Part shown: positions 1 to 45,360 of the stretch, in pieces
Numbering within the stretch: the first letter of the stretch is position 1
Layout of the letters: each line of letters starts with the position of its first letter
Assembly (NCBI GenBank): GCA_018303425.1
Contig: JAGVYF010000002.1
Location: 1 to 45,360, forward strand
Source of the DNA: Candidatus Woesearchaeota archaeon
GTDB lineage: Archaea > Nanobdellota > Nanobdellia > Woesearchaeales > JAGVYF01
Direction of reading: 5' to 3'
Length of the DNA: 45,360 nucleotides
Translations under genes and position numbers: made by a program
The notes under the pieces: generated by a model
Told to the model about the DNA's origin: nothing
Database searches by the model: none
What the model saw: the letters and a program-made list of their open reading frames with translations, nothing else

Positions 1-1329
1 AAGACATTGCGCAGGTCCGCAGTCTTGTACACATGTATTGCATTCATTCCCCTCACAGATATTGTCTCCACATTGTCCACCTAAATCAATAGGTGATTTT
101 AGGCAAGCGCCTGATTTACAGCCGAATTCGCAAGGGATTGTTTCAACTCTATATTCACCATACTCACACCATGATTCTATTACAGAGTCACCAATTTCAC
201 CCGTTGTTGGTCCTGCTTTTGTGTAAGTACAAATTTCTACATTTGAGTATTGATTTTCTCCTTTTCTGTATTCAGTGACTCCTCTTTCATAGAAATTTTT
301 ACCGCTGTCTGAATCTGAACATTCGTTGAACACTCTTAAACAAAACTCTACCCTGTCAACTTCACCTGCCAAATTTTGGCTTTTGATATCAACGATTGAA
401 ATTTTAGTATCGTCTTTTAGAAGATATGCTTCTGATTCACTAAGTAAATCTGTTAGTTCGCCATTAACAATTAATTTTACTTCATCACTATTAACTAATA
501 ATGCTGAAACCTCATACTCTTTAAGCGACGCTTCATATGTCCTTGTTTCTCCTTCATCCAGTACATCAATTACATTACAGTTAAGTTCTTGTTCTGGAGG
601 CACACATGCACCGTTTTTGCAACCATTTGGACAAATATAAAATTTATGCTGTTGCTGGCAATTACGATTTACATAATTTTCCCAAAGGCCATTTGCACTA
701 TCCATTGCAGGCCCAAATTCTCCTTCTTTGCAGTTATCAACTCCAATTGAAGTTCCATTTTTTAAAATTTTTCCAAAAACATTATAATTGATACCATTAT
801 CAGAATCTTTAAGATCACAAGGATATTGCAGATTACAATATACAATATCTCCGCAATAATCAAACTCTACAGAATTAATTTTAAGTTTATATTTCCCATC
901 AATGTTAAACTCTTTAGCCAAATTATCCTCTTTAACTTCAGATGAATAAAGACGTCTAGTATTTACACCATTAATCCTAAAAATACAACTATTAGAACTT
1001 TTCTCACAATTTAATAAATGAACAATATAATTCTTACCAGATAATTCATAACCTTTGATATTATCCATTTCATTGCCGATAAGCATTTGATAAGCTGAGC
1101 TGTCTACAACAGGTTCAAAATTAACCTTTTCATAAACTTCACTATATCTATCTAAAAAAGATTGAGCATCAGGTGTATCTATTGACTGACCATTTACTGT
1201 ATCAGCCAACAATGGTTGATTTACCGTACCAGAAACAACAACTGTTAAATGGATAACAACAACTGATAATACCATAAACAATAAGCCAACTTTGGATTTG
1301 TGTAATTTGTATATATTAATTTCTACCAC
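1..1329 (-). CDS. Cys-rich, membrane-anchored surface protein (3' end outside window)
   Basis: A continuous open frame of 443 codons runs off the left edge; the C-terminus is missing. The GTG start lies about 30 nt after a TATA-like box (around 1356-1367), so the mRNA is probably leaderless. Residues about 12-34 form one hydrophobic segment (signal anchor or signal peptide), so the rest should be outside the cell. Two Cys clusters of the type CPNGCKNGAC and CEFGCKSGAC are followed at the edge by a CGDNICEGNECNTC-type motif, a kind common in large DPANN surface proteins. Between them, residues about 250-335 match a domain of the S-layer protein encoded at 13038-15560 (shared strings DEGETR, VNGELTD, QNLAGEVDRVEF). 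Function is unknown; a cell-surface structural or adhesive role is inferred. Confidence 0.8.
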   Translation of the reverse strand, partial: MVEINIYKLHKSKVGLLFMVLSVVVIHLTVVVSGTVNQPLLADTVNGQSIDTPDAQSFLDRYSEVYEKVNFEPVVDSSAYQMLIGNEMDNIKGYELSGKNYIVHLLNCEKSSNSCIFRINGVNTRRLYSSEVKEDNLAKEFNIDGKYKLKINSVEFDYCGDIVYCNLQYPCDLKDSDNGINYNVFGKILKNGTSIGVDNCKEGEFGPAMDSANGLWENYVNRNCQQQHKFYICPNGCKNGACVPPEQELNCNVIDVLDEGETRTYEASLKEYEVSALLVNSDEVKLIVNGELTDLLSESEAYLLKDDTKISIVDIKSQNLAGEVDRVEFCLRVFNECSDSDSGKNFYERGVTEYRKGENQYSNVEICTYTKAGPTTGEIGDSVIESWCEYGEYRVETIPCEFGCKSGACLKSPIDLGGQCGDNICEGNECNTCVQDCGPAQCL

Positions 1330-1777
1330 CTATTAAAATTAATATATTTCTAAAGTTTATATAACTATCCATTTGTCTAACGCCCCATAGTAATACTTTA
1401 GTAAAGTGAAGCTTCAATACAAAAGTTAGCATCTTCCAATGAGACACTACTACTTAATAGATTAGTAACCTATGGTTACTTCATGGGTTTAATAGCCAGT
1501 AACTTGCTACAACAATTAATTAAACGCATGAAGTTTAAAATCAAATATGACTTGCTATAGGGGGTATTTTTATTACCTTATATAATCGGTTTAAGGTGCA
1601 AACTGACGCTAACTTTGTTCAATTGCTTCACAAAGCTGAAGTATTACGATTAATGACACTACTTAACTTATAATCTTAGGGAGATATTGTTATGAGTAAT
1701 AAGCAAGGCAAAGTTCCAATAAATGGACAATATCCCCATAGGAACATTTATAATAGTGGGTGTATTTATTTGGACTA
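1330..1777. other. Intergenic region between divergent genes, with small inverted repeats
   Basis: This stretch holds the minus-strand promoter of the surface protein (TATA-like box about 1356-1367) and a TATA-like TTTATAATA at about 1747-1755, about 25 nt before the lysS ATG. Short palindromes occur at 1395-1407 (ACTTTA-G-TAAAGT) and 1465-1479 (GTAACC-TAT-GGTTAC), and a CTTCA/TGAAG hairpin lies near 1627-1642. I see no convincing gene or tRNA here. Confidence 0.5.
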
Positions 1778-3277
1778 ATGGAAGAAGACAATGTTTTAAT
1801 CAAGGAGAGGAAAGAAAAATTACGTAAATTACGTGAATTGGGTATAAATCCTTATCCATACAAATTCGATAGAAAACATTTGTCTAGTTATATAAATAAA
1901 AAGTATTCCAAACTTGAACATGGAAATAAATCTGAAGAAGTTGTTGTTGTAGCAGGCAGAATTTTGCAATTGCGTAAAATGGGTAAAGCCGCATTTGCGC
2001 ATATTCAAGACCGAGATGGAAAAGTGCAGATATATTTACGTGAGGACGGCTTAAAAGAAAAATATGATTTATTAAAATATATAGATATTGGAGATTTTAT
2101 AGGTATATCTGGCAAAGTTTTCAAGACAAAATTGGGTGAGGTTACTATTGAAGTCCAAGATTTGCAAATTTTAACAAAAACTTTACGCCCATTGCCTGAA
2201 AAATTTCACGGGCTAAAGGACCCTGAACTTCGATACAGAATGAGATATGTAGATTTAATTATGAACCCCGAAGTTAAAGATGTTTTTATAAGCAGGGCAA
2301 AAATAATTGGTTTAATAAGAAAATATTTTGATGACTATGGAGCTTTAGAAGTTGATACTCCCTGTTTACAGCCAATATATGGCGGAGCTGCTGCAAGACC
2401 TTTCAAAAGTCATTTACATGCTTTGAATATGCCTATATATTTGCGTATTTCAAATGAACTTTATTTGAAAAGGTTAATCGTTGGCGGGTTCGATAAAGTT
2501 TACGAATTTGCGCGCGACTTTAGAAATGAAGGTATTGATAAAACACATAACCCTGAATTTACTCAGATTGAGATGTATGAAGCCTATGTAGATTATGAAC
2601 ACATGATGAAACATGTCGAAAAAATATATGAAATGGCTGCAAAAGAACTGCATGGTTCTACTAAATTTAAATTTGGAGAGCATAATATTGATGTTAAAAC
2701 TCCCTGGAAACGTATGACTATGATTGAAGCTGTTAACAAGTTTGCGGGTTTGCAAAACAGTGGAATTACCGATATTTCTAAAGCATCAGATGAAGAATTA
2801 AAAGAAATAATTAGAAATTATAATATCGAAGTTAAAGGCGATTTAAGTCGCGGCATGATGATTCAACAAATCTTTGAAGAATTATGCGAAGATAAACTAA
2901 TCCAGCCGGTATTTATTATGCATCATCCAGTTGAATCTACACCTTTATGTAAAACTCTTCGTAATGGCGACGAAACTACAGTTGAAAGGTTTGAACCTTA
3001 CATTGCGGGTATGGAAATTGCAAATGGTTATTCTGAATTAAACGATCCAATAATGCAAAAGATGTTGCTTGAACAACAAGCAGAACAGCTACAAAATGGT
3101 TCAGAAGAAGCGCATCCTTACGATGAAGATTTTGTGCGCGCAATTGAATATGGAATGCCGCCAACTGGCGGAGTTGGTATTGGAATTGACAGGATGGTAA
3201 TGATATTAACTAATTCTGCCAGTATAAGAGACGTTATTTTATTTCCGTTTATGAAAGAAGAAAGTAATGGTGAATAG
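1778..3277 (+). CDS. lysS: Lysyl-tRNA synthetase, class II
   Basis: Charges tRNA-Lys with lysine in the cytoplasm. The protein has the class II layout: an N-terminal OB-fold anticodon-binding domain (about residues 50-150, with the RKMGKAAFAHIQDRDG string), then motif 1, motif 2 (FRNEGIDKTHNPEFTQIE, near residue 247) and motif 3 (GIGIDRMVM, near 466). The length of about 499 residues is normal for LysS. Many euryarchaea instead use class I LysRS, so this is the bacterial/eukaryal-type enzyme, as found in numerous DPANN genomes. An in-frame GTG lies 18 nt upstream, but the ATG is preferred because it sits about 25 nt after a TATA-like box and begins a typical N-terminus (MEEDN). Confidence 0.96.
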   Translation: MEEDNVLIKERKEKLRKLRELGINPYPYKFDRKHLSSYINKKYSKLEHGNKSEEVVVVAGRILQLRKMGKAAFAHIQDRDGKVQIYLREDGLKEKYDLLKYIDIGDFIGISGKVFKTKLGEVTIEVQDLQILTKTLRPLPEKFHGLKDPELRYRMRYVDLIMNPEVKDVFISRAKIIGLIRKYFDDYGALEVDTPCLQPIYGGAAARPFKSHLHALNMPIYLRISNELYLKRLIVGGFDKVYEFARDFRNEGIDKTHNPEFTQIEMYEAYVDYEHMMKHVEKIYEMAAKELHGSTKFKFGEHNIDVKTPWKRMTMIEAVNKFAGLQNSGITDISKASDEELKEIIRNYNIEVKGDLSRGMMIQQIFEELCEDKLIQPVFIMHHPVESTPLCKTLRNGDETTVERFEPYIAGMEIANGYSELNDPIMQKMLLEQQAEQLQNGSEEAHPYDEDFVRAIEYGMPPTGGVGIGIDRMVMILTNSASIRDVILFPFMKEESNGE

Positions 3278-3322
3278 AACACCACAATCCTTATAAATGA
3301 AAAACTTGTTTCTAATGATATA

Positions 3323-3652
3323 ATGGTTAATAGAGCTCAGCTTGGCTTAATTGAGCCAGTGATAATAATGGGCCGAAAGGTTATGGCCCGCATTGATACT
3401 GGCGCAGAACGCAGTTCAATTCATGATGAATTGGCTGTTGAATTGGGTATTAAACTAAGCGGGGAAACACAAAAAATTAGATCTGCTAATGGTTTAACTA
3501 AACGTCCCCTGGCAAATGTTGTTATTGAGATGGGGAATCAAGTAATTAAAACACAGATTACTGTTTATGACCGCAGCAAAATGAAATATCTTTTGTTAAT
3601 CGGACATGACGTATTGAAGCAAGGAAATTTTTTGATTGATCCATTAAAATAA
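3323..3652 (+). CDS. Retropepsin-like small protease, RimB/COG4067-like
   Basis: This 109-residue protein has an aspartic-protease-like signature, ARIDTGAERSSIHD (Asp25-Thr-Gly), and a later LLIGHDVL segment. It resembles the COG4067 family (once annotated as ATP-dependent zinc proteases), which is typically encoded next to RimK-type ATP-grasp ligases; some members trim glutamate tails added by RimK. Its neighbour downstream is such a ligase, which supports that reading. A single short domain implies a homodimer active site, as in retropepsins. A TATA-like TTATAAAT at 3291-3298 lies about 28 nt before the ATG, suggesting a leaderless transcript. The substrate is unknown. Confidence 0.75.
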   Translation: MVNRAQLGLIEPVIIMGRKVMARIDTGAERSSIHDELAVELGIKLSGETQKIRSANGLTKRPLANVVIEMGNQVIKTQITVYDRSKMKYLLLIGHDVLKQGNFLIDPLK

Positions 3653-3784
3653 GATTGATATAGAAAATTTATAAAATAATCTGACTGAAATAATTCAAAT
3701 AATTGTTAAGAATAATTGGCTAATATTATTTTTACAAATAATATTCCTCTTTAATAAATATATTAAATGATTTTGTCATGATTG

Positions 3785-4855
3785 GTGAAATATTTGAAAG
3801 CTGCAATTATATCATTAGGAAGTGTAAGTTCACAGTGGATTTCTAACGAATTAAAAAAATACTTTGATAAAGTAGACTTTTTACAGTTAAGAAAGTTTGA
3901 AGTTACAATTGATCACAAAGAGTCTCAGATTTTTTATGACGGCGAAGAATTAGGAGATTATGATTGTGTGTATGTGAGAGGTTCAGGCAAATATGCGCAA
4001 TTATTAAGATGTATTTCTTCAATTTTAGAACAAAAAGAAAGGATATATTTGCCTTTAAAGTCATCAGTATTTACAATTGCGCATGATAAATTATTAACCA
4101 ATTTATATTTACAAAAAGCAGGTGTACCTATGCCATGCACTTATCTTGTTTCTAACCTTGAAACAGGTAAACATATGTTGAAACGCATTAAATATCCAAT
4201 AGTATTAAAATTTCCAGAGGGTACGCATGGTAAAGGCGTAATGTTTGCCGAATCATATGCAAGCGCATCTGCATTAGTTGATGCGTTTACTGCTTTAAAA
4301 CAGCCTTTCTTGATTCAGGAATTTATTGATAACGATGGTTCAGATTACAGAGCAATTGTTGTCGGTGATGAAGTTGTGGCTTCAATGAAAAGGATTGCCG
4401 CTAAAGGTGAAAATCGTTCCAATGTTCATGCGGGAGGTTCTTGCGTGCCTTTTGATTTGCCTGCAAAATTTAAACATTCGGCAATTGCAGCTGCACGAGC
4501 TGTAAACGCTGACATTATTGCAGTGGATTTAATGGAAAGCGGGCACGGTCCGGTTGTTTTGGAAGTTAACTCTTCACCCGGATTACAAGGCATAACTGCT
4601 GCAACAGGTATAAACGTTGCAGATAAAATTGCTAAATTTTTAGCTGTAAAAACAATAAACCTAAAAAAAATTGATTCTAAACTATTGCCCAATTTAAAAA
4701 TAAGCAACCAATCTAAACATTTATCAGTCAATATCAAAATTCGCAACGGTAAAATTATTCTGCCTGAATTTTTAACCAACGCAACATCGTTCAGAGAAGA
4801 TGAAGAGTTAATATTTGAAGTTAAAAAAGGAAAATTAATTATTGAACGCATCTAA
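3785..4855 (+). CDS. RimK-type ATP-grasp ligase with C-terminal AbrB-like segment
   Basis: Predicted to join an amino acid (often glutamate) to a protein or small-molecule carboxylate using ATP. The ATP-grasp core shows KFPEGTHGKGVM (phosphate-binding loop), QEFIDNDGSDYRAIVVG and the metal/ATP residues in VLEVNSSPGL, as in RimK/LysX. The last 40 or so residues contain NGKIILPEFL and EDEELIFEVKKGKLIIE, which resemble a SpoVT/AbrB-like swapped-hairpin fold and are not part of standard RimK. The start is GTG; a TTG one codon earlier is also possible. A TATA-like run near 3754-3766 precedes it. The small protease upstream is the likely functional partner. The 3' end overlaps the convergent gpmI by 4 bp. 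Substrate not predictable. Confidence 0.85.
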   Translation: MKYLKAAIISLGSVSSQWISNELKKYFDKVDFLQLRKFEVTIDHKESQIFYDGEELGDYDCVYVRGSGKYAQLLRCISSILEQKERIYLPLKSSVFTIAHDKLLTNLYLQKAGVPMPCTYLVSNLETGKHMLKRIKYPIVLKFPEGTHGKGVMFAESYASASALVDAFTALKQPFLIQEFIDNDGSDYRAIVVGDEVVASMKRIAAKGENRSNVHAGGSCVPFDLPAKFKHSAIAAARAVNADIIAVDLMESGHGPVVLEVNSSPGLQGITAATGINVADKIAKFLAVKTINLKKIDSKLLPNLKISNQSKHLSVNIKIRNGKIILPEFLTNATSFREDEELIFEVKKGKLIIERI

Positions 4856-6357
4856 TCTTTGATAATCAAACTTTCACCAGTCATTTCTTCAGGCTTTTTG
4901 ATGTTTAAAATTTCTAATAATGTGGGCGCAACATCAGCAAGTATGCCTTTTCGTTTTAATTTTGCATTATAATTAAATAAATAAAGTGGAACAGGATTAG
5001 AAGTGTGAGCAGTGTCTGAATTATTGTACCCTTCTATCATATGCTCGCAGTTACCATGATCAGCAGTGATTATTGCGCAACCCCCCAAACCTTTTAACCT
5101 TTTTAAAATTTCGCCTAAACATTCGTCAACAGTTTCAACTGCTATTGTTGCAGCTTTTAATACGCCAGTATGCCCGACCATATCCGGATTTGCAAAATTT
5201 AATACAATGAAATCATAAGACGACATTTTCATCAACAATTCCTTAGTTATTTCATGAGCAGACATCTCCGGTTTCAGGTCATATGTTCTAACTTTAGGAC
5301 TCTGGATTAAAACCCTGTCTTCACCCTTAAATGGTTTTTCATTTAATCCATTTAAAAAATAAGTTACATGCGCATATTTTTCAGTTTCAGCGATTCTTAA
5401 CTGGGTTAAATTTTCTTGGCTTAACACCTCGCCCAATACTTTATCCGGGACATGTTTTGGAAATGCAATTTTAAGATGTTTTAATACCCTGTCATATTCA
5501 GTGAAAGTGACAAACGTAGTTTTTACATATTTACGTTTAAATTCTTTAAATTCTAAATCGACAAATGCATGGGTTAGTTGGCGAACACGATCTGGCCTAA
5601 AATTAAAAAAAATAATAGCCTCATTATCTTTTACACCATGATAATTGCCTACTACCATTGGAGGTATAAATTCGTCAGTTTTACCTTGCTTATATGCAGC
5701 TTTAATGGCTTCTTTTGCATTTTTATGGTAAAATGTTGAAGCATTTACAATATTATCATATGCTTTTTTGGTCCTTTCCCACCTTTTATCTCTATCCATC
5801 GCATAAAACCTTCCGGCAATTGTTGCAATTTGTCCAATACCTTTAAGTTTTCTTTCCAATCTTCTAATATATTTTTGAGCAGATTGCGGTTTTGTATCTC
5901 GGCCATCTAGGATAGCATGCACATAAACTTTTGAACCAAGCTTTTTAGCAAAATCAATTAATGCATATAAATGATTAATGTGAGAATGGACACCGCCATC
6001 GCTTACTAATCCGATTAAGTGCACATATTCATTTTTAGAAAAGATCTCTGCCAACGCTTGATTTTCAAAAAAACTTTTATCATTAATTCTTGAATCTATC
6101 AAAAGAAGTTCTTGTTTGATGATTCTGCCTGCGCCAATGTTTAAATGACCGACCTCTGAACTCCCCATCTGATATTCAGGTAAGCCAACTGCACTGCCAG
6201 AAGCTTTTAACACTGATTGCGGCGCTTCTTTTTCAAGCATGTCAAGTATGGGTTTTTTAGCTTGCTTGACAGCATTGCCTTTCTTGCTCCATGAAATTCC
6301 GTACCCATCTAATATAATTAACATTACTGGTTTTAATGGCGCTTTTTCACTGGTCAT
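4852..6357 (-). CDS. gpmI: 2,3-bisphosphoglycerate-independent phosphoglycerate mutase (bacterial type)
   Basis: Interconverts 3- and 2-phosphoglycerate in lower glycolysis, using two metal ions and a phosphoserine. Visible motifs are the N-terminal metal site ILDGYG, the nucleophile loop MGSSEVGHLNIGAGR (Ser near residue 65), DGRDTKP, NFRPDRVRQL, ANPDMVGHTG, TADHGNCEHM and DTAHTSNPVP. The 501-residue length fits GpmI and is longer than the usual archaeal ApgM, so this is the bacterial-type enzyme. It is the third gene of PAC2-eno-gpmI; its ATG overlaps the eno stop (ATGA), pointing to translational coupling of consecutive glycolytic enzymes. Confidence 0.96.
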   Translation of the reverse strand: MTSEKAPLKPVMLIILDGYGISWSKKGNAVKQAKKPILDMLEKEAPQSVLKASGSAVGLPEYQMGSSEVGHLNIGAGRIIKQELLLIDSRINDKSFFENQALAEIFSKNEYVHLIGLVSDGGVHSHINHLYALIDFAKKLGSKVYVHAILDGRDTKPQSAQKYIRRLERKLKGIGQIATIAGRFYAMDRDKRWERTKKAYDNIVNASTFYHKNAKEAIKAAYKQGKTDEFIPPMVVGNYHGVKDNEAIIFFNFRPDRVRQLTHAFVDLEFKEFKRKYVKTTFVTFTEYDRVLKHLKIAFPKHVPDKVLGEVLSQENLTQLRIAETEKYAHVTYFLNGLNEKPFKGEDRVLIQSPKVRTYDLKPEMSAHEITKELLMKMSSYDFIVLNFANPDMVGHTGVLKAATIAVETVDECLGEILKRLKGLGGCAIITADHGNCEHMIEGYNNSDTAHTSNPVPLYLFNYNAKLKRKGILADVAPTLLEILNIKKPEEMTGESLIIKD

Positions 6358-7604
6358 AATTTAGCAAACTCTCCGTTTTTTCCTAATTCTTTTTCAATTT
6401 CAACTAATCTTTCATATTTCGCAAGCCGTTCAGGTTTAGACGGGGCACCGGCCTTAATTTGTCCACAACCTATACCAACAGCTAAATCTGATATGAAAGT
6501 ATCCATTGTTTCACCAGATCTATGGCTTACCATCACATTCCAATGATTCATTAAAGCAAACCGTCCAGCGTCAATCGCTTCTGTTAAAGTTCCTATCTGA
6601 TTAACTTTTAAAAGTAATGCGTTGCACGATTTTTTGTGATATGCGGTATCAAGTCTTTCAAGATTTGTAACAAGTAAATCATCGCCAATTATCTGTAGCT
6701 TTCTGCCAAAATTCTTCGTAAATTCTGCAAAATGCTCAAATTGTTCTTGTTCAAAAGGATCCTCAATTGATATGATTGGATAATTATTGATAAGTTCTTC
6801 ATAAACCTCTATCATTTTATGATGAGCAAGCTTTTTATTATTATACAAATAATGTCCTTCTTGACCAAAAATTTCAGATTTATAAAATTCTGAAGCCGCA
6901 ACATCAATTGCAAATTTGACTTGTTTTGCATAACCTAAATTATCTACTGCTTTTTGCATTAAATCAAGAGCTTCCTGCGGTAATGATATATTTGGCGCAA
7001 AACCTCCTTCATCACCAAGTGTAGGTTTACCATATTTTAAAGTTATAACTTTCCCAAGTTCTTTAAAGATCTCTTTACTTTTTACCAGAGTTTCTGAGAA
7101 GGTTTTAAACCGCGGAACAATCATGAACTCTTGAAATTGAAGATTATTTTTTGCGTGTTTTCCGCCATTAATAATATTCATAAAAGGCACAGGAATCAAA
7201 CGATTTTCACCGATGGAATGATATAATGTTTTCCCTAATTCAAGCGCCCTAACTCTTGCAATCGCCAAGCTTGTGCCAAGGATGGCGTTTCCGCCTAAAT
7301 TTTTTTTATTTTCAGTCCCGTCAAGTTTACACATCAAATCATCAAGTTTTTCCTGTTCAGTAACGTTTTTGTTTAAAATATTTTTTTTAATAATTGTATT
7401 TACATTTTTTATTGCAGTATTAACACTGCCATCTTTATCTCTTAATTCCACTGTTTCATATTTACCGGTTGATGCGCCGGAGGGCACAGATGCCTTGGCA
7501 CTGTAATTTTCAGTTGAAACTTTAACTTCAATTGTAGGCCTGAATCTAGAATCAAGTACCTCTCTAGCTTTTACCACTTTTATATGATTTTTCAGAAAAA
7601 TCAC
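6354..7604 (-). CDS. eno: Enolase
   Basis: Dehydrates 2-phosphoglycerate to phosphoenolpyruvate, using the product of the coupled gpmI. Key segments are present: SGASTGKYE (mobile loop), GGKHAKNNLQFQEFMI, DEGGFAP, the metal ligands in FAIDVAASEF, SIEDPFEQ and IGDDLLVTN, the catalytic Lys in LLLKVNQIGT, and SHRSGET. The length (416 aa) is normal. It overlaps the PAC2 gene upstream and gpmI downstream by 4 bp each, so all three are probably one transcript. Enolase sits with the S2 operon in many archaea; here it is grouped with gpmI instead. Confidence 0.97.
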   Translation of the reverse strand: MIFLKNHIKVVKAREVLDSRFRPTIEVKVSTENYSAKASVPSGASTGKYETVELRDKDGSVNTAIKNVNTIIKKNILNKNVTEQEKLDDLMCKLDGTENKKNLGGNAILGTSLAIARVRALELGKTLYHSIGENRLIPVPFMNIINGGKHAKNNLQFQEFMIVPRFKTFSETLVKSKEIFKELGKVITLKYGKPTLGDEGGFAPNISLPQEALDLMQKAVDNLGYAKQVKFAIDVAASEFYKSEIFGQEGHYLYNNKKLAHHKMIEVYEELINNYPIISIEDPFEQEQFEHFAEFTKNFGRKLQIIGDDLLVTNLERLDTAYHKKSCNALLLKVNQIGTLTEAIDAGRFALMNHWNVMVSHRSGETMDTFISDLAVGIGCGQIKAGAPSKPERLAKYERLVEIEKELGKNGEFAKL

Positions 7605-8377
7605 CCTATATATTTTATTTCTTTAGTGCGTATATCTTTTAATGTTTTGCTTACTGCATTAATGTCTTCTGATCTTTTTTTTACTGATTGTTCAATATCT
7701 TTAATATCTTTTTCAAGTTTTTTTATGTCTATTTTAAAATTAAATTTTTGATTTAATAATTTTACTATCTCTTTAGCCCCTTTTATTCCCACATATAATG
7801 GATGCGCGAAAGTTTCTGCTAACAATATCATTGCGTCAATATTTCTTCTGCCAGCTAAACCCGGAAGCAGTCCTGACAAACCTATAATTGGTCCAACTAA
7901 ACCAGAAATGTTATTATTAAGTTTTATTTCTTTTTTATATCGCGCAATTATTTTTTTATTGTTTGCAGTGCAATACACTTTAGGATTTTTGGGTTCACTT
8001 TGGAGTCCAATCCCGCCCAGGCATATCATTTCTTTACAGTGGTGCTTTTCTATGAATTCAAGTATTTTATAACATAGCTGGTATGTGCTAGGCTCATCAA
8101 TTGGTTGGGCATCTCCCGTTAGAAACAAAAATTCCTGATTTTTAATTTTTTTGTGGTATAATACAATTTTAGGGATCTCAATTAAATTGTCTTCATTTAC
8201 AAAAACTGAATACGGAAGATAATCAGATGTGAATTCTGCAACTTTATCAGCTTTCAATTCGCTTATCATAAAATCTATTGTTATCTTACCCACATTGCCT
8301 ATGCCAGGTAAACCACCAATAAATATAGGATTAGAAATCTTAATATTTTGATTAATATTTTCTATTTTCCAGACCAT
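7601..8377 (-). CDS. PAC2 family protein (proteasome assembly chaperone-like)
   Basis: Member of the archaeal PAC2 family related to eukaryotic proteasome assembly chaperone 2; the archaeal role is not firmly established. Visible family features are the N-terminal GGLPGIGNVGKI, the central ICLGGIGLQSEPKNPKVYCT and the GLSGLLPGLAGRRNIDAMIL region, followed by HPLYVGIKGAKE and a charged, coiled-coil-like C-terminal tail (about residues 220-250). It is the first gene of the PAC2-eno-gpmI set and ends with an ATGA overlap into eno. In many archaea PAC2 follows nop10; here nop10 lies just upstream on the same strand, separated by a repeat-bearing gap. Confidence 0.88.
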   Translation of the reverse strand: MVWKIENINQNIKISNPIFIGGLPGIGNVGKITIDFMISELKADKVAEFTSDYLPYSVFVNEDNLIEIPKIVLYHKKIKNQEFLFLTGDAQPIDEPSTYQLCYKILEFIEKHHCKEMICLGGIGLQSEPKNPKVYCTANNKKIIARYKKEIKLNNNISGLVGPIIGLSGLLPGLAGRRNIDAMILLAETFAHPLYVGIKGAKEIVKLLNQKFNFKIDIKKLEKDIKDIEQSVKKRSEDINAVSKTLKDIRTKEIKYIG

Positions 8378-8482
8378 CTAATAAGAATTAGTTTTAAGGT
8401 ATTTAAAGTTTTGTGTTCCTTGTAAGTAAAAAGTCAAATACTGAAAAATTAACTTTACTTCTTTGAAAACCAATCAATCAAA

Positions 8483-8640
8483 AGCTCACTGACACTATCG
8501 GTCACAGACCGATAACATGCCCGCCATTCGGCTCAGTCAGCGCTACAAACGCAAGCTTTTGACTGCCGAATAACTAAGTCAAAAACAGGTAGAAAATAAG
8601 TGTATTTTATTGATTTAGGAATTTAAACCTTTCTTATTGT
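8483..8640. repeat. Intergenic structured repeat, copy D1
   Basis: Non-coding, more GC-rich than its surroundings, between PAC2 and nop10. It contains a hairpin around ATCGGTC-ACA-GACCGAT near 8497-8515, an outer pairing CACTGAC/GTCAGCG, and a second hairpin TTTTGACT (8557-8564) / AGTCAAAA (8577-8584). A 19-nt string at 8593-8611 is repeated exactly at 23354-23372. Related sequence occurs near 16695-16805. It may be an ncRNA or the remains of a mobile element; strand and function are unknown. Confidence 0.55.
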
Positions 8641-8654
8641 GCTCAATTACTCAA

Positions 8655-8819
8655 TTATAATAATCCCTGTTCTTTTTTTGCTTTTCTCCTATACTTCCCG
8701 TAAGGATCTTCAGGAGCATATTTGGCAGGTTTTTTAGAATATGTTTTAGAACCGCATTTATTGCAAATTTCATTTAAAGTATAAATTTCACATTTTTGAC
8801 AGAATAATATGTGTTTCAT
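8655..8819 (-). CDS. nop10: Ribosome biogenesis protein Nop10
   Basis: 54-residue zinc-ribbon protein of the H/ACA ribonucleoprotein, which guides pseudouridylation of rRNA with Cbf5, Gar1 and L7Ae. The N-terminal ribbon has CQKC (Cys7/10) and CNKC (Cys19/22), followed by the Nop10 hallmark KKPAKYAPEDPYGKYRR, which wraps Cbf5. It lies 38 bp after aIF2-alpha in the conserved archaeal order L44e-S27e-aIF2alpha-Nop10 and is likely part of that transcript. Confidence 0.95.
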   Translation of the reverse strand: MKHILFCQKCEIYTLNEICNKCGSKTYSKKPAKYAPEDPYGKYRRKAKKEQGLL

Positions 8820-8857
8820 TTATTATGCTCATAACCTGAACTGACTATATTGAGTAT

Positions 8858-9646
8858 TTATTCTTTATAAATACGTTTAAATTCAACTTCACCTTTACTT
8901 TTTTCAATATTTTTTGTAACGATTTCAATAACAGATTTAAGAATTTTTTCTGCTTCTTTATAATCTTTTGATTTAATGCTAATATTATATCTTCCTGCGC
9001 CAAAATATTTCATCTCAATTGCATCTTTATCTTTTTTCCATCCCTTATCTAACGCAGATTTAATCTCTTCAACACCTTCCGGCGCATAACTTTTAATTAT
9101 GAATTCACCCCTAACCTCCACAATTGGAGGCTTAATTCGCTCACGGATAATTCTTTCTAATATTTCAGCTACTTTAGGATCAATATTAAATTTATTTATA
9201 TTAACTTTATCAGTTGATACTTCTATAAAAAATTGGTGAAGCAAATCATATTTTTTTGAAATTGCTTCAAAAACGTCAGTATATATTTTTTGTACATCAG
9301 CTTTTAATTCCTTTGAAACAAATTCAATTAACTTTTCAGCTTTTTGTTCTTGCTTTATTTCTTCAATTTTATTTTTTCTTTGCATCTCATTAACGCGTCT
9401 TAACGATAAATCGATATGCCCTTTCTTTTTATCAACTTTAAGAACTTTACAAACTATCTTTTTTCCTACCGTAACATAATCGTTTAAACTCCGAATACGG
9501 CCCGGACTTATTTCAGATATATGGATCATACCTGTTTTATTTTCATAAATATCAAGAACAACGAAAACAGAATTAAAATAGATTTTTGTAACTGTGGATA
9601 AAACTAAATCTCCCTCTTCAGGAAATCCTTCTTTTTTAAGAAGCAT
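8858..9646 (-). CDS. eif2a: Translation initiation factor aIF2 subunit alpha
   Basis: Subunit of the heterotrimeric factor that delivers initiator Met-tRNA to the small ribosomal subunit. The N-terminal S1/OB domain (residues about 1-85) is clear, with GMIHISEISPGRIRS and KVDKKKGHIDLSLRRV. A helical domain and a C-terminal alpha-beta domain follow, including the conserved AIEMKYFGAGRYNI segment. The length (262 aa) is standard. The start codon is immediately upstream-adjacent to the S27e stop, in the conserved ribosomal protein/initiation factor operon. Confidence 0.95.
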   Translation of the reverse strand: MLLKKEGFPEEGDLVLSTVTKIYFNSVFVVLDIYENKTGMIHISEISPGRIRSLNDYVTVGKKIVCKVLKVDKKKGHIDLSLRRVNEMQRKNKIEEIKQEQKAEKLIEFVSKELKADVQKIYTDVFEAISKKYDLLHQFFIEVSTDKVNINKFNIDPKVAEILERIIRERIKPPIVEVRGEFIIKSYAPEGVEEIKSALDKGWKKDKDAIEMKYFGAGRYNISIKSKDYKEAEKILKSVIEIVTKNIEKSKGEVEFKRIYKE

Positions 9647-9823
9647 TTATTCAAGAACCTCTAAAATTCTTGCTTTAATATTGGATTTTCCCCCTAGCGG
9701 TCGTGATATGTCTTTATTGCAAACCAGACAATTAACAGATGATGCGCTTTTACCAAAAATGATCTGTTCATTTTTACATTTAGGACATCTTACTTTTACA
9801 AATTTGCTTACAGTTTGTTTCAT
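9647..9823 (-). CDS. rps27e: Small ribosomal subunit protein S27e
   Basis: 58-residue zinc-ribbon ribosomal protein. It has the CPKC (Cys13/16) and CLVC (Cys32/35) pairs and the typical VRCPKCKNEQIIFGKSAS and SRPLGGK strings. The gene lies between L44e (9 bp upstream) and aIF2-alpha (directly abutting), the usual archaeal arrangement, so it is almost certainly co-transcribed with them. Confidence 0.95.
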   Translation of the reverse strand: MKQTVSKFVKVRCPKCKNEQIIFGKSASSVNCLVCNKDISRPLGGKSNIKARILEVLE

Positions 9824-9832
9824 TTTGAACCT

Positions 9833-10150
9833 CTATTGGAATTCAACCTTTTTTGTTCTGATAGTATTTCTTTTTGGACTAGTTTTATTGCATACTTTGC
9901 ATGTAAATCTTAAATCTGCTTTTTTACTTGTTTTTTTGTTATATCTTTTCCAGGAATTCAAAGCGCCCCTTGAAACTTTACCGAGGTTACCCGAACCCCT
10001 AGCCTGACTTCTTCTATTCATTCTTATCATTGAACCCTGGCTAAGTGGATGAGCAGTATTTCTGGTTCTATTTTTAGATAATGCAACTTTATGTTCTGAA
10101 TGTGTTTTACAATGTTTACAATATCGTTTTATAAGTTTAGGTATCTTCAT
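9833..10150 (-). CDS. rpl44e: Large ribosomal subunit protein L44e (eL42)
   Basis: 105-residue ribosomal protein located near the E-site of the large subunit. The start KIPKLIKRYCKHCKTHSEHK, the basic middle region, and the second Cys pair in RFTCKVCNKTS form the zinc-binding ribbon. The tail IRTKKVEF is typical. It is the upstream ribosomal gene of the L44e-S27e-aIF2alpha-Nop10 block. Confidence 0.95.
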   Translation of the reverse strand: MKIPKLIKRYCKHCKTHSEHKVALSKNRTRNTAHPLSQGSMIRMNRRSQARGSGNLGKVSRGALNSWKRYNKKTSKKADLRFTCKVCNKTSPKRNTIRTKKVEFQ

Positions 10151-10198
10151 GTTCTAGTTAAGGAGTTATGTACCGTTTATAAAGCTTGTGGTCTATTA

Positions 10199-10810
10199 CT
10201 ATTCAACTTTTACTGCTTCAGCTTTCTCTTTTTGTATTAAAATGTCAGCAATTTCAACAGGAACATTAGCTACATCTTCGATTTTAAATGGACCATAAAT
10301 TTCAAGTTCTTTACCTACAAATTTATCCACTTCTTTTTTAAATTTAATCAGTTTCATGTTTTGCACAGTTTCTTTTTTTGCTCTATTAATCTTAATTTTT
10401 TCAATATCTAATGTAGAATGCAGAACATTTTTACGATTTTCGTTTAACATTTTTAATAACAAATCATGCAATGAAATTTCTTCAGGTAATAAATTTTGAC
10501 CAGTAATTAAACTTGAATTAGTTCTGCTTTTATTTATTACAAGTTCAATAATTTTTCGTTCCCTTTTTTCATATAGCTCTTTGATTATTTTTTTAATATT
10601 AGTTATTTCATTTAAAGTTTTCAATTTTTCTTGTTCATCAAATAACGACTGTTTATCAGCAGTTTGAAGTATTTCGCTTTTTTCAAGTAAATATTCACTA
10701 AAATCTTTAAAGAATGTGTTATCTAACTTTTGTAATTCTCCACGTTCTTTTTCTCTCCTAAGTATTTCAAACAAAATTTCATATGTAAGTTTAATGTGAT
10801 CTTCACTCAT
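10199..10810 (-). CDS. GINS complex subunit (archaeal Gins51/Gins15 type)
   Basis: Predicted component of the GINS complex that joins MCM and GAN/Cdc45 in the archaeal replicative helicase. The N-terminal helical A-domain begins YEILFEILRREKERGELQKL and continues with FFKDFSEYL. The C-terminal B-domain ends with a small beta structure containing LEIYGPFKIEDVANVPVEIA, which matches the family's YGPF-LP-AELL pattern. The A-then-B order marks the Gins51 (Sld5/Psf1-like) type. The gene precedes the L44e block by 48 bp on the same strand. No other GINS subunit is seen in the window, so a homotetramer is possible. Confidence 0.85.
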   Translation of the reverse strand: MSEDHIKLTYEILFEILRREKERGELQKLDNTFFKDFSEYLLEKSEILQTADKQSLFDEQEKLKTLNEITNIKKIIKELYEKRERKIIELVINKSRTNSSLITGQNLLPEEISLHDLLLKMLNENRKNVLHSTLDIEKIKINRAKKETVQNMKLIKFKKEVDKFVGKELEIYGPFKIEDVANVPVEIADILIQKEKAEAVKVE

Positions 10811-11120
10811 CTGTTAACACTTCTATTAATTCCTAAGTCAAAAATCTTCGTTTCAAAAGTTAACTATATATCCACGAGAACTTTAATTCTGCGCGCTTAA
10901 TAAAGTTCTTATATACTGTCTGCTAATACTTAAAAATAAACTTACCTTATTTATTAAGTTAAGTTTGCAAGTTTACAGGGATTAACTAACTTTTTTTAGA
11001 TTAAATTTCTACTTCCCATGGATAAGTAAAAGCTAATTATTTATAAAGTATATCGAATCCTATAATGTTTAGTAAAACATATAGTTAAGTTTATATATAA
11101 TCAACTTAAATTTTTAGTTA
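10811..11120. promoter_or_regulatory. Divergent promoter region, with an inverted repeat
   Basis: Non-coding gap between the GINS gene and the radical SAM gene. A TATA-like TTTATATATAATC at about 11090-11102 lies roughly 25-30 nt before the ATG at 11121, suggesting leaderless expression. A 9-bp inverted repeat AGAACTTTA/TAAAGTTCT spans about 10877-10910 and could form a hairpin upstream of GINS on the minus strand. No gene is evident. Confidence 0.45.
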
Positions 11121-12326
11121 ATGAAATCAAACCTTCAATATGAAACTTTAGAATTTAATAATTTAGGGAATGGTAAAATAAGAGCCATCCTGCTTAAATT
11201 TTTTTATTTTGATTTTGAAGTTAAAGAATTAGGAAGTTTTGATTTTTGTATAGAAAATGGCGCTATATCCGCAGATATTAACCAAAGTAAGCTCGAGAAT
11301 AAATTTGCCAAAGTTTTAACCAAAGGAATATCTAACTTAACAAGTTCATTAAGCGGTAAACCTGCAATATATTTACATAAAAATTCAGGCATTCCGTTAA
11401 TCGGACACAACGCATTCGGGATTATTGACAGAAACAGTTCAATTATTGAATTAAAACCCATAACTGGATGCAATTTAAACTGTATATATTGTTCTGTTGA
11501 TGAAGGAAAAAATTCAAAAAAAGTTGCAGACTTTATAATTGAAAAAGATTATATGGTTGAAGAAACAGAAAAACTTGTTAAATTTAAAGCTATTGATAAC
11601 ATTGAAATTAATATTGGTCCAAATGGCGAACCATTATTATATGCCGACATTATTCCATTAATCAAAGATTTAAAAAAGATTAAATGTATTGAAAGAATAT
11701 CCTTGAATACAAATGGCGTAATGCTGACTAAAAGTTTAATTAATGAACTGGCAATAGCGGGTTTAACCCAATTGAATATTTCGATAAATTCATTGGATGC
11801 AGTCAATGCTGAAAAGATTGCCGGCGGAAAATATAATAGTGAACATGTTCAAAAGATGGCAGAATATGCTGTTAAAAAATTAGATGTTGTTATTGCACCG
11901 GTATGGGTGCCAGAATATAATGATAAAAATATTCCGAATATAATCAAATTTGGTAAAGAAATTGGAGTTAAATACGTTGCAATTCAAAATTTTCTAAATT
12001 ATAAATTTGGCCGCAATCCTGTTAAACAAAAGCCAATGGATACTTTTTATAAAGAATTAAAAAATTTTGAAACAAAATATCAAACTAATCTAATATTAGA
12101 CAAGTCAAGTTTTAATGTCAGGGATACGAAAAAGTTGCCAGTGCCTTTCAAGAAAAATGAAGTTATAAAAGTTAAACTTGTATCCCTTGGAAAACTAAAC
12201 TCTGAAAAGCTCGCAATCGGGCGAGAAAGAATTGTTTCAGTTATCACTGATAAAAAAATTGGTCAAACTTTAAAAGCCAAAATTATAAGGGTTAAACATA
12301 ACATTATAGTTGCAAAAGAAGTATAA
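11121..12326 (+). CDS. Archaeal radical SAM protein with C-terminal TRAM/OB-like domain
   Basis: Radical S-adenosylmethionine enzyme of an uncharacterised archaeal family resembling COG2100. The Fe-S cluster motif CNLNCIYC (CX3CX2C, near residues 118-125) is followed by SVDEGKNSKK and DYMVEETEKL, as in that family. The (beta/alpha) barrel continues with NIGPNGEPLLYADI and LNTNGVMLTKSLI. The last 65 residues (NEVIKVKLVSLGKLNSEKLA to IIRVKHNIIVAKEV) resemble an RNA-binding TRAM-type beta domain, as in tRNA-modifying MiaB enzymes. That suggests an RNA substrate, but the reaction is unknown. The gene stands alone with its own TATA box. Confidence 0.85.
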   Translation: MKSNLQYETLEFNNLGNGKIRAILLKFFYFDFEVKELGSFDFCIENGAISADINQSKLENKFAKVLTKGISNLTSSLSGKPAIYLHKNSGIPLIGHNAFGIIDRNSSIIELKPITGCNLNCIYCSVDEGKNSKKVADFIIEKDYMVEETEKLVKFKAIDNIEINIGPNGEPLLYADIIPLIKDLKKIKCIERISLNTNGVMLTKSLINELAIAGLTQLNISINSLDAVNAEKIAGGKYNSEHVQKMAEYAVKKLDVVIAPVWVPEYNDKNIPNIIKFGKEIGVKYVAIQNFLNYKFGRNPVKQKPMDTFYKELKNFETKYQTNLILDKSSFNVRDTKKLPVPFKKNEVIKVKLVSLGKLNSEKLAIGRERIVSVITDKKIGQTLKAKIIRVKHNIIVAKEV

Positions 12327-12346
12327 AATAAATTAATAAAAACCCC

Positions 12347-12363
12347 TACCGCAGCAGCGGGTA
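12347..12363. terminator. Hairpin between convergent genes
   Basis: A GC stem CCGC-AGCA-GCGG, extended by TA/TA, lies in the 88-bp gap between the radical SAM gene and the cupredoxin-like gene, which converge. It could slow or protect transcript ends from both sides. Archaeal termination mainly relies on T-runs and FttA, so a terminator role is only inferred. Confidence 0.35.
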
Positions 12364-12413
12364 TTAAACCAATAAAATAATAAATTTAAAAAAATAAAAA
12401 ATAAAGAATCAGT

Positions 12414-12818
12414 TTATTCTTCAACAATGACTGTTCCTTGGATTCCTAAAGCGCCGTTAATGTATGGAAATTCTCCGACATCATTGAATACAACTTCCAT
12501 TGTTTTTCCAGCAGGAACAATTCCACTATATTGACTATAGCCTGTTGCCCCCCTAAATGAAACAGTGTGACCGATTGTATCTTTATTTACCCATGTAACA
12601 ACTGTACCTAATTTAACTCTTAGTTCTGCAGGTACAAATGCTTTTCTTGTTATGTCTATACTGCTGCTTGATCCTTGCGCTGGTTCTGCCATTACAACAG
12701 GTTCTTCTATTGCTGGTTCTTCTACAACTTCTACCTGTTGTTCTTCAACTGGAGTTTGTGTTGTACATCCCGCGATTATCACCAGTAAAGCAACTAAAAT
12801 CACTAAATGAGATTTCAT
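12414..12818 (-). CDS. Cupredoxin-like lipoprotein lacking most copper ligands
   Basis: 134-residue exported protein. A lipobox (LLVIIAGC, Cys18) predicts lipid anchoring, followed by a Glu/Pro/Val-rich linker (20-50) and a plastocyanin-like beta domain (52-134) with FVPAELRVKLGTVVTWVNKD and GHTVSF. His84 matches the first copper ligand. The usual C-terminal loop with Cys, His and Met ligands is replaced by YINGALGIQG, so a normal type 1 copper site cannot form. It may have lost redox activity or have a structural or other metal role. The start has a GAGGTGAT ribosome-binding site inside the preceding 34-codon ORF, whose stop codon lies 1 nt before this ATG. Confidence 0.82.
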   Translation of the reverse strand: MKSHLVILVALLVIIAGCTTQTPVEEQQVEVVEEPAIEEPVVMAEPAQGSSSSIDITRKAFVPAELRVKLGTVVTWVNKDTIGHTVSFRGATGYSQYSGIVPAGKTMEVVFNDVGEFPYINGALGIQGTVIVEE

Positions 12819-12819
12819 C

Positions 12820-12924
12820 TCATATCACCTCAAAGCTTTGTGTTTTATTTGATATCTGAATATAATATTCAGGTATACCTCTTTTTGCTCGCAAAAAGTG
12901 GCTAGAAAATGTTTTCATCTTCAT
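12820..12924 (-). CDS. 34-residue leader ORF upstream of cupredoxin-like gene
   Basis: A short ORF (MKMKTFSSHFLRAKRG...) has its own AGAGGT ribosome-binding site directly before the ATG and ends (TGA) 1 nt before the next start codon. It is not similar to anything I recognise. Its mRNA contains two strong hairpins: CTTTTTGC-GA-GCAAAAAG (12881-12898) and CTGAATAT-A-ATATTCAG (12856-12872). Possible roles are a translation-coupled leader, an attenuator-like control or simply a structured leader. TATA-like sequences lie at about 12943-12950 and 12960-12968. Whether the peptide is made is unproven. Confidence 0.45.
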   Translation of the reverse strand: MKMKTFSSHFLRAKRGIPEYYIQISNKTQSFEVI

Positions 12925-13037
12925 GACCTCTTTTTAATATAATTATATACGACTTACTAATATATAAAGGTTTTTATTAAAAATATGGGAGAATTAATTA
13001 AAAAAATAAAAAAAGAAAGAAAAAAAGGTTTTTAACC

Positions 13038-15560
13038 TTATGATGTAGTTAATACTACGCTTGGTTGTTCATTAACTGTGTTAACTTCTACTTCTTTAAC
13101 ACCAACAGCCAAAGCTTTTAAGTCCGCACCACCGTTTTGAGCAACAACTTTTGTAGCTCTCGTGGTATCAACTGCTTCGTAACCAGCAACAAGCATTGCA
13201 ACTTTACCGGTACTTGCTTCGTAAAGTTTAATCATTGCTCTACCGGCTGAAAAGTCTTTACCACATGGTTCAGGATTACCCATCAATTCAGCAGCTACTG
13301 CGTTTGCGCAAGGACCACCAACTACAATTAAGTTTTGAGCTGATACATCTGATACTGCACTAGCTAACTTAGTTGCGCCTACGTTGATTCTGTGGATCAC
13401 TTGATTCGTGCTTGAACCGCCACTAACTGATGTGGTGGTCGCTCCACCTACTACAAAGAAAGCTCCAAATACTTGATTATCAGGATACTTTACAACAAAA
13501 TCATTTTGTGTGTCTGTACCTGTGCCTTTTCTATCCATCTCTAAAAACATACCATAGTTTGTCCAAGATTGATACACATTGCTTTCATCTTGTTTTTGGT
13601 TCATTGAAGAGTTTCCGCCGTTACCATTTAATGTTGCTGTACCACTTGTAGCCCAATCAATGTTGTTAACTAAATCAATTTTACCATCTGAATTTGCTTC
13701 AACTGCAACATAAACAACATCTTTAGAGTTATCTTCATCATCTTCAGAAACTATTGTCAAATGTGGATTTGTAGCAACAATTCGAGTAAATGTTTCATCT
13801 TGTAAAGAGACATTTGCTTCAAACTGTGTCCAGAACTCACATCTTGTTAAGTTGTCTATTCTTGCACCATTACCGTTTAAATCTACCCAAATCTTAGCTC
13901 CATTTGCATCTGTTGACGCATTAACAGAATAGGTATTACCATCTAAAATTAAATCACCACCTAGACTGCTTCCACTGTAACTTATTGAGTAAGTGTCTCC
14001 TGAACCAACATCTCTTAATTTAAGAGTTCCTTCATTATCGCTTCCACTTGCACCTGGAACAACATCTTTGTATTGTAAGATTCTACTGTATTTATTTTTG
14101 TTTACACAGAAATAATCTTCATCATCAATTGCTTCTCTTTCAGATGATACTAAGTCATACCATGTAGAGCCTGAATACCTACCTAATTTATAAACAGATG
14201 TGCCATCATAACCTACAACTGATTCAGAGTATTTTACTCCAGCTTTGTTTTTAAATTCAAGTTTATAGTTATTGCTTCCACTAGGCAAAAATTTAACTTC
14301 TTCAGTTGAACCTACTTGTGGACCTTCAAACTTGTAATCAAATGCTGATAATAAAAATGAACCTACTTGGCTTTCAGCTTCATCAGCTTTTGTACTTGCA
14401 CTGCTTCCAACTGGAACATAGATATCCTGACTTGCGTTATAGTTAAACTTGATAGCTGACAGTTTTACATCATTACCTGAAGTAATACCTTGATCTTGGC
14501 TTGTTTCAATGTTTACTTTAACATTGCTTAATTCTTCAGAACCAATTGTAACTGTTCCACCAAATCCATGATCTACCGTGTTTTCATCAGTAAGCTGCAA
14601 TTTGTTAGCTCCCAAACTAAATTCAACCCTGTCAACTTCTCCAGCTAAATTTTGGCCTAAGATGTCAATGATGCCTACTTCTGTGCCATCTTTCAACTTG
14701 TAAGTTTTTGTTTCAGTTAATGAATCTGTTAATTCACCATTAACTTTAAGTTTAGCTTCTGTGGCACTGATGAATGAAGCAGTAACTTCATATGGTTCAC
14801 CACCAATAGTGTAACTTCTTGTTTCACCTTCATCAATTACATCTGTTACAGCTCCACCCATTAAGGTTAATATTGTATTATTTTGAGCTGTATGGTCTGC
14901 TACTAAAATAGTGTAAGTTTGACCTAAAAAACTTAATTTTTTATTTCTAATGTCTTCCAAATAGCCGTTTCCACCAGTGTTATGATCTGTTTTAACAGAA
15001 GGTGAAAAAGACAATGTAAAAGTATACACTACTCCGCCATTTGATAATTTGAAATAGGGTTTAACAGCAGATGTGTCATCATCAGGGTCCACATCAAATA
15101 CCATTCTTCCATTAGATGGTATGGTAATTGTTTGTTGAAGAGTAGATGAAGCATATTCATTTGAAAATTCTCCATCAGCTAATAGACTTAAATCTGATGA
15201 TGTAACAGATGTGGTAATACTGCTTACAGTTTCATTCCATTCTAGTTTGTTAGAACCAGACTCAACTTTTTTAGAATCTCCTTGTAAACCAATGTCCGTT
15301 GATCCAGTAACAGCTACATTTTCAGTCATTTGGAATTGTAGACTTACTGCGATGTCTGTAATTCCGATAATATCTGCAGGATCTGCAGGTAAATCACCTA
15401 CTACGAGCATTGCATCAAAACTAGGTTTGCCGTCTGCGCCTTTTGTTACGAATGGTGCAGGCCAACTTGCTAAATCAGCAGCCATAGCCCCTACGATTGT
15501 GGATCCAACCATAGTTGCGCCAGCTGTTAAAGCAATTACTTTTTTAATAGTTGTTCTCAT
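13038..15560 (-). CDS. S-layer protein
   Basis: Main surface-lattice protein, 840 residues. A signal peptide (MRTTIKKVIALTAGATM..., cleavage likely after GAMA near residue 21) is followed by DLASWPAPFV and LVVGDLPADPADIIGITDI, the N-terminal signature of methanogen-type S-layer proteins (S_layer_N). The C-terminal region with LIVVGGPCANAVAAELMGN, AMIKLYEASTGKVAMLVAG and YEAVDTTRATKVV matches the S_layer_C family. The middle is a Thr/Ser/Asn/Gly-rich beta region. Residues about 235-320 are shared with the surface protein at 1-1329. The start is the ATG with a GGAGGTG site 7 nt upstream; an ATG 18 nt earlier would overlap that site. The protein is acidic and contains few Cys. Confidence 0.92.
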   Translation of the reverse strand: MRTTIKKVIALTAGATMVGSTIVGAMAADLASWPAPFVTKGADGKPSFDAMLVVGDLPADPADIIGITDIAVSLQFQMTENVAVTGSTDIGLQGDSKKVESGSNKLEWNETVSSITTSVTSSDLSLLADGEFSNEYASSTLQQTITIPSNGRMVFDVDPDDDTSAVKPYFKLSNGGVVYTFTLSFSPSVKTDHNTGGNGYLEDIRNKKLSFLGQTYTILVADHTAQNNTILTLMGGAVTDVIDEGETRSYTIGGEPYEVTASFISATEAKLKVNGELTDSLTETKTYKLKDGTEVGIIDILGQNLAGEVDRVEFSLGANKLQLTDENTVDHGFGGTVTIGSEELSNVKVNIETSQDQGITSGNDVKLSAIKFNYNASQDIYVPVGSSASTKADEAESQVGSFLLSAFDYKFEGPQVGSTEEVKFLPSGSNNYKLEFKNKAGVKYSESVVGYDGTSVYKLGRYSGSTWYDLVSSEREAIDDEDYFCVNKNKYSRILQYKDVVPGASGSDNEGTLKLRDVGSGDTYSISYSGSSLGGDLILDGNTYSVNASTDANGAKIWVDLNGNGARIDNLTRCEFWTQFEANVSLQDETFTRIVATNPHLTIVSEDDEDNSKDVVYVAVEANSDGKIDLVNNIDWATSGTATLNGNGGNSSMNQKQDESNVYQSWTNYGMFLEMDRKGTGTDTQNDFVVKYPDNQVFGAFFVVGGATTTSVSGGSSTNQVIHRINVGATKLASAVSDVSAQNLIVVGGPCANAVAAELMGNPEPCGKDFSAGRAMIKLYEASTGKVAMLVAGYEAVDTTRATKVVAQNGGADLKALAVGVKEVEVNTVNEQPSVVLTTS

Positions 15561-15730
15561 GTTTACTAACACCTCCATGTTAGCTAGATTTTTTATACAA
15601 CCAATTTCGCGAAAAATGGTTGTATGTAAGAGTTAGATTTTTGGCAACTCTTTCCAGGGTAATGATCTTGGTAAGAGTGTCTACCTATTGCTAACTTCTA
15701 TGTATTAACTTTAAATTTTATTTTATAAAG
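15561..15730 (-). promoter_or_regulatory. S-layer promoter and structured 5' leader
   Basis: A TATA-like CTTTATAAA (15722-15730) implies transcription starting near 15697, giving a leader of about 135 nt, unlike the mostly leaderless genes in this window. Three hairpins follow: AGAGTT/AACTCT (15629-15651), a strong ACAACCA/TGGTTGT arm with an inner ATTTCGCGAAAT-like stem (15596-15624), and CTAACA/TGTTAG (15566-15583), whose loop displays the GGAGG ribosome-binding site. A role in mRNA stability and high translation is inferred. Confidence 0.6.
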
Positions 15731-15995
15731 CTTTCGCAACAGCAGTTAATGATAAGGTACATTACTTTTAGAATTAGGCTTTATACGCCTTAGATTTAGG
15801 CTCTAACTTAATTTGTCACTAATAGGTGATAAGTAATGTTTTTATCAATAATCTATAATTATGTGACTATTTTATGTGACTGTGACTATTAAATAAGAAT
15901 GTTATTTATAACTTTCTTATAAAAACATAAAAAAAACCAAAATATGCTTTTATAGCCAACTTATTTTTAATTTTATAATTTTTAGATATTAAAAA

Positions 15996-16014
15996 ATGCG
16001 AGGAACAGATATTC
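15996..16014 (-). repeat. Partial copy of the tRNA-Leu 3' end
   Basis: On the minus strand this reads like the last 20 or so nucleotides of the tRNA-Leu at 16128-16383 (GAATA-CTG-TCCTCGCAT pattern with two or three changes), about 130 nt downstream of it. No matching 5' part is present, so it is a fragment and not a second gene. Short tRNA 3' repeats can mark an old integration site or a duplication. The flanking gap 15731-15995 is AT-rich, with short TGTGACTA-type repeats near 15860-15890, and otherwise holds nothing I can identify. Confidence 0.5.
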
Positions 16015-16084
16015 TCCATAGCTTTTTTAGAAAAACATAGGAAAAACGAAAGACGTGCGTTCGCTTTGCTCACTTGGTCTTTAC

Positions 16085-16108
16085 AAAATCTTGCTTTGAT
16101 AAGATTTT
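16085..16108. terminator. Hairpin downstream of tRNA-Leu
   Basis: A perfect 8-bp stem AAAATCTT/AAGATTTT lies about 20 nt past the 3' end of tRNA-Leu (minus strand). A second imperfect AAAGAC/GTCTTT hairpin follows at about 16047-16083. Either could help end or process the tRNA transcript; this is inferred from position only. Confidence 0.35.
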
Positions 16109-16127
16109 ACTTTTGATAAAAGAATAA

Positions 16128-16383
16128 TGCGAGGAGCAGGGTATTCGCAACTTGTAGACCATCAGAAGTGGGCTATACTGTGTCTTGCCCGCTGATTTTA
16201 GTCAAGCTTTTGCTTGGCAAAAAGGTTGTTTCGAACCTGCGTAGGCACTAAGCCAATAGGTTTCTTCAAAATCATCGCCCTTTCGGACTCTGCTCACCTT
16301 ACCTAAGCCTATCCCGTTTAGTCTAAAACTTTATTTCAGAGTATTGAAACGCCAGTTTCATTTGACCGCTCCGGCATCCCCGC
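16128..16383 (-). tRNA. tRNA-Leu(UAG) with three introns
   Basis: The acceptor strands GCGGGGA and TCCTCGC pair across 256 nt, with discriminator A and no encoded CCA. Removing three inserts leaves an 84-nt type II tRNA. The D arm is CCG...CGG with a GGTCAAA loop, the anticodon arm is ATAGG-CTTAGGA-CCTAT (anticodon UAG), the variable arm is GGC-TTAGT-GCC, and the T arm is GCAGG-TTCGAAC-CCTGC. The inserts are a 44-nt D-loop intron (contains a TGAAAC/GTTTCA hairpin), a 40-nt intron at canonical position 37/38, and an 88-nt T-loop intron near position 58/59 with a CAAC:GTTG helix at its ends. Exact splice points can shift by 1-3 nt because of A-runs. Confidence 0.88.
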
Positions 16384-16474
16384 ATTTTATTTACATAGAC
16401 ATGAACTGAGTTCATACCTAATATTATTAGCAAACTGAATGTGTTTAAAAAGATTGTGTTAAGACGGCGCTGTC

Positions 16475-16683
16475 CAGAAAGTTAATTATCTCTATATTAA
16501 TATATAATTTGAAACATAAAGTAGCCAAAATATTCTTGCAGTTATAGTTAAATCTAAAGAGACTAATTGATAGTGAAACGACTCCGGACAACGCTGTTAA
16601 GACTGCTATATTCAGAAAGTCCATTATCTGTAATTAATATTCTCAAAGACTAATGATTAACCAAGAACTCTTCTTACAATTGT
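16475..16683. repeat. Dispersed A-B-C intergenic repeat (locus P)
   Basis: Non-coding. It contains two copies of module A (CAGAAAGT.CATTATCT.TA, at 16475 and 16613), module C at 16561-16595 (ACTAAT..., ending ACTCCGGACAACGC) and module B at 16661-16683 (CCAAGAACTCTTCTTACAA). The same modules, with the same 85-nt A-to-C spacing, recur at 29213-29334, and B-C recurs at 23399-23470. Function unknown. With the next entry it fills the gap between tRNA-Leu and the glycosyltransferase. Confidence 0.55.
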
Positions 16684-16694
16684 AACATATAGTA

Positions 16695-16805
16695 AAAACG
16701 AGCTGAAACCACGGGTCATAAACCAAGGGCATGACAAAAGTCATGCGAAGTTCTTGACTGCTGAATGCACCCTTAATCAAGAACCGGTGGAAATAACAGC
16801 ATTAA
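16695..16805. repeat. Intergenic structured repeat, copy D3
   Basis: Weakly similar to D1 (8483-8640) and D2 (23147-23372). A hairpin GTTCTTGA (16750-16757) / TCAAGAAC (16777-16784) stands where D1 has TTTTGACT/AGTCAAAA; the loop start GACTGC-GAAT is conserved. A short ATGAC-AAAA-GTCAT hairpin lies at about 16731-16744. Different stem sequences with kept pairing hint at a selected RNA structure. Confidence 0.4.
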
Positions 16806-16823
16806 ACATATCTCTACAAATCG

Positions 16824-17540
16824 TTAATATTCCGGTTTTCCTTCAAGAATGTGTTTGCATTTCAAACCTGTATCTGCCCAAATTTGAAAACCTTGTTTTT
16901 TCGTATCAATTGCAAAGAACATATCGTCATATGCATTTTTCTCTTCTTCATATCTAAATTCCACTTTTTCTAATACCCGCCTGGCAATCATTACACACCC
17001 AAGGCCAGATGCTTCAACTTTTATGAGTTTTCCAATCTCGACTTCTTCTCTGTACATATCTCTGATTAAGCAGTCATCTTTATTTGTTTCTATTATATTC
17101 CCATTTTCGTCGCATGCAGTCATTAATACAGGATAATAAACTTTGAAACCTAAAGCTCCTTTAGTCTTATAATATACTCCGCTAACAATCTCTTTTTGAA
17201 GTGATAACATTGTTGGAATTATTTCAGAAGTTAAAATTACATCTTGCTCCACGCTAAAAAAATAATCATAATCCCCATTTAAAAAAATTTGACGAAGTAA
17301 GTTTCTAGAGTTTACAATTGTTTCGCGAGGATTTTTGAATCTTTTTGATTTTATAACTGCATATCCTTGTTCTTGAATTAGATTAAAATAAGTATCACTA
17401 TGCGAATTATCTACAAATAAAACTTCAAAATTATCATAAATTAAACTTTTTAAGCCAATAATAAAATCGTTAAGGCAATATTTCATGCCTTCATATGTAG
17501 GTATTGCAATTAAAACTTTAGGAAAACAAGCCTTTTTCAT
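16824..17540 (-). CDS. GT2-like glycosyltransferase
   Basis: 238-residue protein with a GT-A-type nucleotide-sugar fold. The start is [19 protein letters not shown], followed by [10 protein letters not shown] and a candidate metal site FFSVEQDVI (Glu98-x-Asp100, in place of DxD). [14 protein letters not shown] and [20 protein letters not shown] resemble the acceptor region of GT2 enzymes. No transmembrane segment is seen, so it is probably cytoplasmic or peripheral, modifying a lipid, protein or polysaccharide. The ATG overlaps the L37e stop (ATGA), so it appears appended to the Lsm-L37e operon. A decayed paralogue lies at 19823-20589. Confidence 0.8.
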
Positions 17541-17707
17541 TTACCGGGTTTTTTCCAGTTGTAATGTTTTAATTTAGAAGATTTACCATAACCGCATGAA
17601 CTACAAACTGTTCTTTTAACATGATAACTATGTTTACCACACCTTCTACATCTTATATGGCTTTTGCCTTTACTATGTTTTCCTCTTGATGCTGTCCCTT
17701 TAGTCAT
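17537..17707 (-). CDS. rpl37e: Large ribosomal subunit protein L37e
   Basis: 56-residue basic zinc-ribbon ribosomal protein: [20 protein letters not shown] then CRRCG and [11 protein letters not shown], ending HYNWKKPGK. The four Cys bind zinc. It follows the Lsm gene by 29 bp, the standard archaeal Lsm-L37e pairing, and its stop overlaps the start of the glycosyltransferase gene. Confidence 0.95.
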
Positions 17708-17736
17708 TGTAAATCACTATTTTAAGTTATAAAAAT

Positions 17737-17964
17737 TTATTCTGGAGAAAGAATTGTTATCGTGTCTCCCCTTATAAAGATTGTACCTAATTTTCGTGTT
17801 AATTCTCCATTAAGTCTTTCTTCAGCTTCTTCTAACACGACATTTATATGTATGTCAAAAGCTTTTAAGTTACCTATATACTGCTTATTATTTTTTAATT
17901 CTACAATTACTCTTTTATTTCTTGATTTATTTAATGCGTCTAAAGGTCTTGATGCTGTTTCCAT
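17737..17964 (-). CDS. Sm-like archaeal protein (Lsm/SmAP)
   Basis: 75-residue Sm fold that forms a ring binding U-rich RNA. Sm1 motif: RVIVELKNNKQYIGNLKAFDIHIN-type, with the conserved D.H.N; Sm2 motif: LGTIFIRGDTITIL, with the IRG loop. An N-terminal helix (PLDALNKS) is typical. The ATG has a GGGGAGGAGTT-like purine-rich site upstream. Co-transcribed with L37e, as in many archaea. Confidence 0.95.
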   Translation of the reverse strand: METASRPLDALNKSRNKRVIVELKNNKQYIGNLKAFDIHINVVLEEAEERLNGELTRKLGTIFIRGDTITILSPE

Positions 17965-18136
17965 TATTAACTCCTCCCCAAAAATATTGGTTATATGAAC
18001 AAAAGATAGGTTCCTTATTTAAAGTTATCGCTAAATTAAGATGATTTTACCAATAAGATGATTTTACGGATATTTATTAAATAGACTCTATAATTCCGAT
18101 AATTTTATAAATAGAGGTTTTTTTCATATACATACT

Positions 18137-18514
18137 ATGGTAATTGTGCAAGCAAGGTCTAAAAGAAAGGCAACAGGCGGAAGATATAAAAAACAAATTA
18201 TTTTAAAACGAAAATATGAACTTGGTAGATCTCCATCTTTAATCAAACTAGAAACTTCAAAAAAGAAAGTTATTAGAACCAAAGGGGGAGGCTCCAAAAT
18301 CAGATTGATGAGCGCAAATATTTTAAATATTGTTGGATCTGATGGTAAATTTAAAAAAACAAAGATTATATCCGTTATTGAAAACTCCGCTAATAAAAAC
18401 TTTGTAAGGAGAAATATTATGACAAAAGGCGCAATTGTTGAAACAGAAGCTGGAAAGGCAAAAATAACAAACAGACCCGGACAAGATGGAATTTTAAATG
18501 GTGTACTAATTTAA
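18137..18514 (+). CDS. rps8e: Small ribosomal subunit protein S8e
   Basis: 125-residue archaeal S8e. The N-terminus ARSKRKATGGRYKK and later RTKGGGSKIRL and RRNIMTKGAIVETEAGKAKI are diagnostic. A TATA-like TTTATAAATAG at about 18107-18116 lies 25-30 nt before the ATG, indicating a leaderless mRNA. It is the first of four forward genes: S8e, L21e, RpoF and DUF655. Confidence 0.95.
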   Translation: MVIVQARSKRKATGGRYKKQIILKRKYELGRSPSLIKLETSKKKVIRTKGGGSKIRLMSANILNIVGSDGKFKKTKIISVIENSANKNFVRRNIMTKGAIVETEAGKAKITNRPGQDGILNGVLI

Positions 18515-18526
18515 TAGTAAATTAAA

Positions 18527-18817
18527 ATGGCAAAAAGAATAGGCGGTTCAAGGAGAAAGTCCAGAGGAAAATTAAAAAAGAATATTCGAAATAGGGGAAA
18601 ACTTAGTTTACGAAGATTTTTTCAAGAACTTGCAATTGGTGAAAAAGTTGTGCTTAATACAGAATCAAGTTTAACTGATGGCATGTATCATTTAAGGCAT
18701 CATGGTAAAATTGGCACAGTCAAAAGTAAAATCGGCGAATGTTACCACATTCAAATAAAAGATATTAATAAAATAAAAACTCTAATTGTTCATCCAGTTC
18801 ATTTAAAAAAATTATAG
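18527..18817 (+). CDS. rpl21e: Large ribosomal subunit protein L21e
   Basis: 96-residue ribosomal protein with the family start GGSRRKSRGKLKKNIRNRGK and the SH3-like core FQELAIGEKVVLN ... YHLRHHGKIGTV. It follows S8e by 12 bp and precedes RpoF by 9 bp. The L21e-RpoF-DUF655 order is widely conserved in archaea, so co-expression is expected. Confidence 0.95.
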   Translation: MAKRIGGSRRKSRGKLKKNIRNRGKLSLRRFFQELAIGEKVVLNTESSLTDGMYHLRHHGKIGTVKSKIGECYHIQIKDINKIKTLIVHPVHLKKL

Positions 18818-18826
18818 GACTATAAA

Positions 18827-19180
18827 ATGGTAAAACCACAAATAATCTCGGAAATTCCAATCTCTATGTGTGAAGTTAAATTTAAGTTAGATATTATTAA
18901 AACTAGGGATGGGGAATTAAATTTCAGATCAACAAGAACTAATGATTATTTAAATCAAGTCGGTTGCATTTTAGACTCTAAAAAAGCTGAAGAATTAAAA
19001 AAAAAAATTGAAGGATTAGAGATTCCTAGATTAAAACCTGAACACTTAATAAAAATTATTGATATTCTTCCCGTAACTGAAGACCATTTAAAAATGATTC
19101 TTTCCGGATATATTTTAACAATAAGTCAAGCTAATATTAAAAAAATAGTTGAATTAATAAAAGAGTTTGCGCCAAATTAA
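18827..19180 (+). CDS. rpoF: RNA polymerase subunit F (Rpb4-like)
   Basis: 117-residue RpoF, which pairs with RpoE (Rpb7-like) to form the polymerase stalk. The N-terminal part (PQIISEIPISMCEVKFKL) and the HRDC-like helical C-terminal part (LKPEHLIKIIDILPVTEDHL) match the family, including the conserved ILP-TEDHL stretch. Location between L21e and DUF655 is the usual archaeal context. Confidence 0.93.
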   Translation: MVKPQIISEIPISMCEVKFKLDIIKTRDGELNFRSTRTNDYLNQVGCILDSKKAEELKKKIEGLEIPRLKPEHLIKIIDILPVTEDHLKMILSGYILTISQANIKKIVELIKEFAPN

Positions 19181-19255
19181 GTTGCGCTTAAACTATAATT
19201 CTTTGATATAAAAGTATTTATAGGAGTTATGCTTTGTAAATATTATATATTTAAA

Positions 19256-19819
19256 ATGGAACGCAAAATAGCTAAAGAGGAAAAAGCAATTGTATTGGAT
19301 TTTTTACCCCATGGTTATCCTTTTGATGACCGGCCTAGTTATAAAAAGACTGCAATTGTTCAAGCTTTGGGAAAAGATTTTTTTTTATTGCTCGAACTAG
19401 TTCCAAAAAAAGGCATTTTTTTACAACCTTATCAAGAAGTCTATATTGGAGAAGGCAAGAGAGATGAAATACACCACATATCCGGTAAATTAACTCTTGA
19501 CAAACTTACACAAACTGCCCAAACAGAATTAGAATTTATTGTTAAAGATATAGTTAAAAAAAATGAACAAAAATTTGTTAATTTCTTTAATACTGCACAA
19601 CCATTAACTATGAGAATGCACCAGCTAGAATTATTACCCGGTTTAGGAAAAAAACATATGTGGGAAATTATTGAAGAACGCAAGGATAAGCCTTTTGAAT
19701 CTTTTGCAGACATAAAAGCTCGCGTTAAGCTTATGCCTGACCCTGAAAAAATAGTGATAAAAAGAATTATATTAGAATTGGCCGGTTTAGAAAAACACTT
19801 CTTGTTTGTAGAACAATAG
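19256..19819 (+). CDS. DUF655 (COG1491) predicted RNA-binding protein
   Basis: Archaeal protein of unknown role, usually encoded between RpoF and the rRNA dimethylase KsgA, hence suspected to act in ribosome or RNA metabolism. The N-terminal OB-like half shows VLDFLPHGYPFDDRP and LLELVPKKGIFL. The C-terminal half carries a helix-hairpin-helix-type motif, LLPGLGKKHMWEIIEERKDK, and FADIKARVKLMPDP. An upstream in-frame ATG at 19229 would add a nine-residue tail not typical of the family, so the start at MERKIAKEE is preferred. No ksgA follows here; a decayed glycosyltransferase does. Confidence 0.85.
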   Translation: MERKIAKEEKAIVLDFLPHGYPFDDRPSYKKTAIVQALGKDFFLLLELVPKKGIFLQPYQEVYIGEGKRDEIHHISGKLTLDKLTQTAQTELEFIVKDIVKKNEQKFVNFFNTAQPLTMRMHQLELLPGLGKKHMWEIIEERKDKPFESFADIKARVKLMPDPEKIVIKRIILELAGLEKHFLFVEQ

Positions 19820-19822
19820 ATT

Positions 19823-20589
19823 TTACCTCATTTTTAAATATTTACCTTTCAATTTATGCATACAAACAACCGGAGTATTTGCAAATATCTTGTAACCTTT
19901 TTCTCTTGCCTTATCTCAGATGAATATATCATCAAAGGTATGAATTTTTTTCCATTTAAGTTTACCAACGAATATTCAATATCTTCCATAACTTTTTTTT
20001 GATTAAACAACATCCATTGCCGCAATATGCAATTTCAATTAATGCACCATTATTAAGTTCATCTGGATTTACATATCGTTTAAAATCAGTGGTTTTTTTT
20101 GTGTCAAATGGCAAATTATTTTGTTTTTTAAATTCTTCAAATTCATAGTCGCTAAGAAACTTAGAGATTAATGGAAAAAATTTAAGAGTATTGTTATGGT
20201 CAAAGAAGTACGAAAAACAAATTCCGCTAATAATATCTTTGTCATATTTTAATAATTTTTCAATAATGTTTAGGGGGAATTACATCTTAATCCATGGTAA
20301 ATAAATAATCATAGTTATTCTTTAGGAAATAATCTCGGATAAAATTTCTCGAATGGATTAATTTATCCATGCCGTCGGGGAGATTACAATCATCTCTTAA
20401 AATGAGAATTTCAGTAGATTTTGTTAATTCTTTTAAATAATTATAATAATCAAGAGTATTTGAATTGTCAACTATAAGTATATCATAGTTTGGATATGTT
20501 AATTGATTTAAACGTTGAATAAATTCATTTATACAATATTTCATACCCTGGTAAGTAGGGCAGGCAATTAGGATTGCAGGTTGCATCAA
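19823..20589 (-). pseudogene. Decayed GT2-like glycosyltransferase
   Basis: The 5' part encodes ILIACPTYQGMKYCINEFI and ILIVDNSNTLDYYNYL, clearly paralogous to the glycosyltransferase at 16824-17540. The frame then stops at a TAA inside the metal-site region (TMD-stop-DVI, versus VEQDVI in the intact copy). Homology resumes in another frame (DIISGICFSYFF ... YCGNGCCLIKKK), shifts again, and ends with TFDDIFI-stop-DKAREKGYKIFAN, matching [20 protein letters not shown]. At least two stops and two frameshifts make function unlikely. A TATA-like box is still present upstream, near 20608-20618. Confidence 0.85.
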
Positions 20590-20663
20590 TGGTTAATTCA
20601 ATGTTATGTTTATATACTTTATGAAAGTTAAGTTTATATATCTGATGTTTTTAAACTAGGCTT

Positions 20664-20819
20664 ATGAAATGCGAAATCTGTAAAAAAAATATTGAAGAAA
20701 CTTTTCTGAAAAAATTAATAGGAACTTATATTAATGATATTAAAGGTAAAAAACATAGCATTTGTTTTAATTGTCAGAAAACATTAGGCGGCAAAGAAGA
20801 GATTTTAAAAAAGTTATAG
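20664..20819 (+). CDS. 51-residue zinc-ribbon protein
   Basis: A small protein with a CEIC pair (Cys3/6) and a CFNC pair (Cys34/37), enough to bind one zinc, followed by a lysine-rich helical end. The internal string KLIGTYINDIKGKKHSI resembles short uncharacterised archaeal zinc ribbons. A TATA-like GTTTATATA at 20631-20639 lies about 28 nt before the ATG, indicating a leaderless transcript that could extend into the downstream tRNA-Thr region. Function unknown. Confidence 0.7.
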   Translation: MKCEICKKNIEETFLKKLIGTYINDIKGKKHSICFNCQKTLGGKEEILKKL

Positions 20820-20823
20820 ATGA

Positions 20824-20848
20824 AATTTGCCCCTGTAGCTTAGTCGTG
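20824..20848 (+). repeat. Duplicated 5' fragment of tRNA-Thr
   Basis: A 25-nt direct repeat (AATTT plus the first 20 nt of tRNA-Thr, GCCCCTGTAGCTTAGTCGTG) is repeated exactly at 20919-20943, where the complete gene begins, an offset of 95 bp. The copy ends within the D-loop. It is preceded by an A/T-rich TATA-like run at about 20804-20813. It may be the relic of a duplication or insertion. Confidence 0.75.
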
Positions 20849-20923
20849 ACGCATAAACTTTTAAAAAAAGTTTAATCAAAACATAGCAACCAAAACGAGT
20901 TTAGGTCACTTAATAATTAATTT

Positions 20924-21009
20924 GCCCCTGTAGCTTAGTCGTGGAGCAGTTGCCTCGTATGTCTATCAGAGACAGCAGCAGGTCGGGAGTTCAAATCTCC
21001 CCGGGGGCT
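20924..21009 (+). tRNA. tRNA-Thr(CGU) with 14-nt anticodon-loop intron
   Basis: The acceptor GCCCCTG pairs with CGGGGGC, with discriminator T and no encoded CCA. D arm GCT...AGC, anticodon arm GTTGC-CTCGTA/A-GCAGC, T arm GGGAG-TTCAAAT-CTCCC. A 14-nt insert at canonical position 37/38 (20960-20973) contains a GTCT/AGAC mini-hairpin. The mature length is 72 nt. The cytidylyltransferase gene starts 27 nt downstream, so the two may share a transcript. Confidence 0.92.
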
Positions 21010-21036
21010 TTTATTACTTGGGATAGAATCAAAAAA

Positions 21037-21465
21037 ATGAAAACAATTGCAGTATCTGGTGGGTTTGATCCCGTGCATATTGGACATTTAAGAATGTTTC
21101 AGAATGCACGAGCATTAGGAGATAAATTAGTTGTAATTTTAAATAATTATAACTGGTTAAAGACAAAAAAAGGATATGTGTTTATGCCGGAATCTGAACG
21201 AGCAGAAATATTACGAGGATTTAGTTGTGTTGATGATGTTTTTATTACAAATCATGAGCCTAATTGTAGCGATATGTCTGTGTGTTCTGCTTTACGTGAG
21301 TTAAGACCAGATATTTTTGCTAATGGCAGTGACCGAAAATCCGATAATGTTCCTGAATATTCTCTTTGCGAAGAACTGGGTATTGAGATGGTATTTAGCG
21401 TCGGTGGCGAGAAAGTGCAGAGCAGCAGTGAGATGGTAAAACAATCAAAACTTAATCTACATTAA
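21037..21465 (+). CDS. Cytidylyltransferase-like nucleotidyltransferase (HIGH motif)
   Basis: 142-residue Rossmann-like transferase of the TagD/RibL/CTP-transfer superfamily. The N-terminal AVSGGFDPVHIGHLRMFQNA carries the nucleotide-binding HxGH, here HIGH, and the C-terminal VQSSSEMVK matches the family's second nucleotide site. It likely activates a phosphorylated sugar, polyol or cofactor precursor with CTP or ATP; the substrate cannot be told. The ATG at 21037 is preferred, since longer in-frame readings would translate through tRNA-Thr. It overlaps the convergent pth2 by 9 bp. Confidence 0.85.
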   Translation: MKTIAVSGGFDPVHIGHLRMFQNARALGDKLVVILNNYNWLKTKKGYVFMPESERAEILRGFSCVDDVFITNHEPNCSDMSVCSALRELRPDIFANGSDRKSDNVPEYSLCEELGIEMVFSVGGEKVQSSSEMVKQSKLNLH

Positions 21466-21804
21466 TTTTAATTCGCCAATAATTTTATCTATTTTTCCTT
21501 CGATATCAGGCCCTATTGCAAGACAGGTTACTGTGCCTGGAGCAATTACGGTCTTTCCCGCATCAGTGATAAGCGCGGTTGTTAAACCGGCTTCTTCTGC
21601 CCGAACCTTTAAAATATAAATTTGGTCTTCATCTTTAACTTTTAAAACTATTTTTTTCTGTCCTTCATTTCTCCATGCAGAAATATTCTTTTTATCTGAT
21701 TTTAAAACTGCTTCGACTGCAGCATGTGCTGCCTGGCCGGCCATTTTCCCTTTTGGAAGTTTTAGGTCGTCACGGATTAAAATTGCTTGTTTATAATTTT
21801 CCAT
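21457..21804 (-). CDS. pth2: Peptidyl-tRNA hydrolase, archaeal type (Pth2)
   Basis: Releases tRNA from stalled peptidyl-tRNA. The 115-residue protein has the Pth2 signatures LIRDDLKLPKGKMAGQAAHA, WRNEGQKKIVLKV and GLTTALITDAGKTVIAPGT, with the end TCLAIGPD. The fold and catalytic residues (Lys, Asp, Thr in these blocks) are intact and the length is normal. It is a single gene, convergent with the cytidylyltransferase. Confidence 0.95.
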   Translation of the reverse strand: MENYKQAILIRDDLKLPKGKMAGQAAHAAVEAVLKSDKKNISAWRNEGQKKIVLKVKDEDQIYILKVRAEEAGLTTALITDAGKTVIAPGTVTCLAIGPDIEGKIDKIIGELKLM

Positions 21805-21938
21805 TTTTATTTTTTAAATTATTGTTCTAATTTAAATTTTCCAATTAAATTAATGCGCATCAATACGCGCGAATTTTATTTATTCATGACCGCGCAAGGA
21901 ACCCAGTTAATGATTATAGATTTTAAATTAATTGAATA

Positions 21939-23024
21939 TTATAACTTTCTGATATCTATATATTCATCATCAATATAAACTTTTGCATCTCTAAATACTT
22001 GATCTAGGTGTATCTTGGAATATATTGTGCCCCCAAACCACGCATTGCTGCCTACGGCAATATGCGCAGTTCCCAGCGCTTTTTCATCAATAACAGTAAC
22101 GCCCATTATTTCAGCTTTAGGATTAATGCCTATGCCTATTTCACCAATTCTTCTATTGCCCCACTTATACGCCGAATTTTCATCTGCCCAATTAATAGAT
22201 CTTTGTAATAATTCTGCCCCTTTGCCACCGGTAATACTCATTACTTCACTATTTTCAATTTTTAATGTTACTGGTTCTTTTAGAAGGTATGTTCCTTCAC
22301 GCGTTGCTAAAGAGCCGTCGATAATAACTGTGCCAAAATTTTTTTTTTTTGCTCTTGGTGCAATATAAACCTCACCTGCAGGGATATTGCCCCCTTCGCC
22401 AGAATTTTTAAATAACGCATTATTTACTAATGCTTTTTTTCCATAAATGCTTGATTGAAAATCTGTGCCTTTTATTGTTTTTAATTGAATCTTTTTCCCT
22501 TCATCCATCAATTGTTTTAATTTTAAACTTTTTCTTTCCAAGTCATTATAATCCAAGTCTAAACAATTCAAAATTTTATGATAATCTAGATTATTTATCA
22601 TGCCAAGATTTGATGATGATGAAAATTTATGTTTTTGACCTGCATTAAACTTTCTAAAACTATTACCCAAATATCTTAAATTACCTAACTTTCCGGAAAT
22701 GTTTACAATTACAATGCTTTCTTTAGGCAAATCAGCTAATGCATAAACTACCTTTTGATCACATTCTTCACCTCTAAGTTTAGGACTTTGCATTATAATT
22801 GTTGGATTTAATTTAAGATTTTGAGCACTTTTATGATAGGCAGCGCTTAATATGCTCGAGATATTGTAATTCTCACAGCCATAATCTCCAATTATAAGTA
22901 CATTATCTCCTTTTTGGGCATACAAACAATTTTTTAAAATATTTTCACAGCAGAATATAGCTTCTTTTGTATTATTGATTAAACCAATTTTACCCAACCA
23001 AGATAGCACTTCTTTTGATTCCAT
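21939..23024 (-). CDS. M29-like aminopeptidase
   Basis: 361-residue predicted metallo-aminopeptidase related to family M29 (thermophilic leucyl aminopeptidases). The C-terminal half shows the metal-ligand blocks NIPAGEVYIAP, IGEIGIGINPKAEI, DEKALGTAHIAVGSNAWFGG and SKIHLDQVF, matching the Glu-Glu-His-His pattern of M29. The N-terminal half is poorly conserved, and the whole protein is somewhat shorter than the roughly 410-residue bacterial members. It probably trims peptides in the cytoplasm, for instance downstream of the proteasome whose beta subunit is encoded next door. The exact specificity is uncertain. Confidence 0.78.
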   Translation of the reverse strand: MESKEVLSWLGKIGLINNTKEAIFCCENILKNCLYAQKGDNVLIIGDYGCENYNISSILSAAYHKSAQNLKLNPTIIMQSPKLRGEECDQKVVYALADLPKESIVIVNISGKLGNLRYLGNSFRKFNAGQKHKFSSSSNLGMINNLDYHKILNCLDLDYNDLERKSLKLKQLMDEGKKIQLKTIKGTDFQSSIYGKKALVNNALFKNSGEGGNIPAGEVYIAPRAKKKNFGTVIIDGSLATREGTYLLKEPVTLKIENSEVMSITGGKGAELLQRSINWADENSAYKWGNRRIGEIGIGINPKAEIMGVTVIDEKALGTAHIAVGSNAWFGGTIYSKIHLDQVFRDAKVYIDDEYIDIRKL

Positions 23025-23146
23025 TTTATAATTTCAACAAGGATATGTTTTTATAGCTTTCGGTACAAGATTTATTTTGTTTTAAACTCTAATTATATTA
23101 TAATAATAAATGGCTCTATAAAAAATCTATTAACCTCTGTAAAAAA

Positions 23147-23372
23147 CTCGCTGACACCACCAACCAGACCTACTTTATACTCGCCATAATCTCATTTCCC
23201 GCAAATATGTTTACAAAAAATGTACATTTAATTATTTAACAAATATAAAAAATGGTCTAAGAAACCAAACCGAGCAAAACTATGATTGACAGTGCCTGAT
23301 TTCAATTAACAAACAAGCTTTTAACTAACTAATAACCAATAAAAGACAAATAAAAAATAAGTGTATTTTATT
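23147..23372. repeat. Intergenic structured repeat, copy D2
   Basis: Non-coding gap between the aminopeptidase and psmB. It shares CTCRCTGACAC at its start and an exact 19-nt string at 23354-23372 with D1 (8483-8640). The hairpin CTTTTA (23318-23323) / TAAAAG (23340-23345) sits at the position of the D1 hairpin, but with a different sequence. It is more degenerate than D1, lacking the first GC hairpin. Confidence 0.5.
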
Positions 23373-23398
23373 AGCATCTCGATATAAATATAAATTAG

Positions 23399-23470
23399 CC
23401 AAGAACCATTTCTTACAATTATTTTTTAGATGCAAATACTAATTGTCAATAAGACAACTCCGGACAGCGC
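23399..23470. repeat. Dispersed A-B-C repeat (locus R, modules B and C)
   Basis: Module B (CCAAGAACCATTTCTTACAA) at 23399-23418 and module C (TACTAATTG...ACTCCGGACAGCGC) at 23437-23470 match those at 16475-16683 and 29213-29334. They lie upstream of the psmB promoter (TATA-like sequence about 23511-23519). No coding potential is seen. Confidence 0.55.
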
Positions 23471-23541
23471 CTAATAAACGATACATTTATAAATAACCTC
23501 GCATTACAAATATTTATAGTATTTCTTAAGAGTTGAATAAC

Positions 23542-24186
23542 ATGAATGAAAATGTACTAAAAACAGGTACTACAACGGTAGGAATTAAATGCAGAGAAGG
23601 GATTGTGCTGGCTGCGGATACAAGAGCGACAGCAGGCACTATGATCGTTGATAAAAAAGCTGAAAAAGTTCATAAAATAATGAATAATATCGCTTTAACA
23701 ATTGCAGGTTCAGTTTCAGATGTTCAACTTATCATTAAAATATTAAAAGCAGAATTAACACTAAAAGATATAAAAACATATAGACCAAGTACAGTAAAAG
23801 AAGCCGCAAATTTATTGGCTAGCATGACATACCAAAACATTAGGAAAATGTCTATGTTGCCCGGTATTGCGCACTTTATACTCGGTGGTTTTGATGATAA
23901 CGAAAAAAGGCATTTCCATTTATATGATATTTTCCCGGATGGTTCATTAACTGAGATTCAGGATTATATTAGTTCAGGCTCAGGCAGTGTTTTTGCATAT
24001 GGTGTATTGGAATCGGATTATACCGCCAAAATCTCTGTCGATGAAGCAGTAGAACTCGCAAAAAAATCAGTTAATACCGCACTAAAAAGAGACAGCGCAT
24101 CTGGAAACGGAATAGACGTGATTACAATAACCAAAGATGGAATACGAAGATTGCCTGAATTAAGAGTTAATGAAGAAGCAATTTAA
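23542..24186 (+). CDS. psmB: Proteasome beta subunit
   Basis: Catalytic subunit of the 20S proteasome. A short nine-residue propeptide (MNENVLKTG) precedes the catalytic Thr of TTTVGIK, followed by IVLAADTRATAG (conserved Asp) and the Lys of DKKAEKVHKI. The SGSGSVFAYGVLE block and the SGNGIDVITIT end are typical. The ATG is preferred over an in-frame TTG 9 nt earlier because a TATA-like ATATTTATAG lies about 30 nt upstream. Followed by FttA, as in several archaea. No alpha subunit gene is in the window. Confidence 0.95.
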   Translation: MNENVLKTGTTTVGIKCREGIVLAADTRATAGTMIVDKKAEKVHKIMNNIALTIAGSVSDVQLIIKILKAELTLKDIKTYRPSTVKEAANLLASMTYQNIRKMSMLPGIAHFILGGFDDNEKRHFHLYDIFPDGSLTEIQDYISSGSGSVFAYGVLESDYTAKISVDEAVELAKKSVNTALKRDSASGNGIDVITITKDGIRRLPELRVNEEAI

Positions 24187-24224
24187 ATATTAAAATATAA
24201 ATTCTTATAGGAGTATTTTAAAAC

Positions 24225-26117
24225 ATGGCAGACATTTTAAAAGAGATTAAAAAAATATTACCAAACGACAAAGTAAGTGATATTTGCTTTGAAGCAGCCA
24301 ACATTGTTGTTTATACAAAGGATAAAGAATATTTTTTTGATAATAAAGGAACAATAAAACAAGTTGTTGATGAATTTAAAAAAAGGGTAGAATTAAGGCC
24401 AGACCCTTCAATTACTTTAGACCCTGAAAAATCAAAAAAAATAATTGAGAAACTAATTTCAGAAGAAGCCGGAATTTCAGAAATTATATTTGATCCGCAA
24501 AGATCCAGAGTTATAATACATACAGAAAAACCAGGTTTAGCAATAGGTAAACAAGGTTCCATTCTCACAGATATACGGAAAAAAACATTATGGGTGCCGC
24601 TAATTAAAAGAACCCCTGCAATCAAATCACAATTAATTAGCGATATAAGAAATGTGCTCTACCAAAATAGCGAAGAACGCCGAAAATTTTTAGACAGGGT
24701 AGGGCATAGAATATACGACGGATGGATAAGAGAAAAAAAGAACGAGTGGGTACGTTTAACATACCTTGGAAGCGGCAGAGAAGTTGGGAGGTCATGCATC
24801 ATGCTTCAAACACCTGAATCTAGAATTTTACTTGATTGCGGCCTAAGTCCGGGAATTGATGCAGACACATACCCTTTCTTAGAAATACCTGAATTTAATG
24901 TAAACGAAATTGACGCGATTATTATTACGCACTCACATTTCGACCATACTGGTTTGATACCTATTTTAATTCGGTATGGATACAAAGGGCCAATTTATTG
25001 CACAGCGCCAACAAGAGATGTTATGTCTTTAATATTGCTGGATTCTGTAAAAATTGCAGTCAATGAAGGAAAAACCCCTTTATACAATTCTGACGAAGTG
25101 AAGGAAATGGTTAAACAAACCATTTGCCTGGATTATGAAGAAGTTACAGATATAACACCGGATGTCAGACTTACTTTATATAACTCAGGACATATTTTAG
25201 GTTCAGCAATGGCTCACTTGCATATTGGGAATGGCTTGCATAATTTAGTTTATACTGGAGACATTAAAGTTTATAGAACAAAATTATTAGAAGGGGCAAA
25301 TACCAAATTCCCCCGGTTAGAAACAATGATAATTGAATCAACTTACGGCGGAAAAGACGATTTTTCACCGAATAGAAATGATGTTGATGACAGATTAAAA
25401 GATATCATTAAAACCACAATAGCTAGAGGCGGTAAACTATTAATGCCAGTTCTTGCATCAGGTAAAGGCCAGGAAATAATGATTATAATTGAAGAGATGA
25501 TGCGTAACAAAGAGATTCCGGAAATCCCCGTATGGATTGATGGAATGGTTTGGGACATTACTGCAATTCATACCGCATACCCTGAATATTTGAACAGCAT
25601 AATTAGAAAACAAATTTTCCATAAAGATAATAACCCGTTTTTATCTCATATTTTTAAAAAAGTTGGTTCTCAAAAAGAACGTAAACAATTAATTGAAGAT
25701 AAGGGACCTTGCATAATACTCGCAACATCCGGCATGCTTACAGGGGGGCCTTCTGTACAATACCTAAAAGAACTTGCAAATGATCCAAGACATTCATTAG
25801 TTTTTTCATGTTATCAACCTGAAAACACATTAGGCAGACGTATTAAAAACGGAGAAAAAGATTTTATATTCAAAGAAAATGGAAAACAAGAAATTGTTGA
25901 ACTAAAATTAGAAGTCCACCGTTCACTTGAAATAAGCGGCCACGCAGACAGAAAAGAATTGATGAGCTTTGTTGGAAAAGTACAACCAAAACCTAAAAAA
26001 ATTATAGTTGACCATGGTGAAAGTTCAAAATGTTTAGACCTTGCTTCCAGCATCCATAAAATATATAGAATTGAAACAGTTGCGCCTAAAAATTTAGAAA
26101 CGATTCGTCTTAAATAA
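24225..26117 (+). CDS. fttA: KH-CPSF1 beta-CASP ribonuclease (aCPSF1/FttA)
   Basis: Archaeal homologue of CPSF73 that cleaves nascent RNA and ends transcription. Two N-terminal KH-like domains (residues about 1-150, including GLAIGKQGSILTDIRKKT) bind RNA. The metallo-beta-lactamase core has HSHFDHTG (near 236), SGHILGSA (near 320) and YTGDIK. The beta-CASP motifs are ESTYGG (A), PVLASGKGQE (B) and SGHADRKEL (C, near 571). All metal ligands are present and the 630-residue length is standard. It follows psmB by 38 bp and has an AGGAG-like site near 24210, so the pair may be co-transcribed. Confidence 0.97.
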   Translation: MADILKEIKKILPNDKVSDICFEAANIVVYTKDKEYFFDNKGTIKQVVDEFKKRVELRPDPSITLDPEKSKKIIEKLISEEAGISEIIFDPQRSRVIIHTEKPGLAIGKQGSILTDIRKKTLWVPLIKRTPAIKSQLISDIRNVLYQNSEERRKFLDRVGHRIYDGWIREKKNEWVRLTYLGSGREVGRSCIMLQTPESRILLDCGLSPGIDADTYPFLEIPEFNVNEIDAIIITHSHFDHTGLIPILIRYGYKGPIYCTAPTRDVMSLILLDSVKIAVNEGKTPLYNSDEVKEMVKQTICLDYEEVTDITPDVRLTLYNSGHILGSAMAHLHIGNGLHNLVYTGDIKVYRTKLLEGANTKFPRLETMIIESTYGGKDDFSPNRNDVDDRLKDIIKTTIARGGKLLMPVLASGKGQEIMIIIEEMMRNKEIPEIPVWIDGMVWDITAIHTAYPEYLNSIIRKQIFHKDNNPFLSHIFKKVGSQKERKQLIEDKGPCIILATSGMLTGGPSVQYLKELANDPRHSLVFSCYQPENTLGRRIKNGEKDFIFKENGKQEIVELKLEVHRSLEISGHADRKELMSFVGKVQPKPKKIIVDHGESSKCLDLASSIHKIYRIETVAPKNLETIRLK

Positions 26118-26372
26118 TTAATTGCATTTATTATCAAAAAGTAAAGTATATTTTTCTACTTTTTCAATGCCGCCAAAATCATAATAATCACTGCATTTGG
26201 TGTTGCAAGGCGCAGTCAATGCGACAGGATTACATTTGGCGCATGCATTTGCGCAATCTTGAATTAATAAATTAATATTCTCTTGGCTTGCCGTAGTATA
26301 CCCTGTTAAAGTTTCACTGCAGCCCGCTACTAAAACTAACAATATAAGAATAATAATTAATATTTTTATCAT
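26118..26372 (-). CDS. Small Cys-rich lipoprotein
   Basis: 84-residue predicted lipoprotein. A hydrophobic N-terminus ends in LVAGC (Cys18, lipobox), and the mature part carries six more Cys (40, 44, 47, 56, 60, 83) in a CANACAKC-type arrangement, suggesting disulfides or metal binding outside the membrane. A TATA-like CTTTATATATCC at about 26391-26402 precedes the start by about 20-30 nt. Not similar to a family I recognise. It abuts fttA tail to tail. Confidence 0.65.
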   Translation of the reverse strand: MIKILIIILILLVLVAGCSETLTGYTTASQENINLLIQDCANACAKCNPVALTAPCNTKCSDYYDFGGIEKVEKYTLLFDNKCN

Positions 26373-26494
26373 AATTATTGGTTAATTTATGGATATATAA
26401 AGATTGTGGAGAAGCTTTAAAAAAAGGTTTGAATCAATGTCCCCATGAAAAAATGACAAGACAATATATTACTGAATTTAACAAATGTTATTAA

Positions 26495-27241
26495 CTAAAA
26501 CACTTTTTGATAATTTTGATAAATCATCTTTTTACATTCTTCGGCATCTAAACTTTTGACTTCAGCAATTTTATTCACTCCTTCAACAACATTGGCAGGT
26601 TCATTACCCTTGCCGTTAACTATCCCCAGATATGGAGAATCAGTTTCTGTTAAAATTTGCCCAATTGGCAATTCTTCAACAATTCTTTGAAAATGCATAG
26701 ATTTAACAATATTTGTTGGAATTGAAAAATAATAACCATGATCTCTTGCCTGCTTTGTCAAAGATAAACGGCCGCCAAAACAATGCATAATAACTTTCTT
26801 AATCGAGGAACTCTCAAGCATGGAAATAACATCGACTTCAGCTTTCCGTGAATGTACAATTATAGGTTTCCTAATTTTCTCGCACAATTTAATTACTTTT
26901 GAAAAAATTTCGCGTTGTTCTTTATTCTTTGTTTGATCCCAATAATAATCAAGACCAACTTCGCCAACTGCTACAATTTGGTCTCTTGCTCCATAAATAT
27001 ACTTTAATTCCGCGTCAATCTCTTCAGATTTCAGTTTTAATGCATCTATTGGATATAAACCAAGAGCAGCTTTTACAATAGAATATTCTTTTACTAATTT
27101 TAATGCAGTTCGATTAGTTTTCGGATTAATCCCATTCGTAATTATCGCTTTCAATCCGGCATTCTTTGCATTTTCAATTATAACCCGTAAATCATTACTG
27201 TCAAAATGATCCAAGTGCGCATGTACATCTACATACATCAT
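26495..27241 (-). CDS. tatD: TatD-family metal-dependent hydrolase
   Basis: 248-residue TIM-barrel hydrolase of the TatD family (3'-5' exonuclease or D-aminoacyl-tRNA deacylase activity is known for members). Metal ligands are visible in VDVHAHLDH (two His), VGEVGLDYY (Glu), IIVHSRKA (His), MHCFGG (His) and TETDSPYL (Asp). The length is typical. Its start overlaps the stop of the upstream phosphodiester glycosidase-like gene by 4 bp (ATGA), implying coupled translation, although no functional link is obvious. Confidence 0.92.
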   Translation of the reverse strand: MMYVDVHAHLDHFDSNDLRVIIENAKNAGLKAIITNGINPKTNRTALKLVKEYSIVKAALGLYPIDALKLKSEEIDAELKYIYGARDQIVAVGEVGLDYYWDQTKNKEQREIFSKVIKLCEKIRKPIIVHSRKAEVDVISMLESSSIKKVIMHCFGGRLSLTKQARDHGYYFSIPTNIVKSMHFQRIVEELPIGQILTETDSPYLGIVNGKGNEPANVVEGVNKIAEVKSLDAEECKKMIYQNYQKVF

Positions 27242-28188
27242 TCCACCACCACAATTCCATTAACAATGTTTCGTTGTGTGCCATGTATTAAATAATTATC
27301 CTTTCTAATATGTCCCGTTTTGTTATACGTTTTATCAAGCACCATCTGAACAGAGCTACCTGAATCAAGACACATCGCAGATTTAACCCCAAGTTTCATT
27401 AAAATATCTGACAATTTATCAATTGTAGTTTTTGCAGTTGTTAACATCAAAAAATTTCCATGCCCAGTAATGGCAATTGCCGATCTATATTTAGATTTTA
27501 AATGATAATTATCAAACTGTTCATTTATCCTTGCCCTTTCCCAAACATTTACACCTTCAGAAACCAACATCCACCCTGCCGTTAAAAAATAGTCAGCATT
27601 GGAAATATCATTAAAGTAACCAATTTTAGGAATACCTTCTGAATCAATCAAAAGAGAAGCTCTATTTTTATAATCCGGATAACCTGGTTTAGGCTTCCAA
27701 TTTGTTTTAACGGTAGATATTGCAATCATATCCTTTTTAAATTCAGTTTTACGTTGAATCCTCCTGCCGTTTACTACTTCTCTCCCAACTATATGATAAG
27801 TCTCAGTATTAAAAAAACTGCCGTTAATAGCAGCTAATACATTTTCACCGCTTTGAATTTCGTATGCCGAAACAATTTGCTCAAGCTTTTGACCTTTAGG
27901 CGCAAACTCTCTTACTTTATCCTCTTCAGAATCCTCTTCAGAATTAAAATCAGGTAAATATGGACAAACCGCAGATGCAACTTTTATTTTATGCTTCCAT
28001 GGACTTCTTAAAAAAGCGTGCATTTCTACACCACCATATTTAATCTTTTGATAAACACCCTGCCTAGAATCCATTATTTGTTCAATTAGCCATTCCTTTT
28101 TAGAAGGTTCACCAATAACTGAAATAGGAGAAAACGTTAAATACGCTCCCAAACTTAACGAAATCACCTTCTTTGTTAAATTAAACAT
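27238..28188 (-). CDS. Phosphodiester glycosidase (NAGPA) family exported protein
   Basis: 316 residues with an N-terminal signal peptide (about 1-26, ending near VIG). The C-terminal two thirds show the NAGPA/DUF2233 pattern: LAAINGSFFN, SAIAITGHGNFLML and KSAMCLDSGSSVQMVLD. Family members remove N-acetylglucosamine from phosphodiester-linked sugars or act on exopolysaccharide. Here it would act at the cell surface, possibly on glycan linked to the S-layer or lipids; that is inference. An acidic run (SEEDSEEDK, near residue 80) is unusual. It precedes tatD with a 4-bp overlap and lies 26 bp after the RNA methyltransferase gene. Confidence 0.8.
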   Translation of the reverse strand: MFNLTKKVISLSLGAYLTFSPISVIGEPSKKEWLIEQIMDSRQGVYQKIKYGGVEMHAFLRSPWKHKIKVASAVCPYLPDFNSEEDSEEDKVREFAPKGQKLEQIVSAYEIQSGENVLAAINGSFFNTETYHIVGREVVNGRRIQRKTEFKKDMIAISTVKTNWKPKPGYPDYKNRASLLIDSEGIPKIGYFNDISNADYFLTAGWMLVSEGVNVWERARINEQFDNYHLKSKYRSAIAITGHGNFLMLTTAKTTIDKLSDILMKLGVKSAMCLDSGSSVQMVLDKTYNKTGHIRKDNYLIHGTQRNIVNGIVVVE

Positions 28189-28214
28189 GCTATAATAAGA
28201 ATCATGCCACTATT

Positions 28215-29159
28215 TTAAATTTTTCGTATCTTAGCAACAAAAAATCCTTCGGTATCATTATCTTGAGGATATATCCTCAAACATTTCTTAACTTCGGGAT
28301 TAAACATTTTTCCTTCAAATGCAAAAACAGCAGGGCCTCGTTTAATCTCCATTTCAATATCTTCTAACTTCGCGTTTGAATATTTATCAAGCAACCATGA
28401 TATCACAGCTTCATTTTCATCAGGCTCTAATGTGCAGGTAGAATAAACCAATACGCCCCCTTTTTTAAGGTTTTCAAAAGCAATTTCAATAAGTCTTCTC
28501 TGTTGTCCAGCAACAGCAAAGACTGAATTAGGATTCCAATCACGAATAGTGCGCAAAGATTTTCTTATAGTTCCCGTGCCTGAACAGGGCGCATCCACCA
28601 AAATTTTATCAAACTCAAATCCTTTGAATCTCCAGCCCTGCATCAAAGTGATTATTGTATTTGAAACACCGCATCTTTGCAGATTAATCCCTAATGGGGC
28701 TAACCTTTTACCAGATACGTCATTAGCAATTAATACTCCTTTATTTTCCATATATTGCGCAATCTGTGAAGCTTTGCTACCGGGGGCGGCGCACATATCT
28801 AAAACTACCTCTCCCGGTTGCGGGCAAAGAACAACTGGCGGAATCATTGAAGCAGCTTCCTGCACATATATATAACCTAAAGAATGTTCAATCAAATTGC
28901 CTATGTCAGTTCTTTCCCCTTTAATCCAAAAACCTTCTTTGCACCAGGGTACCGGTTCAAGTGTCCAATCTTTTTCTAATCTGTTTACTAACTCTTTAAC
29001 TGAAATTTTTAAAGTATTAACCCTAATGCATTTACGAAGCCAGGCTAATGAATACTTTCTAAATATATCATAATCTTCACCAAGTAAAGCTTTATAACGT
29101 TCTTCAAATTTAGGCTTAAATTCAATACTTTTCCAACCGGGTAACATAGAAAGTCCCAT
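28215..29159 (-). CDS. NOL1/NOP2/Sun-family RNA m5C methyltransferase
   Basis: 314-residue SAM-dependent methyltransferase that makes 5-methylcytosine in tRNA or rRNA. SAM motif I is LDMCAAPGSKASQIAQYM (near 119). The two catalytic cysteines lie in DAPCSGTGTIRKS (motif IV, near 192) and YSTCTLEPDENE (motif VI, near 242). The N-terminal domain with CIRVNTLK is the family RNA-recognition region; no PUA domain is apparent. Which RNA is modified cannot be told; archaeal members act at tRNA C48/C49 or on rRNA. Confidence 0.92.
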   Translation of the reverse strand: MGLSMLPGWKSIEFKPKFEERYKALLGEDYDIFRKYSLAWLRKCIRVNTLKISVKELVNRLEKDWTLEPVPWCKEGFWIKGERTDIGNLIEHSLGYIYVQEAASMIPPVVLCPQPGEVVLDMCAAPGSKASQIAQYMENKGVLIANDVSGKRLAPLGINLQRCGVSNTIITLMQGWRFKGFEFDKILVDAPCSGTGTIRKSLRTIRDWNPNSVFAVAGQQRRLIEIAFENLKKGGVLVYSTCTLEPDENEAVISWLLDKYSNAKLEDIEMEIKRGPAVFAFEGKMFNPEVKKCLRIYPQDNDTEGFFVAKIRKI

Positions 29160-29212
29160 ATAAGCATTGTAACCTAAGCCATATTAAAAAGCTTTCCCTA
29201 AACTTGTGTTGC

Positions 29213-29334
29213 CTAAAAAGTCCATTGTCTGTATATTAGTATCTAAAAATCCATTTAATCTCTGCAATGATTCTCTTGCTCATCTAATTAAATGTGAGCA
29301 TACTAATCGAAAATAGAACGACTTTGGATAATAC
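29213..29334. repeat. Dispersed A-B-C repeat (locus Q)
   Basis: Module A (AAAAAGTCCATTGTCTGTAT, 29215-29234), a B-like stretch (TGCAATGATTCTCTTGCTC) and module C (TACTAATCGAAAATAGAACG..., 29301-29334) appear in the same order and spacing as at 16475-16595. The rest of the gap (29335-29448) contains an inverted repeat, CCATTTTCC (about 29357) / GGAAAATGG (about 29390-29398), just downstream of the PRC-barrel gene on the minus strand, possibly a terminator hairpin. Confidence 0.55.
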
Positions 29335-29448
29335 ACCATTTTCCGCTCATTAAATAATTAAATATCAACCCCCTGTAAACACAGAGATGGAAAATGGAAT
29401 TCTATAAAACCACTAAATTAAAAAAACATAAAAAAATAAATAGTAAGT

Positions 29449-29715
29449 TTACTCTTCTTCAGAATTATAATTAGGCACAGCCATTTTATTTACAATTAAA
29501 ATATCGCCAATTGAACGTACATATTGATGAGGAACAATTACCCCTTTAGCACTGCCTAAAACTTTGTTTAAGAAAGAATTTTTAGTAGCCCTAATTTTCC
29601 AACCAAATAATTTATTATTAGCAATAATCGATTCTTCAACTTCACCAAAATAATCCCCTTCATCAGTATAAACAGGCATATTTTGAGTTTGACTTAGTTT
29701 TTTAGTTTTTAACAT
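29449..29715 (-). CDS. PRC-barrel domain protein
   Basis: 88-residue single PRC-barrel domain, a small beta barrel found in RNA-processing and photosystem proteins and in many archaeal stand-alone proteins of unknown role. The pattern MPVYTDEGDYFGEVEESII ... GVIVPHQYVRSIGDILIV is characteristic. The C-terminus is acidic (NSEEE). Divergent from the DUF1385 gene, with separate TATA-like sequences in the shared 106-bp gap. Confidence 0.8.
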   Translation of the reverse strand: MLKTKKLSQTQNMPVYTDEGDYFGEVEESIIANNKLFGWKIRATKNSFLNKVLGSAKGVIVPHQYVRSIGDILIVNKMAVPNYNSEEE

Positions 29716-29821
29716 AATTTACCACCCGCAATGATTATATGAAATTATAATATATCTATGTTTATAAAATTATCGGAACAAGATAAGAAGTTTTTTATAC
29801 AACATATAGATTGCAATCAAT

Positions 29822-30679
29822 ATGAAACCAATAATCGGCGGACAAGCAGTAATTGATGGAGTTATGATGAAAGGCCCAAGACATTATGCAATATCAATAA
29901 AAAAAACAAATGGTAATATAAAAACTAAAACTGAATCACTAAACAACCGCCACTTTAAACCCTTCAAATGGCCTATTATCAGAGGTTTCGTTAACTTAGT
30001 GGATATGTTAATATTAGGACTTAAAAGCCTGCAATGGAGCGCTAATGAACAAGATAATACAAATGAGGAAATAGGCTGGAAAGAATACGCTTTTTTACTT
30101 GCAACTTCATTGGGTTTTGCTATCGGGCTATTTATAATATTCCCATTATTTCTTACAAAATTAATTACAAACTCAAAAGGTTTAGCATTTAATGTAATTG
30201 AAGGATTATTAAGAATATTGATTTTCGTAATATATTTGTTAATAATAGGTTTAATGAAAGATATTCAAATACTATTTCAATATCACGGCGCAGAACATAA
30301 AGCAGTAAACTGTTATGAGGCAGGTGAAAAATTAACTCTCAAAAATGCAGAAAAATTTACTACGTCCCATCCTAGGTGCGGTACCTCATTCATATTAATT
30401 GTCTTAATACTCTCAATTGTGCTTTTTTCAGTAATCACAAGTGAATTATGGTTAGTCAAGTTTTTGGTAAGAATATTTTTTATTCCCTTAATTGCCGGTA
30501 TATCATATGAAATACTTCATTATAGCACAAAAAATAAAAGTAACCCTATTCTTAACATGTGTATAACCCCTGGATTATATTTACAACGCCTTACAACTAG
30601 AGAACCTACCAAAATCCAATTAGAAGTTGCGTTAGAATCATTGACATCAGTACTTGACAAAACATTAAAAAGCGTCTAA
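29822..30679 (+). CDS. DUF1385/YqhQ-like membrane protein
   Basis: 285-residue protein starting IGGQAVIDGVMMKGPRHYAI, the hallmark of DUF1385 (COG3872). Four or so transmembrane segments lie at about 85-110, 128-150, 188-210 and 213-235. The conserved block YHGAEHKAVNCYEAGEKL between helices and SHPRCGTSF suggest a metal-binding or enzymatic site. The function of the family is not established. A TATA-like TTTTTATACAAC lies about 28 nt before the ATG (leaderless). The 3' end overlaps the convergent zinc-ribbon gene by 15 bp. Confidence 0.85.
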   Translation: MKPIIGGQAVIDGVMMKGPRHYAISIKKTNGNIKTKTESLNNRHFKPFKWPIIRGFVNLVDMLILGLKSLQWSANEQDNTNEEIGWKEYAFLLATSLGFAIGLFIIFPLFLTKLITNSKGLAFNVIEGLLRILIFVIYLLIIGLMKDIQILFQYHGAEHKAVNCYEAGEKLTLKNAEKFTTSHPRCGTSFILIVLILSIVLFSVITSELWLVKFLVRIFFIPLIAGISYEILHYSTKNKSNPILNMCITPGLYLQRLTTREPTKIQLEVALESLTSVLDKTLKSV

Positions 30680-30814
30680 CTCTTCAAGTATATGTTTTTT
30701 CACAGACATAGTTCCTTCAGTTCCGCAATAAGGACATCTAACAAAAGGCTTATCTCTCTCTTTTTTATAAGGTTCCATTTCAAAATTGCACTTACTGCAC
30801 TTGAATTTTACCAT
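30665..30814 (-). CDS. 49-residue zinc-ribbon protein
   Basis: Small rubredoxin-like or zinc-ribbon protein with CSKC (Cys6/9) and CPYC (Cys27/30) pairs in a spacing that forms one zinc knuckle fold. The C-terminal helix is KKHILEELDAF. Similar short archaeal proteins occur widely, and some relate to RpoP/TFIIS-like ribbons. Its stop lies within the end of the DUF1385 gene on the other strand. Confidence 0.7.
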   Translation of the reverse strand: MVKFKCSKCNFEMEPYKKERDKPFVRCPYCGTEGTMSVKKHILEELDAF

Positions 30815-30851
30815 GTTTCATCTAAAAACGTCTAAGTTTAAAAAGTTTTCC

Positions 30852-31709
30852 CTAAAGCAAAAACAATATCCAATTACCTAATACTAACGTAACCACATAA
30901 GCGATTAAAAAACTAGGAATAAAAGGTATACCTTCTTTAATCAAAATAAGATTAATTTTTTTCTTTTTATATAACTCGTTTAATATGCTGATTTGTTTTT
31001 TATTTATTCCCAAATCACTCGGTCCAGCTATTTTTTTTCCATTACTCAAAATGTCTTCAGCTATCCAATCACCTTCAGTCAACATTGACGGCAAAACTTT
31101 TTTTAACATTGCCACATTTTCAATAACCTTTGTATAAACCCACATATAAAACATTAAAGGTGATGCTAATGATAATAACCATAAAGGATACCTAAATTCA
31201 ATTAAAAAAAATGAAGATACTAACGAAATTAAACTAATCACAAATATAGGAATCTTAAAAGCATTTGCTCTCCTTGTTTTTAGAACCTGAACAAATTCAT
31301 GCCCTGTTTTTGACCAATTCGCAATAAACAGGTAAAATGTCCAAACAAGTCCATAAATACTTCCAAAAATAACTAAATTAAACAAAAAGATGAAAAATAA
31401 TTGAACCTCGGCATTAAAAGTTAACCCAAAAACTGCACCAAGCCCCATCAAAAGTTTGGCATCACCCCCGCCCCATTGTCCTGTATAAAACAACAAACAA
31501 GCCAACAAAAACGCTACGCCAAGGCCCAGCAATCCACTTAAAAAAATATTGTAATCATACAAATATACTGAATAAATACCCCTCAATGAAATAACACCCA
31601 AAATTAGCCCGTAATTTAACCAATCCGGCACTTCCCGATTTTTCAAATCCGTTAGAGAACCTGCTAAAATTACAATAAATCCCAATATAAATAGTATTAA
31701 ATCATACAT
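30852..31709 (-). CDS. Archaeal prepilin/preflagellin peptidase (A24 family)
   Basis: 285-residue membrane aspartyl protease that trims class III signal peptides of archaellins and type IV pilins. The first catalytic Asp is in GSLTDLKNREVPDWLNYG (near 21) and the second in the GGGDAKLLMGLG (GxGD) motif near 82. About seven hydrophobic helices are visible. A soluble insert (about residues 205-260) between the last two helices is larger than in bacterial PilD and resembles the archaeal EppA/FlaK lineage. No pilin or archaellum genes are in the window. Confidence 0.88.
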   Translation of the reverse strand: MYDLILFILGFIVILAGSLTDLKNREVPDWLNYGLILGVISLRGIYSVYLYDYNIFLSGLLGLGVAFLLACLLFYTGQWGGGDAKLLMGLGAVFGLTFNAEVQLFFIFLFNLVIFGSIYGLVWTFYLFIANWSKTGHEFVQVLKTRRANAFKIPIFVISLISLVSSFFLIEFRYPLWLLSLASPLMFYMWVYTKVIENVAMLKKVLPSMLTEGDWIAEDILSNGKKIAGPSDLGINKKQISILNELYKKKKINLILIKEGIPFIPSFLIAYVVTLVLGNWILFLL

Positions 31710-31763
31710 AATATACTGTAATGCCTAAAAAAGTTTATAAATATTCTTATAGTTGAAACCTTA

Positions 31764-31823
31764 ATGACAGATATAACTAAAAAAGTGAAGGGTTTATTCA
31801 AATGGATTAAAAGCAATAGTTAA
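31764..31823 (+). CDS. Candidate 19-residue micro-ORF
   Basis: ATG-initiated, 20 codons (MTDITKKVKGLFKWIKSNS), basic and potentially amphipathic. A TATA-like TTTATAAATA at about 31734-31743 lies 25-30 nt before the ATG, the same spacing as true leaderless genes here. No similarity is recognised. It could instead be an ncRNA start. Expression is unproven. Confidence 0.3.
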   Translation: MTDITKKVKGLFKWIKSNS

Positions 31824-31923
31824 ATATAATAAACAAACCACAATATAATTAAGACGCTAATTCTAAAAATACCGATTTAACCAATCAGATAGATTTATAA
31901 ATATTGTTGCCCCATTAAAAATA

Positions 31924-32574
31924 ATGAAAATTATAGACATTATTAAAAAAAGAAGATCAATTCGTGAATTTTTAGATAAACAAGTTGAATTTCATAAAAT
32001 TGTAGACGTAATTGAAGCAGGTATGCATGCGCCAAGCGCAGGTAATTTGCAAAACTGGAAATTTATAATTATAAGAGATCAAGAAAAAAGAGAACAGATT
32101 GCAGAAGCATGTGTAGAACAATATTGGATTTCTCTGGCGCCTGTTATGATTATAATATGTTCAGAAAATGAAAGAGCTGAACGATATTATGAAGAAAGAG
32201 GAGTTAATTTTTATAATATTCAAAATTGCGCAGCAGCTGCGCAAAATATGTTATTAATGGCAACAGAATTAGGACTTTCATCATGCTGGATTGGCGCATT
32301 TAACGAAGACAGAATCAAATCTTTGTTATTAATACCAGAAAACGTTAAAATTAATATAATCTTGCCAATCGGTTATTCAAACACTAAACCTGAAGAAAAA
32401 CACATGTTAGATATTAAAGAATTATTTTATTATGAGGAATGGGGAATTAAAATTAAAAATATTCATAAGATTATGGGAATTGAAACTGCAACCTTCAAAG
32501 ATATTATATTAAAGGGAAAAGAATTAATTAATTTAACGAGTCAAAAAATTTCTGAAACTTTGCATCCTAAATAA
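31924..32574 (+). CDS. Nitroreductase-family flavoprotein
   Basis: 216-residue FMN-dependent oxidoreductase. The start IIKKRRSIREFLDKQV has the Arg-Ser-x-Arg FMN phosphate site, and APSAGNLQNWKFIII and LGLSSCWIGAF are the other cofactor-binding blocks. The last 45 residues extend beyond the usual fold with no recognisable domain. The role is unclear (quinone, nitro-compound or other reductions). A TATA-like TTTATAAATA at about 31892-31901 gives leaderless spacing to the ATG. Confidence 0.9.
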   Translation: MKIIDIIKKRRSIREFLDKQVEFHKIVDVIEAGMHAPSAGNLQNWKFIIIRDQEKREQIAEACVEQYWISLAPVMIIICSENERAERYYEERGVNFYNIQNCAAAAQNMLLMATELGLSSCWIGAFNEDRIKSLLLIPENVKINIILPIGYSNTKPEEKHMLDIKELFYYEEWGIKIKNIHKIMGIETATFKDIILKGKELINLTSQKISETLHPK

Positions 32575-32775
32575 TCATAACAAAAATTTCAAGATATCAA
32601 ATTAAAATAACACTATTGCCCAATACATCCAAAAAAATGGCAAAATCATTTTTTAGGCCCATAACTAAATAGTTCTTAAATAATTACTTAATAATAATTA
32701 TAATCTTGTTATAAATTAAGAATAAAATAATTTAAGATAAATGGAATCCTAAATTTAAATTCTCAAAATTAAACT

Positions 32776-32907
32776 TTAATAATTGTCATCTTCAACGCTT
32801 TCTTTGCAATATTCACAATAACCTGACTCTTCAACTTCTGCCCCGCACAAAGGACATTCAAAACTTGAAGGTACCTCTTCTTCTTCTTCAAATTCCTCAA
32901 AATACAT
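32776..32907 (-). CDS. 43-residue acidic zinc-ribbon protein
   Basis: The start MYFEEFEEEEEVPSSF is highly acidic, followed by CPLCG (Cys18/21) and CEYC (Cys31/34), a complete zinc-ribbon pair. It ends EDDNY. The ATG is preceded by a GGGGTGA ribosome-binding site. The role is unknown; the acidic tail could contact basic proteins such as histones or ribosomal proteins. It lies alone in a 700-bp region before tRNA-Val. Confidence 0.65.
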   Translation of the reverse strand: MYFEEFEEEEEVPSSFECPLCGAEVEESGYCEYCKESVEDDNY

Positions 32908-33151
32908 ACATTTCACCCCTTTTAAAAAATTTTAATTCTTTATTTTTACCCAAATTTTGTTCAATTTTCTGAAAATTTAAGATAAGATTGCGTAGCAATA
33001 AAAAATAGAATGAATTTATAATGGATAATACCATATTTGTTCTATCACCTTATAAAAAAATTGACCGAGGATATTTATATACTTTTGTTTTATTGAAGAG
33101 TATAGAAAGAAAATAGTTTTATATATGATGTAAGATTACCTCATATATGTT

Positions 33152-33175
33152 AGAGGCGATGGTCTAGCTGCACAA
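33152..33175 (+). repeat. tRNA-Val-like 5' fragment
   Basis: GAGGCGATGGTCTAGCTGC resembles the first 19 nt of tRNA-Val (GGGGCTATGGTCTAGTGGC), about 14 of 19 matching. It lies 140 bp upstream of the real gene and 25-30 nt after a strong TATA-like TTTATATATG (33118-33127). No partner 3' acceptor is found in 33175-33290. The fragment and following spacer may be the leader of the tRNA-Val transcript, since no TATA lies closer to that gene. Confidence 0.4.
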
Positions 33176-33290
33176 CCTTTTTAAAAACTCAAGAACAAAG
33201 TTCTGGGCGCATAAGCAAAGTTTATTGCGAGCTTAACCAAACAACCCGGTATGATTTGCATTCGCAAACCATAACGACAAACAGCAAAAT

Positions 33291-33439
33291 GGGGCTATGG
33301 TCTAGTGGCTATGACATCTCGTTGACTTAGACAACTTCGTTGGCTAATAAAAACTGCGAAGCTGTTTTCAAATTCGAGAGGATCCCCGGTTCGAGAAGGA
33401 TATAGATAACACTAATTCATGAAAATCCGGGTAGCCCCA
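33291..33439 (+). tRNA. tRNA-Val(GAC) with two introns
   Basis: The acceptor GGGGCTA pairs with TAGCCCC, with discriminator A and no encoded CCA. D arm GTC...GAC, anticodon arm TCTCG-TTGAC/TT-CGAGA, T arm CCCGG-TTCGAAT-CCGGG, variable loop GGATC. Removing a 46-nt anticodon-loop intron (about 33328-33373) and a 30-nt T-loop intron (33395-33424, position 58/59) leaves a standard 73-nt tRNA. The first intron contains an AACTTCG/CGAAGCT-like pairing. Confidence 0.9.
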
Positions 33440-33655
33440 TTATTTTTCTTAAAAATTAAATCAAAATTGACAAAGAATAACTAACCAAACGACACATTTA
33501 ATGTATTATAAAATAAGTTAAAAATATTTTATTTTTAAACTTTAGAACTAAACGAACATAATGAACGCAGGTTCAGGATTTTTCCAATTTCGCAAGAAGC
33601 TTTGCTTCTGCATCCAAACCTTCTATGTTGAATTTTGCTTGGCAAAAAAACTGAA
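33440..33655. other. Intergenic region with palindromic sequences 3' of pcn
   Basis: Non-coding. It holds a hairpin GAAGC-TTT-GCTTC (33596-33608) and TTTTGC-TTG-GCAAAA (33633-33647), both just downstream of the PCNA stop on the minus strand and possibly transcript-end hairpins. A 16-nt string TTTTGCTTGGCAAAAA here is also present inside the tRNA-Leu T-loop intron (about 16208-16223). Confidence 0.4.
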
Positions 33656-34399
33656 CTAGTCATTCTCTACTCTGGGAGCAAGAATAAATGATAATAACAG
33701 TTTATCCACAACTTTATAATCTAGTTTTAATGGATAATCAGAACTAAAATTGATATAAACATCATCAGCAAGTTTTGAAGCAACAATCATTTTCTTAAGA
33801 TATTCGATGGAATATTTAGCTTTTTGAGTATCTCCTACTACCTCAATAGCAGCTGAATCTCCTGGTTGAATCTCAATCTTTGCATGTGATAAATCCCCTT
33901 CAGCTTGAACTGTGAACATTTCCTTTGATACTTGAAATAATACGGAATCACCAACAATATCAGCATCTTCAATTGCATCAGTCAAAATGCTTGAATGTAA
34001 CCTTAATCCTGAATTAAAAGTTAATTCCGGCACTCTTTGTTCACGTTCGTCAAGTTCGATTATAGGCAGACTGAATGTCCTTACATTACTTCCCCTCAGG
34101 GTAACAAGTAATTTATTTGCATCCGACATTTCAAGTGTAAGAATATCAGAAGGTTTAATCCTTCTAAAAATTTGTTTTAAATTTGATAAATTTATTGCAA
34201 TTTCAACAGGCTGATCAAGCACATATTCTGTAAATGCGCTTGAAAATAATTTGAATACAACCATTGCAACATTTGCAGGATCCATTGCCACAAGCTCAAT
34301 TGCTTCAGCATTGACTTTAAATGTTGCTTCAGTGACTAAATCTGAAATAATTGAGATACTTTCTTTAAAATATTTGGGTTCTGCTAAAGTTAATTTCAT
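33656..34399 (-). CDS. pcn: DNA polymerase sliding clamp (PCNA)
   Basis: 247-residue clamp that tethers replicative polymerase and repair enzymes to DNA, acting as a ring trimer. Family features are FKVNAEAIELVAMDPANVAM, the interdomain region IELDEREQRVPELTFN, and the PCNA C-terminus YPLKLDYKVVDKLLLSFILAPR. The length is normal for archaea. A single copy with its own promoter upstream (TATA-like AGCTTTATATAG near 34432-34443). Replication partner GINS is encoded at 10199-10810. Confidence 0.97.
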   Translation of the reverse strand: MKLTLAEPKYFKESISIISDLVTEATFKVNAEAIELVAMDPANVAMVVFKLFSSAFTEYVLDQPVEIAINLSNLKQIFRRIKPSDILTLEMSDANKLLVTLRGSNVRTFSLPIIELDEREQRVPELTFNSGLRLHSSILTDAIEDADIVGDSVLFQVSKEMFTVQAEGDLSHAKIEIQPGDSAAIEVVGDTQKAKYSIEYLKKMIVASKLADDVYINFSSDYPLKLDYKVVDKLLLSFILAPRVEND

Positions 34400-34466
34400 T
34401 TGTATTAATACCTCTAAAATAAGAAAATAATTAGATTAAGCTTTATATAGATTTATATTGTGAAAT

Positions 34467-35081
34467 CTATTCATCAACAAAATCATCTAACTTAATTTGA
34501 TCTTCCCCAATAGCATCAATTTTACCTTTAGCTTTAAGATATTCTTTGGCTAGGATATAGAAAATCAATCCTAAAGATTTTTTACCTTTATTATTGCAGG
34601 GTATTACTAAGTCTATATTATTAGACTGGTTATTTGTGTCACATAGCGCAATAACCGGAATACCTATAATTGAAGCATCTTTGATTGCATTTCTATCGGG
34701 CCAAGAATCAGTTACTAACATAATCTTTGTTTCCATGTAAGTTTCAAGATTCGGGTTTGTTAATATTCCCGGGGGATATCTTCCAGCAAAGGCTTTTACT
34801 CCGGTAAGCTTGCTAAATTTTTTAACCGCTTTCCACCCATTTTCTCTTCTTGAAACAATCAAAATATCTTCGGGCGCATAATTAGATATTAAATTTATTA
34901 ATAACCTTATTCTTTCATCAATTTTCTGTAAATTTAAAACTGAAAGTCCATCAGATCTAGTTTTATAAATAAACTGTTCCATATATTTTGTCTTAAATTT
35001 TGTGCCAATATGAATACCCGCTTTAAGATACACATCTGACGCTACTAAAAATTGTCCATCTTGTTTATTTTCTTCTATCAT
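34467..35081 (-). CDS. rps2: Small ribosomal subunit protein uS2
   Basis: 204-residue ribosomal protein S2. Diagnostic blocks are YLKAGIHIGTKFKTKYMEQF, LSVLNLQKIDERIRL, FAGRYPPGILTNP and SWPDRNAIKDASIIGIPVIA. The ATG is chosen because a GGGTGA ribosome-binding site lies 5 nt upstream; the in-frame GTG 9 nt earlier is part of that site. In most archaea S2 lies in the RpoK-RpoN-enolase cluster; here it is separate, preceded by a long leader. Confidence 0.95.
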   Translation of the reverse strand: MIEENKQDGQFLVASDVYLKAGIHIGTKFKTKYMEQFIYKTRSDGLSVLNLQKIDERIRLLINLISNYAPEDILIVSRRENGWKAVKKFSKLTGVKAFAGRYPPGILTNPNLETYMETKIMLVTDSWPDRNAIKDASIIGIPVIALCDTNNQSNNIDLVIPCNNKGKKSLGLIFYILAKEYLKAKGKIDAIGEDQIKLDDFVDE

Positions 35082-35238
35082 TTTATTCACCCTAATATCT
35101 TAACAATAAATAAGACAGTTCAAGAAAAATTCTTTGAACCGCAATTTTATCGCCTCTGCAGTTACGCCATACGTCCAATTAAGCTTACCATATAGCTAGG
35201 CTATTATTCTTTAATATTAATACTCAATTTATAAAGCT
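35082..35238 (-). promoter_or_regulatory. S2 promoter and long structured leader
   Basis: A TATA-like CTTTATAAATTG (35229-35240) implies transcription starting near 35205 and a leader of about 120 nt. Within it, GGTTCAAAGAA and TTTCTTGAAC can form a near-perfect hairpin (about 35118-35142), close to the ribosome-binding site. Long leaders on r-protein genes often mediate feedback by the protein; that is inference here. Confidence 0.4.
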
Positions 35239-35254
35239 TCCTATAAAAAAGAAT

Positions 35255-35566
35255 TTATTCTTCTCCAAATTTTTCTGAATCTTTTACAAACTCCGATTCA
35301 TCTGACTCATCTTCTTCTTTGTTTATTGAATCCTCAGAAATAACTGATTTATCTAAATCAGAACTAACTACTTCAGCAAAACCCACTTTTTGCAATACTT
35401 TTGTAACCCTTACTCGTAATTCATCTCCTTCTTTAACCCCTGAAACAAATAAAATAAATCCCCCCACTCTGGCAAGACCATCGCCTTTTTCACCAACCGC
35501 TTCAATTTTAACATCTAATTCGTCACCAACTTTAACTGGCGCTTCTCTCATTCTGTCATTCATCAT
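35255..35566 (-). CDS. TRAM-domain protein with acidic tail
   Basis: 103-residue protein: residues about 8-65 form a TRAM domain (VKVGDELDVKIEAVGEKGDG, LFVSGVKEGDELRVRVTKV, GFAEV), an RNA-binding beta barrel. Small archaeal TRAM proteins can act as cold-responsive RNA chaperones. The remainder (66-103) is strongly acidic (EEDESDESEF...EE), an unusual addition that could modulate RNA binding. Single gene with a likely TATA box upstream. Confidence 0.85.
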   Translation of the reverse strand: MMNDRMREAPVKVGDELDVKIEAVGEKGDGLARVGGFILFVSGVKEGDELRVRVTKVLQKVGFAEVVSSDLDKSVISEDSINKEEDESDESEFVKDSEKFGEE

Positions 35567-35627
35567 TTGAATACCTCAATTAATTTAATCCACTAAATAA
35601 AAAATTTATATTTAAACTTTTGGAATT

Positions 35628-35852
35628 CTAAGACATCCCAAACACCCTAACAGCATGCATTAAGTCAGTTAGAAAGTTAATTGTTTCAAGTCTAATATAT
35701 AAATAAGCCCCGCCTAATGCAAACACAAACATCATTACCAAAAATACCATTAACAAACGATTTTTTTGTTTGAGAAGTTTATTTTGTTCTCGTTGTAATT
35801 TTTGGCTATAGGAAATTTCATAATTTTTCCCGTTATCATCTTTATATTGCAT
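35628..35852 (-). CDS. 74-residue single-pass membrane protein
   Basis: A hydrophilic, Lys/Gln-rich N-terminus (YSQKLQREQNKLLKQKNRLL, coiled-coil-like) is followed by one transmembrane helix (about 33-54, LMVFLVMMFVFALGGAYLYI) and a short C-terminus. No family is recognised. A GGGGTGA ribosome-binding site precedes the ATG. It lies just upstream, in the direction of transcription, of the TRAM gene. Confidence 0.6.
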   Translation of the reverse strand: MQYKDDNGKNYEISYSQKLQREQNKLLKQKNRLLMVFLVMMFVFALGGAYLYIRLETINFLTDLMHAVRVFGMS

Positions 35853-35912
35853 GTCATTTCACCCCGCAATAATCTCTTGCTAAATAAAATCAAGTTTAAA
35901 TACATTTAGGAA

Positions 35913-37076
35913 TCAAAAAATATATCTTAGATAAGGATAAAATAAATTGAATAATAACAATAAAATTACAATAGAATTAACAAATTTCCAAACGCTTCTA
36001 ACTTTATTTTGATTTAAAGTTTTAAACAAGGATAACTGAAACATCCTACCGCCATCAACTGGTCCTAAAGGTAAAAGATTGGCTAAACCAATTCCTACGC
36101 TCAATACAAAAAGCCATAATAAAAATTCCCTCAAATAAAGAATGAACCATGGTAAATAATTACCCCAATTTTCTGCAATAGAGGGATTTACTTTTAAATT
36201 TTGCGAATGAACTATTCCCAAATAAGGCATTGATTCATTGTTAGGGTGATTCCCCAATACAATGTCATATTCATTTTTACCATCCGAAAAAATAATCACA
36301 TCTCCCGGTTTATTTAAAAATAAAACATCAGCAAAATTTTTAGTTGAATTAAGTTTTAAATCATTTACAGATCTCACAATATAACCTTCTTCAAGTCCCG
36401 CCAAATCAGCGGGTTTACCATCTTCAACCTTGTCAATTTTAATACCATCAAAATCTATTAATTTGTCGATAGTAGGACTTATTATGTAACCAAGTAGTAA
36501 TAATATGATTATACCTGTTAAAATATTAGAAAAAGGACCTGCGCTAAACACTGAAAGTTGCGCCCTAAATGAACTTTTCCTTAATTCAGTTTCATCAGGT
36601 TCTACAAAAGCCCCAATAATTGGACCAAAAAAAACCACCCCTGAATTTTTAACTTTAATTTTATATGCCCTTGCGACTACACCGTGCGAAAATTCATGTA
36701 AAGCCGCAACTATAAATATTGCTATAATTCCATACCAAAATGGCACAAATATGGGTGATCCGGGAATTTTTATACCGGGAATAACTGGAGTAATAACCGG
36801 CGGCGCATTTGGATTACTCAACAAATTAAATGCCCCATCAACTAAAATATATGATATATAAATCATACCAAGAAAACCTACAAAAATTCCGATAAAACTC
36901 AAAAATTTAATTATTCGCGGAAACTTTTTAGCTAACCAAGACATACTACTAATACCAAGATGTGTCCTGTAAAGTGCAATAATATTTGCATAAATTTGGA
37001 ACTTATCTCGATTCAAATATACTAATAATACGATTAAAAGATAAAAAGAGATTACTAATATCATATTTAGATTCAT
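35913..37076 (-). CDS. Site-2 protease-like membrane metalloprotease (M50) with PDZ domain
   Basis: 387-residue intramembrane zinc protease. The HEFSH motif (HExxH, near residue 127) lies in a transmembrane helix, and the third ligand motif GPVDGGR near 345 is intact. A PDZ domain sits between them (about 205-260: IDKVEDGKPADLAGLEEGYI ... LNKPGD). About six to seven transmembrane helices are seen. Members cleave membrane-anchored regulators or remnant signal peptides. It is separated from L40e by 3 bp, so it may share its transcript. Confidence 0.9.
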   Translation of the reverse strand: MNLNMILVISFYLLIVLLVYLNRDKFQIYANIIALYRTHLGISSMSWLAKKFPRIIKFLSFIGIFVGFLGMIYISYILVDGAFNLLSNPNAPPVITPVIPGIKIPGSPIFVPFWYGIIAIFIVAALHEFSHGVVARAYKIKVKNSGVVFFGPIIGAFVEPDETELRKSSFRAQLSVFSAGPFSNILTGIIILLLLGYIISPTIDKLIDFDGIKIDKVEDGKPADLAGLEEGYIVRSVNDLKLNSTKNFADVLFLNKPGDVIIFSDGKNEYDIVLGNHPNNESMPYLGIVHSQNLKVNPSIAENWGNYLPWFILYLREFLLWLFVLSVGIGLANLLPLGPVDGGRMFQLSLFKTLNQNKVRSVWKFVNSIVILLLLFNLFYPYLRYIF

Positions 37077-37079
37077 GAT

Positions 37080-37241
37080 CTATTTCTTACGAACAGTACG
37101 CAATGCTTTGCTTTTACATTTTCTGCAACTGACTTTGCCTTGTAAAACCTTCATGTTATTTGTCCTAATTTTAGATTTGCATTTACGACAAACAAATATA
37201 TCTTTATGCAATCTTGCATGTGCTTCTGGAAATTTTACCAT
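37080..37241 (-). CDS. rpl40e: Large ribosomal subunit protein L40e
   Basis: 53-residue ribosomal zinc ribbon: VKFPEAHARLHKDIFVCRKC, then CRKCKSKALRTVRKK; the four Cys bind zinc. In eukaryotes it is fused to ubiquitin; archaeal forms such as this are free. The internal ATG (MVKFPEA) is chosen, since the longer reading would overlap aIF5A and has no family match. Follows aIF5A by 5 bp. Confidence 0.92.
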   Translation of the reverse strand: MVKFPEAHARLHKDIFVCRKCKSKIRTNNMKVLQGKVSCRKCKSKALRTVRKK

Positions 37242-37246
37242 TTTAT

Positions 37247-37645
37247 TTATTCGCTCTTCGTTTGTTTCATTATTCTTTCCCCTAAAATATCCCAATAAAG
37301 TATATTCGCCCCTTCAACGCACTCACTCTTTAACTCTTCAGGTATTTCAAGGTCAAATGTTTCGTATGTTTCTGAATCCATCACGTTAGCCATATTTCCT
37401 GTTGTGGATAATACTTGAGCTGATTTTTTACTAATAATCGGAACTTCCATTTTTTCATGACCCGGCATAACGGTATTTCTTTTCTTGCCATCAATTAACC
37501 CTACAGCCGTAAGATTAATTTTTGCATGGCCGTGTTTGCCCGGTTTTGAATATTTAGTCTCTACAACTTTACAAGCTACCCCTTCAATAATAACATAGCT
37601 TCCTTTTTTTAAATCCGTTGCATTTACTAATTTTATATCGCTCAT
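37247..37645 (-). CDS. eif5a: Translation factor aIF5A
   Basis: 132-residue aIF5A, which rescues ribosomes stalled at difficult sequences. The hypusination loop SKPGKHGHAK is present, with the modified Lys of PGK. SH3-like N-terminal and OB-like C-terminal domains (DSETYETFDLEIPEEL) are typical. The ATG with a GGGTGTC site just upstream is preferred to an in-frame ATG 75 nt earlier. The hypusine-forming enzyme is not in the window. It sits between histone and L40e on the same strand. Confidence 0.94.
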   Translation of the reverse strand: MSDIKLVNATDLKKGSYVIIEGVACKVVETKYSKPGKHGHAKINLTAVGLIDGKKRNTVMPGHEKMEVPIISKKSAQVLSTTGNMANVMDSETYETFDLEIPEELKSECVEGANILYWDILGERIMKQTKSE

Positions 37646-37734
37646 CTGTTCGACACCCAGTATTGCAAAAAAGTTAGTCCTTTTTAAATCTATCGGCTTA
37701 TTATAGCAAAGATATACCATAATAGGACATTAAA

Positions 37735-37944
37735 TCATTTAGAGGCTAACTTCACATCTTTTGCTTTAACAGTTTTTCTGCCAGCATGTTGCGCTAATTT
37801 AACTGCATGCCCCCCTATTTCATCCCCTATCTCTTCTATCATTTCTTTAAGAGCAACTTTAGCGCTTTCAGAAACTCTTTCAGCTCCTGCATTTTTTAGT
37901 AATTTTTCCATTGCTGCCAATGGTAAAAGCTTTTGCGTAGCCAT
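37735..37944 (-). CDS. Archaeal histone
   Basis: 69-residue histone-fold protein forming dimers that wrap DNA. It shows LPLAAMEKLLKNAGAERVSE, ALKEMIEEIGDEI and the loop-helix AGRKTVKAKDVKLA, matching HMf-type histones without tails. The DNA-contacting Arg/Lys and Thr residues of the second loop (RKTVK) are conserved. A GGAGG-type site precedes the ATG. A second, shorter histone-fold protein is encoded at 44963-45124. Confidence 0.96.
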   Translation of the reverse strand: MATQKLLPLAAMEKLLKNAGAERVSESAKVALKEMIEEIGDEIGGHAVKLAQHAGRKTVKAKDVKLASK

Positions 37945-38004
37945 AATTTGCCTCCGCTATTTATCAGCAATGCCTATTTTATAAATCTTTCGCTGAATTT
38001 AACT

Positions 38005-38688
38005 CTATTGACTAAACCAAGCAAAAATTGATTTTTTTTTAACTTTTGAAGAAAGATTTCTTAATCTTTTTTCAAACAGCTCACCATTAGGATAAGATTT
38101 TTCAGCTTTTCTAAAATCAGAAGTATGATAAGCATGTTTACCATTAGAGACTCTAAATTTTAGAGATTTATGTAATATTTCATGATACATTACATAATCA
38201 AGTAGTTCTATGTCCTGTTCTAAAAAAATTTTGCTCATTGAAATTGTGTCAGTATGAAAATTATAACAACCAAGTTTTCTCTTAGAAAATGAACCCCACA
38301 CTAAATTAGGTGTTTCAATCTGATTAGAAAAAAACTGTTCATTAACTCTGTCAAATGAACGTTTTAAAAAAGGGTCAATTTTATCTTTATTTATTCCTAA
38401 ATGTAAATTTTTAATAAAATTATTATATAATTTAATATTAAGAGTAGATTTTATTGCCCCATTTTTTCCTCCTGCAACTTTTAACAATAAATCCTGAATT
38501 AAACCAATAATGATTTCTTTGTCAATTCCATGCCACGATTTGGAAAGTTTCATTTCAAGGTTATAAAAACCAGAAATTCTAATATTCGCATTGTACGGCG
38601 CAAATTTACCTGAATATTTTAATTTACTCCTATAAATATACTCTCTATCGGGATAAAGTTCTTTAAATGCGCGTTCTATTAAGTCCAT
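38005..38688 (-). CDS. SprT-like zinc metalloprotease
   Basis: 227-residue predicted zincin. The HEILH motif (169-173, in YVMYHEILHK) supplies two zinc His and the catalytic Glu; a third ligand is likely His185 or His188 (GKHAYHTSDF), followed by RKAEKSYPN. The layout resembles SprT/Wss1-like or M48-related stand-alone metallopeptidases. The N-terminal 110 residues resemble no domain I know. No membrane segment, so cytoplasmic. Some relatives repair DNA-protein crosslinks, but this role is not shown here. Confidence 0.65.
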   Translation of the reverse strand: MDLIERAFKELYPDREYIYRSKLKYSGKFAPYNANIRISGFYNLEMKLSKSWHGIDKEIIIGLIQDLLLKVAGGKNGAIKSTLNIKLYNNFIKNLHLGINKDKIDPFLKRSFDRVNEQFFSNQIETPNLVWGSFSKRKLGCYNFHTDTISMSKIFLEQDIELLDYVMYHEILHKSLKFRVSNGKHAYHTSDFRKAEKSYPNGELFEKRLRNLSSKVKKKSIFAWFSQ

Positions 38689-38968
38689 TAAAACAACAAA
38701 AACAAAAGAGTTAATATAATTTTAGGTTCCATGCTCTTATGATGGCAGATATTCTTTTTATTTTTCAGTTAAATCATTAATTTGCGCACTGCGAGCTTCA
38801 AGTTACAATTTTGTCTTCTAATTCTTTTGATAACATTCCCTAAAACAGAGCATCAGGGTATTCAGCCCATGAAAAAAAAAATTACCCTCAAACATTAAAT
38901 GAGCAACACGCAAAAAGTTTGCTTCTGCACGCAAGCCTAAAAAATCTTCTATAACCTGAACTAATGTT
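38689..38968. other. Intergenic region with palindromic sequence 3' of dus
   Basis: About 280 bp without a clear gene. Near 38909-38929 the sequence (CGCAAAAAGTTTGCTTCTGCA) resembles the hairpin downstream of pcn (33591-33611), in the same position relative to a minus-strand stop codon. A short reading frame across it lacks any recognised similarity. Confidence 0.35.
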
Positions 38969-39889
38969 TTAAATTGAAACATTCTGTTTGCTTTTTTCCA
39001 TTATCTTTTCCAAATCCGGCACATTCTGCGCTCTGGAAATCTCATCCCTCAATTTCCTTGCGCCTTCTAAAGATTTAGTAAACCATTGCGCATTCATTTT
39101 TAGCTCAGCCAAATTAACTTTGCAATGTTTTTTGTAAAGTTCATACCACTCATTAAACAAATACTTTGGTTTAATGTCTTTACCTTTAGCAAGATAATGC
39201 TTAATTTTTTTAAACGCATAAGGATTACCAATTGTAGTCCTACCAATCATAATAGAATCACATTTTGTTAAATGAAACATAAGTTGAGCATCTTCACCTG
39301 TAAAAACATCACCATTTCCAATAACTGGAATTGAAACGGTTTCTTTAACCTTTTTTATTTTGTCCCAGTCTGCTTTTCCTGAATAACCTTGGGCAGTTGT
39401 GCGCGCATGTACTGTTATCGCACTTGCACCGGCATCTTCACAAATCTTCGCAATTTTAAGATAATTTTTTTCAGTCCTAATTTTTACAGATACCGGAATC
39501 GCAACAGCTTTAACCACAGCTTCAACAATTTCTTTAACCTTGCTGGGTCTTTTTAATAATGCGGCCCCTGCGCCTTGATCAAGAATACTTTTAGAAGGAC
39601 ATCCTAAATTAATATCAATCATATCAACTTTATCTTCATATATTTTTGCGGCATTAACAAAATTCTCAGTGTTTTGACCAAATAATTGCTGCACAAACGG
39701 CCTTTCCTCTTTCAAAAATTTAGTCATCTCGAGACTCCGGGAGTTTTCTCTAATCAGCGCATTTGCAGAAACCATTTCATTAAAAATTATATCCGCCCCA
39801 TATTTTTTACAAAGTAATCTAAATGGCAGATTATTTATCTCAGCCATTGGCGCAAGAATGATTTTTTTGTTCAGATCAAGCTTCTTCAT
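38969..39889 (-). CDS. dus: tRNA-dihydrouridine synthase
   Basis: FMN enzyme that reduces uridines in the tRNA D-loop. It has the TIM-barrel start [17 protein letters not shown], the active-site [13 protein letters not shown] with catalytic Cys, [35 protein letters not shown] and [13 protein letters not shown], all typical of Dus. About 306 residues. The second of two nearby ATGs is given; both overlap the aRF1 gene end (by 14 or 20 bp), so the two genes are coupled. Given the D-loop intron of tRNA-Leu, its substrates here may need splicing first. Confidence 0.93.
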
Positions 39890-40979
39890 ACTCATACCTT
39901 AAAACAGCTGCAACACCACCCATCTCTTTTAACTGAACACCCTCTCTTGTATCTGTAGAAATAATTTTAATAGTTGTACCCATTTTTTCAGCTTCTGCTT
40001 CAAACTCAGTAATTATTTTATCATCTAACATTTCAGATAATAAAAGAACATCAACCACACCTAAGGGAATTAATCTTAAAACTTCATCTTTTCCATAACT
40101 TACCTGTTTAGGTTTAGTATTTAACAAATCAAAAAACTGCGACATTGCCCTTTTCTCGTCCATAACTTCTTCTTTTAGCAATAAATCTTCTGACCTGTCA
40201 AGTAATTCTTGCAATCCAAATTCACCGGTATAAGATAAATCTTTAGTGCCTATGATTCTCTTTTTTACATCCCCAGTTAAATAATCTTTACCCATAAAAC
40301 TTTCAACTGTCGTTCCCGGTCCGCCTATAATAATGCCTTTTAATTCAGGCCTGCCCAAAAACGCTTCTTTCATATACTCTGCAATTTTTTTAAAATGATC
40401 CTTAATGGCCCCTTCTCTTAAACGCGCAAATCTTTGGGCGCTTTGACCCCCTGCTTTTATTTTCCCCGGCACTTCTGAATGAGTTTTACGTAAAGGTATA
40501 ATCACTTTACCTTTCAACAAAGCAATCATTGCATCTCTCCTATCAAGAACAACTAATCCATAAAACTCTTTAATATCGAACATATCTTCTAAAGGTTCAA
40601 GAACAAACTCTTTATCGCATCTGTACAGTCTCTGATTTAATTTCACCGGGGGTTCAAGACTCCAAACCTTAATATCTGTTTGTCCTTCACGTTCTGCAAC
40701 ATTGCCTGAAAAAATCACCAAACCATTTTCAGGAGTTTTATTAAACAAACGCAAATGTTGAATCATTTTTTCAAGAGCGTCTTGCACGTTTTTTTTTGTG
40801 GAACTTGATTTAATATTTGAAGCTGTGCCTTGTTCTTGCGCAAGATGATTAATTATTTTATTCATATCATATCCCGCAGGAACATATACACTAACTAATT
40901 CAGTATGTCTTCCTTTAAACTCTTCCAATTCTTTAACAAATTTTTTCAAAGTATGTCTTTCTTTGCTAGTTATTATCAT
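39876..40979 (-). CDS. prf1: Peptide chain release factor aRF1
   Basis: Recognises all three stop codons and triggers peptide release. The NIKS stop-codon motif (NIKSSSTKK, near residue 54) and the catalytic GGQ ([20 protein letters not shown], near 177) are intact. Domain 3 ends with [20 protein letters not shown]. The length (367 aa) is shorter than most archaeal homologues (about 410), apparently through a trimmed C-terminal domain insert. It overlaps dus. Stop codons TAA, TAG and TGA are all used by genes in the window. Confidence 0.96.
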
Positions 40980-41065
40980 AATATTATAAACAAATTACTC
41001 CGTTTATAAACCTTGTGCATAGATAGCTTTATAAACTATCCAAATTTCTAAAGATTAATATAAAA

Positions 41066-41195
41066 GGGGCTGTGGGGTAGCTTGGCTATCCTTCGAGGTT
41101 TGGGTCTAATGAGACATTTGTCAATGATAGCAAAAGACCTTGCGACCCCGGTTCGAAACACAAATTAATCTTGTGCGAATATCCGGGCAGCCCCA
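41066..41195 (+). tRNA. tRNA-Pro(UGG) with two introns
   Basis: The acceptor GGGGCTG pairs with CAGCCCC, with discriminator A followed by an encoded CCA (41196-41198), unlike the other tRNAs here. Anticodon arm CGAGG-TTTGGG/A-CCTTG (anticodon UGG), T arm CCCGG-TTCGAAT-CCGGG. A 32-nt intron lies at 37/38 (41105-41136), and a 24-nt T-loop intron lies near 58/59 (41157-41180) with a CACAA:TTGTG helix. The mature length is 74 nt. Confidence 0.92.
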
Positions 41196-41265
41196 CCATT
41201 TATATCCAAAAACAGTAACATTTATAAATGGATTAAAAAGATTCTCTAGATGAGGCATCTATACA

Positions 41266-41508
41266 ATGGCAAAAAAAAAACCGTTATCTACCAAAAGATT
41301 TGGAGCAAGATATGGTAATACTATTAAAGAAAAGTATGCTAAAATCGAATCCGAACAACGAAGACTGCACAAATGTCCTTATTGTAAACAACCAAAAGCA
41401 AAAAGACTTGCATCAGGAATCTGGCATTGTAAAAAATGTAATTCTAAATTTACAGGCAAAGCATATACTTTAAGTAAAAAAGCCATATTGGCTGTTGAAG
41501 GTGAATAA
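41266..41508 (+). CDS. rpl37ae: Large ribosomal subunit protein L37Ae (eL43)
   Basis: 80-residue zinc-ribbon ribosomal protein: STKRFGARYGNTIKEK at the start, then CPYC (Cys38/41) and CKKC (Cys55/58), ending FTGKAYTLSKKAI. First gene of the conserved archaeal run L37Ae-RpoP-Pcc1-prefoldin beta-UPF0147. A TATA-like ATTTATAAATGG lies at about 41219-41230, giving a leader of roughly 15-20 nt. Confidence 0.95.
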   Translation: MAKKKPLSTKRFGARYGNTIKEKYAKIESEQRRLHKCPYCKQPKAKRLASGIWHCKKCNSKFTGKAYTLSKKAILAVEGE

Positions 41509-41510
41509 AC

Positions 41511-41648
41511 ATGGCCGAATACAAATGTTTCCAATGCGACAAAACCATAAGTCCGGATTATTTAAGAAAAAAAATACGTTGCCCCTATTGTGGCAGTAAA
41601 ATGTTATTTAAACCTACTGTATTAACTACCAAAATTAAAGCAAGATAA
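41511..41648 (+). CDS. rpoP: RNA polymerase subunit P (Rpb12-like)
   Basis: 45-residue zinc-ribbon subunit of archaeal RNA polymerase: CFQCDK (Cys6/9) and IRCPYCGSKMLFK (Cys24/27), with the family's RCPYCG motif and basic end KIKAR. The gene begins 2 bp after L37Ae. The position after L37Ae is conserved in many archaea. Confidence 0.94.
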   Translation: MAEYKCFQCDKTISPDYLRKKIRCPYCGSKMLFKPTVLTTKIKAR

Positions 41649-41657
41649 AGGTTTAAG

Positions 41658-41876
41658 ATGAATTATCATGCAGAAATTACTATTAAAAAAGATATAGAAA
41701 ACCTCTATAAAAGTTTCCTCCCGGAAATTGCTTCTACACCAAGGGCAATAATTAATCTTAAAAAAACGGATAATAAATTAAAATTCATTATTGAAGCCCA
41801 AGATTCGGTTGCGCTTCGCGCAATATTAAACAGTATAACTAAATTATTAGATGTATATGAAAAGGTCCAAAAATGA
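41658..41876 (+). CDS. pcc1: KEOPS complex subunit Pcc1
   Basis: 72-residue dimerisation subunit of the KEOPS complex, which makes t6A37 in tRNAs reading ANN codons. Two-strand, two-helix pattern with ALRAILNSITKLLDVYEKV at the end, the region binding Kae1. tRNA-Thr, encoded in this window, is a KEOPS substrate class. It overlaps prefoldin beta by 4 bp (ATGA). Confidence 0.85.
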   Translation: MNYHAEITIKKDIENLYKSFLPEIASTPRAIINLKKTDNKLKFIIEAQDSVALRAILNSITKLLDVYEKVQK

Positions 41877-42211
41877 ACCAAGAATTGTCAAAAGAAACAC
41901 AGGAAAAGATCACACAACTGCAAATGATGGAACAAGCATTGCAAAACTCAGTTCTGCAAAAACAACAATTAAGTACACAATTAATTGAAATAGATTCTGC
42001 AATTAAAGAACTTGAAACAACTCCTAAATCATATAAAATTATAGGCAATATAATGATTGACACTAACAAAATTGAATTGACAAAAGATTTAATTAAAAAA
42101 AAAGAATCAACAGAATTAAGGATTTCTACTATTGAAAAACAAGAACAAAGATTTCAAGAAAAAGCAAAGTCTATGCAAGAAGAATTAATGAAAGAAATAA
42201 AAGGTGATTAA
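41873..42211 (+). CDS. pfdB: Prefoldin beta subunit
   Basis: 112-residue chaperone subunit that captures unfolded proteins for the thermosome. Two long coiled coils flank a short beta hairpin (KSYKIIGNIMIDTNK), the canonical prefoldin beta form, with Gln/Leu-rich heptads such as QLQMMEQALQNSVLQKQQ. Coupled to Pcc1 by a 4-bp overlap and to UPF0147 downstream. Confidence 0.95.
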   Translation: MNQELSKETQEKITQLQMMEQALQNSVLQKQQLSTQLIEIDSAIKELETTPKSYKIIGNIMIDTNKIELTKDLIKKKESTELRISTIEKQEQRFQEKAKSMQEELMKEIKGD

Positions 42212-42212
42212 A

Positions 42213-42467
42213 GTGATCCCACTTTCAGAACAACTTCCTTCCATTATTGGATTATTAAATGAACTTAGTGATGATGCATGTTTACCTAAAAATGTTAAAT
42301 TTAAGATTCAAAACGTTATTCAAATTTTAAATAATTCTGAAGAACCAACTATCAGAGCCAACAAAGCCTTGCAAGAATTAGATGATATAAGTGAAGACAA
42401 CAACCTTCACCAATACATAAGAACACAAATTTGGAATGTGGTTAGTATATTATCCAAAATCAATTAA
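42213..42467 (+). CDS. UPF0147 family protein
   Basis: 84-residue all-helical archaeal protein of unknown function: LLNELSDDACLPKNVKFKI and NNSEEPTIRANKALQELDD are the conserved blocks. The GTG at 42213 is preferred over an in-frame GTG 9 nt earlier, because AAGGTGAT just upstream forms the ribosome-binding site. It follows prefoldin beta almost directly, a conserved neighbourhood. Confidence 0.88.
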   Translation: MIPLSEQLPSIIGLLNELSDDACLPKNVKFKIQNVIQILNNSEEPTIRANKALQELDDISEDNNLHQYIRTQIWNVVSILSKIN

Positions 42468-42524
42468 CTCTAAATTATATTTAGTGAGATATATTTTAAT
42501 AATATACTTCTATTTTTGATAAAT

Positions 42525-43025
42525 TTAGAATAGTTTGAACTTATTTTTAAACAAATAATAATAAGGAATTGCAACCCCATTTTCAAGGAAAATAAATTGG
42601 AAAGATAAAAATCTGATCTTCCCTTTGATATTTTTGACTTCTATATATCTCCCTATACCAAACTGATTTTTTCTTAAATTAAGCCTTGCAAAAAGATTAG
42701 GAAACAAACTAATTAAATATAAAAAAATACCGGTTGTTAAAAACAATAACAAAAATATCCCTCCCGCTATTAATGTCCAAAATAAAAATCCTACAGAATT
42801 AAGAACTGATATTAGAGATACAAAATAAATAAGATATTTTACTGCTGAACTCACAAACCTATCCAATGATACTTTCAGCTTAGTGGTTTTTTTAAACAAA
42901 TAATTAATTTCTAACTCTTTCATGAATCTAAGAGTGATTCTTTGCGCCAATTTGCCAATAATTACCCCAACCAAAACTATAACAACTGCCACGATTACCT
43001 TATTATATAATAGTTTAAAATCCAT
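42525..43025 (-). CDS. Small MscS-like membrane protein
   Basis: 166 residues: three or so hydrophobic helices (about 10-27, 57-75, 80-110), then a short beta region GRYIEVKNIKGKIRFLSFQF ... GVAIPYYYLF, resembling the MscS beta domain (GD-I-V....G-V..I.......G....PN). It lacks the large C-terminal vestibule, so it is a minimal or truncated form. It may form a mechanosensitive channel or be a degenerate relative. The minus-strand promoter near 43049 is shared with the divergent GTPase gene. Confidence 0.6.
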   Translation of the reverse strand: MDFKLLYNKVIVAVVIVLVGVIIGKLAQRITLRFMKELEINYLFKKTTKLKVSLDRFVSSAVKYLIYFVSLISVLNSVGFLFWTLIAGGIFLLLFLTTGIFLYLISLFPNLFARLNLRKNQFGIGRYIEVKNIKGKIRFLSFQFIFLENGVAIPYYYLFKNKFKLF

Positions 43026-43081
43026 TATAGGATATAAAAAGAATTACGTTTATAAATGTTGTTGATTATATACCATTAAGT

Positions 43082-44224
43082 ATGGCAAAAAAAAGCAAAC
43101 CTAAAAATATGACTGAAAAAGAAAACAAAAAAGTAACTGCATCTGACAGGATTAAAGAACTTGAAGATGAAATTTCTAAAACCAAATATAATAAAAAAAC
43201 TCAGCATCATATTGGTTTAATTAAAGCAAAAATTGCTGCTCTTAAAGAAAAACAAGAATCGCGAGGAAAAGGAGGAGCAAAAGCTGAAGGTTATGCAGTG
43301 CGTAAATCTGGAGATGCAACCGTTGTGCTTGTAGGATTTCCATCAGTAGGTAAATCTACATTATTAAATAATTTAACAAACGCAGATTCTAAAGTTGGTG
43401 CCTATGCATTTACAACATTAGAAGTAATTCCGGGACTTCTTGAACATAAATCTGCAAAAATACAAATTCTCGATGTTCCTGGAATTATGCAGGGCGCAGC
43501 AGCTGGAACCGGAAGAGGCAGAGAGGTAATATCAATAATGCGTAACGCTGACTTATTGCTTATAATAATCGAAGCCAATAATCTAAAACAGCTGGATGTT
43601 TTAATGAAAGAGATTCAAGATGCCAAAATTAGAATCAACCAGGTAAAACCAGATGTGAAAATAGTTAAAACTTCTAGGGGGGGAATTGACCTAGGAATCA
43701 CTTGTAAACTGACACACTTAAAAAAAGAAACTATAGTGGGCATGCTCAAAGAGTTCAAAATTATGAATGCCCAGGTCGTAATCCGGGAAGATATTGATGC
43801 TGACCAATTAATTGATATAATTGACTCTAATAGATTCTATGTTCCTTCAATAGTCCTCATAAATAAAATTGATATGGTAGATGAAAGCATTATTCAAAAA
43901 ATACAAAAAGAAATTAACCCCGATTTATTTATTTCAGCGCATAAAAAGATTAATTTAGAACTGCTCAAAGATCAAATATTTAATAAATTAAATTTTATCC
44001 GAATTTATACAAAAGAAATTAATAAACCCGCTAAAATGAACGAACCTTTAATCATGAAGAAAAATACAACAATTCAAGATGTTTGCAGAAAACTTCACAA
44101 AGATTTTGTGAAAAAGTTTAAGTATGCTAAAATTTGGGGTTCATCTAAATTCCCAGGACAAGAACTCAGAAAGCTTGATAGAGTATTAGAAGATAATGAC
44201 CTCATCGAGATCCATTTAATTTAA
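43082..44224 (+). CDS. DRG-family GTPase with TGS domain
   Basis: 380-residue Obg-like GTPase of the archaeal/eukaryal DRG group, associated with translating ribosomes. A basic N-terminus with helical hairpin (about 1-70) precedes the G domain: GFPSVGKSTLLNNL (G1), AYAFTTLEVIPG (G2), ILDVPGIM (G3), LINKIDMV (G4, near 258) and SAHKK (G5). The TGS domain (about 305-380) ends FAKIWG-like: KYAKIWGSSKFPGQELRKL. A TATA-like TTTATAAATG at about 43049-43058 gives a leaderless start. The stop overlaps the convergent MBL gene by 4 bp. Confidence 0.95.
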   Translation: MAKKSKPKNMTEKENKKVTASDRIKELEDEISKTKYNKKTQHHIGLIKAKIAALKEKQESRGKGGAKAEGYAVRKSGDATVVLVGFPSVGKSTLLNNLTNADSKVGAYAFTTLEVIPGLLEHKSAKIQILDVPGIMQGAAAGTGRGREVISIMRNADLLLIIIEANNLKQLDVLMKEIQDAKIRINQVKPDVKIVKTSRGGIDLGITCKLTHLKKETIVGMLKEFKIMNAQVVIREDIDADQLIDIIDSNRFYVPSIVLINKIDMVDESIIQKIQKEINPDLFISAHKKINLELLKDQIFNKLNFIRIYTKEINKPAKMNEPLIMKKNTTIQDVCRKLHKDFVKKFKYAKIWGSSKFPGQELRKLDRVLEDNDLIEIHLI

Positions 44225-44775
44225 TAGTCATGGCCGGAACATAACACTTCATAATTAATTCTTTTCAACTTTGCAAGCGAGAATTTCATATCTACCGGGT
44301 TAGAAGTTGGTAAATCCACTCTTCCAAATCCGTTTCTAAACAGGGTGTCACCAGAAAACAGTATTTTATTTTTATATAAAAAACAAACACTCCCCCCGGT
44401 ATGCCCGGGCGTTTCAATAATTTCAAAATTATCAAGCTTCTTAAAAGGTTTTATATCAATTTTTTTTAAAATTTGAATTATTTTTTCATCAAATACTAAA
44501 CCTTTTGCAACTTTATGAAAATTATCTATACATATAGCTGAAGCATAAAAAGTAGCATTATGGAATAAATCAACACAACCTACATGATCGCAATGAAAAT
44601 GTGTTAATAATACAATTCTAATAGCTTCAGGATTAAATAATTTTTTAATATCTTGTTTTATTTGTGCTAAAAACTCACGATTACCGCAATCAATTAACAT
44701 CTTTTCTTCTTTCAAATAATAAATATTAGAATCATTAGCAACTTTCCAGATATTATCTGTAATTTTCTCAATCAT
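44221..44775 (-). CDS. Metallo-beta-lactamase-fold hydrolase (glyoxalase II-like)
   Basis: 184-residue zinc hydrolase. The metal-site motifs are LTHFHCDHVG (HxHxDH, near 57), ETPGHTGGS (His), LFSGDTLF (Asp) and LCSGHDY (His), so the binuclear site looks complete. The small size fits glyoxalase II-like or generic MBL hydrolases without an extra domain. The substrate is unknown. Its ATG overlaps the stop of the preceding 51-residue ORF. Confidence 0.88.
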   Translation of the reverse strand: MIEKITDNIWKVANDSNIYYLKEEKMLIDCGNREFLAQIKQDIKKLFNPEAIRIVLLTHFHCDHVGCVDLFHNATFYASAICIDNFHKVAKGLVFDEKIIQILKKIDIKPFKKLDNFEIIETPGHTGGSVCFLYKNKILFSGDTLFRNGFGRVDLPTSNPVDMKFSLAKLKRINYEVLCSGHDY

Positions 44776-44927
44776 CTTCGATTTCTACGCTCATAAGCAA
44801 TCAACTTTTGCAAAGTTTCAACTTTTTGCATAAGTTCAAGTTTATTCTTATCTTCCAGATTAAGTTTATTTGCATAACCGGTAAAGTTCCAACGCTTAAA
44901 ATATTTTTTAAACGGGATATCACTTAC
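44772..44927 (-). CDS. Small ORF with no standard start codon
   Basis: A 51-codon frame reading VSDIPFKKYFKRWNFTGYAN... ending KLIAYERRNRR looks coding: it is rich in Lys, aromatic and charged residues and ends in an ATGA overlap with the MBL gene. It has a GGTGGTG purine-rich site at its beginning but no in-frame ATG, GTG or TTG; a TAA lies two codons upstream. The first in-frame ATG comes only at residue 33. It may start at a rare codon, be frameshifted, or be a sequencing error. No family is recognised. Confidence 0.4.
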   Translation of the reverse strand, partial: VSDIPFKKYFKRWNFTGYANKLNLEDKNKLELMQKVETLQKLIAYERRNRR

Positions 44928-44962
44928 ACCACCTTAAAAAAAAAGAATGCAAAAAACATTTT

Positions 44963-45124
44963 TTAAATGTCTTTTGCCATAACAGTTCTTCTGCCATTTG
45001 CATCAGCTCTTTGTATTGCCGCTTTCACAAGCTCAATAACTCTTTGATCAAGTGCCTCTGCAAAATCACCAGATATATTAAACCCCTGCGCTACCTCTTT
45101 TATTTGCGATTTAACTACTAACAC
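44963..45124 (-). CDS. Short histone-fold-like protein (DUF1931-like)
   Basis: 53-residue protein MLVVKSQIKEVAQGFNISGD... continuing FAEALDQRVIELVKAAIQRA and ending DANGRRTVMAKDI. The pattern of one long central helix followed by GRRTVMAKD matches the loop-helix of histone folds and resembles short archaeal histone-like (DUF1931-type) proteins, which may bind DNA. It starts at GTG with an AGAGGTG site 7 nt upstream. A TATA-like TTTATAAAG lies at about 45186-45195. Confidence 0.75.
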   Translation of the reverse strand: MLVVKSQIKEVAQGFNISGDFAEALDQRVIELVKAAIQRADANGRRTVMAKDI

Positions 45125-45270
45125 TTAAAACACCTCTTATAGTATTTAACTATGTTTTTATTATACATTTAAAAACATTTGAACTTTATAAATATTTGGT
45201 AATTTGGGTTTATAGGCTTTGTAACTAATAAATTTAGAATATATTAAACTGTATCTATGTGTGTTCTATC

Positions 45271-45360
45271 CTATATTGAGTTTACACCTAAATATATATG
45301 TGCGGGTGTCTCATAATTGAGAGATTGATGTATTCTCTCAAAATTATAATAGTGTGTCCA
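45271..45360 (-). mobile_element. C-terminal tail of an IS transposase (rve/DDE, IS3/IS481-like), cut by window edge
   Basis: The last 29 residues of a transposase, THYYNFERIHQSLNYETPAH followed by a few more residues and a TAG stop, match the conserved end of rve-type transposases (YN..R.H.SL...TP). The N-terminal part and active-site residues lie beyond the right edge. The gap 45125-45270 contains AT-rich sequence and possibly one IS end, but no terminal inverted repeat can be fixed without the other end. Confidence 0.85.

Follow-up and report, generated by a model that had tools for sequence, protein, structure and literature searches.

A woesearchaeal tRNA-Leu(UAG) gene with three introns, predicted to be spliced, and T-loop introns across its order

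Multi-intron tRNA genes of archaea and the tRNA-Leu(UAG) locus

Multi-intron tRNAs are described for the Thermoproteales, among them Pyrobaculum (Sugahara 2008 and Fujishima 2010, as cited in PMC8450103, PMC4033280 and PMC4090602). According to these papers, up to three introns with bulge-helix-bulge (BHB) motifs occur per tRNA, at positions that include 20/21 and 59/60, and similar introns in different tRNAs are read as a result of transposition (PMC4033280, PMC4090602). The order has 0.84 introns per tRNA gene, and Pyrobaculum calidifontis has 71 in 46 genes (PMC8450103). The initial annotation of the present locus had placed several introns per tRNA mainly in this order, which proved too narrow: multi-intron tRNAs are also reported for Thaumarchaeota (PMC8450103), and in the Asgard Atabeyarchaeia and Freyarchaeia 92–95% of the tRNA genes are interrupted, with many noncanonical and multiple introns (PMC11291895). 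Noncanonical tRNA introns in Woesearchaeota or other DPANN archaea were not found reported in the open-access papers searched.

The window analyzed here, 45,360 nt long, is a whole contig of a Candidatus Woesearchaeota genome (937 kb, 39 contigs, 96% complete). Its minus strand carries a tRNA-Leu(UAG) gene of four exons and three introns (Table 1), which read on the reverse complement gives a type II tRNA of 84 nt. The intron sizes and the mature length are exactly those given in the initial annotation, to which only the strand is added. That annotation also had all stems paired; every stem does pair, except for a purine-purine mismatch at D13-22, which recurs in the Leu tRNAs of relatives.

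Table 1. Coordinates of the tRNA-Leu(UAG) gene parts and of other interrupted tRNA genes in the window
Feature	Position	Strand	Details
tRNA-Leu(UAG) gene	16128..16383	minus	4 exons, 3 introns
Exon 1	16362..16383	minus	22 nt; acceptor 5' strand, D-stem 5' strand, D-loop to GGTCAA
D-loop intron	16318..16361	minus	44 nt; central helix GGTC/GACT, bulges AAA and AAA, inner helix TGAAAC/GTTTTA
Exon 2	16302..16317	minus	16 nt; D-stem 3' strand, anticodon stem 5' strand, anticodon TAG to position 37
Anticodon-loop intron (37/38)	16262..16301	minus	40 nt; central helix CTTA/GAAG, 3 of 4 pairs
Exon 3	16230..16261	minus	32 nt; anticodon stem 3' strand, 15-nt variable arm, T-stem 5' strand, T-loop TTCGAA
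T-loop intron (59/60)	16142..16229	minus	88 nt; central helix TTCG/CGAA, bulges AAA and TAC, inner helix CAAC/GTTG
Exon 4	16128..16141	minus	14 nt; last T-loop base, T-stem 3' strand, acceptor 3' strand, A73
tRNA-Thr(CGU)	20924..21009	plus	anticodon-loop intron 14 nt
tRNA-Val(GAC)	33291..33439	plus	anticodon-loop intron 46 nt, T-loop intron 30 nt; missed by ARAGORN and Rfam
tRNA-Pro(UGG)	41066..41195	plus	anticodon-loop intron 32 nt, T-loop intron 24 nt; missed by ARAGORN and Rfam

A tRNA search allowing noncanonical introns was run with an independently written scanner that requires acceptor, T, anticodon and D pairing, permits at most one intron per loop and received no Leu-specific input. 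It recovered the identical four-exon parse with a score of 17.3, the lowest among the accepted tRNAs, as the D13-22 mismatch and the penalties for three introns count against it. Three freely placed introns allow many cloverleaves, and a score of at least 17.3 was reached in one of 100 Markov-simulated windows (both strands, 9.07 Mb), that is, about 0.01 expected per window; an over-flexible parse of random sequence was considered. However, the spliced exons match 67–78 of the 84 positions of tRNA-Leu(UAG) in 18 related genomes, four of which have it intron-free (L040, L041, L201, L212), and homologous introns occur elsewhere in the genome. The exon homology excludes chance, whose probability we regard as negligible. 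ARAGORN gives no call for the unspliced gene, nor does Rfam, and it calls tRNA-Leu(tag) once all three introns are removed, in agreement with the gene's original identification. A plus-strand reading as some other structured RNA was rejected, Rfam being empty across the element; a queA match at 16386-16448 (18.6 bits vs. a cut-off of 52.6) is due to chance.

The gene could also be a decayed or non-functional copy, with the true tRNA-Leu(UAG) lying elsewhere or absent from the assembly. The incompleteness of a genome in 39 contigs would leave room for this, and part of the 3' exon is repeated in a short stretch downstream. Yet the stems pair apart from D13-22, where relatives share the mismatch, the exons are conserved, and the architecture recurs in other tRNAs of the genome. 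Moreover, CUA and CUG codons are in use (46 and 27, respectively, among the 7867 codons of the window), and another intact tRNA-Leu(UAG), which by the initial annotation would have spoken against the gene, was searched for and not found elsewhere in the 96%-complete genome. Decay thus seems very improbable. The three-intron tRNA-Leu(UAG) gene is real, very probably functional and of a known kind; that it is a functional single-copy woesearchaeal tRNA gene, with three BHB introns predicted to be spliced by EndA and the exons joined by RtcB, we hold with high confidence.

The downstream repeat (15997-16017, minus strand, about 110 nt from the gene) corresponds to the 3' end of tRNA-Leu(UAG) and reads TCCTCGCA, with a diverged T-stem strand and GAATA ahead of it; it is perhaps a relic of partial duplication.

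Splice motifs and the splicing endonuclease

The T-loop intron of tRNA-Leu(UAG) forms a full canonical BHB, composed of the T-stem, the 4-bp central helix, two 3-nt bulges and the inner helix. The D-loop intron has a complete central helix and departs from the strict canonical motif, since three unpaired D-loop bases (AGC) separate the D-stem from this helix; it is the only one of the three introns without an adjoining outer helix. Relaxed BHB recognition, which the initial annotation took to be implied by the gene as a whole, accordingly fits the D-loop intron and not the T-loop intron; the anticodon-loop intron pairs at three of four positions, and the sole EndA gene found lacks the broad-specificity loop of crenarchaeal enzymes.

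In the 45 T-loop introns compared, the central helix is nearly always TTC/GAA; the bases just ahead of the T-stem are mostly YGAA plus a 3-nt bulge, with YGAA pairing to T54-R57. Base R57 covaries with its partner (G-C 16, G-T 5, A-T 12, A-C 0; Fisher p = 2e-5 for the 45 introns, those of one family being not fully independent). The full G18-G19-N-C central helix is present in all eight Leu-type D-loop introns, with covariation between GGTC-GACY and GGCC-GGYY, and anticodon-loop introns pair with bases 32-35 at 3.48 of 4 positions vs. 2.64 with shuffled partners (0/2000 shuffles exceeded 2.95). The BHB central helix is thus supported at all three sites by pairing or covariation. As expected of archaeal tRNA introns spliced by EndA, BHB motifs, a normal tRNA on excision and genes for EndA and RtcB were all found.

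On these pairings, the precursor would fold so that each pair of splice sites consists of two 3-nt bulges flanking a 4-bp helix, formed by T54-T55-C56-R57 with intron YGAA in the T-loop, by G18-G19-N-C with complementary intron bases in the D-loop, and by tRNA bases 32-35 with the intron in the anticodon loop. By established knowledge, EndA cleaves each bulge behind its second base, which gives the predicted cleavage sites of the tRNA-Leu(UAG) introns; RtcB would then ligate the exons, and the predicted junctions read GGTCAA|ACGG, CTTAGG|ACCTAT and TTCGAA|CCCTGC.

Besides an RtcB gene, the genome has one PF01974 gene (L049:1255-1785), encoding an alpha-type EndA of 176 aa. The protein is closest to those of Candidatus Woesearchaeota (up to 72% identity), in line with the earlier description of the genome as DPANN-like. 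Where the aligned structures have their catalytic residues, it carries Tyr, His and Lys. The crenarchaea-specific loop with its conserved Lys (VEKPRG in A. pernix) is absent, leaving a gap of ~10 residues relative to 3p1z_B. In the loop region of the alignment there is also no insertion compared with the M. jannaschii enzyme, which bears on the ARMAN-type loop. Only (alpha-beta)2 and epsilon2 EndA are known to cut relaxed motifs efficiently (PMC6379350), which leaves two options, a hidden divergent beta subunit in this genome or another solution.

A hidden beta, giving an (alpha-beta)2 enzyme as in Nanoarchaeum equitans instead of an alpha homo-oligomer, concerns the enzyme and not the introns, and we give it nearly an even chance. 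N. equitans belongs to the same broad lineage; its catalytic subunit is the closest solved structure to EndA (3iey_A, E 6e-36), and the C-terminal Trp of EndA (IRW), a candidate for the Trp of an Arg/Trp bulge-binding pair, aligns with the Trp of the broad-specificity A. pernix and N. equitans enzymes. Against it, PF01974 points to a single clear gene in each genome: of 99 genomes searched in the order, 92 gave a match above the cut-off, about one gene apiece, and two full-length genes occur in only one of the 99 (G036, on C81 and C26). Of the endonuclease subunit types named in the initial annotation, one alpha-type gene was found; a PF01974 search for a second subunit in this genome found none, and a divergent beta would escape such a search. 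N. equitans has split as well as intron-containing tRNAs; the introns found here are in cis.

Introns across the tRNA set of the genome

Only nine tRNAs in the genome lie above the Rfam cut-off. The intron-aware scan yielded at least 33 tRNA genes for 19 amino acids with 50 introns, located in the anticodon loop (22), T-loop (22) and D-loop (6) of the 33 detected genes, 29 of which are interrupted. At least four tRNAs have three introns (Leu UAG, Leu UAA, Lys UUU and Arg UCG), so the single-gene picture of the initial annotation was incomplete. The catalogue, drawn from a family search, T-arm patterns and selected genome stretches, is not exhaustive, and no Trp tRNA was among the tRNAs from these sources. 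As intron-free tRNAs are visible to Rfam, the count of these few genes is unlikely to be too low, but that of the interrupted ones may be.

Most detected tRNA genes here are thus interrupted, often in a loop that is rarely so elsewhere, and ordinary tRNA finders miss them. Introns, not gene loss, account for much of the gap between nine and at least 33 tRNAs in this genome, which matters for how DPANN genomes are annotated and for claims that tRNAs are missing and a host is needed. The density of 1.5 introns per detected gene is comparable to that given for P. calidifontis. Unlike in the Thermoproteales, the lineage is DPANN, position 59/60 is interrupted as frequently as 37/38, and EndA lacks the crenarchaeal specificity loop; in interruption and multiplicity the set resembles that of the phylogenetically unrelated Atabeyarchaeia and Freyarchaeia. 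Three-intron tRNAs, these positions and transposition are already known from Thermoproteales, and intron-rich sets also from Asgard archaea. New, relative to the open-access papers searched, are the lineage, the prevalence of T-loop introns and an EndA that departs from the proposed loop rule.

Contig C6 carries a tRNA-Ile with anticodon UAU and two introns (L012/L053) instead of the usual archaeal CAU tRNA-Ile2; tRNA-Ile(UAU) is present in the relatives G001 and G002, too. Several tRNAs lie close together on this contig, and multi-intron Asp, Lys and nearby Tyr tRNAs do so on C22 (L100, L239), both possibly being tRNA clusters.

Intron families and their spread in the order

Over 75 nt, the Leu T-loop intron shares 84% identity (E 1e-15) with the intron in the anticodon loop of tRNA-His of the same genome, and the two diverge at the 3' end, as each site demands. 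T-loop introns of Gly(CCC) and Ser(GCU) match it more weakly, and through them introns of Gly(GCC), Ile(UAU) and Ala(GGC) join the family; a second, shorter family is common to Ala(UGC), Ile(GAU) and Phe. The natural reading of the Leu/His homology is that introns have been transposed among tRNAs. Because the D- and T-loop sites consist of bases invariant in nearly all tRNAs, an intron with a matching 3' end would be spliceable wherever it lands, and this would account both for T-loop introns matching canonical ones in frequency here and for the occurrence of related introns in different tRNAs and at different positions. Outside any recognised tRNA, 21 identical bases of the Leu/His family occur on another contig (near C33:14074-14094). 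This solo sequence (L224, C33:13600-14600) apparently shares hairpin layout with the family as well, and may be a free-standing RNA or else a dead copy of the intron.

Among the relatives, the genomes G001 and G002, of the same taxonomic family, have tRNA-Leu(UAG) without introns, yet T-loop introns in many other tRNAs. D-loop introns at the identical Leu site occur in other families (G036, G077, G095, G067, G087), as do T-loop introns in Leu tRNAs (G092, G057, G067); three introns were also found in Leu(UAG) of G010 and Leu(CAA) of G067. Among 102 genomes of the order, 69 matched the T-loop intron pattern (212 matches vs. 7 in the reversed control), as did 61 of 276 genomes of the other orders of the class (93 vs. 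14). Some of the matches are an intact T-arm followed by a chance match, and a lone match per genome is weak proof. The tRNA-Leu(UAG) gene is thus one case of a pattern running through the order.

A broader scenario, which we offer tentatively and consider rather doubtful in its entirety, would have order-wide mobile tRNA introns in Woesearchaeota, with the T-loop TTC as universal landing and splicing site, a 3' end adapting to the site (YGAA for the T-loop, a match to 32-35 for the anticodon loop) and a single-subunit EndA that has neither of the known specificity loops. If true, this would be another route to broad specificity. A DPANN order with common T-loop introns and an endonuclease at odds with the proposed rule, by which EndA specificity loops co-evolved with intron diversity, deserves attention and makes that rule testable.

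RNAalifold, applied to the anticodon introns of tRNA-Leu(UAG), gave no consensus structure other than the anticodon stem. A stretch GGUGUGAUGAG...RCRAUGA is conserved in these introns (16262-16301, and relatives such as L021, L026 and L043) across several families, and resembles box C or kink-turn bases.

Follow-up and report, generated by a model that had tools for sequence, protein, structure and literature searches.

T-loop introns at position 59/60 of Woesearchaeota tRNA genes and a dispersed hairpin element as their candidate source

Introduction

The origin and movement of archaeal tRNA introns are an open question. In eukaryotes, introners are mobile elements that create spliceosomal introns. 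For archaea, position 59/60 has already been listed among the sites of non-canonical bulge-helix-bulge (BHB) tRNA introns (PMC4090602), and tRNAs with multiple introns are known (PMC8450103). Transposition of tRNA introns is also known, in Thermoproteales (reviewed in PMC4033280 and PMC4090602), where similar introns occur in different tRNAs by a mechanism that has been called unknown (PMC4090602). We found no paper that describes T-loop introns of Woesearchaeota or a source element that duplicates its target; the search did not extend to preprints or to many subscription papers, and novelty is therefore provisional.

Here we analyse a 45,360-nt stretch of a Woesearchaeota genome (the window; contig JAGVYF010000002.1), together with the rest of that genome and its relatives, starting from an earlier note that had compared T-loop inserts in tRNA-Pro and tRNA-Leu. 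We consider it likely that the T-loop inserts are BHB introns at position 59/60 that would be spliced by the endonuclease EndA, and that they comprise at least three sets, including a putatively target-duplicating class I and a class II that appears to move among T-loops. Because the introns and what look like insertion sites of one element are found together in the same genomes, intron gain can be studied here step by step.

Results

A strict BHB motif in the T-loop of tRNA-Pro

Neither ARAGORN nor Rfam detected the unspliced tRNA-Pro(TGG) gene of the window (Table 1). Removal of both of its introns (32 nt and 24 nt) in silico, however, left a 77-nt perfect tRNA-Pro(tgg) that ARAGORN detected. 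The T-arm reads CCCGG TTCG AAA CACAA ATTAATC TTGTG CGAA TAT CCGGG, and its MFE fold is an exact bulge-helix-bulge, with the T-stem as outer helix, a 4-bp TTCG:CGAA central helix, AAA and TAT as bulges and CACAA:TTGTG as inner helix. The BHB cut rule places the site at 59/60, rather than at 58/59 as the earlier note had it, and gives a mature loop TTCGAAT. In the pairwise score and shuffle test this intron had no similarity to any other intron compared; indeed, several T-loop introns of this genome, that of tRNA-Pro included, are short and match no family.

Table 1. Coordinates of tRNA genes, introns and element copies in the window
Feature	Position	Strand	Remarks
Element copy 3′ of tRNA-Leu	16019..16079	+	Opposite to tRNA; adjoins second copy of tRNA 3′ end (TGCGAGGAaCAG); element model match 16019-16074, E 6e-7
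tRNA-Leu(TAG) with T-loop, anticodon and apparent D-loop introns	16128..16383	-	Borders of D-loop and anticodon introns by eye only
tRNA-Leu T-loop intron, 88 nt, class I (element B: CAACCTTTTTGCCAAGCAAAAGCTTGACTAAAATCAGCGGGC...)	16142..16229	-	Element model match 16167-16228, E 1.4e-6
Partial 5′ copy of tRNA-Thr(CGT) (GCCCCTGTAGCTTAGTCGTGACGCA), flanking direct repeat	20829..20853	+	30-nt repeat with 2 mismatches; ends at element
Element copy, type B, upstream of tRNA-Thr(CGT)	20854..20911	+	Element model match E 7.7e-9
tRNA-Thr(CGT), full copy, with anticodon intron, no T-loop intron	20924..21009	+	
tRNA-Val(GAC) with anticodon and T-loop introns	33291..33438	+	Anticodon by reading the arm
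tRNA-Val T-loop intron, 30 nt	33396..33425	+	TTCG:TGAA central helix
tRNA-Pro(TGG), two introns, CCA encoded	41066..41198	+	7-bp acceptor and 5-bp T-stem paired; spliced form called by ARAGORN
tRNA-Pro anticodon-loop intron (37/38), 32 nt	41105..41136	+	TTTG:CAAA central helix by reading; removal gives loop TTTGGGA
tRNA-Pro T-loop intron (59/60), 24 nt	41158..41181	+	Strict BHB, MFE fold; no element copy

Interrupted T-loops across the genome

This genome has introns at 59/60 in no fewer than 22 tRNAs, which make up about two thirds of all its tRNA genes that we detected: Pro-TGG, Pro-GGG, Val-GAC, Leu-TAG, Leu-TAA, Arg-TCT, Arg-GCG, Arg-TCG, Arg-CCT, Ala-TGC, Ala-GGC, Gly-CCC, Gly-GCC, Glu, Asp, Lys, Asn, Ile-GAT, Ile-TAT, Phe, Ser-GCT and Gln. 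Several of these carry two or three introns each. They were identified by lenient searches with a check for pairing of the 7-bp acceptor and the 5-bp T-stem, most by script and a few by eye, with anticodons of interrupted tRNAs mostly assigned by reading the arm; the inventory, being built from searches, is possibly incomplete, and its counts are minima. In this 936,881-bp, 96%-complete genome the Rfam cut-off is passed by only 9 tRNA genes out of 30 or more, and the amino acids they serve are limited to Val, Cys, Thr, Ser, Leu, Met and His. Standard finders will in the same way undercount the tRNA sets of many DPANN genomes, thereby distorting claims about missing tRNAs and host dependence.

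That standard finders miss the interrupted genes might suggest pseudogenes or assembly errors, but we regard this as highly improbable: acceptor and T-stems are fully paired, the same introns recur in independent genomes, and without the interrupted genes the genome would have no tRNAs for about 11 amino acids. Indeed, our tRNA searches of this genome found no uninterrupted copy of most interrupted isotypes, and at 96% completeness the interrupted genes must therefore be functional.

The T-loop introns span 13-130 nt, too short for a homing endonuclease, so that homing through an encoded endonuclease, one route raised in the earlier note, is ruled out by size. Neither the window nor any of seven element loci matched an Rfam model of group I or group II catalytic introns. 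The earlier note had also proposed aligning the T-loop introns of this genome and its relatives and looking for covariation, and position 57 does covary. Among 29 non-class-II introns of this genome and relatives its pair is G-C in 14, A-U in 8, G-U in 4 and unpaired in 3, a degree of pairing and covariation reached by none of 500 shuffles, and all four central-helix positions are paired in 26 of the 29. Motif and covariation alike are evident in the sequences, and they suggest why 59/60 is used so often: half of the motif is already present in the T-loop, whose TTCR (54-57) is able to pair with a YGAA close to the intron 3′ end.

The introns of tRNA-Pro and tRNA-Leu

The T-arm of tRNA-Leu(TAG) reads GCAGG TTCG AAA CAAC...GTTG CGAA TAC CCTGC. 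With the T-loop intron alone removed, ARAGORN still made no call, which fits the further D-loop and anticodon introns still present in the gene. As the earlier note described, the T-loop introns of Pro and Leu occupy the same site with like borders (TTCGAAACA and GCGAATA), and the helix next to the borders is paired with different bases (CACAA:TTGTG in Pro, CAAC...GTTG in Leu). The common descent that it proposed fared less well and was rejected as unproven, the Smith-Waterman score of the interiors lying below the shuffled mean (z = -0.6; 108 of 120 shuffles equal it). The likeness of the borders is mostly constraint, because the BHB motif and the universal TTCGA loop impose it, TTCG pairing with the CGAA of the intron.

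We therefore lean towards independent origins, with borders made alike by convergence that the BHB motif would force on the TTCGA loop. The interiors are unrelated, the two introns are alike where the motif fixes bases (YGAA pairs with TTCR in most non-class-II introns), and the Leu intron belongs to a repeat family in which the Pro intron has no place. Against independence, both introns share, beyond the motif, ACA after TTCGAA and G..TA around CGAA. Moreover, the T-loop of tRNA-Pro in a relative (G037) holds a Leu-type element, so that the Pro intron here may be a shrunken copy; a shared origin followed by shrinkage of the Pro intron in this genome could account for these likenesses. A separate idea, that the CGAA at the intron 3′ end is a decayed duplicate of TTCGAA, found weak hints only, in the G037 tRNA-Pro, and we make no claim of it.

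A hairpin element within T-loop and anticodon introns

The Leu T-loop intron resembles the anticodon intron of tRNA-His (z = 17), which points to a dispersed element family. This class I element of 50-60 nt lies in the T-loop introns of Leu-TAG, Gly-GCC, Gly-CCC, Ser-GCT, Ile-TAT and Ala-GGC, and is also present in two anticodon introns, those of His and Arg-TCG. It consists of a first hairpin (CAAcCTTTT..AAAAgCTTG), a linker (CAAAACA) and a second hairpin (GGC..CACC). Class I introns cluster with pairwise z of up to 19, and compensatory changes support pairing in the stem of hairpin 1. Further T-loop introns made of the element occur in Ser of G001, Gln of G026 and Pro of G037. The earlier note's proposal that T-loop introns spread among tRNA genes thus survives, for introns other than that of Pro and including the family of the Leu intron.

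Since a loose fuzzy search returned mostly noise, a covariance model of the element was used in its place. About 138 candidates were scored per genome and weak matches are uncertain; the model matched 22 times in this genome, up to 42 times in relatives within the order, and few times or never in others. Seven element loci matched no relevant Rfam family. Exact patterns of the element and of class II matched no viral contig in IMG/VR, so at exact-pattern sensitivity nothing points to a viral carrier. In one tRNA of a relative (L324, G039:C29) the element follows GGTCTAATGGTTA in the D-loop region, apparently as a D-loop intron belonging to this family. Elsewhere, an element-like sequence repeats in tandem about every 78 nt (L118, G022:C48, about 17300-17600).

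Some element copies outside introns are flanked by direct repeats

A tRNA gene lay within a few hundred bases at no fewer than 15 of the 38 element loci not chosen for tRNA proximity, where 2-3% would be expected by chance (our own estimate from tRNA density). Some non-intron copies sit between direct repeats of the target. In this genome there is an exact 30-nt repeat around the element at the start of RNase Z, a 15-nt repeat at the 3′ end of tRNA-Gln, and, at the 5′ ends of both tRNA-Thr GGT and tRNA-Thr CGT, imperfect repeats of 25-30 nt. Relatives have flanking repeats of 30-31 nt (G039), 18 nt and 27 nt (G036), 15-17 nt (G007) and 22 nt (G032); those at tRNAs include the 30-31-nt and 15-17-nt repeats at 3′ ends and the 18-nt repeat at one 5′ end. 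At one locus (L330) the repeat begins within the T-loop, between TTCA and AAT, and at another (L321) one tRNA 3′ end is present three successive times around two elements. When repeats were anchored at the hairpin end, 10 of 34 non-intron copies scored at least 14, as against 2.8% of random positions at the same loci, and in a second set 11 of 27 did so, as against 7.3%. The diverged repeat of the tRNA-Leu 3′ end (Table 1) was not recovered by this anchored test. Roughly a third of the copies outside introns have a clear direct repeat and more than half have no clear one, and the class I introns themselves display no clean target duplication.

Duplication length varies from about 15 to 60 nt, instead of the constant length expected of a MITE, and this variability argues against a simple or standard transposase. 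By reading, no terminal inverted repeats were seen; in inserts whose bounds are exact, a hairpin forms one end and a variable tail the other. Nor was an autonomous copy of the element seen. At the RNase Z locus, next to EndA (L127/L311, G000:C3:25860-26000), two tandem elements accompany the duplicated gene start of the 30-nt exact repeat, and the element supplies an in-frame upstream start (MANSSSPITNK) to RNase Z. The 5′ end of tRNA-Ser(GCT) is duplicated upstream of that gene (ACGTCGCGATCGCAT), with no clear element in between (L109, G000:C6, about 11200-11300).

The hairpin might instead be an immobile functional or processing RNA that is conserved beside tRNA genes, as its compensated stem and its proximity to tRNAs at loci not chosen for it would allow. 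We hold this to be unlikely, given the target direct repeats around the element, some of them exact over 30 nt, as at RNase Z and beside a tRNA, the serial insertions at one site, and the occurrence of copies in both orientations and at two intron positions. A mobile element is the reading we prefer. Repeat family, direct repeats and dispersal among tRNAs are read from sequence, and they suggest that class I inserts at the DNA level with target duplication, favouring tRNA genes and their loops, through a putative mobilising enzyme.

A second family resident in T-loops

Class II introns (ATATT..GTGAGAAAGTC; TTCRAATATTRRCGC...RGTRAGAAARTC) are mostly 29-47 nt long, some reaching 96 nt, and occur here in six tRNAs: Phe, Ile-GAT, Asn, Ala-TGC, Asp and Glu. 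Their inner helix is compensatory, to an extent that no shuffle of 500 matched, and their motif is relaxed, with 3 bp and an asymmetric loop in place of a strict BHB. As for tRNA-Pro, in-silico removal restored a standard tRNA in many class II genes. In the sister genus the hosts are Ser-TGA, Ser-CGA, Ile-GAT, Ala-GGC, Val-CAC and Thr-CGT, whereas Ser-TGA and Thr-CGT of this genome have no T-loop intron. Across genomes the family resides in Ala, Gly, Ile, Ser, Gln, Pro, Thr, Val, His, Trp, Phe, Asn, Asp, Glu, Leu, Arg and other tRNAs, and its model matches, patchily, 66 of 287 genomes of the order, counting weaker matches that were not inspected. In one genome (G218) the class II introns of Arg-TCG and Val-GAC are identical at 86 of 91 positions (95%) while the 5′ exons are unalike, and the pair is a case of movement between tRNA genes at one site.

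Exact-pattern matches of class II across GTDB species fell in Woesearchaeota and Nanoarchaeota records, with one labelled Nomurabacteria (MFTJ01000022.1), which has a tRNA-Ile with a class II intron. Judged by eye this tRNA reads as archaeal; the record is probably a misbinned archaeal contig and was set aside. In another record (JAHJSS010000075.1) an intact tRNA-Ser(GGA) is followed by a second T-arm and 3′ end, with a class II intron in the second copy only.

For class II, we give even chances to spread either at the RNA level, through reverse splicing into T-loops and then reverse transcription with recombination, or through gene conversion between T-arms, as opposed to insertion of DNA. 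Near-identical sequences share one position across tRNAs that differ widely, we noticed no repeats flanking them, and the models match T-arms only; the model included the T-stem, however, and copies elsewhere would thus be missed.

EndA

A single endonuclease gene matched PF01974 (EndA; E 4.1e-27, 176 aa), next to RNase Z, and its best PDB match was the catalytic subunit of N. equitans (3iey_A). The PF01974 profile, which a diverged protein could escape, found no second EndA subunit in 13 genomes. According to one report (PMC6379350), homotetrameric EndA favours strict motifs, and relaxed ones are cut efficiently only by enzymes of the heteromeric and epsilon types. The relaxed motif of class II is in tension with this background for a single-subunit EndA.

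Discussion

T-loop introns would be removed from pre-tRNA by EndA, which may recognise a BHB with the T-stem as its outer helix, and an RNA ligase would join the exons. A fresh insertion beside the palindrome TTCGAA would readily yield a BHB and with it a spliceable intron, and class II could pass between the T-loops of non-homologous tRNAs by reverse splicing or conversion. The most likely overall reading is that an archaeal analogue of introners is at work, an element that inserts at tRNA loops and so gives rise to introns spliced by EndA. In its more specific form, to which we give slightly better than even chances, Woesearchaeota hold an archaeal introner, a hairpin element that inserts preferentially in tRNA loops with target duplications of about 15-60 nt. 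Insertion would then have one of two outcomes: an intact tRNA with a duplicated fragment, or an intron in the T-loop, D-loop or anticodon loop that could be spliced, since the BHB would be completed by the TTCGAA palindrome of the loop. If true, this would be a DNA-level source of archaeal tRNA introns.

How do these introns compare with known systems? The motif of tRNA-Pro and of most non-class-II introns is that of described archaeal BHB tRNA introns (PMC4090602, PMC8450103), with the same predicted enzyme, but in this Woesearchaeota genome 59/60 is the dominant non-canonical site. As with the transposed introns of Thermoproteales, near-identical or closely similar introns occur in non-orthologous tRNAs of one genome, identity being 95% for Arg and Val in G218, 89% for Ile and Ala in G002 and 78% for Gly and Ser in the genome studied here; here, however, the phylum is different, one site dominates, and one family is also found outside genes with target duplications. 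The disrupted tRNA-Thr of Caldiarchaeum (PMC3293823) likewise has an insert flanked by a tRNA 5′ fragment and a full tRNA, coupled to intron gain, but that insert is a 1.8-kb element with a predicted recombinase at one tRNA, whereas here it is a non-coding sequence of 50-60 nt at many tRNAs in many genomes. Finally, like eukaryotic introners (PMC11782384), the class I elements are dispersed and non-coding and are themselves introns; they differ in their predicted splicing by EndA at tRNA loops, in having no terminal inverted repeats that we could see, and in their variable target duplications.
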